From positions 1-41,079 of the forward strand of contig CAKQBG010000011.1 of the NCBI GenBank assembly GCA_934216145.1: a DNA stretch of 41,079 nt. Reading direction: 5' to 3'. Shown piece by piece: positions 1 to 41,079 of this stretch. Every line of letters starts with the position of its first letter. Position 1 is the first letter of the stretch. This DNA is from an uncultured Anaeroplasma sp. GTDB taxonomy: Bacteria; Bacillota_I; Bacilli_A; Acholeplasmatales; Anaeroplasmataceae. A program made the translations under genes and the position numbers. A model generated the notes under the pieces. That model saw nothing but the letters and a program-made list of their open reading frames with translations, searched no databases and was not told the DNA's origin.

Positions 1-1917
1 ATAAAGCCAAATTATCAAAACAAATTTATTTCATCTACATTCATTTGGAAGCTAAGTTTAAAATATAAAAGAAAAAAGCTTCCTACAAGTAAACTAAGAA
101 ATATTTTATTAATTTTATGTCAGGTTTTAATTTTAGCTCTAGCAAGCTTAATTATTACTTACCCTATCATTAAATACCAAACAGTTGAAGAACAAAATGA
201 AACAATTATAATTTTAGATTCATCTGCTAGTATGAGAACAGTTGATAGTGATGATTATACAAGATATGAAAGAGCAGTTGAAAAAATTAGACAATTAACT
301 ACTTCTCAAATCAATGATGGTGGTAATGTATCTCTTATTTTAGCTACAAATACTACATCAACATTGTTTGAAAAATTTGATCTTACTAGAAAAGATGAAA
401 TAGAAGAATTATTAGATGGTTTATTAGAAGGTGAAACTTCTTGTTCTTATGGTAAAAGTGATATCGATAGTGCATTCTCAGTATGTGATTCAATGCTTAC
501 TGAAAGTCCAAACGCTAAGGTTTATTTATTTACTGATAAGAAGTATGAATATGTTCCAAAGAATGTTACATTGGAAAGAGTTTATGATGAAGCAGAAAAG
601 AATTATGCAATTCTTGATGCTTATACTGTATACTATGATAACTATTATGATGTTGTAGTTGAGCTTGAATCTTATGGCTTTGATGCTAACAATAGTGTTG
701 ATAAATCAGTTGAGGTTAGTGTTGAGGTTCAAGGTGCAAATTCCTACGATAAGAATGATTCAGGAAATGTTATTAAATTTAATGATACGATTGATTTAGT
801 TTCTGGAGTTCCAATGAAGTTAATCTTTAAGGGAACTGATTCAGCTGATGAAAGTAGTAATACTGTTCAATTATCTCAATTACCTGATAATAGTAAATTT
901 ACTTCTTATAATAGTATTTTAGTTTCAATTGATGAAGATGATTCATATAGCGCTGATGACTCATTCTGGATTTATGGTGGTCAAAAGGAAGTTATTAAAA
1001 TTGAATACTCTTCAAATAATTCTAATACATTCGTATCAGGTGTTTTATATACATTACAAAATTATTATTCTAGCTCACTAGATATTCAAATTACTGAAGA
1101 AAGAAAGGGTAAACCAGAGGTGAAGGGCTTTGATTATTATATTTTCGAGCATTCATTACCTACAACTCTTCCAACTGATGGTGTTTGTATTATAATTGAT
1201 CCATTGAGCTCTCCATCAAATGGTGGATTTGCAGCTGTAGCTTTAGGTGGAAATTCAGTGGATACTGTTGCGTTAACTCCTGATTTAGATGTTGAGGATA
1301 ATCCATTCCTTGAGGATATTGACGTTAGTAGAATTGAAGTAAGTAGATATGTAAAATTTTCTTATTATGATTCAGAATATACATCTTTAGCTACAATTGA
1401 TGGTGATCCAGTATTAATGTATAAGGATAATGGTAATTCTAAAATATTCATGATTAATTTTAGTTTACATTATTCAAATCTTCCTATTATTAAGGAATTC
1501 CCTTTCTTAATGAATAATATTATTAAGAATTTTACACCTAGCATTGTAGAAAAGAATGCATACGAGGTAGGAGATACAATTAATTTTAAGTCAAGAGGTG
1601 CTACATTAGAGGTTAAGACTGCTGATAATTCTCTTAATAAAGAATATGATATTTTCCCAGCATCAATGGTTGTAAACACTCCAGGTACTTATTCAGTTTC
1701 TCAGGGTACTTATTTTAACAAGAATATCTATGAGGATGTTTATGTAAGAATACCAAAAGAGGAAAGTGATATTTTTGCTATAGAGGATTCATTGAAAGAT
1801 TTATATTATGAAGATAATACTATTGATCTTTACAATGATTTAGTCTTATATTTCGCAATTGCATTAGTTACTGTTCTATTCTTAGAATGGTGGCTTAAAA
1901 ATAGGGATAATGCTTAG
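1..1917 (+). CDS. BatA-like VWA domain membrane protein (5' end outside window)
   Basis: The reading frame is open from base 1, so the true start lies upstream; the first in-frame ATG (232) falls inside the VWA domain and is not the start. The visible N-terminus has a serine-threonine-tryptophan patch (SSTFIW), a basic stretch and then a membrane helix (about fragment residues 36-58), the layout of the BatA N-terminal domain. Directly after it comes the VWA metal-site motif DSSAS. The middle is an acidic extracytoplasmic region without a fold I recognise, and a second helix (LVLYFAIALVTVLFLEWW) lies near the C-terminus. Sixteen bases separate it from the next VWA gene. In this family, BatA-like proteins usually sit with a MoxR ATPase and a DUF58 protein; those would be upstream, outside the window (inference). 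A role in envelope assembly or chaperoning is plausible but not shown. Confidence 0.8.
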   Translation: MKPNYQNKFISSTFIWKLSLKYKRKKLPTSKLRNILLILCQVLILALASLIITYPIIKYQTVEEQNETIIILDSSASMRTVDSDDYTRYERAVEKIRQLTTSQINDGGNVSLILATNTTSTLFEKFDLTRKDEIEELLDGLLEGETSCSYGKSDIDSAFSVCDSMLTESPNAKVYLFTDKKYEYVPKNVTLERVYDEAEKNYAILDAYTVYYDNYYDVVVELESYGFDANNSVDKSVEVSVEVQGANSYDKNDSGNVIKFNDTIDLVSGVPMKLIFKGTDSADESSNTVQLSQLPDNSKFTSYNSILVSIDEDDSYSADDSFWIYGGQKEVIKIEYSSNNSNTFVSGVLYTLQNYYSSSLDIQITEERKGKPEVKGFDYYIFEHSLPTTLPTDGVCIIIDPLSSPSNGGFAAVALGGNSVDTVALTPDLDVEDNPFLEDIDVSRIEVSRYVKFSYYDSEYTSLATIDGDPVLMYKDNGNSKIFMINFSLHYSNLPIIKEFPFLMNNIIKNFTPSIVEKNAYEVGDTINFKSRGATLEVKTADNSLNKEYDIFPASMVVNTPGTYSVSQGTYFNKNIYEDVYVRIPKEESDIFAIEDSLKDLYYEDNTIDLYNDLVLYFAIALVTVLFLEWWLKNRDNA

Positions 1918-1933
1918 TTAGGGGGATGAGATT

Positions 1934-4822
1934 ATGAGTAATTTTCGTATTAGTTTTTCTCATCCGTGGTTATTATTTTTGTTATTAGCAGCAGTGCTAT
2001 TAACATTAATTCCTCATTTGAGAATCTCTAAAAAATATAGAAGAAATAGAAATAGAATTGTTTCTTTAGTATTACATTTAATTGTTTTAACTTTATCTAT
2101 TTTGGTTCTTGCTGGAATTAGATTTGACTATACATTAAAAAATACTCAAAATGAGATTATCTTATTAGTCGATGTTTCTGATTCGAAAAAAGAGGTTGAG
2201 GACGAAAGAGATGACGTTATTGATACTATCTTAGAGGCTGGTAAATTTGATGGTTATAAAATTGGCGTTGTAACCTTTGGATTTGATCAACAATATGCTG
2301 TCCCATTAACAACAGATACAGGTAGTATTTATTCTAAGTATAAAAGTGCAGATCTTCCTGATACAAGTGCTACAGATATAGCTGCTGCATTAACTTATAC
2401 AAAATCATTATTTAATTATCCTGAAACATCAAAGATTGTATTAATCACTGATGGTAAGGAGACAGATGAAAGTGCATTAAGTACTATTAGATCAATCTCT
2501 GCTTCAGGAACAAAGGTTGATATTTGTTATATCAATTCTGATTCAAATTCAGAGGATTTACAAATTTTTGATGTTGTTGATCCTGATACTCATATTAGTC
2601 TTGATACTGACGTTGAATTTAAGTTTAAGGTTAAATCTAATGTTAGTAAAACAGTAGATGTTGCGATTTTTGATAAAGGAATTGAAAAGAATATAGTCCA
2701 ATTAAATTTAGTACCAGGTATTGGTGAATATACAATTACTACTAAATTTACTGAATATGGTGTTCATGAATTAAAATTCTCATTAAAGAATGTTAATGAC
2801 GCCATTGAAGAAAATAATATTTACTCAACATATATAAATATTGAATCATTCAATCAAATTTTAATTATTGAGGGTAATGATGATGAGACTTCAAACGATA
2901 GTGAATTATTAAAGTCAACATTAGAAAAAGATGGTGAATTTAATGTTACTGTATTAAATACACATAGAGATGTATTACCAAAGACTGTTGATGAATTAAG
3001 ACAATATGATCAAGTTATTTTGAATAATGTAGCTGATGCTGATTTGCCTACAAATATTGTTCAGGGTTCTGAAAAACAAGTTGATTTTATTGATATTCTT
3101 TGGGAATATGTTGAGGACTATGGTGGAGGATTATTAACTACTGCTGGTCTTAATAGTGATGGAGAAGCGCATGCTTATAATAGAGATGATTTAAGAAATA
3201 CAAAGCTTCAATCAATGCTTCCTGTTCAAGCTATTAATTATACACCGCCACTAGGAATTATGATCGTTATTGATACTTCAGGATCAATGACATCTCCAAT
3301 AGGTGATGGTAGTGGTAAAACATATTTACAAGCAGCTATTGATAGTGCTCAAACAACTCTTGATTCTTTAAGTGAAAGAGATATGGTTGGTGTAATGACA
3401 TTAGCTGACTATGAGGATCAAACAGTTTTATTAGGCTTAACTCCAAGAACACAAGAGGATAAGATTAGAGCTGCAATTAATTTGCTTGAAGAAAAGGATG
3501 ATCTTGGTGGTGGCACAAGCTTCTACCCAGCTATTAGACAGGCTGCATCATTATTAAAGGCCCAAACAAATTTAGCTAAGAAGCATATTATTATTGTTTC
3601 AGATGGTGGTGCTGGTGATAGCGAAGGCGATAGTGGTTATAAAACATATGCTGAGCTAGCAAATGAAGAATTCATAAAGAATGGTATTACAACATCAATT
3701 GTTGTAGTAGGAAATAGCTGTAGCGATGATGATATGAAGTCTATCGAATATGCTACAAAGGGTCCTGATGGAACAAATGGAGGTAACTATTATACAGTTA
3801 CTAGAAATGATGAATTAACTGCAGCATTAAGAGCGGATTTAAATGTTGGAGAAATTAAAGATGTTGAGGAAGGAAACTTCACAGCTACTGCTAATAACTT
3901 TAATTATTCTAGTATTTTTAAAAATGTAAATCTTGAGGAGCAAAGTGATTATAGTTATAAGCTAGATTTTGAATTCTCAGGATTCACTGGTACAAAGGTT
4001 AAGAGTAATGACTATCTAGTTTTATCTGGTGATTATTCAGTTCCAATCTATGCTCAATGGAAGTTCGGAAAAGGAACTGTAGGTAGCTTGATGATTGATT
4101 TAGCTGGTAAATGGTCAAGCGAGCTATTCTCATCACAAAGCGGTGTTTCATTATTAAAGAACATTATTAATGAAGTAATGCCAACTGAAAATATTCATGC
4201 AAGTGAGATTAGATTAAATTTAAGAAGTGATAATTATATCAATCAAATGAGTATCTATACAGATTTAAATGAAGGTGAAAAATTAACAGGTAAAATTTCC
4301 TATATAGATTCTAACGGTGAAGAAAAAACTATATTAATGGATAAATTACCTAATGATACTGATAATTTAAAGCTTGATGAATGCTATGTAACAACTGCTA
4401 TGTCTTTAAGTAACAATTTTAGTAGATGTAATTTTGTTATTAAGGAAAGCGGATTGTATCAAATTGAAGTAAATAAGGTTGATAGTCAAGGTAATATTAT
4501 TGCAACTGAGGTTGTATATAAAGAATTATCTTATTCAAAAGAATATGATTCTAATTTATTAGGCGAAGACTTTAATATGGAGGATTATTTGAAGAATTTA
4601 GCTGATAGAGGAAAAGGAGAATTGATTGAGGATAATGAGGATCCACAAGAAATTTTCAAATCATTCGTATCAGATATTAACAAATCATATGATCCAAGAA
4701 TTTTATTTATGATTATTGCTGTTGTATTATTCTTAACAGATATTGTGGTAAGAAAGTTCAAGTTCAAGTGGCCTCATGAATTAATTAGAGATTATAAGAA
4801 AAAGAAAGAGATTAATAAATAA
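1934..4822 (+). CDS. Large membrane protein with two VWA-type domains
   Basis: 962 residues. It starts at ATG after AGGGGG. Two N-terminal membrane helices (about 10-28 and 42-64) precede a VWA-like domain with DVSDS at 80-84. A glutamine-amidotransferase-like stretch follows (about 300-410, ending in a GGGLLTTAG turn), then a second VWA domain with a textbook metal-site motif DTSGSM beginning at D447. A further extracytoplasmic region leads to a C-terminal membrane helix (about 925-945) and a lysine-rich cytoplasmic tail. This resembles the long VWA proteins that accompany BatA-type genes. It is probably translated with the upstream VWA gene and the lipoprotein genes downstream (gaps of 16 and 32 bases). 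Substrate and partners are unknown; metal-dependent protein binding at the outer face of the membrane is the family expectation. Confidence 0.8.
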   Translation: MSNFRISFSHPWLLFLLLAAVLLTLIPHLRISKKYRRNRNRIVSLVLHLIVLTLSILVLAGIRFDYTLKNTQNEIILLVDVSDSKKEVEDERDDVIDTILEAGKFDGYKIGVVTFGFDQQYAVPLTTDTGSIYSKYKSADLPDTSATDIAAALTYTKSLFNYPETSKIVLITDGKETDESALSTIRSISASGTKVDICYINSDSNSEDLQIFDVVDPDTHISLDTDVEFKFKVKSNVSKTVDVAIFDKGIEKNIVQLNLVPGIGEYTITTKFTEYGVHELKFSLKNVNDAIEENNIYSTYINIESFNQILIIEGNDDETSNDSELLKSTLEKDGEFNVTVLNTHRDVLPKTVDELRQYDQVILNNVADADLPTNIVQGSEKQVDFIDILWEYVEDYGGGLLTTAGLNSDGEAHAYNRDDLRNTKLQSMLPVQAINYTPPLGIMIVIDTSGSMTSPIGDGSGKTYLQAAIDSAQTTLDSLSERDMVGVMTLADYEDQTVLLGLTPRTQEDKIRAAINLLEEKDDLGGGTSFYPAIRQAASLLKAQTNLAKKHIIIVSDGGAGDSEGDSGYKTYAELANEEFIKNGITTSIVVVGNSCSDDDMKSIEYATKGPDGTNGGNYYTVTRNDELTAALRADLNVGEIKDVEEGNFTATANNFNYSSIFKNVNLEEQSDYSYKLDFEFSGFTGTKVKSNDYLVLSGDYSVPIYAQWKFGKGTVGSLMIDLAGKWSSELFSSQSGVSLLKNIINEVMPTENIHASEIRLNLRSDNYINQMSIYTDLNEGEKLTGKISYIDSNGEEKTILMDKLPNDTDNLKLDECYVTTAMSLSNNFSRCNFVIKESGLYQIEVNKVDSQGNIIATEVVYKELSYSKEYDSNLLGEDFNMEDYLKNLADRGKGELIEDNEDPQEIFKSFVSDINKSYDPRILFMIIAVVLFLTDIVVRKFKFKWPHELIRDYKKKKEINK

Positions 4823-4854
4823 TATAGATTGATTTCTATATAGGGGGAGGGCGT

Positions 4855-7650
4855 ATGAAAAAATTTAAATATTTTTCTTTAGCGTGTATATTATTATTTG
4901 TTGCTATGATATTAACAGCATGTAATAACACTTCACTTATTAGCCCATCTAATTTAGAGGTGGATATTGATAACAAGCTTACTTGGGATAAGGTCAGTGA
5001 TGCGCGTAGCTATGTGGTTGAAGTCACTGGAGAGGGAAATGATTTTTCTCAAGAATATACAAGTAGAAAGGCTTATCTCTCTTTATCAAAGCTAGCTGAG
5101 GGAGACTATGTAATTAGAATTAAATCAGTTGGAGATACAGAGGGTAAGGTCGTTTCTGAATGGTCTGAGCCACTTAGCTTCCATAGAGATTATGAATCTG
5201 GATGTACATATAAATTAATTAATAATAACACAGAGTACCAAATTACCAATGGTAGAGGTACTTCTGGTGATGTTATTATTGATTCTATATATCGTGGAAA
5301 GCCAGTAGTTAGTATTGCTGATTCTGCATTTAAGGGTAATACTTCAATTACAAGTATTACATTAGGTGATAGTATTAGAACAATTGGTAAGAATGCATTT
5401 TATAATTGTATTAATATCAAAACAATCAAGCTACCAAAGAATCTTGAATCTATTGGTGAGGCTGCATTTCAATCTTGTAAATCATTAATTTCATTGACTA
5501 TTCCTGAAAAAATTACAAATATTGAAAAAAATACATTTAACTATTGTTCTACATTAACATCAGTTACATTTTCTAATAATTTAAAAAAACTTAGTGAAAA
5601 CTCATTTAGAAATTGTTATGAATTAACTGAGGTTAATATTCCTGATTCTGTTGAATCTATTGGTAAGAGTGCTTTTGGATCTGATAATTCATTAAAAACA
5701 GTTAATTTTGGTAAGGGTTTAATAACTATTGAAGATGAGGCATTCTATAGATGCACAAATTTAACTAATATTAATTTTAATAAAGATAATAATGTCACAT
5801 CAATTGGCGCGAGAGCGTTCTCTGATTCTCAAGCCCTAAAGAATGTTACAATTCCAGAGGGTGTAAAAACAATTGGTGAAGGAGCATTCCAGTCATGTAT
5901 TAATCTAGAAAGTATTTCTTTACCAGATAGTTTATATAAACTTGGCATTTATGCTATTTATGGTACAAAGATTTATAATGATCAAATTAATGTTGAAGGT
6001 ACTGAATTTATATATGCTGATAATTGGTTAGCTGATTATGTTTCTAATAAAAGTAAGGATAAATATGATGCAAAGGATTTTAAAGAAGGATTAGTCGGTG
6101 TTGCAGATTATACATTCGTTAAAGAAATTGAATTAGCTAATGTTACATTGCCTACAACAGTTAAGGTTATTGGTGAATGTGCATTTTATGGCTGTACACA
6201 ATTATGGAGATTTTATTCTACAGGCGTTGAATATATTTGGAATGAAGCATTTTCTGGATGCAGCGTTTTATCAAATGTTTCTTTTGGTAATTCATTAAAA
6301 AGAATTGGTAATTATACATTCTATAACTGTGAAGCTATTTCTAATATTAAATTACCTACAACATTAGAAAAAATTGGTACACGTGCCTTTGAAAATACAG
6401 GTATTTGGAATAACGAAAGTGAAAACCTAACAAATGGTGGTTTAGTATATGCTGGAAACTGGGTTGTTGGTGTTGTTTCTGGTAGTTCATCATTTACAAT
6501 TAAGGATGGAACTGTTGGTATTTCAGATTATGTTTTCTATCAGCATGAATATGTTTCACAGGTTATTGGATTAAATAAGGTTAGATATATTGGCTATGGT
6601 GCTTTCTATGGTGCTACAAGCTTAGCTCTTATTAATTTAAATAATAATTTAAAGGTTATTGAGCCATATGCATTCTACAAGTGCACATCAGTAACTGAGA
6701 TTACATTACCATTAAATCTAGTTAGTATAGGAACAAAAGCATTTTATAAGTGTGGTTCACTAATTGATATTGATTTTTCTAAATCATTAAATCTTGAATC
6801 AATTGGTGAATATGCATTCTATGGTTGTACATCATTAGAAAATGCAAAGTTCTCTAGTGATAGTGAATCATCATTAACAATTATAGGAAATAATGCATTT
6901 TATAAATGCTCTGCATTAAAATCTATTAAATTACCAGATACCTTAACTACTCTTGGTGATAAGGCATTCTATAAATGTACAGCTTTAGAGAAATTAATAA
7001 TTGGTACTGGTTTAAAGGAAATTCCTAATTACGCATTTAGCTATACAGCTATTAAAGAATTAGAAATTCCTTCAAATATTGAAAGAATTAATAAATATGC
7101 CTTCTATAAATGTGAGAATGTAGAAACTCTTAAGCTTAATAATGGCTTAAATTATGTTGGTCCATATGCATTTTATGGAATGACAATGGTAAAGGAATTA
7201 AATTTACCTAATACTATTACTACTATTTCTAACTTTGCTTTCAAGGGCTTTAGTTCATTGAAAACAGTTGTATTAAGTGATAAAATTGAAACTATAATTC
7301 AACATGCATTTTATGGTTGTAGCAACGCTACATTCTATACAAATGTAACTGAATTACCTGAAAATTGGAATAAGATGTTTAACTCATCTTATAGACCAAT
7401 AATCTATAATTGTGAATTATCTACAGATGGTTCATATGTTGTAGGGTTAGAGGTTAAAGAGGGAACATTCTCTCTTGTTAATGAAAATACAGTTTTAGAA
7501 GATCCATTAAGAGATGGCTATACTTTTGGTGGCTGGGAGGCTACAGTAGTTGTTGATGGTGAAACAAAGACTGTTATTTATCAAACAAGTGAAATACCAG
7601 CATTAGAAAATGGTACAAAGCTTGTAGCTATATGGAATGCTTTAAATTAA
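4855..7650 (+). CDS. BspA-like leucine-rich-repeat lipoprotein
   Basis: 931 residues. The signal peptide ends in the lipobox LTAC (lipidated Cys23). A fibronectin-III-like domain (about 30-110) is followed by a long run of LRR_5/BspA-type repeats (about 115-860), each built around variants of IGxxAFYxCTSL. Two interruptions, near 370-420 and 530-575, lack the repeat. The C-terminus (about 860-931) is a single InlB B-repeat with the marker GYTFGGW. These domains are typical of surface proteins that bind host or other surface ligands. It has a very strong ribosome site, GGGGGAGGG. A short inverted repeat (4822-4828 with 4835-4841) lies just before it and may modulate translation. It probably belongs to the VWA operon (32-base gap). 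Confidence 0.88.
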   Translation: MKKFKYFSLACILLFVAMILTACNNTSLISPSNLEVDIDNKLTWDKVSDARSYVVEVTGEGNDFSQEYTSRKAYLSLSKLAEGDYVIRIKSVGDTEGKVVSEWSEPLSFHRDYESGCTYKLINNNTEYQITNGRGTSGDVIIDSIYRGKPVVSIADSAFKGNTSITSITLGDSIRTIGKNAFYNCINIKTIKLPKNLESIGEAAFQSCKSLISLTIPEKITNIEKNTFNYCSTLTSVTFSNNLKKLSENSFRNCYELTEVNIPDSVESIGKSAFGSDNSLKTVNFGKGLITIEDEAFYRCTNLTNINFNKDNNVTSIGARAFSDSQALKNVTIPEGVKTIGEGAFQSCINLESISLPDSLYKLGIYAIYGTKIYNDQINVEGTEFIYADNWLADYVSNKSKDKYDAKDFKEGLVGVADYTFVKEIELANVTLPTTVKVIGECAFYGCTQLWRFYSTGVEYIWNEAFSGCSVLSNVSFGNSLKRIGNYTFYNCEAISNIKLPTTLEKIGTRAFENTGIWNNESENLTNGGLVYAGNWVVGVVSGSSSFTIKDGTVGISDYVFYQHEYVSQVIGLNKVRYIGYGAFYGATSLALINLNNNLKVIEPYAFYKCTSVTEITLPLNLVSIGTKAFYKCGSLIDIDFSKSLNLESIGEYAFYGCTSLENAKFSSDSESSLTIIGNNAFYKCSALKSIKLPDTLTTLGDKAFYKCTALEKLIIGTGLKEIPNYAFSYTAIKELEIPSNIERINKYAFYKCENVETLKLNNGLNYVGPYAFYGMTMVKELNLPNTITTISNFAFKGFSSLKTVVLSDKIETIIQHAFYGCSNATFYTNVTELPENWNKMFNSSYRPIIYNCELSTDGSYVVGLEVKEGTFSLVNENTVLEDPLRDGYTFGGWEATVVVDGETKTVIYQTSEIPALENGTKLVAIWNALN

Positions 7651-7693
7651 ACATTCTAGAATTAAATTGAGGTTTAAAAGGAAGGTATTTAAA

Positions 7694-10600
7694 ATGAAAA
7701 AGCTAAAAAGAGGATTGGTTTCTTTATTTGTAGGCACATCTCTAGCAACAGGATTTATGCTAACTTCATGTGGTAATAATGGTGTAAAGGTTGATTTTAA
7801 TATAGATGGTGAAATCACATCTGATTCAAAATATGTTACTGCTGGTGAAAATGTATCTTTACCTACATTAACAAAGGAAGGCTATGTATTTTCAGGATGG
7901 TATGATAATCCTGAATGTACTGGTTCACCTGTTGAATCATTAGTTGCATCAGCTAATGTAACATTATATGCTAAATGGCTAAAGGCTCAAAAGGTTAATT
8001 TAAATTTAAATGGAGCAACCTTATCAACTAATTCTATATTTGTGGCAGTTGGTGAGAAGCTAAGTACTGTTGTAAGCGGACTTACTCCTACTAAAACAGG
8101 TCTTGAATTTGCTGGATGGTATTTAAATGGTAAATTGTTAACTAATAATGATATAATGCCAGATAGCGATGTAACATTAGAGGCTAAGTTTAACCAAGAA
8201 TATACTGTTGAGTATTATGCTAGTAAGGTTGGCTCTAGTTCAGAATATGAGTTATATAGTTCAGAAACTAAGAAAGCATTAGTTGGTAGTACTGTTAGTG
8301 CTGAAGATGAATTAGATGGATTTAAACTTTCAACTTCAGAAAGTAATGTAAAGTCAATTACTATTAGTGAAAATAAGGATTCAAATGTATTAAAGCTATA
8401 TTTTGATAGAGAAAGCTATGAAATCAATTTTAAATCAAACTATCCAGTTGATGATTCAGAAGAAGAAACTGTCAAGAAAAATTATGTTTATGGACAAAAG
8501 ATTAATTTTCCTACAAGTTTTACTTGTGATGGCTATGAGATTGTTGGATGGGCAAGAAGTGCTACTGGTAGGATTGCTTATTATGTAAATAATATTGATA
8601 ATAATGTTTATAATTCAGATGGAACTGAAGAAAGTACCTCTTATTTAGTTGAAAGATCTGGAGATTTATATGCAGTATGGCAAAAGGCTTATACTGATTT
8701 AAGAGGCGGATCAGATGAAATTTATATTTTAGATGTTAATAATAAAAAGAGTATTTATTTAAAGCGTGACGGTATTTATTTTAAAGGTAAATTGGATACT
8801 GAAAATAATTCTTTCAATTTCTATAATGAAAGTACTGGAGATTATATTATTTCTGGTAAAATTATTAATGATGAAAACTTCCTTTATGCTGATGATGAAA
8901 CAAAAGGAATTCAATTTAAAAAGTATGATACATCAACAGGTGAATCTAGTGACTCAGTATTTATTCAATTAGATGAATTTGATGGTATTAAATATACTAC
9001 TAAAAATGAAGACGGAAGCTCAAATGTTTCTTCTGGTACTTATACAATTTCTAATTACGTATATGAAGCTACATTTACTTCAGGACCTTTAGCTGGAAAA
9101 ACAGTTCAATTCCAGGTAGGTTATGTTGATAATGTAGCTTGCTTCCTTGAAAGAAATGAGGATGAGGTTGCGTTAGGCGTACTTCCTGTATATCAATTGG
9201 TAGATTACAAATTATCTCCTTCAACATTTAATATTGCATTAGATGGTTATTCTGGAACTACATTTAATAATACAGATTATAATTATCTATTATATACCGA
9301 TGAGGATACAAATGAAGAATATGTATTTTTATATTCTGGTCAAACATTAGCCTATTCATTTAAGTTTGTTGAAGTTGATGGTAAAAAGGCTTTAGTATTA
9401 TATAATAGCTCATCTCAATTTGAAGCTACAGTTGATAATACAACTATTTCATTAGATGGCTGCTATACAGCTACTATTACTACAGGAAGCACTACAAAGA
9501 CAGGTGTTTATAATCTTGAGCAAACAGCCTTTGGTGATTGCATTTTAGATATTAAGGTATCTGATGATGAATTCTATCGTTATATTGTAAATGCTAATGA
9601 GAATGAATCAGGAGATATTTCTTATGATTTAGCTTCAGTTAGTGTAGATTATAAGGAATACTACTATTTAAATAAGGATAACATATATCAAGCTCCATTA
9701 TTTGTATTAGATTCAAATAATACAGCAACAATGTATGGTTATACAAACCAAGAAACATTTGTTAAGGTTACATCAGGTACTTATACATATGATTCTAAAA
9801 CAGAAATGTATTCATATACTGCTACTCAGTCATATGCTGAGGGAATTGATGCAATTTCTGAATTAATGAATTTAAATGATATTAAGAGTGTTAAGTTCAA
9901 GGTAACAACTACTGATAATGGTAATGCAACATATTGGTATTCATATGTTACTAAATCTGATAAAGAGGTTAATCTAGTAGAGAAGTATTCATTTACTGGT
10001 AATGATAGTAGTAAGTATGTTCAATTTGTTGGTAACAAGATGGAATACTTTGATGGTGAAAAATTAGTAGAAGTTGAATACCAAGAGGACGAATCATTAG
10101 GAATTACAGCCTTCCTTATTAGTGATGATAAGGTATTATATTTCTACTATAATGAAGATGGTACTGTTACATTCTGTCAATATCCTACAACATTATATTT
10201 ATACGTTGATAATAATGCTAATAAAGATGTTACATTAAGTACTGATAAATTTGGTGTAGAAACTTACTCTTATCTTGATGGAGATAATACAGTTTCTGTT
10301 AAGGGTTCTTCAAGCCAAACTGGTGATATTTCATTAGCTGGATATAATATTTATGAATTTACTAGTGAAGATAAATCAGTTAAGTTTAAATATATTATTG
10401 CTTCTTCATCAAGTACTTATTATTTCTTACAATATAATGAAGATTTTAATGGTACTTATTCATATACAAATAATTCAGTTTCAATTACACTTGATGGCTT
10501 TGGTATGTATGCCCTTGTTTCAACATCTCAAGGTAATGATACATATGGATATTACATTAGTAAGGATGGAGATACATATCAAATTATTTTAACAAACTCT

Positions 10601-12670
10601 TCATATGAATTTGCGTTTAATATCATTGATAGCCAAAAGCATATTGAAATGGTTGGTATTGAAAAGGGCGAATATATTGTTTTAGATAATCAAAATGAAA
10701 AATATAAAATTAAATTTGATGGCTTTAATAATGCAGTAGTATATGAATTTGATGAGAATGGTGATCTTAAGCTTCTTGATGATGCAGCAACTTATTCTTC
10801 AGATAATGAAGATTTAGGTTATGTAGTTAAATTTAAGAATGGCAATGATGTTGTATCTATTGCTGGTAACCTATTTACTTATGGTTCTAGTAGTAGTGAG
10901 ACTGTTGTTTATTTCATTATTTCTCATACTGATGTTATGCATCAATATGTTGATGATGAGGATTGGTCAATTCTTGATTTAGACCAATATGGTAATGCTA
11001 AACTATATACAAAAAATGGTTCAGTTGAAAATGGTATTTATAGAATTATTTCAGATGATTTATTATTTTATTTAGATTCAAATCAAGCAAATCCAATCTT
11101 ATATTCATATGATCTATATACTGGAAATGTAGTTAAGAACGTTTATGATGAGCATGGTTATTTTACAAATGATTTTGATTCATTAGTATTCTATTCATAT
11201 GGTGTGGTAACATCTAATAATTCAGAGGTTTACTATACAATTGATAAGTATGAGAGTGTAACATTATATACATTTGATCCATATAATAAGGATGCAAATG
11301 ATTATGGCTTTGTTGAAAGTGAATTTGGTACACTAGATTCAATAAAGTCATATGAAGGAAAGGATTATTATTTATCTGATGGTATTTCTATTCCATTTGA
11401 TAGATCTGATGCTAATAAGAATTTATATCCACTTTTACAAGATGGTAGTGATCCATTACACTTTGGTACATTAAACTTCACTCCAACTGGAAAGGAATTT
11501 AATGTAACTGGTAGAATTAGAATTGGTAATGATTCATATTCTTGTACAGTTGTTAGAGAAGCTGTTAAGAATGATAAGGATGAGGTAACAGGCTATAAGT
11601 CATATGTTATGGTTAATAATTATAAGCTTGATGTAAGTCTAACATATGGTATGCAGGAAGATGGCGATAGTAGTGCTACATATGAGGTAACAGGCTTAAC
11701 ATTTGTTGATAATTATAAGAGTAGTGATTATTTAAGTCTTCTTGAATTGTTATATGATTATACTCAACAGGATTATTCTAATTACGTTAAAAATACATAT
11801 GGTGGTATAACATTCTATGATGAAATTTCTGAAACTGGTAAAGCTATTAGATCTTATGTATCTTCAGATTTAGCACTTGATTATGTAACTGATTCTTTAG
11901 GTAATTATTTAACATTTGAAGAAGCAGAATATACAGTTGTTTCTATGAATGGTTCTTCTGTATTTATTGTTTCAACAAAGGGAAAAGATAATCAAAAATA
12001 TAATTTATATTTATCTGCTTCATATTTCACTAAGCCTTCTAAGGCTTATGGTATTAATGTTACATTAGTAACAAGAACATTTGAAAAAGAAACTACAAAT
12101 GGTTATAAGGTTGAAGTTGAAGAGATTGTATCAATTAATGGTAACACTACAGTTGAAGGCAATGAGAACATTGGTGGAATTGCAGGAGTTAATCTTGCTA
12201 AGAAGGATGCTGATGGTAAATATAATGATATTTCTATAAATGATTCTTATACTGATTCTTTAGGTAACTATTATGTAATTAGTAGAGAATTTAAAGAAGA
12301 AACAAATGGTTCTGGTGAAACAGTTTCTAAATTAGTTGGTACTAAGTATTATAAGATTGATGTTACAGTTGATGAAACAACTGAAAATGATAGAGCTCCA
12401 ATGTATACAGATGTTGCAGTTACAGAGGTTGATGTTAATACATATTATGATGCTGATGCTTCAAATTATCTTGATGTAACAGCTCTTGATAATAAATTAA
12501 TGCAATTTGTATATAAAGGTTCTTTAATTAGTGTTAGCTCATATACATATGATGCTGCTACAAAGACATATACTATTGTTTCAAAATTAACTAATGAAAC
12601 AAAGACATATACAGTTGTTATTGGTGAAGATGGAGTACCTACTATCACTGTAGTATCTCAAGCTAATTAA
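7694..12670 (+). CDS. Giant InlB-repeat surface lipoprotein
   Basis: 1658 residues. I chose ATG 7694 because AAAGGAAGG lies just upstream and the protein then begins with a clean lipoprotein signal (lipobox LTSC, Cys26). An in-frame TTG at 7667 would add nine basic residues and has no ribosome site. Two InlB B-repeats (about 30-165, markers GYVFSGWY and FAGWY) and a diverged third (about 230-325, marker IVGWAR) lie at the N-terminus. The remaining roughly 1300 residues are acidic and very rich in Tyr, Asp, Asn, Ser and Thr, with repeated short beta-strand-like units of the type GTYT or GxYxI. I recognise no catalytic motif. The protein probably forms an extended beta-rich stalk or adhesin. 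It is the last gene before a strong terminator and so probably closes the VWA operon. Confidence 0.82.
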   Translation: MKKLKRGLVSLFVGTSLATGFMLTSCGNNGVKVDFNIDGEITSDSKYVTAGENVSLPTLTKEGYVFSGWYDNPECTGSPVESLVASANVTLYAKWLKAQKVNLNLNGATLSTNSIFVAVGEKLSTVVSGLTPTKTGLEFAGWYLNGKLLTNNDIMPDSDVTLEAKFNQEYTVEYYASKVGSSSEYELYSSETKKALVGSTVSAEDELDGFKLSTSESNVKSITISENKDSNVLKLYFDRESYEINFKSNYPVDDSEEETVKKNYVYGQKINFPTSFTCDGYEIVGWARSATGRIAYYVNNIDNNVYNSDGTEESTSYLVERSGDLYAVWQKAYTDLRGGSDEIYILDVNNKKSIYLKRDGIYFKGKLDTENNSFNFYNESTGDYIISGKIINDENFLYADDETKGIQFKKYDTSTGESSDSVFIQLDEFDGIKYTTKNEDGSSNVSSGTYTISNYVYEATFTSGPLAGKTVQFQVGYVDNVACFLERNEDEVALGVLPVYQLVDYKLSPSTFNIALDGYSGTTFNNTDYNYLLYTDEDTNEEYVFLYSGQTLAYSFKFVEVDGKKALVLYNSSSQFEATVDNTTISLDGCYTATITTGSTTKTGVYNLEQTAFGDCILDIKVSDDEFYRYIVNANENESGDISYDLASVSVDYKEYYYLNKDNIYQAPLFVLDSNNTATMYGYTNQETFVKVTSGTYTYDSKTEMYSYTATQSYAEGIDAISELMNLNDIKSVKFKVTTTDNGNATYWYSYVTKSDKEVNLVEKYSFTGNDSSKYVQFVGNKMEYFDGEKLVEVEYQEDESLGITAFLISDDKVLYFYYNEDGTVTFCQYPTTLYLYVDNNANKDVTLSTDKFGVETYSYLDGDNTVSVKGSSSQTGDISLAGYNIYEFTSEDKSVKFKYIIASSSSTYYFLQYNEDFNGTYSYTNNSVSITLDGFGMYALVSTSQGNDTYGYYISKDGDTYQIILTNSSYEFAFNIIDSQKHIEMVGIEKGEYIVLDNQNEKYKIKFDGFNNAVVYEFDENGDLKLLDDAATYSSDNEDLGYVVKFKNGNDVVSIAGNLFTYGSSSSETVVYFIISHTDVMHQYVDDEDWSILDLDQYGNAKLYTKNGSVENGIYRIISDDLLFYLDSNQANPILYSYDLYTGNVVKNVYDEHGYFTNDFDSLVFYSYGVVTSNNSEVYYTIDKYESVTLYTFDPYNKDANDYGFVESEFGTLDSIKSYEGKDYYLSDGISIPFDRSDANKNLYPLLQDGSDPLHFGTLNFTPTGKEFNVTGRIRIGNDSYSCTVVREAVKNDKDEVTGYKSYVMVNNYKLDVSLTYGMQEDGDSSATYEVTGLTFVDNYKSSDYLSLLELLYDYTQQDYSNYVKNTYGGITFYDEISETGKAIRSYVSSDLALDYVTDSLGNYLTFEEAEYTVVSMNGSSVFIVSTKGKDNQKYNLYLSASYFTKPSKAYGINVTLVTRTFEKETTNGYKVEVEEIVSINGNTTVEGNENIGGIAGVNLAKKDADGKYNDISINDSYTDSLGNYYVISREFKEETNGSGETVSKLVGTKYYKIDVTVDETTENDRAPMYTDVAVTEVDVNTYYDADASNYLDVTALDNKLMQFVYKGSLISVSSYTYDAATKTYTIVSKLTNETKTYTVVIGEDGVPTITVVSQAN

Positions 12671-12725
12671 TATTAATTTCTTATTTTAGAAATAGATTTT
12701 AATAATTTAAATTTGCTACCCCGTT

Positions 12726-12769
12726 AAAGGATATGTAGTCTATTTATTTAGACTATGTATCCTTTTTTT
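12726..12769 (+). terminator. Intrinsic terminator of the VWA/lipoprotein operon
   Basis: A stem of about 16 pairs (two G-T wobbles) links AAAGGATATGTAGTCTA with TAGACTATGTATCCTTT around a short loop and is followed by seven T residues. It lies 55 bases after the giant lipoprotein stop codon. Confidence 0.85.
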
Positions 12770-12860
12770 GTTTTTTATTTCTATTATATATAAAATACAA
12801 AACTATGTAAAAAAATGAAAAAAACAACTTATTTTATTGTTTAAATTGAAAATTTATATA

Positions 12861-12889
12861 AAAATAAAAAAGCCCCTATAAGGCTTTTT
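12861..12889 (-). terminator. Intrinsic terminator for the glycosyltransferase operon
   Basis: AAAAAGCC pairs with GGCTTTTT around a seven-base loop. Read on the minus strand, the stem is followed by TTTTTTATTTT. It starts ten bases after the glycosyltransferase stop codon. Its T-run on the other strand is also usable, so it may act in both directions. Confidence 0.75.
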
Positions 12890-12898
12890 ATTAAAATA

Positions 12899-13840
12899 TT
12901 AATATTTGTTATGTTTAATTGAATATCTAAGAAGTCTTCTTAAAAAAGGAGGCATACTATTAAAAACCTCCTTTTTATTTAAGAGATCCTTTTTAGCTTT
13001 TTTATCAGTTTTATAATTTATTACAAGATTAATATAATCCTTTTGTTTTTGATTAGTCATTTGATCATAAAAGGCATTATAAAATTCTTGTGCTGTTTTA
13101 CTATGATTATTTTTAAACTCAACATTCTTTATAAAATTAATTGCTCGTTTAAGTGACGCTATATTAAAGCCTGCTGGACCAAAGCAATTATTTTCATGAC
13201 AACGATAGTTAATATGAGGAATAGGATCATATATTTCTTTACCAAAGGCACAGCATATTAATTGAATCATCCAATCATGATAGCGATAACCAAATTCACC
13301 AAGTGATAACATCATATCTAAAGCCTTTTGATTAAATACACAAGTACATCCTCTAATATCGTTAGAATTAAGAGAATTTATAAATGAATCAGAGCCTTTT
13401 TTAAATTTAGTTCTTTTTGATTTTTTACTATAAACCTTGTTGTTTTTATCCATAGAACGGAAGCTACACCAATAAACTAAAGGTATAGAATTATCTTCTT
13501 TTTCTAAAGTTTTAACACCATAATAAATTTTATTGTCATCCCAAATATCATCTTGATCTGACCAAGCATAATAATCTGATTTATAAGCATTTTCCATTAA
13601 TTTATGAAAGCTTCTAGCAAATCCTACATTAGGCTCAATAATAAGCTTATTTATTTTTCCATTTTCCTTATATTCCTTAAGAATATTAGGAGTATTATCC
13701 TTACTACCATCATCTCTAGCTACAATTGTTTTTGTTATACCCCTTTGAGCTATTAAAGAATCTAATAATGGCTTAAGATATTTTTCACCATTATATGTTG
13801 ATAGCATAATACACACTGTTTTATTTTCTAAATTTTCCAT
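12899..13840 (-). CDS. Family 2 (GT-A) glycosyltransferase
   Basis: 313 residues. The N-terminus carries the GT2 nucleotide-sugar fold signature: MLSTYNGEKYL at about 12-22, then ARDDGSKDNT near 40-50. WSDQDDIWDDNK near 93-104 supplies the acidic DxD-type metal site and resembles rhamnosyl- and similar sugar transferases acting on cell-wall or capsular polymers. No membrane helix is evident, so it probably works at the inner face of the membrane. It begins with AGGTGATGTT before ATG, 20 bases after the flippase-like gene, so the two form an operon. The pairing suggests a sugar added to a lipid or membrane-linked acceptor; the exact sugar cannot be read from sequence. Confidence 0.85.
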   Translation of the reverse strand: MENLENKTVCIMLSTYNGEKYLKPLLDSLIAQRGITKTIVARDDGSKDNTPNILKEYKENGKINKLIIEPNVGFARSFHKLMENAYKSDYYAWSDQDDIWDDNKIYYGVKTLEKEDNSIPLVYWCSFRSMDKNNKVYSKKSKRTKFKKGSDSFINSLNSNDIRGCTCVFNQKALDMMLSLGEFGYRYHDWMIQLICCAFGKEIYDPIPHINYRCHENNCFGPAGFNIASLKRAINFIKNVEFKNNHSKTAQEFYNAFYDQMTNQKQKDYINLVINYKTDKKAKKDLLNKKEVFNSMPPFLRRLLRYSIKHNKY

Positions 13841-13860
13841 AACATCACCTAAAAATAAAA

Positions 13861-15057
13861 TTAAGCTAATCCTTGTTTTTTATTTCTTTTTGTTCTAACA
13901 ATTTCTCTACAAAATTCATAGAATAATAATACTACTCCAATAATTATATAAGAGTAGAATGTGAAGAATCTAAATGCAAAAATAACCCATGTTGAAACAT
14001 TAGCTGAAATTCCAGAGAATGCAGCTGCCAGTGTAACCTCAAAGGCGCCACCATTACCAGGTGTTGGAATAACTGCCGCACTAAAGTGAGCATAAACATA
14101 TAATGACATTACATTGAATAATGAAGCTAATGTAATTGAATCACCAGTGAATGAGATTAAAATGAAGAATGGAAGAACTATTGTTAATAAAGGCTCTAAT
14201 AGACTTAAAATAATTAATAAAATGAAGCTTAAAGGCTTTGTACACATTAGTTTAACAGAATTGACAAAATCGTCAACACCCTTATTAGCTTTTTCAATCA
14301 TTTTATCTTTATCTTTAACAATATGAAGCTTATGTCCAACTCTAAGAAAAAATCTAACAATAGCTCCTGTTAGCTTTGGAAAGAATATAAAGCTTAAAGT
14401 TAATAAAGGTAATGATAAAATCATACCTAATCCAACCCAAGCAAATACCTGAAGTGTTGTTCTACCTGCAGGGTCAGCTATAGATGAAAGAGAACTACTG
14501 CCAGCAATCATAAAGAAACCACCAACAAATACCCAGGCAAACATTTGTACAAAAAATCTTGTAATAACAATTGCGGTTGAATCAGCTATTGAATAGCCTT
14601 TTTTAGATAAGTAAATAATTTGCATTGGCTGTCCACCAGTAGAAGAAGGAGTAATATTATCATAAAATTTACCTAGCATAGCTGCTTTGAAGCTTATTCT
14701 TAGTTTAGCTTTGCCTGTAGCTGTTTTAGTAATTACATAATATTTTAATCCATCAGTCATCATATATAGTATTAATACTCCTATTGCTAGTAGGAACATC
14801 CAGCCATTCATATCTCTAATAGCCTCTGAAAGACTTTTAATACCACCATTATCTTTGTTAAATTCATTAGTTAATGCGAATAAAAACCAAATACCTACAC
14901 CACAAATTATTATTAGAAAAATAATATTAAATAGTATTTTTTTATTAGATTTAAGTTTTTTATTTTCTACTTTTTGATCTATTTCATTATTAGAAGTATT
15001 ATCTATTTTTTCTTCATTATTATCTTGAGAATTATTATTAATATTTACTTGTCCCAT
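13861..15057 (-). CDS. MprF-flippase-like / AglD2-type integral membrane protein
   Basis: 398 residues with an acidic Asn-rich cytoplasmic N-tail (1-40) and about eight predicted membrane helices. PSSTGGQPMQIIYLSKKGYS and, later, VIPTPGNGGAFEV are hallmarks of the lysylphosphatidylglycerol synthase membrane-domain family (LPG_synthase_TM, UPF0104). The aminoacyl-transferase domain of true MprF is absent, so it should not be called a lysyl-PG synthase. Stand-alone members often sit beside glycosyltransferases and are thought to move or bind lipid-linked substrates. It starts with GAAGGAGGAATT before ATG and has its own upstream promoter. Confidence 0.85.
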   Translation of the reverse strand: MGQVNINNNSQDNNEEKIDNTSNNEIDQKVENKKLKSNKKILFNIIFLIIICGVGIWFLFALTNEFNKDNGGIKSLSEAIRDMNGWMFLLAIGVLILYMMTDGLKYYVITKTATGKAKLRISFKAAMLGKFYDNITPSSTGGQPMQIIYLSKKGYSIADSTAIVITRFFVQMFAWVFVGGFFMIAGSSSLSSIADPAGRTTLQVFAWVGLGMILSLPLLTLSFIFFPKLTGAIVRFFLRVGHKLHIVKDKDKMIEKANKGVDDFVNSVKLMCTKPLSFILLIILSLLEPLLTIVLPFFILISFTGDSITLASLFNVMSLYVYAHFSAAVIPTPGNGGAFEVTLAAAFSGISANVSTWVIFAFRFFTFYSYIIIGVVLLFYEFCREIVRTKRNKKQGLA

Positions 15058-15099
15058 AATTCCTCCTTCTTTATATTTACGATATAAATACTATCTTTA

Positions 15100-15128
15100 A
15101 TTGTATCATATCATAATATATTTTTCTA
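15100..15128 (-). promoter_or_regulatory. Sigma-A promoter of the flippase/glycosyltransferase operon
   Basis: On the minus strand TAGAAA is followed after 17 bases by TACAAT with an upstream TGA, an extended -10. It lies about 40 bases before the ATG at 15057. Confidence 0.55.
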
Positions 15129-15190
15129 TTAAAATTGTTTAAATTTTATAACTAAATTATATAGTATTGTACTTGAAAAAAATATCAAAT

Positions 15191-15221
15191 AAAAACGACT
15201 ATAAATTTTCATTTATAGTCG
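15191..15221 (-). terminator. Intrinsic terminator of the M60 peptidase gene
   Basis: A perfect ten-base-pair stem, CGACTATAAA with TTTATAGTCG, encloses a six-base loop. On the minus strand it is followed by TTTTTATTTG. It lies eight bases beyond the peptidase stop codon. Confidence 0.85.
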
Positions 15222-15228
15222 AAGTCTT

Positions 15229-18200
15229 TTATATTATAAAATAATCAATAGTAATAGGCTTATCTAATATTTCTATTGTTATTTCAGTATTATCATCTAG
15301 CTCTAGATAATAATAATCATCAAATGTAATAATATTTTCATTACCATTAATAATTAATTTTATTTTAGATTTTCCTTGAGTTTTCATACCAAAGCAATTA
15401 TTAATAGTATTAATTTTTATAGTACCAATACCACTAATAGAATAGCCAAAGGTAGAAAATGAACTTTCACTTTTGAATTCTTGATTATTCTTTACATAGT
15501 AGTTAGCTCTATAAGGAGATATTATTTTTCCGGATAATCCCATATTTATTTCAGATATAGCAATATAACGATGACTTGAGGTATCAGTTATAACAAGCTT
15601 ATAATATCTAATTTTTGTTTTTTTAAAGACTAGTTCTAGATTTCTACCACTATAGGATAAATTTGTATATGAACCTATTTCTATTAAATTATCGAGTGTT
15701 TCACCACCATATAATGTAAAAGTAATAGGATTATGCATTTGAGAACCATTATAACCTATTATTTTTAAAGTATCTACCCAATTGCTATTACCTAAATCAA
15801 TTGTTAATTCAAATGGCTCTGATGTTATCATTTTATTACGTATACTATGATAGCTTGTATTAGTATCACCATCTAGTATATTCGCTATATTATATGATGA
15901 ATCCCATTCAGAATAGGCTTCTGTTACAGAAATTATTTTTTGATTAGCTAATGATACATCATTTGTTATATTATAGCTTCTAGGGTAATAATCTTTTGTA
16001 GGAAGTGTTTTATCTTTATTTTGATTATTGTTATATAAATAAGTTGTATTAATAGTAGAAAGACTATTGTAGCCTCCAAATAGTTCAGCAAAGCCATCAT
16101 TGTGGAATGATTGAATAGTCATTCTAAAATAAATATAATCACCTTTTTTAACATTATACTTAAATTGAGTATCATTCATATTGATTGGATTTGTTCTTTT
16201 TGAATCAATAATATCTGAGTATTTTGGAGTATTTAAGCCTAGTTCAAGTAATGTATTACTTCTATTAGATGTTCTAACTGAAATAGTGTATTCTCCATCC
16301 TCTGTCATATATATTTTTCCATAATAAACATATATTTCATTATATTTTATTCCATTAACAAAATGCTTATTTATAGTTTCTACTTTTTTATTTGTATATC
16401 CTGAAAAGTCATTATTATAGGCCTCTTGAATTGTAGTATATATAGTTTTATCATAGGTATATCTTACAGCATCTATTCCACTATATTGTGGTTTTAGCTC
16501 AAATATTATTGTTTCCTCATATTGTTCATTTGTCTCTTTATTTGTTAATTCGATTGTTAGATCTATTTCTCCAGAGTTATTTAAATTATCAGGATTATAT
16601 GTTAAAAGCTTATCATTTAATGTGAGTGTACCATATTGGGGATGTGTAACATTTTTAATTTTATAATCAAAATCACTTGGAAATAATAATGCTTCATCAA
16701 GATTTATTTCTAATAGCTGATTTTGTTCAATTGGATAAGGTAATACAGTAATATTCTTTTCATTGTTAATTACTCTTCCAGTTTGGTATTTAAAGGAAAC
16801 AGGGATAAATAAAGGATAGTCACTATATTTATCTAATAATGAATTACTTACAGTTTGATTTAATAATGAGAAGTAGTAGCTCATATTATAATGTGTTACT
16901 TCACATAGGCTTTCATACCAATTATCAACTCCACCTGCTCCATTTTTATATTGAGCACATTTAATGAAGGTATCAACACCAAAGGTATGAATGATATCTA
17001 CATAGGTATTTAGGCTTGATGTTGTAGTACCAGCTTGAGATTGTGATAATGTTTCATTTAGACTTGTATAAGGATCTAAATATCTATTCCAACCTGATAG
17101 ATTCGGTCTTTTAGCAGATATTTGTGTATAGCTAATATAGGATAAAATACTTAAGGCATTATTAGTAACCTCATCTCCAGGATTAAAGCCATATCTTTGG
17201 AAATGATGGTTATATTCATGAATTGGTCCCCAATCTCCATTAGTTGTGAAGGATTCATAGTTTAGAGCTGTTTTCATCCATGATGGTGGAAGGTTACACC
17301 AGTTTCTACCAACAAAAGCAACAGCGCTCCCTGCTGCTATAAATGGATCATAAATAAAATTTATTCCTAAATCCTTTGTAGATCCTGAAGGGATTTGTCT
17401 ACTTATATTAGATACACTAAGCCAAAATTTTGATATTTGGCATAGGTTATCATAATCTAAATTAGCATAGGCCTTTGGGCCTGAATGCCTAACGCATTTA
17501 TCCCAAACCTCTAAATCGAAGAAGGGTGAGCTTGTATTTTTTAATCTTTCAAATTCCTCTTTTGTTGTAAGACCATAAATAAAATGACAGTATTCTAAAG
17601 CCCCACTAATTGTGATTGTAAAATCAACAGGATTTATAGGTGTCACATAGATAGGACCTCCTAAGAAGGTACCAACATATGTTGTTTCCCCATTTGCGAG
17701 CATTTCATTTCCTAATAGTGGCATTCTTGAAAAATCATTACGAGTTTGCCATATATTATTAAGCTCATTATTTTGAGAATATTGTCCCATTTCTATTTTA
17801 ACTCCACCAGTTTTTTCTAAATCCTCTTTTGATAATTCAATTTTTATGACCTCTCCAGCTGGGGCGTATAGTCCTGTTATATGATTTCCTCTAGAACGAG
17901 AGGAAATAGATATTTCTTTTATAACTGCTTTTTCATCATCACTAGGTGTACCATAATAATTATTGTTAGAAGTAGTATGCTTATAGAATTTTCTTTCTAA
18001 TAAAGTATCATCTAAATATAGATTACCAAATTCATCCATTTTATTATAGGTAGAATCACTTGCTTTTAGATAATTTGATTCTGCTATTAAGGCTTTCTTT
18101 AAATCCTCAGTAATATTTGAAATACTAGTTCCATAGGTTGGATAGATATTTCCCTCATCACTCTCTATAGGAATTGTTCTATCAACAGTACTTAAAAGCT

Positions 18201-18399
18201 TGAATGATTGACCTATTTTTAGATCACTTCCAGTAAAGCTTACTTCAGTTGTGTTTTCTTCAGGTGTGGTTGTATTAGAAGTAGCTTGACTAATACTAGA
18301 ACTATTACTAGTATTAGAACTATTAGTAATATTAATCTGACAGGATACAAGAGACAATCCTGTTAGGGATAATAGAATAAATGATATTATTTTTTTCAT
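15229..18399 (-). CDS. Peptidase M60 family secreted metalloprotease lipoprotein
   Basis: 1056 residues with lipobox LVSC (Cys20), then a Ser/Thr/Asn-rich linker. The zinc site is HEYNH at 394-398 with Glu410 in GDEVTNN, which fits the M60/enhancin pattern HExxH(x8-24)E; this family includes mucin-cleaving enzymes of gut and mucosal bacteria. A beta-sandwich of unclear type follows (about 560-640), then a PA14-like segment (about 650-790) and a discoidin/F5-8C carbohydrate-binding-like domain (about 815-955, LDGDTNTSYHS). A small beta-rich tail ends the protein. It has an AGGAGG-class site (GGAGGAATACTT) before ATG. It is flanked by its own promoter and terminator, so it is probably transcribed alone. 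Host-glycoprotein degradation is inferred from the family. Confidence 0.9.
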   Translation of the reverse strand: MKKIISFILLSLTGLSLVSCQINITNSSNTSNSSSISQATSNTTTPEENTTEVSFTGSDLKIGQSFKLLSTVDRTIPIESDEGNIYPTYGTSISNITEDLKKALIAESNYLKASDSTYNKMDEFGNLYLDDTLLERKFYKHTTSNNNYYGTPSDDEKAVIKEISISSRSRGNHITGLYAPAGEVIKIELSKEDLEKTGGVKIEMGQYSQNNELNNIWQTRNDFSRMPLLGNEMLANGETTYVGTFLGGPIYVTPINPVDFTITISGALEYCHFIYGLTTKEEFERLKNTSSPFFDLEVWDKCVRHSGPKAYANLDYDNLCQISKFWLSVSNISRQIPSGSTKDLGINFIYDPFIAAGSAVAFVGRNWCNLPPSWMKTALNYESFTTNGDWGPIHEYNHHFQRYGFNPGDEVTNNALSILSYISYTQISAKRPNLSGWNRYLDPYTSLNETLSQSQAGTTTSSLNTYVDIIHTFGVDTFIKCAQYKNGAGGVDNWYESLCEVTHYNMSYYFSLLNQTVSNSLLDKYSDYPLFIPVSFKYQTGRVINNEKNITVLPYPIEQNQLLEINLDEALLFPSDFDYKIKNVTHPQYGTLTLNDKLLTYNPDNLNNSGEIDLTIELTNKETNEQYEETIIFELKPQYSGIDAVRYTYDKTIYTTIQEAYNNDFSGYTNKKVETINKHFVNGIKYNEIYVYYGKIYMTEDGEYTISVRTSNRSNTLLELGLNTPKYSDIIDSKRTNPINMNDTQFKYNVKKGDYIYFRMTIQSFHNDGFAELFGGYNSLSTINTTYLYNNNQNKDKTLPTKDYYPRSYNITNDVSLANQKIISVTEAYSEWDSSYNIANILDGDTNTSYHSIRNKMITSEPFELTIDLGNSNWVDTLKIIGYNGSQMHNPITFTLYGGETLDNLIEIGSYTNLSYSGRNLELVFKKTKIRYYKLVITDTSSHRYIAISEINMGLSGKIISPYRANYYVKNNQEFKSESSFSTFGYSISGIGTIKINTINNCFGMKTQGKSKIKLIINGNENIITFDDYYYLELDDNTEITIEILDKPITIDYFII

Positions 18400-18420
18400 A
18401 AGTATTCCTCCGGCAAAAGA

Positions 18421-18429
18421 ATTATATCA
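18421..18429 (-). promoter_or_regulatory. Extended -10 promoter of the M60 peptidase
   Basis: On the minus strand this reads TGATATAAT, a perfect extended -10. No convincing -35 lies 17 bases upstream (TTTTAT). The start codon is only 22 bases downstream, so the expected RNA leader is about 15 bases. Confidence 0.6.
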
Positions 18430-18454
18430 TATTAAATTTTAAAATAAAATTTTA

Positions 18455-18482
18455 TTAGAAAAAAATTATATTGTATTATAAT
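18455..18482 (+). promoter_or_regulatory. Probable promoter of the chromate transporter pair
   Basis: TTAGAA is followed after 16 bases by TATAAT. The -10 ends six bases before the ribosome site TGGGGAGG (18488-18495), so the leader would be extremely short. It is back-to-back with the M60 promoter in a 100-base divergent region. Confidence 0.45.
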
Positions 18483-18500
18483 ATTGATGGGGAGGCTTAT

Positions 18501-19058
18501 ATGAGAGATTTATTAGATTTATTTTTAATATTTTTTAAATTAGGTTTATTTACTTTTGGTGGTGGATATGCAATGATACCTACTATTAAGGAAATAATTA
18601 TAGAAAAGAAAAAATGGATAACTGAAGATGAACTATTAGATATAATAGCTATAAGTGAATCAACTCCAGGACCTATCGCGGTGAATCTTGCGACATACAT
18701 TGGTTATACTAAAAAAGGTGTTTTAGGTAGTGTTATTTCAACGCTAGGTGTTACTTTACCATCTTTGATAATTATTTATCTTATATCCTTGTTTTTTAAG
18801 CAATTTATGGAGTTTACTTATGTTTTATATGCATTTAAAGGAATTAAATGTGCAGTAGCAGTGTTAATTATATTTGCAGGAATAGATATGCTTAAAAAAA
18901 TAAAGAAAAGTATATTTAATTATGTAGTATTTGTTATTATTTTTTTATTAATGATTTTGTTTGAATTATTTGGAGGAATTTCTTCTATTTTTTTAATATT
19001 AATTGGCGGAATAATTGGTATTATGATTACTGCTTTAAGTAAGAGGAAAGAAATATGA
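18501..19058 (+). CDS. chrA: Chromate transporter, N-terminal-type half (short CHR family)
   Basis: 185 residues from ATG 18501, chosen because TGGGGAGG precedes it at the right distance; an upstream in-frame TTG at 18471 overlaps the promoter. About five membrane helices are predicted. The family signatures FGGGYAMIP and ESTPGPIAVNLATYIG are intact. Single-domain CHR proteins are encoded as adjacent pairs that together match a full-length ChrA. The family exports chromate in proton-coupled fashion, but many members may move other anions. The stop codon TGA overlaps the start of the second half (ATGA), so translation is coupled. This overlap also shows that TGA is a stop codon in this genome. 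Confidence 0.88.
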   Translation: MRDLLDLFLIFFKLGLFTFGGGYAMIPTIKEIIIEKKKWITEDELLDIIAISESTPGPIAVNLATYIGYTKKGVLGSVISTLGVTLPSLIIIYLISLFFKQFMEFTYVLYAFKGIKCAVAVLIIFAGIDMLKKIKKSIFNYVVFVIIFLLMILFELFGGISSIFLILIGGIIGIMITALSKRKEI

Positions 19059-19624
19059 TTTATTTAGAATTATTTTTAGAATTTTTAAAGATTGGTTTAT
19101 TCACCTTTGGTGGTGGATATGCAATGATTCCTTTATTAAGAGAGACAGTATTGAATCATGCCTGGTTAACAGAGGAAATGTTTTATGATTTTATTGGAGT
19201 ATGTGAGGCAACACCGGGACCTATTGCTGTAAATATGGCAACCTATATTGGTGCTACACAAGCTGGACTTTTAGGTAGTATTATTGCTACATTAGGAGTT
19301 ATAACTCCATCATTTATAATTATTGTTTTAATTGCTTCTATTTTAAAGAGATTTATTAAAAATAAATATGTAATAGGCTTTTTAAATGGAGTTAAGCCTG
19401 TTATATTAGGTTTAATTTTATCATCAGGATTTATATTAACAATGAAATCAATAGGCTATGTTGATAAAAATACCTTTACATTTTCATTAGAAAGCCTAAT
19501 TATTATTAGTATTCTAGCTTTATTTATGATTATTTATAAATATATTTTTAAAAAGAAATTTAATACTATTCTATTTATTATAATATCTGCAGGAATAGGT
19601 ATACTTATTTGTAGTATTCTATAA
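19055..19624 (+). CDS. chrA: Chromate transporter, partner half (short CHR family)
   Basis: 189 residues with the same signatures as its neighbour (FGGGYAMIP, EATPGPIAVNMATYIG) and about six hydrophobic segments. It is clearly a paralogue of the preceding gene, and the two are expected to form a heterodimer with inverted topology. It starts at the ATG that overlaps the previous stop and has no separate strong ribosome site, so it relies on coupling. No hairpin terminator is obvious directly after it; the next gene's promoter begins 12 bases later. Confidence 0.88.
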   Translation: MIYLELFLEFLKIGLFTFGGGYAMIPLLRETVLNHAWLTEEMFYDFIGVCEATPGPIAVNMATYIGATQAGLLGSIIATLGVITPSFIIIVLIASILKRFIKNKYVIGFLNGVKPVILGLILSSGFILTMKSIGYVDKNTFTFSLESLIIISILALFMIIYKYIFKKKFNTILFIIISAGIGILICSIL

Positions 19625-19635
19625 TTCTAATTTTA

Positions 19636-19663
19636 TTGAAAAATATAAATAAATTGGTATAAT
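19636..19663 (+). promoter_or_regulatory. Sigma-A promoter of the 246-residue unknown gene
   Basis: TTGAAA is followed after 16 bases by TATAAT preceded by TGG, an extended -10. The ATG lies 33 bases downstream. Confidence 0.7.
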
Positions 19664-19696
19664 TAATATAGATTTAAGAAATGAAGGTATGTTTTT

Positions 19697-20437
19697 ATGG
19701 CAAAGGAAATTACACTAGAGCTATTCGAAAGAAATGCTAAGTTGGCAAATAGTAAGGGATTAAGAAGACAATATGCATCTATTCCCTTAAAATATAAGGA
19801 GTATATTCCATCTGTTCCCCTAGGAGTTAGTGATAAATTAGTATTAGAGTGTACAATTGATAAGAATTTTTATTCTGATATTAAGAAGCTTTTAGAGGAT
19901 AATAACTTTTTATTATTAGGAGATCAAAATTATTATAATTTAAAAGAAATTTGTGATGGTTACGATGCAAATAAGGAATTATATAAGAATTATGAAGATC
20001 CTATTCTAGCAATTAAAAAGGATTTAGAATCCATTCTAGAAAAGAAGATGGAATATAAGGAAATAGAAAATGATGATGTAGTATTCTATTTCATGCCATT
20101 TAATGATGAAATTAATGATTTATGTGGCTTTTTAAGTAAAATGAAGGATAAGATTATAGCTTTAGCAAAAGAAAATGATATTACCATTATGTTAAAGGTT
20201 TTTGGCTTTTCTAAACAAATTAATGGTTTTATAGGCTTTAACTTCTTTGACGCTGATGAAAAGAATCAAGAGGTAATTATTGATTATGCTAGTGGTGTAA
20301 CAGTTGGGGTTGATTTTATTAATAAGCTTAATGTTTACGTTGCAGCCTTATTATTAACATCTATTTCTCATTCAAGAGACTTTAATAATATTAATTTACA
20401 TATTGTAGCTGATAATTTAAAATATAAAACTGAATAA
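19697..20437 (+). CDS. Uncharacterised cytosolic protein
   Basis: 246 residues. It has no signal peptide or membrane helix and a balanced acidic-basic composition with alternating helix- and strand-like segments. It has a modest GAAGG ribosome site and its own promoter and terminator, so it is a single-gene unit. I do not recognise a family or a catalytic motif. The first 70 residues contain a basic segment (SKGLRRQYASIPLKYKEY). The C-terminal half has a beta-rich stretch (IMLKVFGFSKQINGFIGFNF), which could form a dimer or ligand surface. It converges with another unknown gene across a shared terminator. Confidence 0.7.
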   Translation: MAKEITLELFERNAKLANSKGLRRQYASIPLKYKEYIPSVPLGVSDKLVLECTIDKNFYSDIKKLLEDNNFLLLGDQNYYNLKEICDGYDANKELYKNYEDPILAIKKDLESILEKKMEYKEIENDDVVFYFMPFNDEINDLCGFLSKMKDKIIALAKENDITIMLKVFGFSKQINGFIGFNFFDADEKNQEVIIDYASGVTVGVDFINKLNVYVAALLLTSISHSRDFNNINLHIVADNLKYKTE

Positions 20438-20442
20438 AAAAT

Positions 20443-20482
20443 AAGCTTGCAGGAATGATAAAATCCTACAAGCTTTTTTTTA
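20443..20482. terminator. Bidirectional intrinsic terminator
   Basis: AAGCTTGCAGGA pairs with TCCTACAAGCTT (one C-A mismatch) around a nine-base loop. It is followed by eight T residues on the plus strand and preceded by an A-rich run that gives a T-run on the minus strand. It lies between two convergent genes. Confidence 0.85.
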
Positions 20483-20483
20483 A

Positions 20484-21206
20484 TTATTTTGTATGCCAAT
20501 AGAAATCAGCAGAATTAGTAAATGAATCATCATAATATTGTTTTGGAGTGAATTCAATTGAATATTTCTTTGTGATTAATTGAGCATTATCTGTTGTATA
20601 TTGATATTTTACATATACATATAAATTTGGTTTAGTTATTGTTTTGAATATTGGAAAATTACTAATAGTAATTGGGTAAGAAAGACTGGATAGAGTATAT
20701 GTGTAATCATTTGAAGTATAGGCACCAGTACCACCACTTTTATAAAATCTAAAGCCAGTTGTTAAAGCTGATGATGAAGATGCATAATCAACTGAATTAG
20801 CATATGGAGCAGTAACGCATAATGTGGCTTTTTTAGTTTTATAGTCTTCCTTTACAATATTTAATTCTTTTGTTCTATCATTTTCTTCAAATCTAATAGA
20901 GAATTTTAATGTTTTTGCTTGATATTTAACTGATTTGATTTTGATATCAAAATCTTTAAAATCCTCATATTTAATATATTCTAGATTTGTTGTATCTATT
21001 GATGAAGGAACTGAATTTTCAGTTTCCTTTCCTTCTTCACTATATTTTGTATATGGCTTGTATGGCGTAAATGTTGTTGCGTTATGATATGTTGCAGCAC
21101 TTACAGGCATATATATAAAAAATGCGATTAAGCATATTATTAGCAATCCACCTAAAATAATCATAAACGATAATAAGTTTCTTCCGAATTTGAACTTCTT
21201 TTTCAT
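20484..21206 (-). CDS. Membrane-anchored extracytoplasmic protein, unknown
   Basis: 240 residues from ATG 21206, preceded by GAGGTG at six bases; a GTG at 21215 lies within that ribosome site and is rejected. A lysine-rich start (KKKFKFGRN) leads into one hydrophobic helix (about 10-33), with a possible signal cleavage at VSAATY. The rest is an extracytoplasmic, Tyr/Thr/Ser-rich, beta-strand-like domain without cysteines or an obvious active site. I do not recognise the family. It is a single-gene unit with its own extended -10 promoter. Confidence 0.7.
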   Translation of the reverse strand: MKKKFKFGRNLLSFMIILGGLLIICLIAFFIYMPVSAATYHNATTFTPYKPYTKYSEEGKETENSVPSSIDTTNLEYIKYEDFKDFDIKIKSVKYQAKTLKFSIRFEENDRTKELNIVKEDYKTKKATLCVTAPYANSVDYASSSSALTTGFRFYKSGGTGAYTSNDYTYTLSSLSYPITISNFPIFKTITKPNLYVYVKYQYTTDNAQLITKKYSIEFTPKQYYDDSFTNSADFYWHTK

Positions 21207-21224
21207 AAATAACACCTCGAAAAG

Positions 21225-21233
21225 ATTATATCA
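21225..21233 (-). promoter_or_regulatory. Extended -10 promoter of the membrane-anchored unknown gene
   Basis: On the minus strand this reads TGATATAAT, identical to the M60 element. The -35 at 17 bases is weak (ATTCCA). The ribosome site begins seven bases after the -10, giving a leader of about 12 bases. Confidence 0.55.
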
Positions 21234-21312
21234 AAAATTAGAAAAAATGGAATAGTTAATAAATAAAAGTTTGAAAAATATGTTATATAAACATTTAAAA
21301 ATTCAATTTTGA

Positions 21313-21341
21313 TTGACTAGTGTCTTTAAAATCGGTATAAT
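21313..21341 (+). promoter_or_regulatory. Strong sigma-A promoter of rny
   Basis: TTGACT is followed after 17 bases by a perfect TATAAT, the closest match to consensus on this part of the window. The leader to the rny ATG is about 40 bases. Confidence 0.82.
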
Positions 21342-21388
21342 AATAATTGAAGTTTATAAAACTTTAGCAAATATACAGGGAGGTTAAT

Positions 21389-22957
21389 ATGAATACTTTA
21401 GAAATCATATTGCTTTGCCTTGCTGTTTTGTGTTTAATTGGTGGAATTTTTGGAGGATACTTTTTACGTGTAAAGCAACATGAAAAGAGTATTAGCGCAT
21501 CTAGACAGGAAATTGAAAAAATGCTAGCAGATGCAGAAATTGAAGCTCAAAATAAGAAAAAGGAAGCACTTGCTGAAGCTAAGGATGAGATTGCATCCTT
21601 AAAGCAGGATGCTGAACAAGATATTAAGGAAAGAAAAGGCGTAGTAGTTGAATTAGAAAACAAACTTAATCAACGTGAGGATACTTTAGATCGACGCTCA
21701 TCTAATCTTGATAGACGTGAAGAAATGCTTAATGCTAAAGAGAACAAAATTGATGAAAAGAAAACTGAATTAGAACAACAAAATAATAAGGTTGAGGCAA
21801 TCCTTAAGCAACAGGAACAAAAATTAATTGAAATTGCTGGACTTGATAGAGAAGAAGCAAAGAAAATTATTATGGATTCTGTTCGTGAAAAGATGAAAAC
21901 TGAAATTGCAGTTTACATTAAGGATGAGGAAGAAAAGGCTAAGCTTGAGGTTAAGACTAAGGCAAAGAATGTTTTAGCATTAGCTATTCAAAAGTATGCT
22001 GGTGAGACTTCTAGTGAAACAACAGTATCTACAGTTTCATTACCTGTTGAGGAAATGAAGGGTAGAATTATTGGTAGAGAGGGTAGAAATATTAGAACTA
22101 TCGAGTCTTTAACAGGTGTGGATTTAATTATTGATGATACTCCTGAGGCTGTTGTATTATCAGGCTTTGATCCAGTAAGAAGGGAAATTGCTAAGCGTTC
22201 ACTAGAGATTTTAGTTTCAGATGGTAGAATCCATCCAGCTAGAATTGAAGAGGTAGTTGAAAGATGCCGTGGAGAGGTTGAAATGGCCATCCGGGAAATG
22301 GGTGAAGAAGCTGTATTCAAAACAGGAATCGGTAAGGTTCATCCTGATTTAGTAAGACTTATTGGTAGATTACATTATCGTACAAGCTATGGTCAAAATG
22401 TGCTAAATCACTCAATTGAAACAGCTATGATAGCTGGAAAGCTAGCTGTTGAAATCGGAGAAAATGAGATTTTAGCTAGACGTGCCGGATTACTTCATGA
22501 TATTGGAAAAGCAGTAGATCATGAAATTGAAGGATCACATGTTGAAATTGGTGTTGAATTAGCTAATAAGTATCATGAACCAAAAGAGGTTGTTGACGCT
22601 ATTGCATCACACCATGAGGATGTTGCACCTAAGACTATTATTGCAGTGTTAGTTGCTGCAGCTGATGCATTATCAAGTGCTAGACCTGGTGCTAGAAGTG
22701 ATTCATTAGAGAATTATGTAAAGCGTTTAAAGAATTTAGAGGAAATTTCTAATAATGTAAAGGGAGTATCTTCATCTTATGCAATTCAAGCAGGACGTGA
22801 GGTACGTGTTATTGTAGACCCTGAAGCAGTTGATGATTTATCTACAATTTCTATTGCTAGACAAATCAAGGAGGAAATTGAAAATAAACTTTCTTATCCA
22901 GGAACTATTAAGGTTACAGTTATTCGTGAAACAAGAGCTGTGGATGTAGCAAAATAG
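21389..22957 (+). CDS. rny: Ribonuclease Y
   Basis: 522 residues, the usual family length. An N-terminal membrane helix (about 3-26) is followed by a long charged coiled coil (about 30-200), a KH RNA-binding domain (about 213-280, [15 protein letters not shown]) and an HD phosphohydrolase domain with His370-Asp371 in LLHDIGK plus HHED further on. RNase Y is the membrane-bound endoribonuclease that starts bulk mRNA decay in Firmicutes. It has the ribosome site AGGGAGG before ATG. Its neighbours ymdB, spoVS, miaB and ymcA match the Bacillus order; YmcA-type proteins are known partners that redirect RNase Y, so the cluster is functionally coherent. Confidence 0.97.
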
Positions 22958-22964
22958 TAATATA

Positions 22965-22991
22965 AAAGAGTGAGTAATCACTCTTTTTTTT
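22965..22991 (+). terminator. Intrinsic terminator between rny and ymdB
   Basis: AAAGAGTGA pairs with TCACTCTTT around the loop GTAA and is followed by further T residues. The T-run ends only two or three bases before the ymdB ribosome site, and I see no promoter between. ymdB expression therefore depends on readthrough. Confidence 0.85.
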
Positions 22992-23005
22992 CTAAAGGAG
23001 GATGT

Positions 23006-23761
23006 ATGAAAATATTATATTTAGGTGATATTGTTGGAGAAGGAACACTAAAGATTTTAAAAAATAATCTTGAAGATATTAAACGTGAATATGGTGTTCA
23101 AATTGTTTTAGCTAATGCTGAAAATGTCTCTGGTGGAAAGGGACTTAATTTTAAGCATTATAAGGAATTAAAGTCGATGGGAATAGCTGGTATTTCTATG
23201 GGTAATCATACATTTTCTAAATCTGAAATAATGGATTATATTGATGGTGCAACTATTGCAAGACCTGCTAATTTAAATACTAAATATGGTAAAGAGGTTT
23301 TATATGTTAAATATAATAGTGAAATTATTGCTATTGTTAACCTACTAGGTAGAGTTTATTCTAATACTCCATTAGACTGTCCTTTTAAGACTATGGATAG
23401 ATTATTAGATGATATTAAAGCTGATTATATTATTGTTGATTTCCATGGTGATGCAACTAGTGAGAAAAAAGCTTTTTTCTATGATTTTAGTGGTAAGGTT
23501 GATGCAGTAGTAGGAAGTCACACTCATACTCAAACCTCTGATTGTCAAATATATAATAATACCTGCTTTATTACTGATATGGGTATGTGTGGACCATATA
23601 ATAGTATTTTAGGTGATGATATTGAAGCTATTATTGAAAGATTCAGAAGTGGTGTTTTCACTCCTTTAAAGGTATCTAATGATTCTAAAATATTAATTCA
23701 AGGTGTTGTAATAGATTTAGGAACTAAAAGAACTATTCAGGCTATAAGTAAAATAATTTAG
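23006..23761 (+). CDS. ymdB: YmdB-type metallophosphoesterase (2',3'-cyclic nucleotide phosphodiesterase family)
   Basis: 251 residues from ATG 23006, preceded by AAAGGAGG; an upstream in-frame start at 22970 would lie inside the terminator hairpin. Metal-binding motifs of the family are present in order: GDIVGEGTL near the N-terminus, NAENVSGG, GNHTFSKSE, DFHGDATSEK and GSHTHTQTSD. In Bacillus the protein hydrolyses cyclic nucleotides in vitro and affects the switch between motility and biofilm. The common glutamate in the DxHxExTSEK segment is aspartate here, a conservative change. It lies downstream of the rny terminator and upstream of spoVS. Confidence 0.93.
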   Translation: MKILYLGDIVGEGTLKILKNNLEDIKREYGVQIVLANAENVSGGKGLNFKHYKELKSMGIAGISMGNHTFSKSEIMDYIDGATIARPANLNTKYGKEVLYVKYNSEIIAIVNLLGRVYSNTPLDCPFKTMDRLLDDIKADYIIVDFHGDATSEKKAFFYDFSGKVDAVVGSHTHTQTSDCQIYNNTCFITDMGMCGPYNSILGDDIEAIIERFRSGVFTPLKVSNDSKILIQGVVIDLGTKRTIQAISKII

Positions 23762-23805
23762 TATATTTTATTCTTTCTCTCATATATTGTTATTGGGAGG
23801 ACAAA

Positions 23806-24066
23806 ATGGAAATTTTAAAGATATCAACTAAATCAAAACCTAGTAGTATTGCAGGAGCATTAGCTAATGCTTTTAAAACTAGAAATGTTGTAGAAATGCA
23901 GGCTGTTGGGGCAGGGGCAATTAATCAGGGAATAAAAGGAATTGCAATTGCGAGAGGGTTTGTAGCTCCTACTGGTAAGGATTTAATTGTAGTACCAGCA
24001 TTTTCTGATATTTTGATTGAAGGCGCTGAAAAGACAGCTATTAAGCTTATTGTTAAGGCTATATAG
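23806..24066 (+). CDS. spoVS: Stage V sporulation protein S
   Basis: 86 residues, the exact family size. The sequence is highly conserved from the first residues (MEILKISTKSKPSSIAGALA) to the C-terminal hydrophobic strand region. SpoVS is a small, possibly nucleic-acid-binding, Alba-like protein that affects late sporulation in Bacillus; it also occurs in non-sporulating bacteria, so on its own it does not prove sporulation. It has a strong site, GGGAGG. It follows ymdB by 44 bases without an evident promoter and ends before a terminator. Confidence 0.95.
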   Translation: MEILKISTKSKPSSIAGALANAFKTRNVVEMQAVGAGAINQGIKGIAIARGFVAPTGKDLIVVPAFSDILIEGAEKTAIKLIVKAI

Positions 24067-24086
24067 GAATAAAAAGAGAGTTTGAG

Positions 24087-24123
24087 AAAGATGTTTATTG
24101 TAATAAATGAACATCTTTTTTCT
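24087..24123 (+). terminator. Intrinsic terminator after spoVS
   Basis: AAAGATGTTTATT pairs imperfectly with AAATGAACATCTTT around a short loop and is followed by a T-rich tail. It abuts the -35 of the miaB promoter. Confidence 0.75.
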
Positions 24124-24151
24124 TTGCAATTTGTTTATTTTATAGTATAAT
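24124..24151 (+). promoter_or_regulatory. Sigma-A promoter of the miaB operon
   Basis: TTGCAA is followed after 16 bases by TATAAT. The start codon lies 22 bases beyond, so the leader is about 16 bases. Confidence 0.68.
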
Positions 24152-24173
24152 GACCTAGGTGTAGGTGATATTG

Positions 24174-25607
24174 ATGAAGAATATAAAACTTGCAATGCCT
24201 TCATTGAAGGATGCAAAGCTAAGAAGAAAATTAGATGTAGAGACAATAAGATATAAAGAAAATAATAAATATGCTAATCTTGGAAAGGGTAAAACTTATT
24301 ATATTTTTACCTATGGCTGTCAAGGAAATGAAGCCGATAGTGAGGTTATGGCAGGTATACTTGAGGGTGTAGGATATACACTATCAGATGATCCTATGAA
24401 TTCTGATGTTGTGTTATTAAATACCTGTGCAATTCGTGAGAATGCAGAACAAAGAATTTGGGGTGTTTTAGGACAACTTAAGGGTCGTAAAAGAGAAAAT
24501 CCTGATATGATTGTTGGTATTTGTGGATGTATGCCTCAAGAGGAGAATGCTACAAATAAGATACTAGAATCTTATGATTTTATTGATTTAGTATTTGGTA
24601 CACATAATAGAGATCATTTACCTGAGCTTATTTATCAGGCTTATTTAACAAAGGCTAAGGTTGTTGAGGTATTATCTAATGAGGGTACTATTCTTGAAGA
24701 TGCGCCAAAGGTTAGAGCTTCTCATCATAAGGCTTGGGTTAATATAATGTTTGGCTGTGATGAATTCTGTACATATTGTATTGTTCCATATACAAGAGGT
24801 AGAGAGCGTTCTAGGGCTAAAGATGATATTATCAATGAAGTAAAAGAGCTTGTAAAAGAAGGATATAAAGAAATTACCTTATTAGGTCAAAATGTTAATG
24901 CCTATGGTAAGGATTTAGGTGATGATTATACCTTCGGAGATCTTTTATATGACTTAGATAAAACTGGCATAGAAAGAATTAGATATACTACATCTCACCC
25001 TAGAGATTTAGATGAAAAAACAATGCTAGCAATGCGCGATTGTAAATCAGTAATGCCTCATTTACATTTACCAGTTCAATCTGGAGATAATGATATTCTA
25101 AAGATTATGAATCGTAAGTATACATATGAGGAATATATGTCTAAAATAAATAGGCTTAAAGAATTAGTTCCTGATATTTCTATTACTACAGATATTATTG
25201 TTGGTTTCCCTAATGAAACAGAGGAGCAATTTCAAAATACATTAAAGCTTGTAAGAAATGTAGGATATGAGGGCGCATTTACCTTTATTTATTCAAAAAG
25301 AGAGGGTACTCCTGCAGCTAAGATGCCTGATAATGTTTCTGAAGAAGAGAAGCATGATAGACTTAATAGACTTAATGTTTTAATTAATGAAGGCTATAAG
25401 AAGGGTCATGAGAGATTCCTTAATCAGGTTGTTGAGGTTTTAGTAGATGGAGAGAGTAAGAATGGAGAAGGTATGATGTGTGGTTATTCTAAGCATTTAA
25501 AGCTTACTCATTTTAAATCTAATGATTTATCATTAGTTGGTAAAATTGTTAAGGTTAAAGTTACTGAGGCTAAAACTTGGTTTATGATTGGAGAGCTTTG
25601 TGAGTAG
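24174..25607 (+). CDS. miaB: tRNA-2-methylthio-N6-dimethylallyladenosine synthase
   Basis: 477 residues. ATG 24174 is preferred because GTAGGTG lies six bases upstream; the in-frame GTG at 24165 overlaps that ribosome site. N-terminal cluster cysteines are Cys49 (YGCQGNEADSE), Cys85 (NTCAIRE) and Cys119 (GCMPQE). The radical-SAM cluster is Cys195-x3-Cys199-x2-Cys202, followed by IVPYTRGRE. A C-terminal TRAM domain fills about 410-477. The enzyme methylthiolates i6A37 of tRNAs reading UNN codons, using two iron-sulfur clusters and SAM. It is the first gene of a three-gene unit: its end overlaps the start of the YmcA-like gene by eight bases, as expected from the miaB-ymcA order of Bacillus. 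Confidence 0.96.
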   Translation: MKNIKLAMPSLKDAKLRRKLDVETIRYKENNKYANLGKGKTYYIFTYGCQGNEADSEVMAGILEGVGYTLSDDPMNSDVVLLNTCAIRENAEQRIWGVLGQLKGRKRENPDMIVGICGCMPQEENATNKILESYDFIDLVFGTHNRDHLPELIYQAYLTKAKVVEVLSNEGTILEDAPKVRASHHKAWVNIMFGCDEFCTYCIVPYTRGRERSRAKDDIINEVKELVKEGYKEITLLGQNVNAYGKDLGDDYTFGDLLYDLDKTGIERIRYTTSHPRDLDEKTMLAMRDCKSVMPHLHLPVQSGDNDILKIMNRKYTYEEYMSKINRLKELVPDISITTDIIVGFPNETEEQFQNTLKLVRNVGYEGAFTFIYSKREGTPAAKMPDNVSEEEKHDRLNRLNVLINEGYKKGHERFLNQVVEVLVDGESKNGEGMMCGYSKHLKLTHFKSNDLSLVGKIVKVKVTEAKTWFMIGELCE

Positions 25608-25935
25608 AATTGATGGAGTAGTGGAATATTTTAATTCATTACCAGAAGTTAAAAGAATTCACGAGCTTGAGAATTTTATTGATAATAATAAGGAAATAAA
25701 AAAATTATTCTTAGAAATTAAGAGACTTCAAAAACAAATTGTTAATTCTAATGAATATAATCAAATAAAACAGTATACAATACAAATGAAGGAATATGAG
25801 AATCTAAAGGCTAAGCTTTTAGATTTTCCTTTTGTAGAAGAATATTTAGAAGCATTAGATATAATTTATAATGAATTAAGTATGTTTACAGCTAATGTTT
25901 CAGATAAACTAGATAAATTACTTAATGGAGAATAA
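25600..25935 (+). CDS. ymcA: YmcA/YlbF-family protein (probable RicA-like RNase Y partner)
   Basis: 111 residues from GTG 25600, preceded by GGAGAG; the TTG at 25588 overlaps that site. It is almost entirely helical and charged, with the family core ELENFIDNNKEIKKLFLEIK and KAKLLDFPFVEEYLEAL. The call as YmcA rather than YlbF rests on position directly after miaB. In Bacillus YmcA (RicA), YlbF (RicF) and YaaT (RicT) form a complex that modifies RNase Y cleavage, and rny is 2.6 kb upstream here. Oddly, the protein contains no cysteine and is shorter than Bacillus RicA, so a C-terminal iron-sulfur ligand set is missing. Confidence 0.8.
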   Translation: MSRIDGVVEYFNSLPEVKRIHELENFIDNNKEIKKLFLEIKRLQKQIVNSNEYNQIKQYTIQMKEYENLKAKLLDFPFVEEYLEALDIIYNELSMFTANVSDKLDKLLNGE

Positions 25936-25936
25936 T

Positions 25937-26206
25937 ATGGAATTTACAAGAGAAAAGGAAAAAGTTGTTGTATATGATAATAATGAGGAATTGGCTGTTA
26001 TCGAATATTCATATATTGATTCTAATACGATAGAAATTACTCATACCTTTGTTTCAGATAAGCTTAGAGGACAAGGTGTTGCATCAAAGCTAATGGAGGA
26101 GGTTATCTCTATAGCTAAGGAGAATAAACTAAGAATAGTACCTATTTGTAGTTATGCAAAATCATATTTCAATAAACATATAGAATATGAATATTTATTG
26201 AAATAA
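25937..26206 (+). CDS. Small GNAT-like N-acetyltransferase (YjdJ/COG2388 type)
   Basis: 89 residues from ATG 25937, which has GGAG six bases upstream and follows the previous stop by one base; an ATG at 25925 would overlap that ribosome site. The core THTFVSDKLRGQGVASKLM holds the acetyl-CoA loop (RGQGVA), and PICSYAKSYFNKH near the end is the conserved C-terminal motif of the minimal GNAT subfamily. Such proteins lack the outer strands of full GNATs, and their substrates are mostly unknown. It is last in the miaB operon, before a terminator. Confidence 0.85.
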   Translation: MEFTREKEKVVVYDNNEELAVIEYSYIDSNTIEITHTFVSDKLRGQGVASKLMEEVISIAKENKLRIVPICSYAKSYFNKHIEYEYLLK

Positions 26207-26281
26207 ATTGATTTTAAGTATAAAGTTAATAAATATAGATAAATTAAAGTATTGTATTGTATTATTTACCTAATTTGAATT

Positions 26282-26323
26282 AAGAAGAAACATTCATTTA
26301 TTTATGATTTTTCTTCTTTTTTT
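26282..26323 (+). terminator. Terminator of the miaB operon
   Basis: AAGAAGAAA pairs with TTTTTCTTCTT across an 18-base loop that can fold further (CAT with ATG). It is followed by a run of T residues. Confidence 0.7.
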
Positions 26324-26338
26324 ATGTTTTTAAATTAA

Positions 26339-26533
26339 GTCTTATATGAATTTGCATTCAATATTAGTGTTTCTAGCATAATTGACTATGTAGAATTAAA
26401 ATATATTACTAACACTATCGCACAATCAAGATTAAGAAAATTCTTTAAATATTTTTTTATTGATATTTACAATTTCTTAAAAAAATATTCATTTACATAT
26501 AAGAACAATATTGAAATGTCAAAATTGTATTAG
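26339..26533 (+). other. Orphan open frame of 64 codons, possible gene remnant
   Basis: This frame is stop-free for 64 codons in very AT-rich DNA but has no plausible start codon or ribosome site at its head. Its conceptual product is hydrophobic-basic (SRLRKFFKYFFIDIYNFLKK) and matches nothing I know. It could be the tail of a decayed gene or chance. The rest of 26207-26652 holds only terminators and a promoter. Confidence 0.2.
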
Positions 26534-26568
26534 AATTGAATAAAGTTTAAAAATAACATTTTAAAATG

Positions 26569-26602
26569 AAGTTCCTAGGTGTAATATCATAGGGACTTTT
26601 TT
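26569..26602 (+). terminator. Terminator-like hairpin in the decayed region
   Basis: AAGTTCCTA pairs with TAGGGACTT (one G-T) around a 12-base loop and is followed by TTTT. There is no intact gene between it and the previous terminator, so it may be the leftover end of a lost gene or of a short RNA. Confidence 0.55.
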
Positions 26603-26611
26603 AATACTTTA

Positions 26612-26620
26612 TGATAAAAT
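26612..26620 (+). promoter_or_regulatory. Extended -10 promoter for the zinc-ribbon gene
   Basis: The element reads TGATAAAAT. The -35 at 17 bases (GGGACT) is poor. The ribosome site GGGGAGAGG begins about 14 bases later. Confidence 0.4.
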
Positions 26621-26652
26621 CTAAGTATTAATTAGGGGAGAGGTGCTAAATA

Positions 26653-26870
26653 ATGAAATGTAAAGCATGTGGTTCAACTAATTTAAGGCGTGTAAATAAT
26701 TTGATATGCGATGCTTGTTTTGATAGTAGACATTATTTACGAGGTGAAACTTATGTTTGTTTGGAATGGGGGCATTTAGACAGCAAAGAAATATTTTAGA
26801 TAAAATTGCTGAGAAGGACCTTGAAATTAAAAATGTTGAAAATGAGATTAAAAAGTTAATGACATTATAA
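26653..26870 (+). pseudogene. Zinc-ribbon plus coiled-coil small protein, single-base frameshift
   Basis: ATG 26653 follows GGGGAGAGGTG. The first frame gives 48 residues with CxxC pairs at 3/6 and 19/22 and a lone Cys36 before it stops at 26797. The overlapping frame from 26766 continues as GAFRQQRNILDKIAEKDLEI and ends at TAA 26868. Adding one base within TGGGGG (26767-26772) would join the two frames and restore CLEC, the third CxxC pair, giving a coherent product of about 71 residues: a treble-CxxC zinc ribbon with a helical tail. This is therefore one gene with a one-base deletion next to a G run, either real decay or a sequencing error. The function of the intact form is unknown. Confidence 0.7.
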
Positions 26871-26882
26871 AAAATGTCATTA
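26857..26882 (+). repeat. Perfect ten-base-pair inverted repeat after the zinc-ribbon gene
   Basis: TAATGACATT and AATGTCATTA flank a six-base loop and overlap the stop codon. No T-run follows, so it is not a standard terminator; it could be an operator or an RNA-stabilising hairpin. Confidence 0.6.
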
Positions 26883-26965
26883 GTAAAGTTCATTAAGAAT
26901 TGAATTGAAAAAATGTCACTTGATATTACTCATATGATTAACGTATGATTTATACAAAATATTAA

Positions 26966-27012
26966 GCATATTAGTTTATGGCATATTTGCTATTAACTAA
27001 TATTCTTTTTTT
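26966..27012 (+). terminator. Strong intrinsic terminator
   Basis: A stem of about 15 pairs joins ATATTAGTTTATGGCA with TGCTATTAACTAATAT around TATT and is followed by TCTTTTTTT. It probably ends transcripts from the zinc-ribbon gene. Confidence 0.85.
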
Positions 27013-27204
27013 GAGTGTGTGGGCATGACATTAATCTTACTGGTGAAAATCTATTCATGGGTATTTACCGACAAGTGTAATGAACCTCAAGCAGTTATGA
27101 GTAATCCTATGAGTGAAGGAAGAGGTGTAGCAAAATCCTTGAGCTTACGAATAGAAACTTGATGAGGCTAAATGGTATGTTGATAAGGCTGCTAAACAAA
27201 CTGA
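27013..27204 (+). other. Unresolved decayed stretch
   Basis: There is no intact gene. Several short protein-like runs occur in different frames (HDINLTGENLFMGIYRQV; EPQAVMSNPMSEGRGVAKS; LDEAKWYVDKAAKQTEVL), each cut by stops or frame changes. CTCAAG near 27088 and CTTGAG near 27140 are complementary, so an RNA structure is an alternative reading. I cannot decide between a frameshifted coding relic and a fragment of a structured RNA such as a group II intron domain. Confidence 0.25.
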
Positions 27205-27366
27205 AGTCCTAATGATCTCAAGAAAATTGAAGATGTAAGTGTGAACGCATTCTTGATGATGCCTATTTTCATATATGATTTTCTTTGTATTCATCTTTTC
27301 CGTGATGGCAACGGCAGAATGAGCAGACTCTTTACAGTACAAATGTCAATAAAAAAATTGTACTAA
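27205..27366 (+). pseudogene. Fic-domain protein remnant
   Basis: A 53-codon open frame bounded by stops contains PIFIYDFLCIHLFRDGNGR followed by MSRLF. This matches the Fic active-site motif HxFx(D/E)GNGRxxR and its preceding hydrophobic helix. Fic enzymes transfer AMP or related groups from nucleotides to proteins. The frame has no start codon with a ribosome site, is entered through an upstream stop (27202) and stops soon after the motif, so only the core of a much longer gene survives. Part of the missing upstream protein may lie in other frames (LDEAKWYVDKAAKQTEVL at about 27153-27206). No intact antitoxin or partner is visible. Confidence 0.72.
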
Positions 27367-27473
27367 AAAAGCGATTTTTTTACCTCTTATGACATAAAAC
27401 CTGCATCTTGTGCAAAATCCATTGCTAATTTAGTAGTTGATTTATATAATCCCCTCAAGGAGAAAGTAATATT

Positions 27474-27542
27474 ATGGATAATAAAATTAATAATCGAAAG
27501 AAAAATTTATTAATCAAATTTGCTAAAATTGTTGGTATTTAG
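27474..27542 (+). CDS. Possible 22-residue peptide
   Basis: ATG 27474 follows AAGGAGAAAGTAATATT and opens a very basic frame (MDNKINNRKKNLLIKFAKIV) that stops at TAG. Reading through that TAG would add 11 more codons before TAA. It could be a small peptide, the truncated head of a lost gene or chance. Confidence 0.2.
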   Translation: MDNKINNRKKNLLIKFAKIVGI

Positions 27543-27630
27543 TTGATTGATAGATGTGGAATTTGGTTTAAATAACCTGTGTTTCCAAAGAAAATGAAAA
27601 AATTAAATTGGAGGAGAATGAGAACTAATA

Positions 27631-28383
27631 ATGAAAAAAACTTTATTAATTTCAACTTTATTTTTGATATTTACTTTTACAAAATGCGATACAAAAAAAA
27701 TTGAAAAACAGGTTGGTGGCGGTTTTTGTTATAAATTTATTTCTGATGTTGATGATTCAATTGGGGTTGGAGATAAAACATATCCTGTATACCAAACATA
27801 TGCATTTATACCTAGTGAAATTGATGGACATCCTGTTAAACAATTAGGATTTGAAACGATTTTTATTGGTTCTGGCGGAGAATTTAATAGTCATCATTTT
27901 AGGGGGGATGATCGTGAAGATAAAATAATAATAGATAGGTTATATGTCCCTACAAGTGTTGATAAAGTATATGGTTTATACCCTAATTACTTTGCTGATA
28001 ATTTTAGGCTATTTTACGCTGGTGGATTTCTTGATTTGCATATTTTTGTTTATAAAAATGAGGGATTAAGAATTTATGTTCCAATGGATAAATATGATGA
28101 TTTTTTAGATTGTAGTAAAAAAACAGATGAGACATATATTTATTCAGCAAATGTAGTATATGATTTAAACTATGAAGATGAAGAAACCTATTATATTGAT
28201 TATTATGATGAGAATTCATTAATTGAATGTATTCCACCTGAACCATCAAGAGAAGGATATGAATTTGTAGGATGGTATAAGGAAGAAGCTTGTAATACAT
28301 TATGGGATTTTTCAAGTGATACAATTATTGATGAAAAAGAAGAATTAAGATTATATGCGAAATGGCAACAACGAGGTGAATAA
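27631..28383 (+). CDS. Small lipoprotein with C-terminal InlB B-repeat
   Basis: 250 residues. The signal peptide ends in FTKC (Cys19), an acceptable but not ideal lipobox. The central domain (about 30-180) is unknown and acidic-aromatic. The C-terminus (about 182-247) is an InlB B-repeat with EGYEFVGWYKEEACNT and LYAKW, like those of the giant lipoprotein at 7.7-12.7 kb. The start is slightly uncertain: GGAGGAGA lies about 14 bases upstream, further than usual, and a competing ATG at 27618 opens a 28-codon overlapping frame. It is the first gene of a secreted-protein cluster. Confidence 0.75.
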   Translation: MKKTLLISTLFLIFTFTKCDTKKIEKQVGGGFCYKFISDVDDSIGVGDKTYPVYQTYAFIPSEIDGHPVKQLGFETIFIGSGGEFNSHHFRGDDREDKIIIDRLYVPTSVDKVYGLYPNYFADNFRLFYAGGFLDLHIFVYKNEGLRIYVPMDKYDDFLDCSKKTDETYIYSANVVYDLNYEDEETYYIDYYDENSLIECIPPEPSREGYEFVGWYKEEACNTLWDFSSDTIIDEKEELRLYAKWQQRGE

Positions 28384-28421
28384 TGAAAAAAATTAAACAA
28401 AGTGAGGATGTTATATGGTGA
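28383..28421 (+). CDS. Possible 12-residue leader ORF
   Basis: ATG 28383 overlaps the preceding stop (TAATG). The frame reads MKKIKQSEDVIW and ends on TGA overlapping the start of the next lipoprotein gene. It could couple translation across the gap or be the relic of another duplicated copy, since it begins like the gene at 29347 (ATGAAAAAAATTAA). Confidence 0.25.
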   Translation: MKKIKQSEDVIW

Positions 28422-28867
28422 AAATAATTAGACAAATCTGTAATTTAATAGGAAGTTTAATTCTTGTATTTTGTATTATTTTTTGTCTTGTCGGATGTAG
28501 TGATAAAGAAAAAAAATATGATGTAAGCGTTAAAGTGAAAAATAGTGAAGGCTCTACATGGATATTTGTTCCAAAAGTAGACACAATGAAATGCGAAATT
28601 TATTATACTGGAACAGAAATAACATTTTGGGTTGATTCATATAATCTACCTAATCATCCTGATTATAAAGATATTTGGTTTGAAGTGGATAAAAGTCCCA
28701 ATTTAATTTATGGCTCTCTTGGTAAAATTGACCAAAAGAAATATGAAGCAAAACCTAAATCTATTTGTGAACCCGGAGAATATTATTATCATGTTTATAC
28801 TGAGTCACCATCTGATTTATGGAATTGTAGAACAGCATATTTGTATATTACAGTTATTGAATATTAA
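28415..28867 (+). CDS. Small lipoprotein, tandem paralogue copy 1
   Basis: 150 residues. The lipobox is LVGC (Cys28). The mature part is about 120 residues: an Ig-like or beta-sandwich-looking domain with NSEGSTWIF, FWVDSYNLPNHP and a C-terminal AYLYITVIEY strand. Two cysteines near the end (SICEPGEYYY and LWNCRTA) might pair; only the first is conserved in the neighbouring paralogue. The family is unknown to me. The ribosome region CAAAGTGAGGA recurs before the next gene, so the leader was duplicated along with the coding part. Confidence 0.8.
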   Translation: MVKIIRQICNLIGSLILVFCIIFCLVGCSDKEKKYDVSVKVKNSEGSTWIFVPKVDTMKCEIYYTGTEITFWVDSYNLPNHPDYKDIWFEVDKSPNLIYGSLGKIDQKKYEAKPKSICEPGEYYYHVYTESPSDLWNCRTAYLYITVIEY

Positions 28868-28885
28868 ATCAAAGTGAGGATAAGT

Positions 28886-29335
28886 ATGAGAAAAATGATT
28901 AGGCAAATTTTTAATTTAGTAGGAAGTTTAATTCTTATATTTTGTATAAGTTTTAGCCTTGGCGGTTGTAGTACTAAAGAAAAAAAATATGGCGTAAGTA
29001 TTAAGGTAAGAAATAGTGAAGGCTCTACATGGATTTTTACTCCGGACGTAGATGAATTGAAATACGAATTTGCTTACACTGGAAAAGAAATGAGATTTTG
29101 GGTTGATTCATGGAATCTTCCTAATCATCCACGTTGGAGCAATGACTGGTTTGAACCGAATACCAGTGGACCAAATGTAATTCATGCTTCTCTTGGGAAA
29201 GTTGGACAAATGCATTATGAGGAAAAACCTAAATTCGTTTGTGGAAGAGGAGAATATTATTATCGTATTTATGCTGATTCAACATCTGATTTATGGATTT
29301 CGAGAACAGTATTTTTGTACATTACAGTTATTTAA
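28886..29335 (+). CDS. Small lipoprotein, tandem paralogue copy 2
   Basis: 149 residues from ATG 28886, chosen because GTGAGGA lies just upstream; the GTG at 28874 is part of that site. The lipobox is LGGC (Cys28). It aligns with the previous gene along its whole length, sharing NSEGSTWIF, WVDSxNLPNHP, GEYYY and the closing LYITVI strand, but it has drifted substantially between the blocks. That points to an old or fast-evolving duplication. Its stop codon overlaps the ribosome site of the next gene (TAAGGAGAGG). Confidence 0.8.
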   Translation: MRKMIRQIFNLVGSLILIFCISFSLGGCSTKEKKYGVSIKVRNSEGSTWIFTPDVDELKYEFAYTGKEMRFWVDSWNLPNHPRWSNDWFEPNTSGPNVIHASLGKVGQMHYEEKPKFVCGRGEYYYRIYADSTSDLWISRTVFLYITVI

Positions 29336-29346
29336 GGAGAGGAAAA

Positions 29347-29948
29347 ATGAAAAAAATTAATTTTTTATAATTTTACTACATGTTTGTGTTATGTTTTGTT
29401 TTTTTATAGGATATTTTTCATTTGGAGAAACATCAAGAGTATTCGCGGCTGAAAATGAAAATTATTTTACTGCTGAAGAATATACTGATAATGACGAATT
29501 ATTACGAAAAGATGGAACAGCATCTAATAAGGATATACAAACATTTGCAAATGAAGTGAAGGCAGGATACGATAATATGTATTATCCGGAACTTGCTGAG
29601 GTTATTCCACGTCAATATCTTGAAAGTCAAGAGAAAAATGCCATATTTGCGTTTAATGGAAAAGAATATGGATTTTATGTGGTTAAAACTGAAGAACAAT
29701 TTGATGTTCTTCTTGTTGATTTTATTTATGAATTTGATGAAAATGATTCAAAGCATAATTCAGATATAGAATTTTGCATTTGTATTAAGCCATTACTTCA
29801 ACAAAGTTTTTATCGTTTGAAGGATAAAACTGGTGTTTATACTTGGGCAAAAACAACAACAATAAATAGATATTATGTGGCAAATCCAAGATTTATATCT
29901 ATTGTTAAAAATGAAAATGCACTTAATTATGGTGATAAAGGATATTAA
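29347..29948 (+). pseudogene. Secreted protein with single-base frameshift in the signal peptide
   Basis: ATG 29347 has an excellent site (AAGGAGAGG), but its frame stops after seven codons (MKKINFL). The next frame is open from 29362 to the stop at 29948. Restoring one T in the T6 run at 29361-29366 would give a classic signal peptide (MKKINFFIILLHVCVMFCFF, later VFA-AENE with an AxA-like cleavage site) joined to a mature domain of about 165 residues. The internal ATG at 29391 has no ribosome site and would start in the middle of the signal peptide. The mature protein is acidic-aromatic with no family I recognise; it is not a lipoprotein. The frameshift may be decay, slippage-based phase variation or a sequencing error. 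Confidence 0.72.
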
Positions 29949-30008
29949 AATAGACCCCATAAAGTAGAATCCACTTTTTTATAAGTGTCTACTTTATAGG
30001 GTCTATTT
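29947..30008. terminator. Long bidirectional hairpin between the secreted-protein cluster and trpS
   Basis: A near-perfect stem of about 20 pairs (AATAGACCCCATAAAGTAGA with its complement, one mismatch) encloses a second hairpin (CACTT with AAGTG). The outer A and T runs make it a terminator on both strands for the convergent genes. The arms are unusually long and resemble the GACCCC-type ends of some IS3-family elements, so it may derive from an insertion-sequence end. Confidence 0.75.
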
Positions 30009-30029
30009 TAACTCGTCTACCAATTTTTT

Positions 30030-31037
<1,008 letters not shown>

Positions 31038-31044
31038 TTATGAA

Positions 31045-31216
31045 TAAAAAAATCCTTAAGAACATATAATATTCTTAAGGACGCTAATTGTGCGCGGTGC
31101 CACCTTAATTCCAATTGCTTGGCTCTTTATATTAAAGTTTTAACCAATTCTCTTATATACCGGTTTGATGCTTACACTATTCATCAATCGCTTAAAACTA
31201 AAGTATATAAAATACT
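31045..31216 (-). promoter_or_regulatory. Tryptophan T-box riboswitch leader of trpS
   Basis: On the minus strand the T-box core reads AAGGTGGCACCGCG (31093-31106). Its UGGC bulge suits a tRNA with discriminator G, as in tRNA-Trp. A UGG specifier candidate (31144-31146) sits next to the closing strand of stem I (AGTTTTAA with TTAAAACT). The terminator is a strong stem (31052-31062 with 31072-31081) followed by seven T residues (31045-31051). The leader is short but complete and ends about 20 bases before the start codon. Confidence 0.93.
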
Positions 31217-31222
31217 GATTTA

Positions 31223-31251
31223 AGTTTAGTCTTTTTTTAAAATTATGTCAA
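31223..31251 (-). promoter_or_regulatory. Sigma-A promoter of the trpS T-box leader
   Basis: On the minus strand a perfect TTGACA is followed after 17 bases by TAAACT. Transcription would begin near 31216, just ahead of stem I of the T-box. Confidence 0.8.
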
Positions 31252-31280
31252 TAATAATTTTATAAAAATATAATAAAATA

Positions 31281-31298
31281 CATTACGTTAACGTAATG
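31281..31298. promoter_or_regulatory. Perfect 18-base palindrome, possible operator
   Basis: CATTACGTTAACGTAATG is fully symmetrical. It lies 30 bases upstream of the trpS -35 and about 120 bases upstream of the oppA -35, in the divergent region. A dimeric repressor or activator site for either unit is plausible. Confidence 0.5.
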
Positions 31299-31351
31299 AT
31301 TCAAAAGATAATTAATGTTTTTTTAATTGTAAAATTCTAAAAATGTCGAAT

Positions 31352-31364
31352 AATGTTCGGATTT
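31352..31364 (-). promoter_or_regulatory. PurBox-like sequence
   Basis: On the minus strand it reads AAATCCGAACATT, fitting the Bacillus PurR box AWWWCCGAACWWT at every position. A weaker inverted half lies directly beside it (CGAA-TAATG-TTCG), closer than in known PurBox pairs. It is 55 bases upstream of the oppA -35. It may be coincidental. Confidence 0.3.
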
Positions 31365-31418
31365 AATAGTATATTAATAATCAAAATATCAATTTGTAAA
31401 AAAATAAATAAAAAAATA

Positions 31419-31446
31419 TTGCAATTGTAAAATAAATATGTATAAT
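31419..31446 (+). promoter_or_regulatory. Sigma-A promoter of the opp operon
   Basis: TTGCAA is followed after 16 bases by TATAAT, giving a leader of about 30 bases. AATTGTAAAA overlaps the promoter and is repeated at 31325, with a one-base variant at 31391, so these may be regulator sites. Confidence 0.72.
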
Positions 31447-31482
31447 AGTTGATAAAATTAAATGAAAAGGGGAATGATTATT

Positions 31483-33648
31483 ATGAAATTAAAAAAATTG
31501 ACATTTGCAGGGCTATCGGTATTCACCGTTATTGCGTTAGCGTCATGTGGTAATACGACACCTAGTGCATCTTCAGGAGGCACATCTACTCCTAACTCAA
31601 CTTCTGGTAGTTCTACATCTACTGGTACAAAAGGTGATACAGAAAAAACTGACTCAGAGCTTTATAATGAAATTTTAGGTGATTTCTATTCAGTATATAA
31701 GGATTCTCTTGATGAAGAGGATACTGATGTAAAATATGCTAAAATGGCTTTAGCGGAAGCAAAATTATTATCTTCTGGTGTAATGGTACCAACTCGTTCA
31801 GATGGAGGTCGTTATGGAATTTCTAGTGTGGCCCCATATAGTATTGATTATGCAAAGGCTGGTAATGATGATGATAGATTCCATCAAGCTTTAGTTACAA
31901 CAACTACAATAAAAAATAATGACCGTACAACAATGAAGGCTAAGTGGAATGAGCTTAAAGGTACTGGTGCTTATGAGAAATGGGCAAAGAACTATTTAGC
32001 TCAACAAAATTATATATTAAAGGATACTTATAATATTCCATATGCAACAGATCCTCAAACATGGGACGCTCTTGCTACATCTAGAGCTTCTGATAGTGAA
32101 GCTATTGTTAATACCTATGATGGATTAGTTGAGTATGACGTTGAGGGTACGTTAAAGATGGCTTTAGCAGAAAATTATAGTGTATCAGATGATGGTTTAA
32201 CATATACATTTAAGATTCGTCAAGGTGTTAAATGGGTTGATTCTCAAGGTAGAGCATTAACCGATGTTAAAGCTGATGATTTCGTTGCCGGATTCCAACA
32301 TATGCTAGATAGTGCAGCTGGTCTTGAATATCTAGTTGATGGAAAGATTACTGGTGTAAGTGATTATTTGGCAGGCTTATGTGGTTTTGATGATGTAGGT
32401 GTTAAGGCGGTAGATGATTACACTTTAACATATACACTTGAGGAAAAAACTTCATATTTTATGTCAATGCTAGGATATGGTGTATTTGCTCCATTAAGTA
32501 GATCTTATTATACATCAAAGGGTGGTAAATTTGGTTCTGATTATGATGCTACAGCTTCAGATTATACATATGGTAAAACAGCAGATGATATTGCATATTG
32601 TGGACCATATTTAGTTACTAATAATACAGCAGAATCAAGAATTGTATTCTCTGAGAATCCTTTATATTACAATAAAGATAATGTTAATATTAAAACTATT
32701 ACTTGGTTATATAATGATGGAACTGATGTAACAAAAGCTTATACAGATTATAAGAATAAGACTATTGATTCTTGTGCTTTAACAACTGCGACTGTTGAAT
32801 TAGCTAAGAATGATAAATTATTTAATGATTATGTATTCGTTAATTCTACAGGAACAACTTCATATATGGCATTCTATAATGTAAATCGTAAGGCATATTC
32901 AAATGTAAATGATGGAACATTAGTATCAACTAAGACTAGTGTAGAAAAGGCTAATAGTAATACAGCATTACAAAATACTCACTTTAGATTAGCATTATCA
33001 TTCGCATTTGATAGATCAGCTTATAATTCACAACTTCTTGGTAGTGATGTAGCTACTAACTCATTAAGAAATAGCTATACTCCTGGTGATTTCGTTCAAT
33101 TATCAAAGACTGTAACTGTTAAGGTTAATGGTGAAGATAAGACATTTGCTGCTGGTACATATTATGGTGAAATCGTTCAAGCTCAATTAACAAGTGATGG
33201 TTCTACAATCAAGGTTTGGGATTCAACTGCTGAGGAAGGAAAGGGCTCAAGTGATGGATTTGATGGTTGGTATAATGCTGAAGAGGCTGTTAAGGAATTA
33301 AATGCTGCACTTAAAGAATTAAGCTCTTTAAATATTTCTTCAAGTAATCCAATCAAGATTGATTATCCATATTATAGTGGAAGTCAAGCTTATGCTAACC
33401 AAGCTCAAGCATATAAGAAGTCTATCGAAGCAGTTCTTGGTGGAAAGGTAATTGTTAATCTTGTTGAATGCTCAACACCTTCAAGCTGGTATTATGCAGG
33501 ATATTATACAGAAACAGGAGCACAAGCTAATTATGATTTCTATGATGTTTCTGGTTGGGGTCCTGATTATCTAGATCCATCTACTTATCTTGATACATTC
33601 TTACCTGATGGTGCTGGTTATATGGTTAAATGTATTGGTTTATTCTAA
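31483..33648 (+). CDS. oppA: Oligopeptide-binding lipoprotein with apparent circular permutation
   Basis: 721 residues from ATG 31483, preceded by AAAAGGGG at ten bases. The lipobox is LASC (Cys22), followed by a Ser/Thr/Gly linker to about 50. Residues 176-721 match the start and body of the AmiA/AliA/OppA solute-binding fold in normal order: YATDPQTWD, NTYDGLVEYD, LAENYSVSDDGLTYTFKIRQ and finally GWGPDYLDPSTYLDTFLPD. The chain ends 18 residues after that motif, where relatives continue for roughly 120 residues. That missing segment is recognisable instead at 50-165 (YAKMALAEAKLLSSGVMVP, GGRYGISSVAPYS, a closing MKAKW helix). The N- and C-terminal parts of the fold thus appear swapped. It should deliver peptides to the OppBCDF importer encoded next. 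Confidence 0.88.
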   Translation: MKLKKLTFAGLSVFTVIALASCGNTTPSASSGGTSTPNSTSGSSTSTGTKGDTEKTDSELYNEILGDFYSVYKDSLDEEDTDVKYAKMALAEAKLLSSGVMVPTRSDGGRYGISSVAPYSIDYAKAGNDDDRFHQALVTTTTIKNNDRTTMKAKWNELKGTGAYEKWAKNYLAQQNYILKDTYNIPYATDPQTWDALATSRASDSEAIVNTYDGLVEYDVEGTLKMALAENYSVSDDGLTYTFKIRQGVKWVDSQGRALTDVKADDFVAGFQHMLDSAAGLEYLVDGKITGVSDYLAGLCGFDDVGVKAVDDYTLTYTLEEKTSYFMSMLGYGVFAPLSRSYYTSKGGKFGSDYDATASDYTYGKTADDIAYCGPYLVTNNTAESRIVFSENPLYYNKDNVNIKTITWLYNDGTDVTKAYTDYKNKTIDSCALTTATVELAKNDKLFNDYVFVNSTGTTSYMAFYNVNRKAYSNVNDGTLVSTKTSVEKANSNTALQNTHFRLALSFAFDRSAYNSQLLGSDVATNSLRNSYTPGDFVQLSKTVTVKVNGEDKTFAAGTYYGEIVQAQLTSDGSTIKVWDSTAEEGKGSSDGFDGWYNAEEAVKELNAALKELSSLNISSSNPIKIDYPYYSGSQAYANQAQAYKKSIEAVLGGKVIVNLVECSTPSSWYYAGYYTETGAQANYDFYDVSGWGPDYLDPSTYLDTFLPDGAGYMVKCIGLF

Positions 33649-33679
33649 TTAATAAAATAAATTAAATACTTTGTTGGGG

Positions 33680-33709
33680 AGGATGAAATATATTCATCCT
33701 TCTCTTTGT
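33680..33709 (+). terminator. Weak internal terminator between oppA and oppB
   Basis: AGGATGAA pairs with TTCATCCT around ATATA and is followed by TCTCTTTGTCT. It probably lets part of the transcription through, keeping the binding protein in excess of the permease, which is common in such operons. Confidence 0.6.
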
Positions 33710-33732
33710 CTATTAATTAAGGAGTTGAAGAT

Positions 33733-35319
33733 ATGCTAAAATATCTATTAAAAAGATTATTACATGGTTTAATATCCGTAATTATTGTAGTAGCAATTGT
33801 AATGGTTTTGATATATTCATTATTAGACAGAAACCTTGTTTTCTCATCGGATAGTGTTTATTCTAAAACTCAAAATAATGCGAGAATAGTTTATAAATAT
33901 TCTAAATGGGAAGAATATGGATATTTAGATTATGTAACTTATAGTGATTTTCTTGATGAAAGTGAAAAAAATGGTAGCTTGGATAGCGAAACACGTAATA
34001 CGGTAAAGAATTTTGCTAATAAAAGTGAGGATGATTCTAAGCTAAGTGATTTAAATCAAGAATGGATTCAAAAATTTAGAACAACATATGAAAATAAGGG
34101 CTATACAGTAACTAGACTTGATGCGGTTTATCAAACTGGTACAAAGCTAGCAACGGGTGGCCAAAAACAATATTTTGCTTATAAGGATAAGCCACTTATA
34201 TCTAGATTATTATCTTATTTTGGTGGATTAATTACAATTGATAATATTCATAATGCAAATGGTGATATTGAAAATAGAGGTATAACATTTACCTGGTTTG
34301 ATCCAGCTTATGGTGGAAATGTATTTGCTCCTGCAATTATGGGTAATGGAACTACTCATAAATATTTATTATATTTTGATAATAAATTCCCATTTATCCA
34401 TCAAAATCTAATTTCTATTAATTTAGGAGTTTCTTATTCGATTAATCAAGGTGTTGATATAACTTCAACAATGTTTGATTCACAGGGCCAAATATCAAAG
34501 AGTGAGGTTATTTATCCTAGTGGAGTTAAAGAGGAGACTGCTGACGATATTCACTCTTTAACATATCAGCAAGGCTCATATGATGCTGGACTTGAAACTA
34601 TAAAGAACTATTATGTTGATGATTATACAAATGTTAAAATTAATAAGGCTGGTTTATCTAAAACAGGATATTCCTTTGTTATAGGTATTATTTCTGTTAT
34701 CATTACTTATTTATTAGGAGTTCCACTAGGTATTTTAATGGCTAGAAAAAAGGATAAAATTCAGGATAAGCTTGGTACTATTTATATCGTATTTATTATG
34801 GCTGTACCATCACTTGCCTATATTTTTATGTTTAAATCTATAGGTGGATCGGTATTTAATTTACCAACGGTATTTAATACCGATAGTAATAATGTATTGA
34901 TGTATTTCTTACCTATTATATCTCTTGCATTACCTTCAATGGCAAGTATTATGAAATGGTTAAGAAGATATATGATAGATCAAATGAATTCAGATTATGT
35001 TAAGTTTGCTAGAAGTGGTGGATTATCTGAATCTGAAATCTTTAGAGGACATATATTGAAAAATGCAGCAATACCATTAGTTCATGGTATTCCTGGCGCG
35101 ATTGTTGGTTCTTTAGTTGGAGCCGTAATAACTGAAGCAGTTTATACAGTACCAGGTACTGGTGGTTTATTAACAGACGCGATAAAGAAGTATGACAATG
35201 GCGTAATTGTTGGTTTAACATTATTCTATGCAGTGTTATCTATTATTTCATTGATTTTAGGAGATATATTAATGGCACTAATTGATCCTAGAATTTCATT
35301 TCAAACGAAAGGAAGGTAA
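33733..35319 (+). CDS. oppB: Oligopeptide ABC transporter permease OppB
   Basis: 528 residues. A first membrane helix (about 10-33) is followed by a large extracytoplasmic insertion (about 35-310), as in streptococcal AmiC-type permeases, and then a binding-protein-dependent permease domain with five helices. The coupling (EAA) loop is SESEIFRGHILKNAAIPLVH at about 434-453. The C-terminus (DILMALIDPRISFQTKGR) is typical of OppB. It has AAGGAG before ATG. It forms the membrane channel with OppC, seven bases downstream. Confidence 0.93.
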   Translation: MLKYLLKRLLHGLISVIIVVAIVMVLIYSLLDRNLVFSSDSVYSKTQNNARIVYKYSKWEEYGYLDYVTYSDFLDESEKNGSLDSETRNTVKNFANKSEDDSKLSDLNQEWIQKFRTTYENKGYTVTRLDAVYQTGTKLATGGQKQYFAYKDKPLISRLLSYFGGLITIDNIHNANGDIENRGITFTWFDPAYGGNVFAPAIMGNGTTHKYLLYFDNKFPFIHQNLISINLGVSYSINQGVDITSTMFDSQGQISKSEVIYPSGVKEETADDIHSLTYQQGSYDAGLETIKNYYVDDYTNVKINKAGLSKTGYSFVIGIISVIITYLLGVPLGILMARKKDKIQDKLGTIYIVFIMAVPSLAYIFMFKSIGGSVFNLPTVFNTDSNNVLMYFLPIISLALPSMASIMKWLRRYMIDQMNSDYVKFARSGGLSESEIFRGHILKNAAIPLVHGIPGAIVGSLVGAVITEAVYTVPGTGGLLTDAIKKYDNGVIVGLTLFYAVLSIISLILGDILMALIDPRISFQTKGR

Positions 35320-35325
35320 TTTAAG

Positions 35326-36336
35326 ATGAATGAAGAATTGTTTGATTTAAGTGAATTAGATTTATCTGAAGAGGAATTGTTCTCTAGAGTAGATAATTCT
35401 TTAGCTAATTCAGAAAAAATTACCGCTCCAAGATATTCTTATTGGAAAAGTGTATTTAGAGTTTTCTTTAAGAAAAAGATTAATATTATTATTTTGGTAT
35501 TATTAGCTATAGTAATAATATTTACATATATATACCCATTATTTTCTAATTATAATAGATTTGAATTCTTATTAGATAATAATGCAAAGCATTTATATCC
35601 TTGGGATGCAATGAATTATCATAATGATTATTCTTTAAAATGGATATTTGGTAGTGGTTCATCAGGCGAATCTACTTTTGATGCATTATGGGATGGTGCG
35701 AGAGTATCATTGACCCTAGCATTAATTTGTGCCGCAATAAATATAACTATAGGTGTTATTTTAGGTGCGTTATGGGGATTCTCAAAAAGAGTTGATATTA
35801 TAATGACAGAAATATACAACATTATTGCAAATGTGCCATATATTCTATATATTTCTGTATTTGTATTAATATTCTCATCAGGCTTTTGGCCATTTGTTTT
35901 AGCTTTGACACTAACAGGGTGGTTGAGTATTGCATATTTTATTCGTACACAGGTTATAATTATTAGAGATAGAGAATATAATTTAGCTTCACGTTGTTTA
36001 GGTACACCAATACTTAGATTAACTACTAAAAATATATTACCATATTTAACATCTATTATTGTTACCCTTATCGCAACAGAAATTCCCTCTTATATATCAT
36101 ATGAGGCCTTCTTATCATATTTAGGTTTAGGCTTATCAGGTGGAATTAATGGTGATACAACAAAGGGTATTACATCATTAGGTAATATGATATCACAAGC
36201 TCAAAGTGCAATGGTTACACCAGGCTGGGAATTTGAATTTTGGGCACCTGTATTAGTAGCTTCATTTGTAACTATTGTTTTATATGTTGTTGGACAAAAT
36301 TTAGGTGACGCAAGCGATCCAAGAACACATATGTAA
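35326..36336 (+). CDS. oppC: Oligopeptide ABC transporter permease OppC
   Basis: 336 residues. An acidic cytoplasmic N-tail (SELDLSEEELFSRVDNS) is followed by the OppC_N helix (about 48-72) and a permease domain of five helices. The EAA-type loop includes RCLGTPILRLTTKNILPYL near 225-243. The closing LGDASDPRTHM is characteristic of OppC/DppC. It has GAAAGGAAGG upstream. It pairs with OppB and contacts the OppD and OppF ATPases through its coupling helix. Confidence 0.93.
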   Translation: MNEELFDLSELDLSEEELFSRVDNSLANSEKITAPRYSYWKSVFRVFFKKKINIIILVLLAIVIIFTYIYPLFSNYNRFEFLLDNNAKHLYPWDAMNYHNDYSLKWIFGSGSSGESTFDALWDGARVSLTLALICAAINITIGVILGALWGFSKRVDIIMTEIYNIIANVPYILYISVFVLIFSSGFWPFVLALTLTGWLSIAYFIRTQVIIIRDREYNLASRCLGTPILRLTTKNILPYLTSIIVTLIATEIPSYISYEAFLSYLGLGLSGGINGDTTKGITSLGNMISQAQSAMVTPGWEFEFWAPVLVASFVTIVLYVVGQNLGDASDPRTHM

Positions 36337-36349
36337 AGGAGGTTTTATT

Positions 36350-38098
36350 ATGGAAGATAAAAAGGTTTTATTATCTTTAAAAAATGTTTGGGTTAAATTT
36401 AAAGTAAGAGGTAGAATCCTAACTGCTATAAGAGGAATCTCTTTAGATATATATGAAAATGAATCAATTGCGATTGTAGGAGAATCAGGTAGTGGTAAAT
36501 CTGTATTAACTAAAACATTTGCGGGAATGCTTGATTCTAATGGATACGTTAGTGATGGTGAGATTATTCTTAAGGATAAAGAGCTAGCTGATACTGATGC
36601 TTTATTAAATAGAAGAAGTAGAAAAATTATTGATGTTATATATAATAAGCTTAATAAATTTTCTAAGCTTGAATTTGGTAGTGAAACATTTAAAGAAATA
36701 TTAAATTTAAGTAGTGAAAAAAAGTCATTAATGGGACTTACTGATAATGAGGAAAAAGAAATTGGAGATTTAATTAATGACTATAATTATGATTTAGTTG
36801 AGGCATCTAATTTAAAGCAAACTCTTGATACTAAAAAGGAACATGAAAAAATATTAGAGCTTAATCAAAAGATTAAGGATTTGAAGAAGAAAATAGAGGA
36901 ATTAAATCAAAGAAAGCTTGAGCTTATAAAAAAACATAAGGAAGAATTAAAGAATAATAGTGAATATTTAAATGAATATGAAGCAAAAATGGCTTTATTA
37001 AATAAGAAATATCGTGAAGAAATTGAAGAGGAAATAACTGATGATGTTAAAATAAGAAATTTAAGAATAGCTAAGGAGGTATATCTTTCAGTAGGTAGAT
37101 ATTCTCATCATCAACAATTTGTTTATATTGTTAAACTATTATCATCACTTAAGAAAGCTATGAGAATTGGTGTTGATTTAAATGATTCTAATGCTTTAAA
37201 TAAGGTATTTGATACTGTAGTATTTAGAGTTGAATACATAAGCGAAACAGAAGAAAAAATTCATGGTGTATGTAATCTAGATTTAGCTAAGATTAAATAT
37301 ACAAAGGATTGGCAGCAAATTAGAGGTAGTCGTGTCGCAACTGTATTCCAAGACCCAATGACTTCGTTAAATCCTATTATTACTATTGGAAAGCAAATTA
37401 CATCAGTAATTATGAAGCATCAAAAATGCTCTATTGCTGAAGCTAAAATTAGAGCGATAGAGCTAATGGAGCGTGTTGGAATTAAGGATGCAGCTAATAG
37501 ATTTGATGATTATCCATTTCAATATTCAGGTGGTATGAGACAAAGAATTGTTATCGCGATTGCTTTATCATGTCAACCTAAAATATTAATTTGTGATGAG
37601 CCTACTACTGCACTAGATGTTACCATTCAGGCTCAAATATTAAAGCTAATTAAGGATTTACAAAAGGAATTTGGTTTTACTATTATTTTTATTACTCATG
37701 ATTTAGGAGTCGTTGCGAATATAGCTGATAGAGTAGCTGTATTATATGCAGGGCAAATTGTAGAATTAGGCACATGTAAGGATGTATTTTATGATCCAAG
37801 ACATCCTTATACTTGGGCATTATTATCATCATTACCTCAGCTTGCGGTAAAGGGTGAAAAGTTATATTCTATTTCAGGTACTCCACCATCATTATATAAT
37901 CAGGTTATTGGAGATCCTTTTGCACCAAGAAATCCTTATTGTTTAAAGATTGATACTATAAAGGATTCACCCATGTTTAAAATTTCTGAAACTCACTATG
38001 CTAAAACATGGTTATGTGATCCAAGAGCTCCTAAGCTTGAAAAGCCAGAAATTATTCAAAACATTCATGAAAAGCTATTAAAAGCATTTAATATTTAG
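36350..38098 (+). CDS. oppD: Oligopeptide ABC transporter ATPase OppD with long helical insertion
   Basis: 582 residues, against about 330-350 for most OppD. ATG 36350 is chosen for its AAAGGAGG site; an upstream GTG at 36305 overlaps oppC. Walker A is GESGSGKS at 44-51. The Q-loop Gln does not appear until residue 334 ([11 protein letters not shown]). Between them about 250 residues are inserted (roughly 75-320), including a charged coiled coil ([19 protein letters not shown]). After it come the signature [10 protein letters not shown], Walker [13 protein letters not shown], the H-loop ITHDL and the oligo_HPY C-terminal extension ([15 protein letters not shown]). All catalytic motifs are intact, so the protein should be active with OppF. 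Confidence 0.93.
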
Positions 38099-38114
38099 TT
38101 TGGAGGTTTTTATT

Positions 38115-39440
38115 ATGGAATTGAATATGAAGGAGAAAAATGAAAAGCTTAATAATACCTCTAAAGTAAAGCATTTCCCAGAACATGGAGAAATTTTACC
38201 AAATGGTAAAGAGGTATTATTATCTTTAAAAAATGTTGATATTTCCTTTGGTAAAAGAGGTCATGCGCTAAAGGTTGTAAAAAATGCTAGCTTTGATATC
38301 TATAAGGGAGAAACATTTTCTCTTGTAGGTGAATCAGGAAGTGGAAAAACTACTATTGGTAGAGCTGTCATTAGAGTTAATCCTTTATCAAATGGTGAAA
38401 TATTATATAAGGGAGTAAGAATATCAGGTAAAATTCCTCATTCACTTGATAGAGAAGTAATAAGAAATATTCAAATGGTATTCCAAGACCCTGCGGCATC
38501 ATTAAATGAGCGTGCTACAGTTGACTATATTATTTCAGAGGGATTATATAATTTTCATTTATATGAGGATGAAAAGGATAGAGTTAACAAGGTGGAAAAT
38601 ATTATTAAGGAGGTAGGATTATTACCAGAGCATTTAACTAGATATCCTCATGAATTTTCAGGTGGACAACGTCAAAGAATAGGCTTAGCCCGCGCTATCG
38701 TCATGGAACCAGAGCTAATAGTAGCTGATGAGCCTATTTCAGCACTAGATGTTTCTATTCGTGCTCAGGTATTGAACTTATTAAAGAAATTTCAAGAGGA
38801 AAGAAATTTAACATATTTATTTATAGCTCATGATTTATCAATTGTTCGTTTTATTTCAGATAGAATTGGTGTAATATATAAAGGAGATATTGTAGAGATT
38901 GCCAGTGCGGAGGAGCTATTTGATTTCCCACTTCATCCTTATACAAGATCATTAATTTCGGCAATTCCTATTCCAGATCCTGAGCTTGAAAAGAATAAAT
39001 TATTATATACTTATGATCCTAGTATTCATGATTATAGTGTTGATAAGCCAGAGCTTGTTGATATTGGTAATGGCCATTTAGTATATGGTAATAAAAAGGA
39101 AATAGAGGAATATAAGAAAATAAGAGAATCAGGTATTACTCCTAAATCTATAACTATTTTAGATAGTAATGATCCTAGATTGACTGAACAACATAATGAG
39201 GAAATAAAGGTTGATAAAGAAGAAATAATGAATCAATCTCCTTATGATACAGGTTCTATGTGGTTTTCTATATTAGCTTTTTTCTTACCAATTTTTGGTT
39301 TGATAGCTTTACCTATTTTAAAGAAGCATAGGTTTTATAAAACCTTTAAATCGGTTAGAAAGGGCACAATTGTTGGCTTTTCAGTAATTGGTATATCTGT
39401 ACTAATTTTCTTAATCGCTCTATTAATTTCATTATTTTAG
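38115..39440 (+). CDS. oppF: Oligopeptide ABC transporter ATPase OppF with C-terminal membrane helices
   Basis: 441 residues from ATG 38115, preceded by TGGAGG; a TTG at 38100 is part of that site. Walker A is GESGSGKT starting at residue 72; Q-loop [11 protein letters not shown], signature FSGGQRQR, Walker [13 protein letters not shown] and H-loop IAHDL are all present, followed by the oligo_HPY segment ([15 protein letters not shown]). Unusually, an acidic linker then leads to two strongly hydrophobic segments (382-403 and 417-441), with a basic turn between them ([15 protein letters not shown]). OppF proteins are normally soluble, so this one appears to be membrane-anchored. It follows oppD by 16 bases. 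Confidence 0.92.
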
Positions 39441-39460
39441 TATAAAAGGATGTGATACCT

Positions 39461-40681
39461 ATGAGAAATGATTTAAAGCCTGTAGAAAAATTAGAAGTAA
39501 AAGATAATAAGGTTAAAATTAGAATTATTATTGTTGTCATAGCATTTATTATAGGTATTACAGCACTTATTTATGGATTTACTTCACTATTAGGTGGAGA
39601 AAGTGGTTATCAAAAGATAAATGTTGGAGATGATAATGCCTATATGGCAAATGATTTATCATTTAGCTATAATATTGGAGTTAATCCTAATAGAACTAAT
39701 ACAGAACTAAAGGATTTAATAAATCTATATTCAGATTATGTTGAATATTCTTATAAATTATTAGATCCTTATAATGAATATGAAAATGTTAATAATGTCT
39801 ATTATTTAAATAAGCATCCTAATGAGGTTATTAAAGTTGAACCTTTATTATATAATTCATTAAAGGAAATAAGTGATAAAGGTATGTTATATTATACCTA
39901 TTTAGAACCATTATATTATCAAACAACATCTATTATCTTAGGAAAAGAAGAAGGATTAGATGACTATAGTCCTTTACATAATAAAGATGTAAGGAATTAT
40001 TATGATGAAATTTATAGATATATAGTTAATTCTAGTATTTCATTAGAGATATTTGATGATTATATGGTTAGACTTAATGTTAATAATGAATATTTAAATT
40101 ATATTAATACTAATAAAATAGATTATATATTTAGCTTTGGTTATTTAAAGAATTCTGTCATGGTTGATTATATCGCAAGCTCATTGATTACTAAAGGATT
40201 TACATATGGTATTATTTCTAGTAATGATGGCTATACAAGAATATTAGGAGATAATGATGAATTTAATTACTCAATTTTAGACTATAATAAGAGAAGCTAT
40301 ATAGCATGTAGAGGAAGCTTTAAGGGTGAATATGCGATAGTTAATTTAAGGAATTATAATTATTATAGTAATGAAAATGAAAGAATATTTAGCTATAATG
40401 ATGAATTATACTCTTATTATATTAATGAAAGTGGAGAATATTTAAATACTAGAAAAAGCTTAATTATGTATAAAAATAATGGAGCATGTCTTAACGTAGC
40501 ATTAAATATGCTTGATTTATTTTTTAATGATTATAATAGTGATAAAATTTCTAATTTAGCAACTAATAATATTTACACTATCTATTGCAATAATTTCAAA
40601 ATTAATTATAATGATAATAATTTAAAGCTATCAAATTTTGAAACTGCTGATGGTAATAAATATGTAGAGGAGCTAATATGA
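39461..40681 (+). CDS. Membrane-anchored extracytoplasmic protein of the opp operon, unknown
   Basis: 406 residues from ATG 39461; a GTG at 39452 is less likely. The protein has a charged cytoplasmic N-tail, one membrane helix (about 22-45) and a long Tyr/Asn-rich extracytoplasmic domain without an evident active site. I do not recognise the family. A 20-base gap after oppF and an ATGA overlap with the next gene tie it to the importer operon. The TGA stop again supports the standard genetic code. Confidence 0.75.
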   Translation: MRNDLKPVEKLEVKDNKVKIRIIIVVIAFIIGITALIYGFTSLLGGESGYQKINVGDDNAYMANDLSFSYNIGVNPNRTNTELKDLINLYSDYVEYSYKLLDPYNEYENVNNVYYLNKHPNEVIKVEPLLYNSLKEISDKGMLYYTYLEPLYYQTTSIILGKEEGLDDYSPLHNKDVRNYYDEIYRYIVNSSISLEIFDDYMVRLNVNNEYLNYINTNKIDYIFSFGYLKNSVMVDYIASSLITKGFTYGIISSNDGYTRILGDNDEFNYSILDYNKRSYIACRGSFKGEYAIVNLRNYNYYSNENERIFSYNDELYSYYINESGEYLNTRKSLIMYKNNGACLNVALNMLDLFFNDYNSDKISNLATNNIYTIYCNNFKINYNDNNLKLSNFETADGNKYVEELI

Positions 40682-41001
40682 TTGAAAGAAATAAGAAATT
40701 AATAATTACATTAACTATTGTTTTACTAGCTACAAATGTTATAGCTGTACCATTTGTTATAATATTTAATAAAGGTGATTTTATTCCTTTATTTAATTTA
40801 GTATTAGCTTTAGTATTGTTATTATTAATTAATCATAGATCCAGATTTAAATTTCAGCTTGAATATCATGCTAAAAAATATAATAAGAAGCCAGATGAAA
40901 AGGCACTTAAGGAATGGAAGGACAAACAAAGAATTTATTGGATTACCTTTGGTATTACCATAATAGTTATGCTTATTAGTACATTAATAACATTTATTTA
41001 G
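40678..41001 (+). CDS. Small three-helix membrane protein, unknown
   Basis: 107 residues with three predicted membrane helices (about 6-28, 32-50 and 82-105) and a basic cytoplasmic loop between the second and third (RSRFKFQLEYHAKKYNKK). The ATG overlaps the previous TGA stop, so translation is coupled, with AGGAG upstream. The family is not recognised. It is last in the opp operon and directly followed by a hairpin. A helper of the importer or of the upstream anchored protein is possible but unproven. Confidence 0.75.
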   Translation: MIERNKKLIITLTIVLLATNVIAVPFVIIFNKGDFIPLFNLVLALVLLLLINHRSRFKFQLEYHAKKYNKKPDEKALKEWKDKQRIYWITFGITIIVMLISTLITFI

Positions 41002-41002
41002 C

Positions 41003-41055
41003 AGGTGTGAAAAAATAGATTTTTTTAAATCTATAATGTTCACACCTCCTTTTGG
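41003..41055 (+). terminator. Branched hairpin terminator of the opp operon
   Basis: AGGTGTGAA pairs with TTCACACCT and encloses an inner hairpin (ATAGATTT with AAATCTAT). The tail CCTTTT is short, so termination may be incomplete. The last bases to 41079 show nothing further. Confidence 0.6.
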
Positions 41056-41079
41056 TCTAGATTAATACTATTAATAAAT

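Follow-up and report, generated by a model that had tools for sequence, protein, structure and literature searches.

What is one to make of an OppA-type gene whose product seems to begin with the segment that ought to end it? The gene adjoins the OppB/C/D/F genes in a contig of 41,079 nucleotides from an uncultured Anaeroplasma (CAKQBG010000011.1; the window, meaning the whole stretch that was analysed). A reading of the sequence alone had taken the encoded protein, here called P0001, to be circularly permuted. I propose that P0001 is, very probably, a peptide-binding lipoprotein of Cluster C (the OppA class) that has undergone circular permutation in nature, that the permuted form had a single origin in the lineage of Opp systems with a long OppB (AmiC)-type permease, and that the protein serves as receptor for the peptide importer whose genes lie downstream. 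Features are located in Table 1.

Table 1. Features of the P0001 locus, with positions in the window; residue numbers are those of P0001, and AliD limits are those in the domain-defining passages of PMC11192437.
Feature	Position	Strand	Basis or remark
P0001, peptide-binding lipoprotein read as permuted, 721 aa	31483..33648	+	ORF, Pfam SBP_bac_5, homologues and their order
Signal peptide and lipobox, residues 1-22	31483..31548	+	sequence; C22 invariant in 37 aligned homologues
Disordered Ser/Thr-rich linker, residues 23-56	31549..31650	+	pLDDT <50 for residues 1-52
Moved block, part assigned to lobe 2, residues 57-107	31651..31803	+	equivalent to AliD ~528-582 by profile alignment; lobes mapped by hand
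Moved block, part assigned to lobe 1, residues 108-160	31804..31962	+	equivalent to third segment of AliD domain I (583-617) and start of alpha19
New joint of old C-terminus and old N-terminus, residues 161-178	31963..32016	+	consensus GTGTYExWAKxYLxxKGYT
Old N-terminal part, assigned to lobe 1, domains I and II, residues 179-457	32017..32853	+	VIA alignments; AliD limits
Remainder assigned to lobe 2, residues 458-721, new C-terminus GYMVKCIGLF	32854..33645	+	C-end 31 residues from GWG
W692 to D695	33556..33567	+	equivalents of AliD W498 and D501
OppB/AmiC-type permease, 528 aa	33733..35319	+	large insert between first and second predicted membrane helices
OppC-type permease	35326..36336	+	
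OppD-type ATPase, long insert past Walker A region	36350..38098	+	single full-length match to MMSYN1_0167
OppF-type ATPase, C-terminal pair of predicted membrane helices (~379, ~414)	38115..39440	+	hydropathy window only
Conserved uncharacterized protein, 409 aa, one N-terminal membrane helix	39452..40681	+	same gene cluster

Pfam's SBP_bac_5 (PF00496) matches residues 224-710 at 161.8 bits, where the gathering score is 32.4, and the Pfam and fold matches, among the matches listed, are all of the OppA class. Since the match covers only those residues, an SBP_bac_5 annotation hides the permuted order. The ORF has a second in-frame ATG at 31462. Every motif that the sequence-only reading had named is there: the lipobox LASC, whose last residue is Cys22, YAKMALAEAKLLSSGVMVP at residues 85-103, GGRYGISSVAPYS at 108-120, MKAKW at 151-155, YATDPQTWD at 187-195, LAENYSVSDDGLTYTF beginning at 228 and GWGPDYLDPSTYLDTFLPD at 691-709. 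That reading was mistaken in a detail, counting 18 residues from GWGPDYLDPSTYLDTFLPD to the chain end, which lies 12 residues on (after FLPD).

The case for a swapped order begins with a search of the PDB by phmmer, in which P0001 182-706 matches AmiA 15-497 and residues 75-166 separately match AmiA 535-622. Matches of this second kind are weak alone (i-E 1.2 for AmiA, 0.73 for AliB, 0.0063 for AliC). A profile made from an alignment of 37 P0001 homologues matches the same block at i-E 3e-6 in AmiA, 5.8e-7 in AliB, 2.4e-7 in AliC and 5.6e-8 in AliD. The block from 52 permuted sequences, compared by hhalign with the C-ends from 18 of 38 canonical loci, gives a probability of 99.0 and E 6.2e-18 over 95 columns, in order. 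By profile and hhalign, then, residues 54-160 or thereabouts are homologous to the C-terminal segment of these four proteins; residues 179-721 match the remainder, and the chain stops where the C-terminal segment would begin. The AmiA/Ali-type core is matched in both sequence and fold, and the C-terminal segment with its helix alpha19 is absent from the chain end.

A permutation-aware alignment gives the same picture. When canonical relatives are doubled head to tail, P0001 runs along each as one continuous match whose break points meet. On doubled L113 (a 634-residue unit), residues 52-720 lie on 508-1141, so that end 507 meets start 508; the starts and ends on the other references are 525/517 (L112), 552/546 (L143) and 493/472 (L103, with P0001 69-709). 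The Smith-Waterman score of P0001 exceeds the best of 200 block-shuffled controls with three of the four references (888 against a maximum of 857, 852 against 833, 597 against 570); with doubled L143 it is 609, below the best shuffle of 619 (200 block shuffles, mean 587.2, sd 6.9). The permutation that had been suspected is thus borne out by the homology of both parts and by an alignment made with permutation in mind.

By sequence, the rearrangement has three elements: an old C-terminal segment, about 105 residues long, that stands ahead of the old N-terminus, a conserved new joint, and new ends in a variable loop past a GL motif, which itself comes after DPSTYL. The consensus of the joint is kept in 37 homologues, with a helix predicted at 164-174. 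The predicted model of the whole protein is confident, and its alignment to the Ami/Ali chains is in sequence order only, beginning at model residues 178-180 in the VIA alignments to all four. Within the moved block, ten-residue means of pLDDT are 88-97 over residues 61-110, 68 over 121-130 and 88-96 over the remainder of 108-160.

How far does the new order extend? A search of related genomes found the block ahead of the core in all 82 ORFs at 80 genome loci (80 kept of 241 confirmed). Since the whole clade shares this order, the event is not private to the window genome. The sequence-only reading had raised the thought that ordinary relatives might also begin with the block: inside the clade they do, and outside it relatives are canonical, with the block at the chain end. 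In every one of 121 sequences, P0001 and 120 listed homologues (the best 120 of 5906), the chain ends exactly 31 residues from where GWG starts. Among loci L081-L143, the block comes before the core in 12 ORFs, eight of them refetches from genomes already sampled, and after it in 38; 14 have no block match, being 11 distant SBPs and three cut or split ORFs. A further set of loci, including some repeat fetches, gives 22 before, 22 after and three with neither. The block stands at both ends in no ORF of either set, nor in any other that was scored, so the route of duplication, fusion and truncation first suggested is left without an example. Long canonical ORFs (L106-L109, 739-782 aa) were considered as intermediates and set aside, since they are extended at the N-terminus and have the block as their last part. 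In L046 and L049 a pair of permuted SBP genes, spaced by about 7 kb, shares one locus.

Even draws of genomes, each including the centre genome whose class or family names it, give the two orders in differing proportions, and their counts are lower bounds because 3, 4, 7 or up to 20 candidates, depending on the search, were scored per genome. In the class of G001, a Roseburia hominis genome, at least five of 291 are permuted and at least one canonical; in the class of G300, no permuted form was found among 299 and at least 18 are canonical at E 1e-60. The family of G001 yields at least five permuted and at least three canonical of 150, match ranges being the sole guide for G1201, G1147, G1079 and G1096, and the family of the Anaeroplasma genome (G003) at least 14 and at least three of 55, with all 17 orders read. 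No genome in these two family draws has both forms at the cut-offs used.

Where the cut falls on the fold can be judged from AliD. In the passages of PMC11192437 that define its domains, lobe 1 consists of domain I (29-63, 191-296 and 583-617) and domain II (64-190), lobe 2 is domain III (297-582), and the C-terminal helix alpha19 is 622-652. The paper swaps the lobe names in one passage; its explicit definition is applied here. AliD numbering is taken as chain index plus 25, which is checked by its recovery of that paper's G39, Y50, A52, D53, W498, V499, D501, I603 and N608, and the mapping onto P0001 was made by hand. The cut so mapped lies between AliD ~525 and ~528, within domain III and about 55 residues before the lobe crossing, which does not bear out the placing of the new termini near the hinge by the sequence-only reading. 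The crossings map to P0001 ~107/108 and ~457/458. Both lobes would be intact, lobe 1 as a continuous stretch (~108-457) and lobe 2 split in two (54-107 and 458-721). This would be the reverse of the canonical lobe layout, still with two crossings, and alpha19 would serve, by the AliD mapping, as the connector to the old N-terminus.

The pneumococcal proteins AmiA, AliB, AliC and AliD (8a42, 8qlj, 8qlh, 8qlc) share 34-36% identity with P0001 over 486-489 structurally aligned residues but keep the canonical order: their block ends the chain, and the anchor is accordingly on lobe 1. Since the cut lies in lobe 2 by the AliD domain limits, the lipid anchor of P0001 would be on lobe 2 rather than lobe 1, and so probably sits on the opposite half of the molecule from usual. 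The tether to lobe 2 would be a longer flexible linker: from the Cys to the first helix the median is 36 residues (12-57) in 37 permuted rows, against 7-18 from the Cys to the core in 12 canonical proteins, the end points differing slightly in kind (first helix versus core start). AliD W498 and D501 hold the N-terminus of the peptide, D501 binding its amine, according to the passages on binding in PMC11192437, and AmiA/Ali, like P0001, conserve this W and D; their equivalents W692 and D695 are invariant in 37 aligned rows. Peptide binding would follow the mode of AliD and AliB, D695 together with W692 holding the amine, with delivery to OppBC thereafter. Docking on OppBC may be altered.

It can be argued with about equal force that the permutation is neutral, and that new ends in a variable surface loop alter nothing in binding, tethering or docking. 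The cut is indeed within a variable loop, the pocket residues W692 and D695 are kept, and the permease groups with AmiC/AmiD-type systems, a long OppB being found on both sides of the split. Against neutrality, the order, the length after GWG and the joint are all kept across a wide clade, and the anchor linker is longer, though neither fact proves selection.

Where the flank suffices, most loci have the SBP followed by OppB, OppC, OppD, OppF and the uncharacterized protein. The OppD insert in the window amounts to about 200 residues, rich in lysine and glutamate. OppD has at least 480 aa in 72 of the 78 permuted loci that have it; the six shorter ones are of 355-431 aa, and those of L017 and L064 may be broken ORFs. 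The Mollicute OppD model covers the window's OppD in one stretch, over its whole length, and the short OppDs of L174 and L211 in two pieces. C-terminal membrane helices, which are unexpected in an ATPase subunit, are predicted by hydropathy window in OppF from 65 of 75 permuted loci versus 0 of 19 canonical ones, and the ten permuted loci without them include four from the deepest-branching group. Relatives of the 409-aa protein occur in 60 of 88 permuted loci, and 59 have the N-terminal membrane helix; some loci stop short of that gene's position. At the end of the cluster (40678-41001) there is a second uncharacterized protein with predicted membrane helices; neither it nor the 409-aa protein (at E 0.001) has a Pfam or NCBIfam match. 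Canonical Ami-like operons share the long OppB (498-520 aa in L174-L177, L186, L188 and L189), but their OppD (354-383 aa) lacks the insert and their OppF (315-341 aa) the membrane tail. Three canonical-order SBP operons from the family of the Anaeroplasma genome (L208, L209, L210) have OppF-type ORFs of 874-926 aa. I offer only tentatively the idea of a distinct class of importer, in which a permuted receptor tethered by lobe 2 is joined by a long-insert OppD, a membrane-anchored OppF and an ORF409-type protein, the receptor being presented differently to OppBC, and which spread from relatives of Anaeroplasma to gut Clostridia and Erysipelotrichaceae.

The phylogenetic evidence speaks for one origin. 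In a tree of the SBP core, with the block left out, a single branch splits 26 permuted rows from 13 canonical ones (100/99); the permuted branch has a support of 98 in a quick core tree of 73 rows. In a quick tree of OppB+OppC the 43 permuted rows make up a single clade (99), next to systems of the AmiC/AmiD type (100). Both quick trees carry SH-aLRT support only, and the latter comes with a warning of long branches meeting. The nearest row to the window is an uncultured Anaeroplasma, at 66% in the SBP core and 80% in OppB+OppC. In the SBP-core and OppB+OppC trees alike, the deepest permuted rows belong to the family of the Anaeroplasma genome. Clostridia and Erysipelotrichaceae are nested together inside the permuted clade, with 13 rows in the core tree (100/99) and 32 in the OppB+OppC tree (100), where the Clostridia row L017 lies outside the set. 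Deep rows of the one family and nested rows of the others suggest that the permuted systems arose near Anaeroplasma and were later transferred.

The sister of the permuted clade differs with the part of the protein considered: the block tree favours canonical L208-L210, from the same family, and the core tree favours Ami. Since AU tests reject neither candidate, a hybrid origin is possible, in which the N-terminal block came by fusion from a paralogue already present, one of the canonical SBPs of this bacterial family, and replaced a lost C-end. I think this unlikely. In its favour, the neighbours of the permuted block are the canonical C-blocks of L208/L210, from the family to which the Anaeroplasma locus belongs (95/88, or 97/89.7 with L209 added), and the core trees set L208/L210 outside the permuted and Ami group. 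The conflict is not significant, however: the block tree tolerates permuted and Ami rows held together (p-AU 0.078), the core tree tolerates permuted rows held with L208-L210 (0.323) as it does permuted rows with Ami and L177 (0.398), and the block alignment has only 107-125 columns.

It is far less probable still that the block at the front is a domain of unrelated origin, with a C-end merely truncated. The isolated block, it is true, yields a weak model and no significant Foldseek match, but it is homologous to exactly the segment that is missing, and in order. That the order is an artefact of assembly or frameshift is hardly credible: no supporting point was found, and the same order appears in isolate-named records (Roseburia hominis An869, L013; R. 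inulinivorans DSM 16841, L014; Fusicatenibacter saccharivorans, L007; Butyrivibrio sp. VCB2006, L067) as well as in many MAGs.

The circular permutation of P0001 has a counterpart in another fold class. TpMglB-2 (Tp0684), as described in PMC4990184, is likewise a natural, clade-wide permutation of a lipid-anchored binding protein, for which the authors propose the name Cluster Bc and raise membrane anchoring as a possible reason. It differs from P0001, a Cluster C peptide binder, in having a Cluster B/Type I sugar (glucose)-binding fold. In TpMglB-2, the counterparts of N-terminal strands of E. coli MglB are found close to the C-terminus, and the fold requires a fourth crossing; in P0001 the old C-end has moved to the front and the crossings, by the mapping above, stay at two. 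TpMglB-2, a sugar binder, is the one described natural permutation that was found for a receptor of an ABC transporter, and searches of open-licence PMC papers turned up no account of such a permutation in the OppA class, their other hits seeming incidental by title and opening of the abstract. A clade-wide case in that class, with named isolates of Roseburia, Fusicatenibacter and Butyrivibrio, makes the role of the anchored lobe in docking and transport testable. Domain dislocation is also seen among relatives of the OpuAC/ProX-type glycine-betaine binding proteins, which are of another substrate class.

Mollicute Opp systems invite comparison too, since the best NCBIfam matches of the window's OppB, OppC and OppF are in their set (MMSYN1_0165 to 0169). 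The window's OppD matches MMSYN1_0167 over its full length, with the insert at the same place, at 714.5 bits against a cut-off of 740, and the SBP scores 135.1 bits with MMSYN1_0169, below the cut-off of 650. Mollicute permeases are distant from the permuted systems in the OppB+OppC tree. Mollicute OppA was considered as a permuted relative and rejected: where the block is found, it follows the core. In the six proteins that exceed the family cut-off this block scores weakly (E 1-5); most other Mollicute-type loci reach E 6e-3 or better, one weak match excepted. L182 and L183 have no block match at E 1e-3; L182 is counted among the canonical rows in both the 73-row core tree and the OppB+OppC tree.

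Elsewhere in the window, on the minus strand at ~31040-31240, AAGGTGGCACCGCG is followed by a hairpin and a run of T, upstream of an aminoacyl-tRNA synthetase-like gene that we take, from its sequence, to be tryptophanyl-tRNA synthetase-like. The arrangement resembles a T-box, although the stretch is absent from the Rfam matches at gathering score. A Group II intron domain (RF02001) matches 27095-27255 at 47.3 bits. Two small lipoprotein-like ORFs, 28415-28867 and 28874-29335, adjoin one another and appear by eye to be mutual paralogues.
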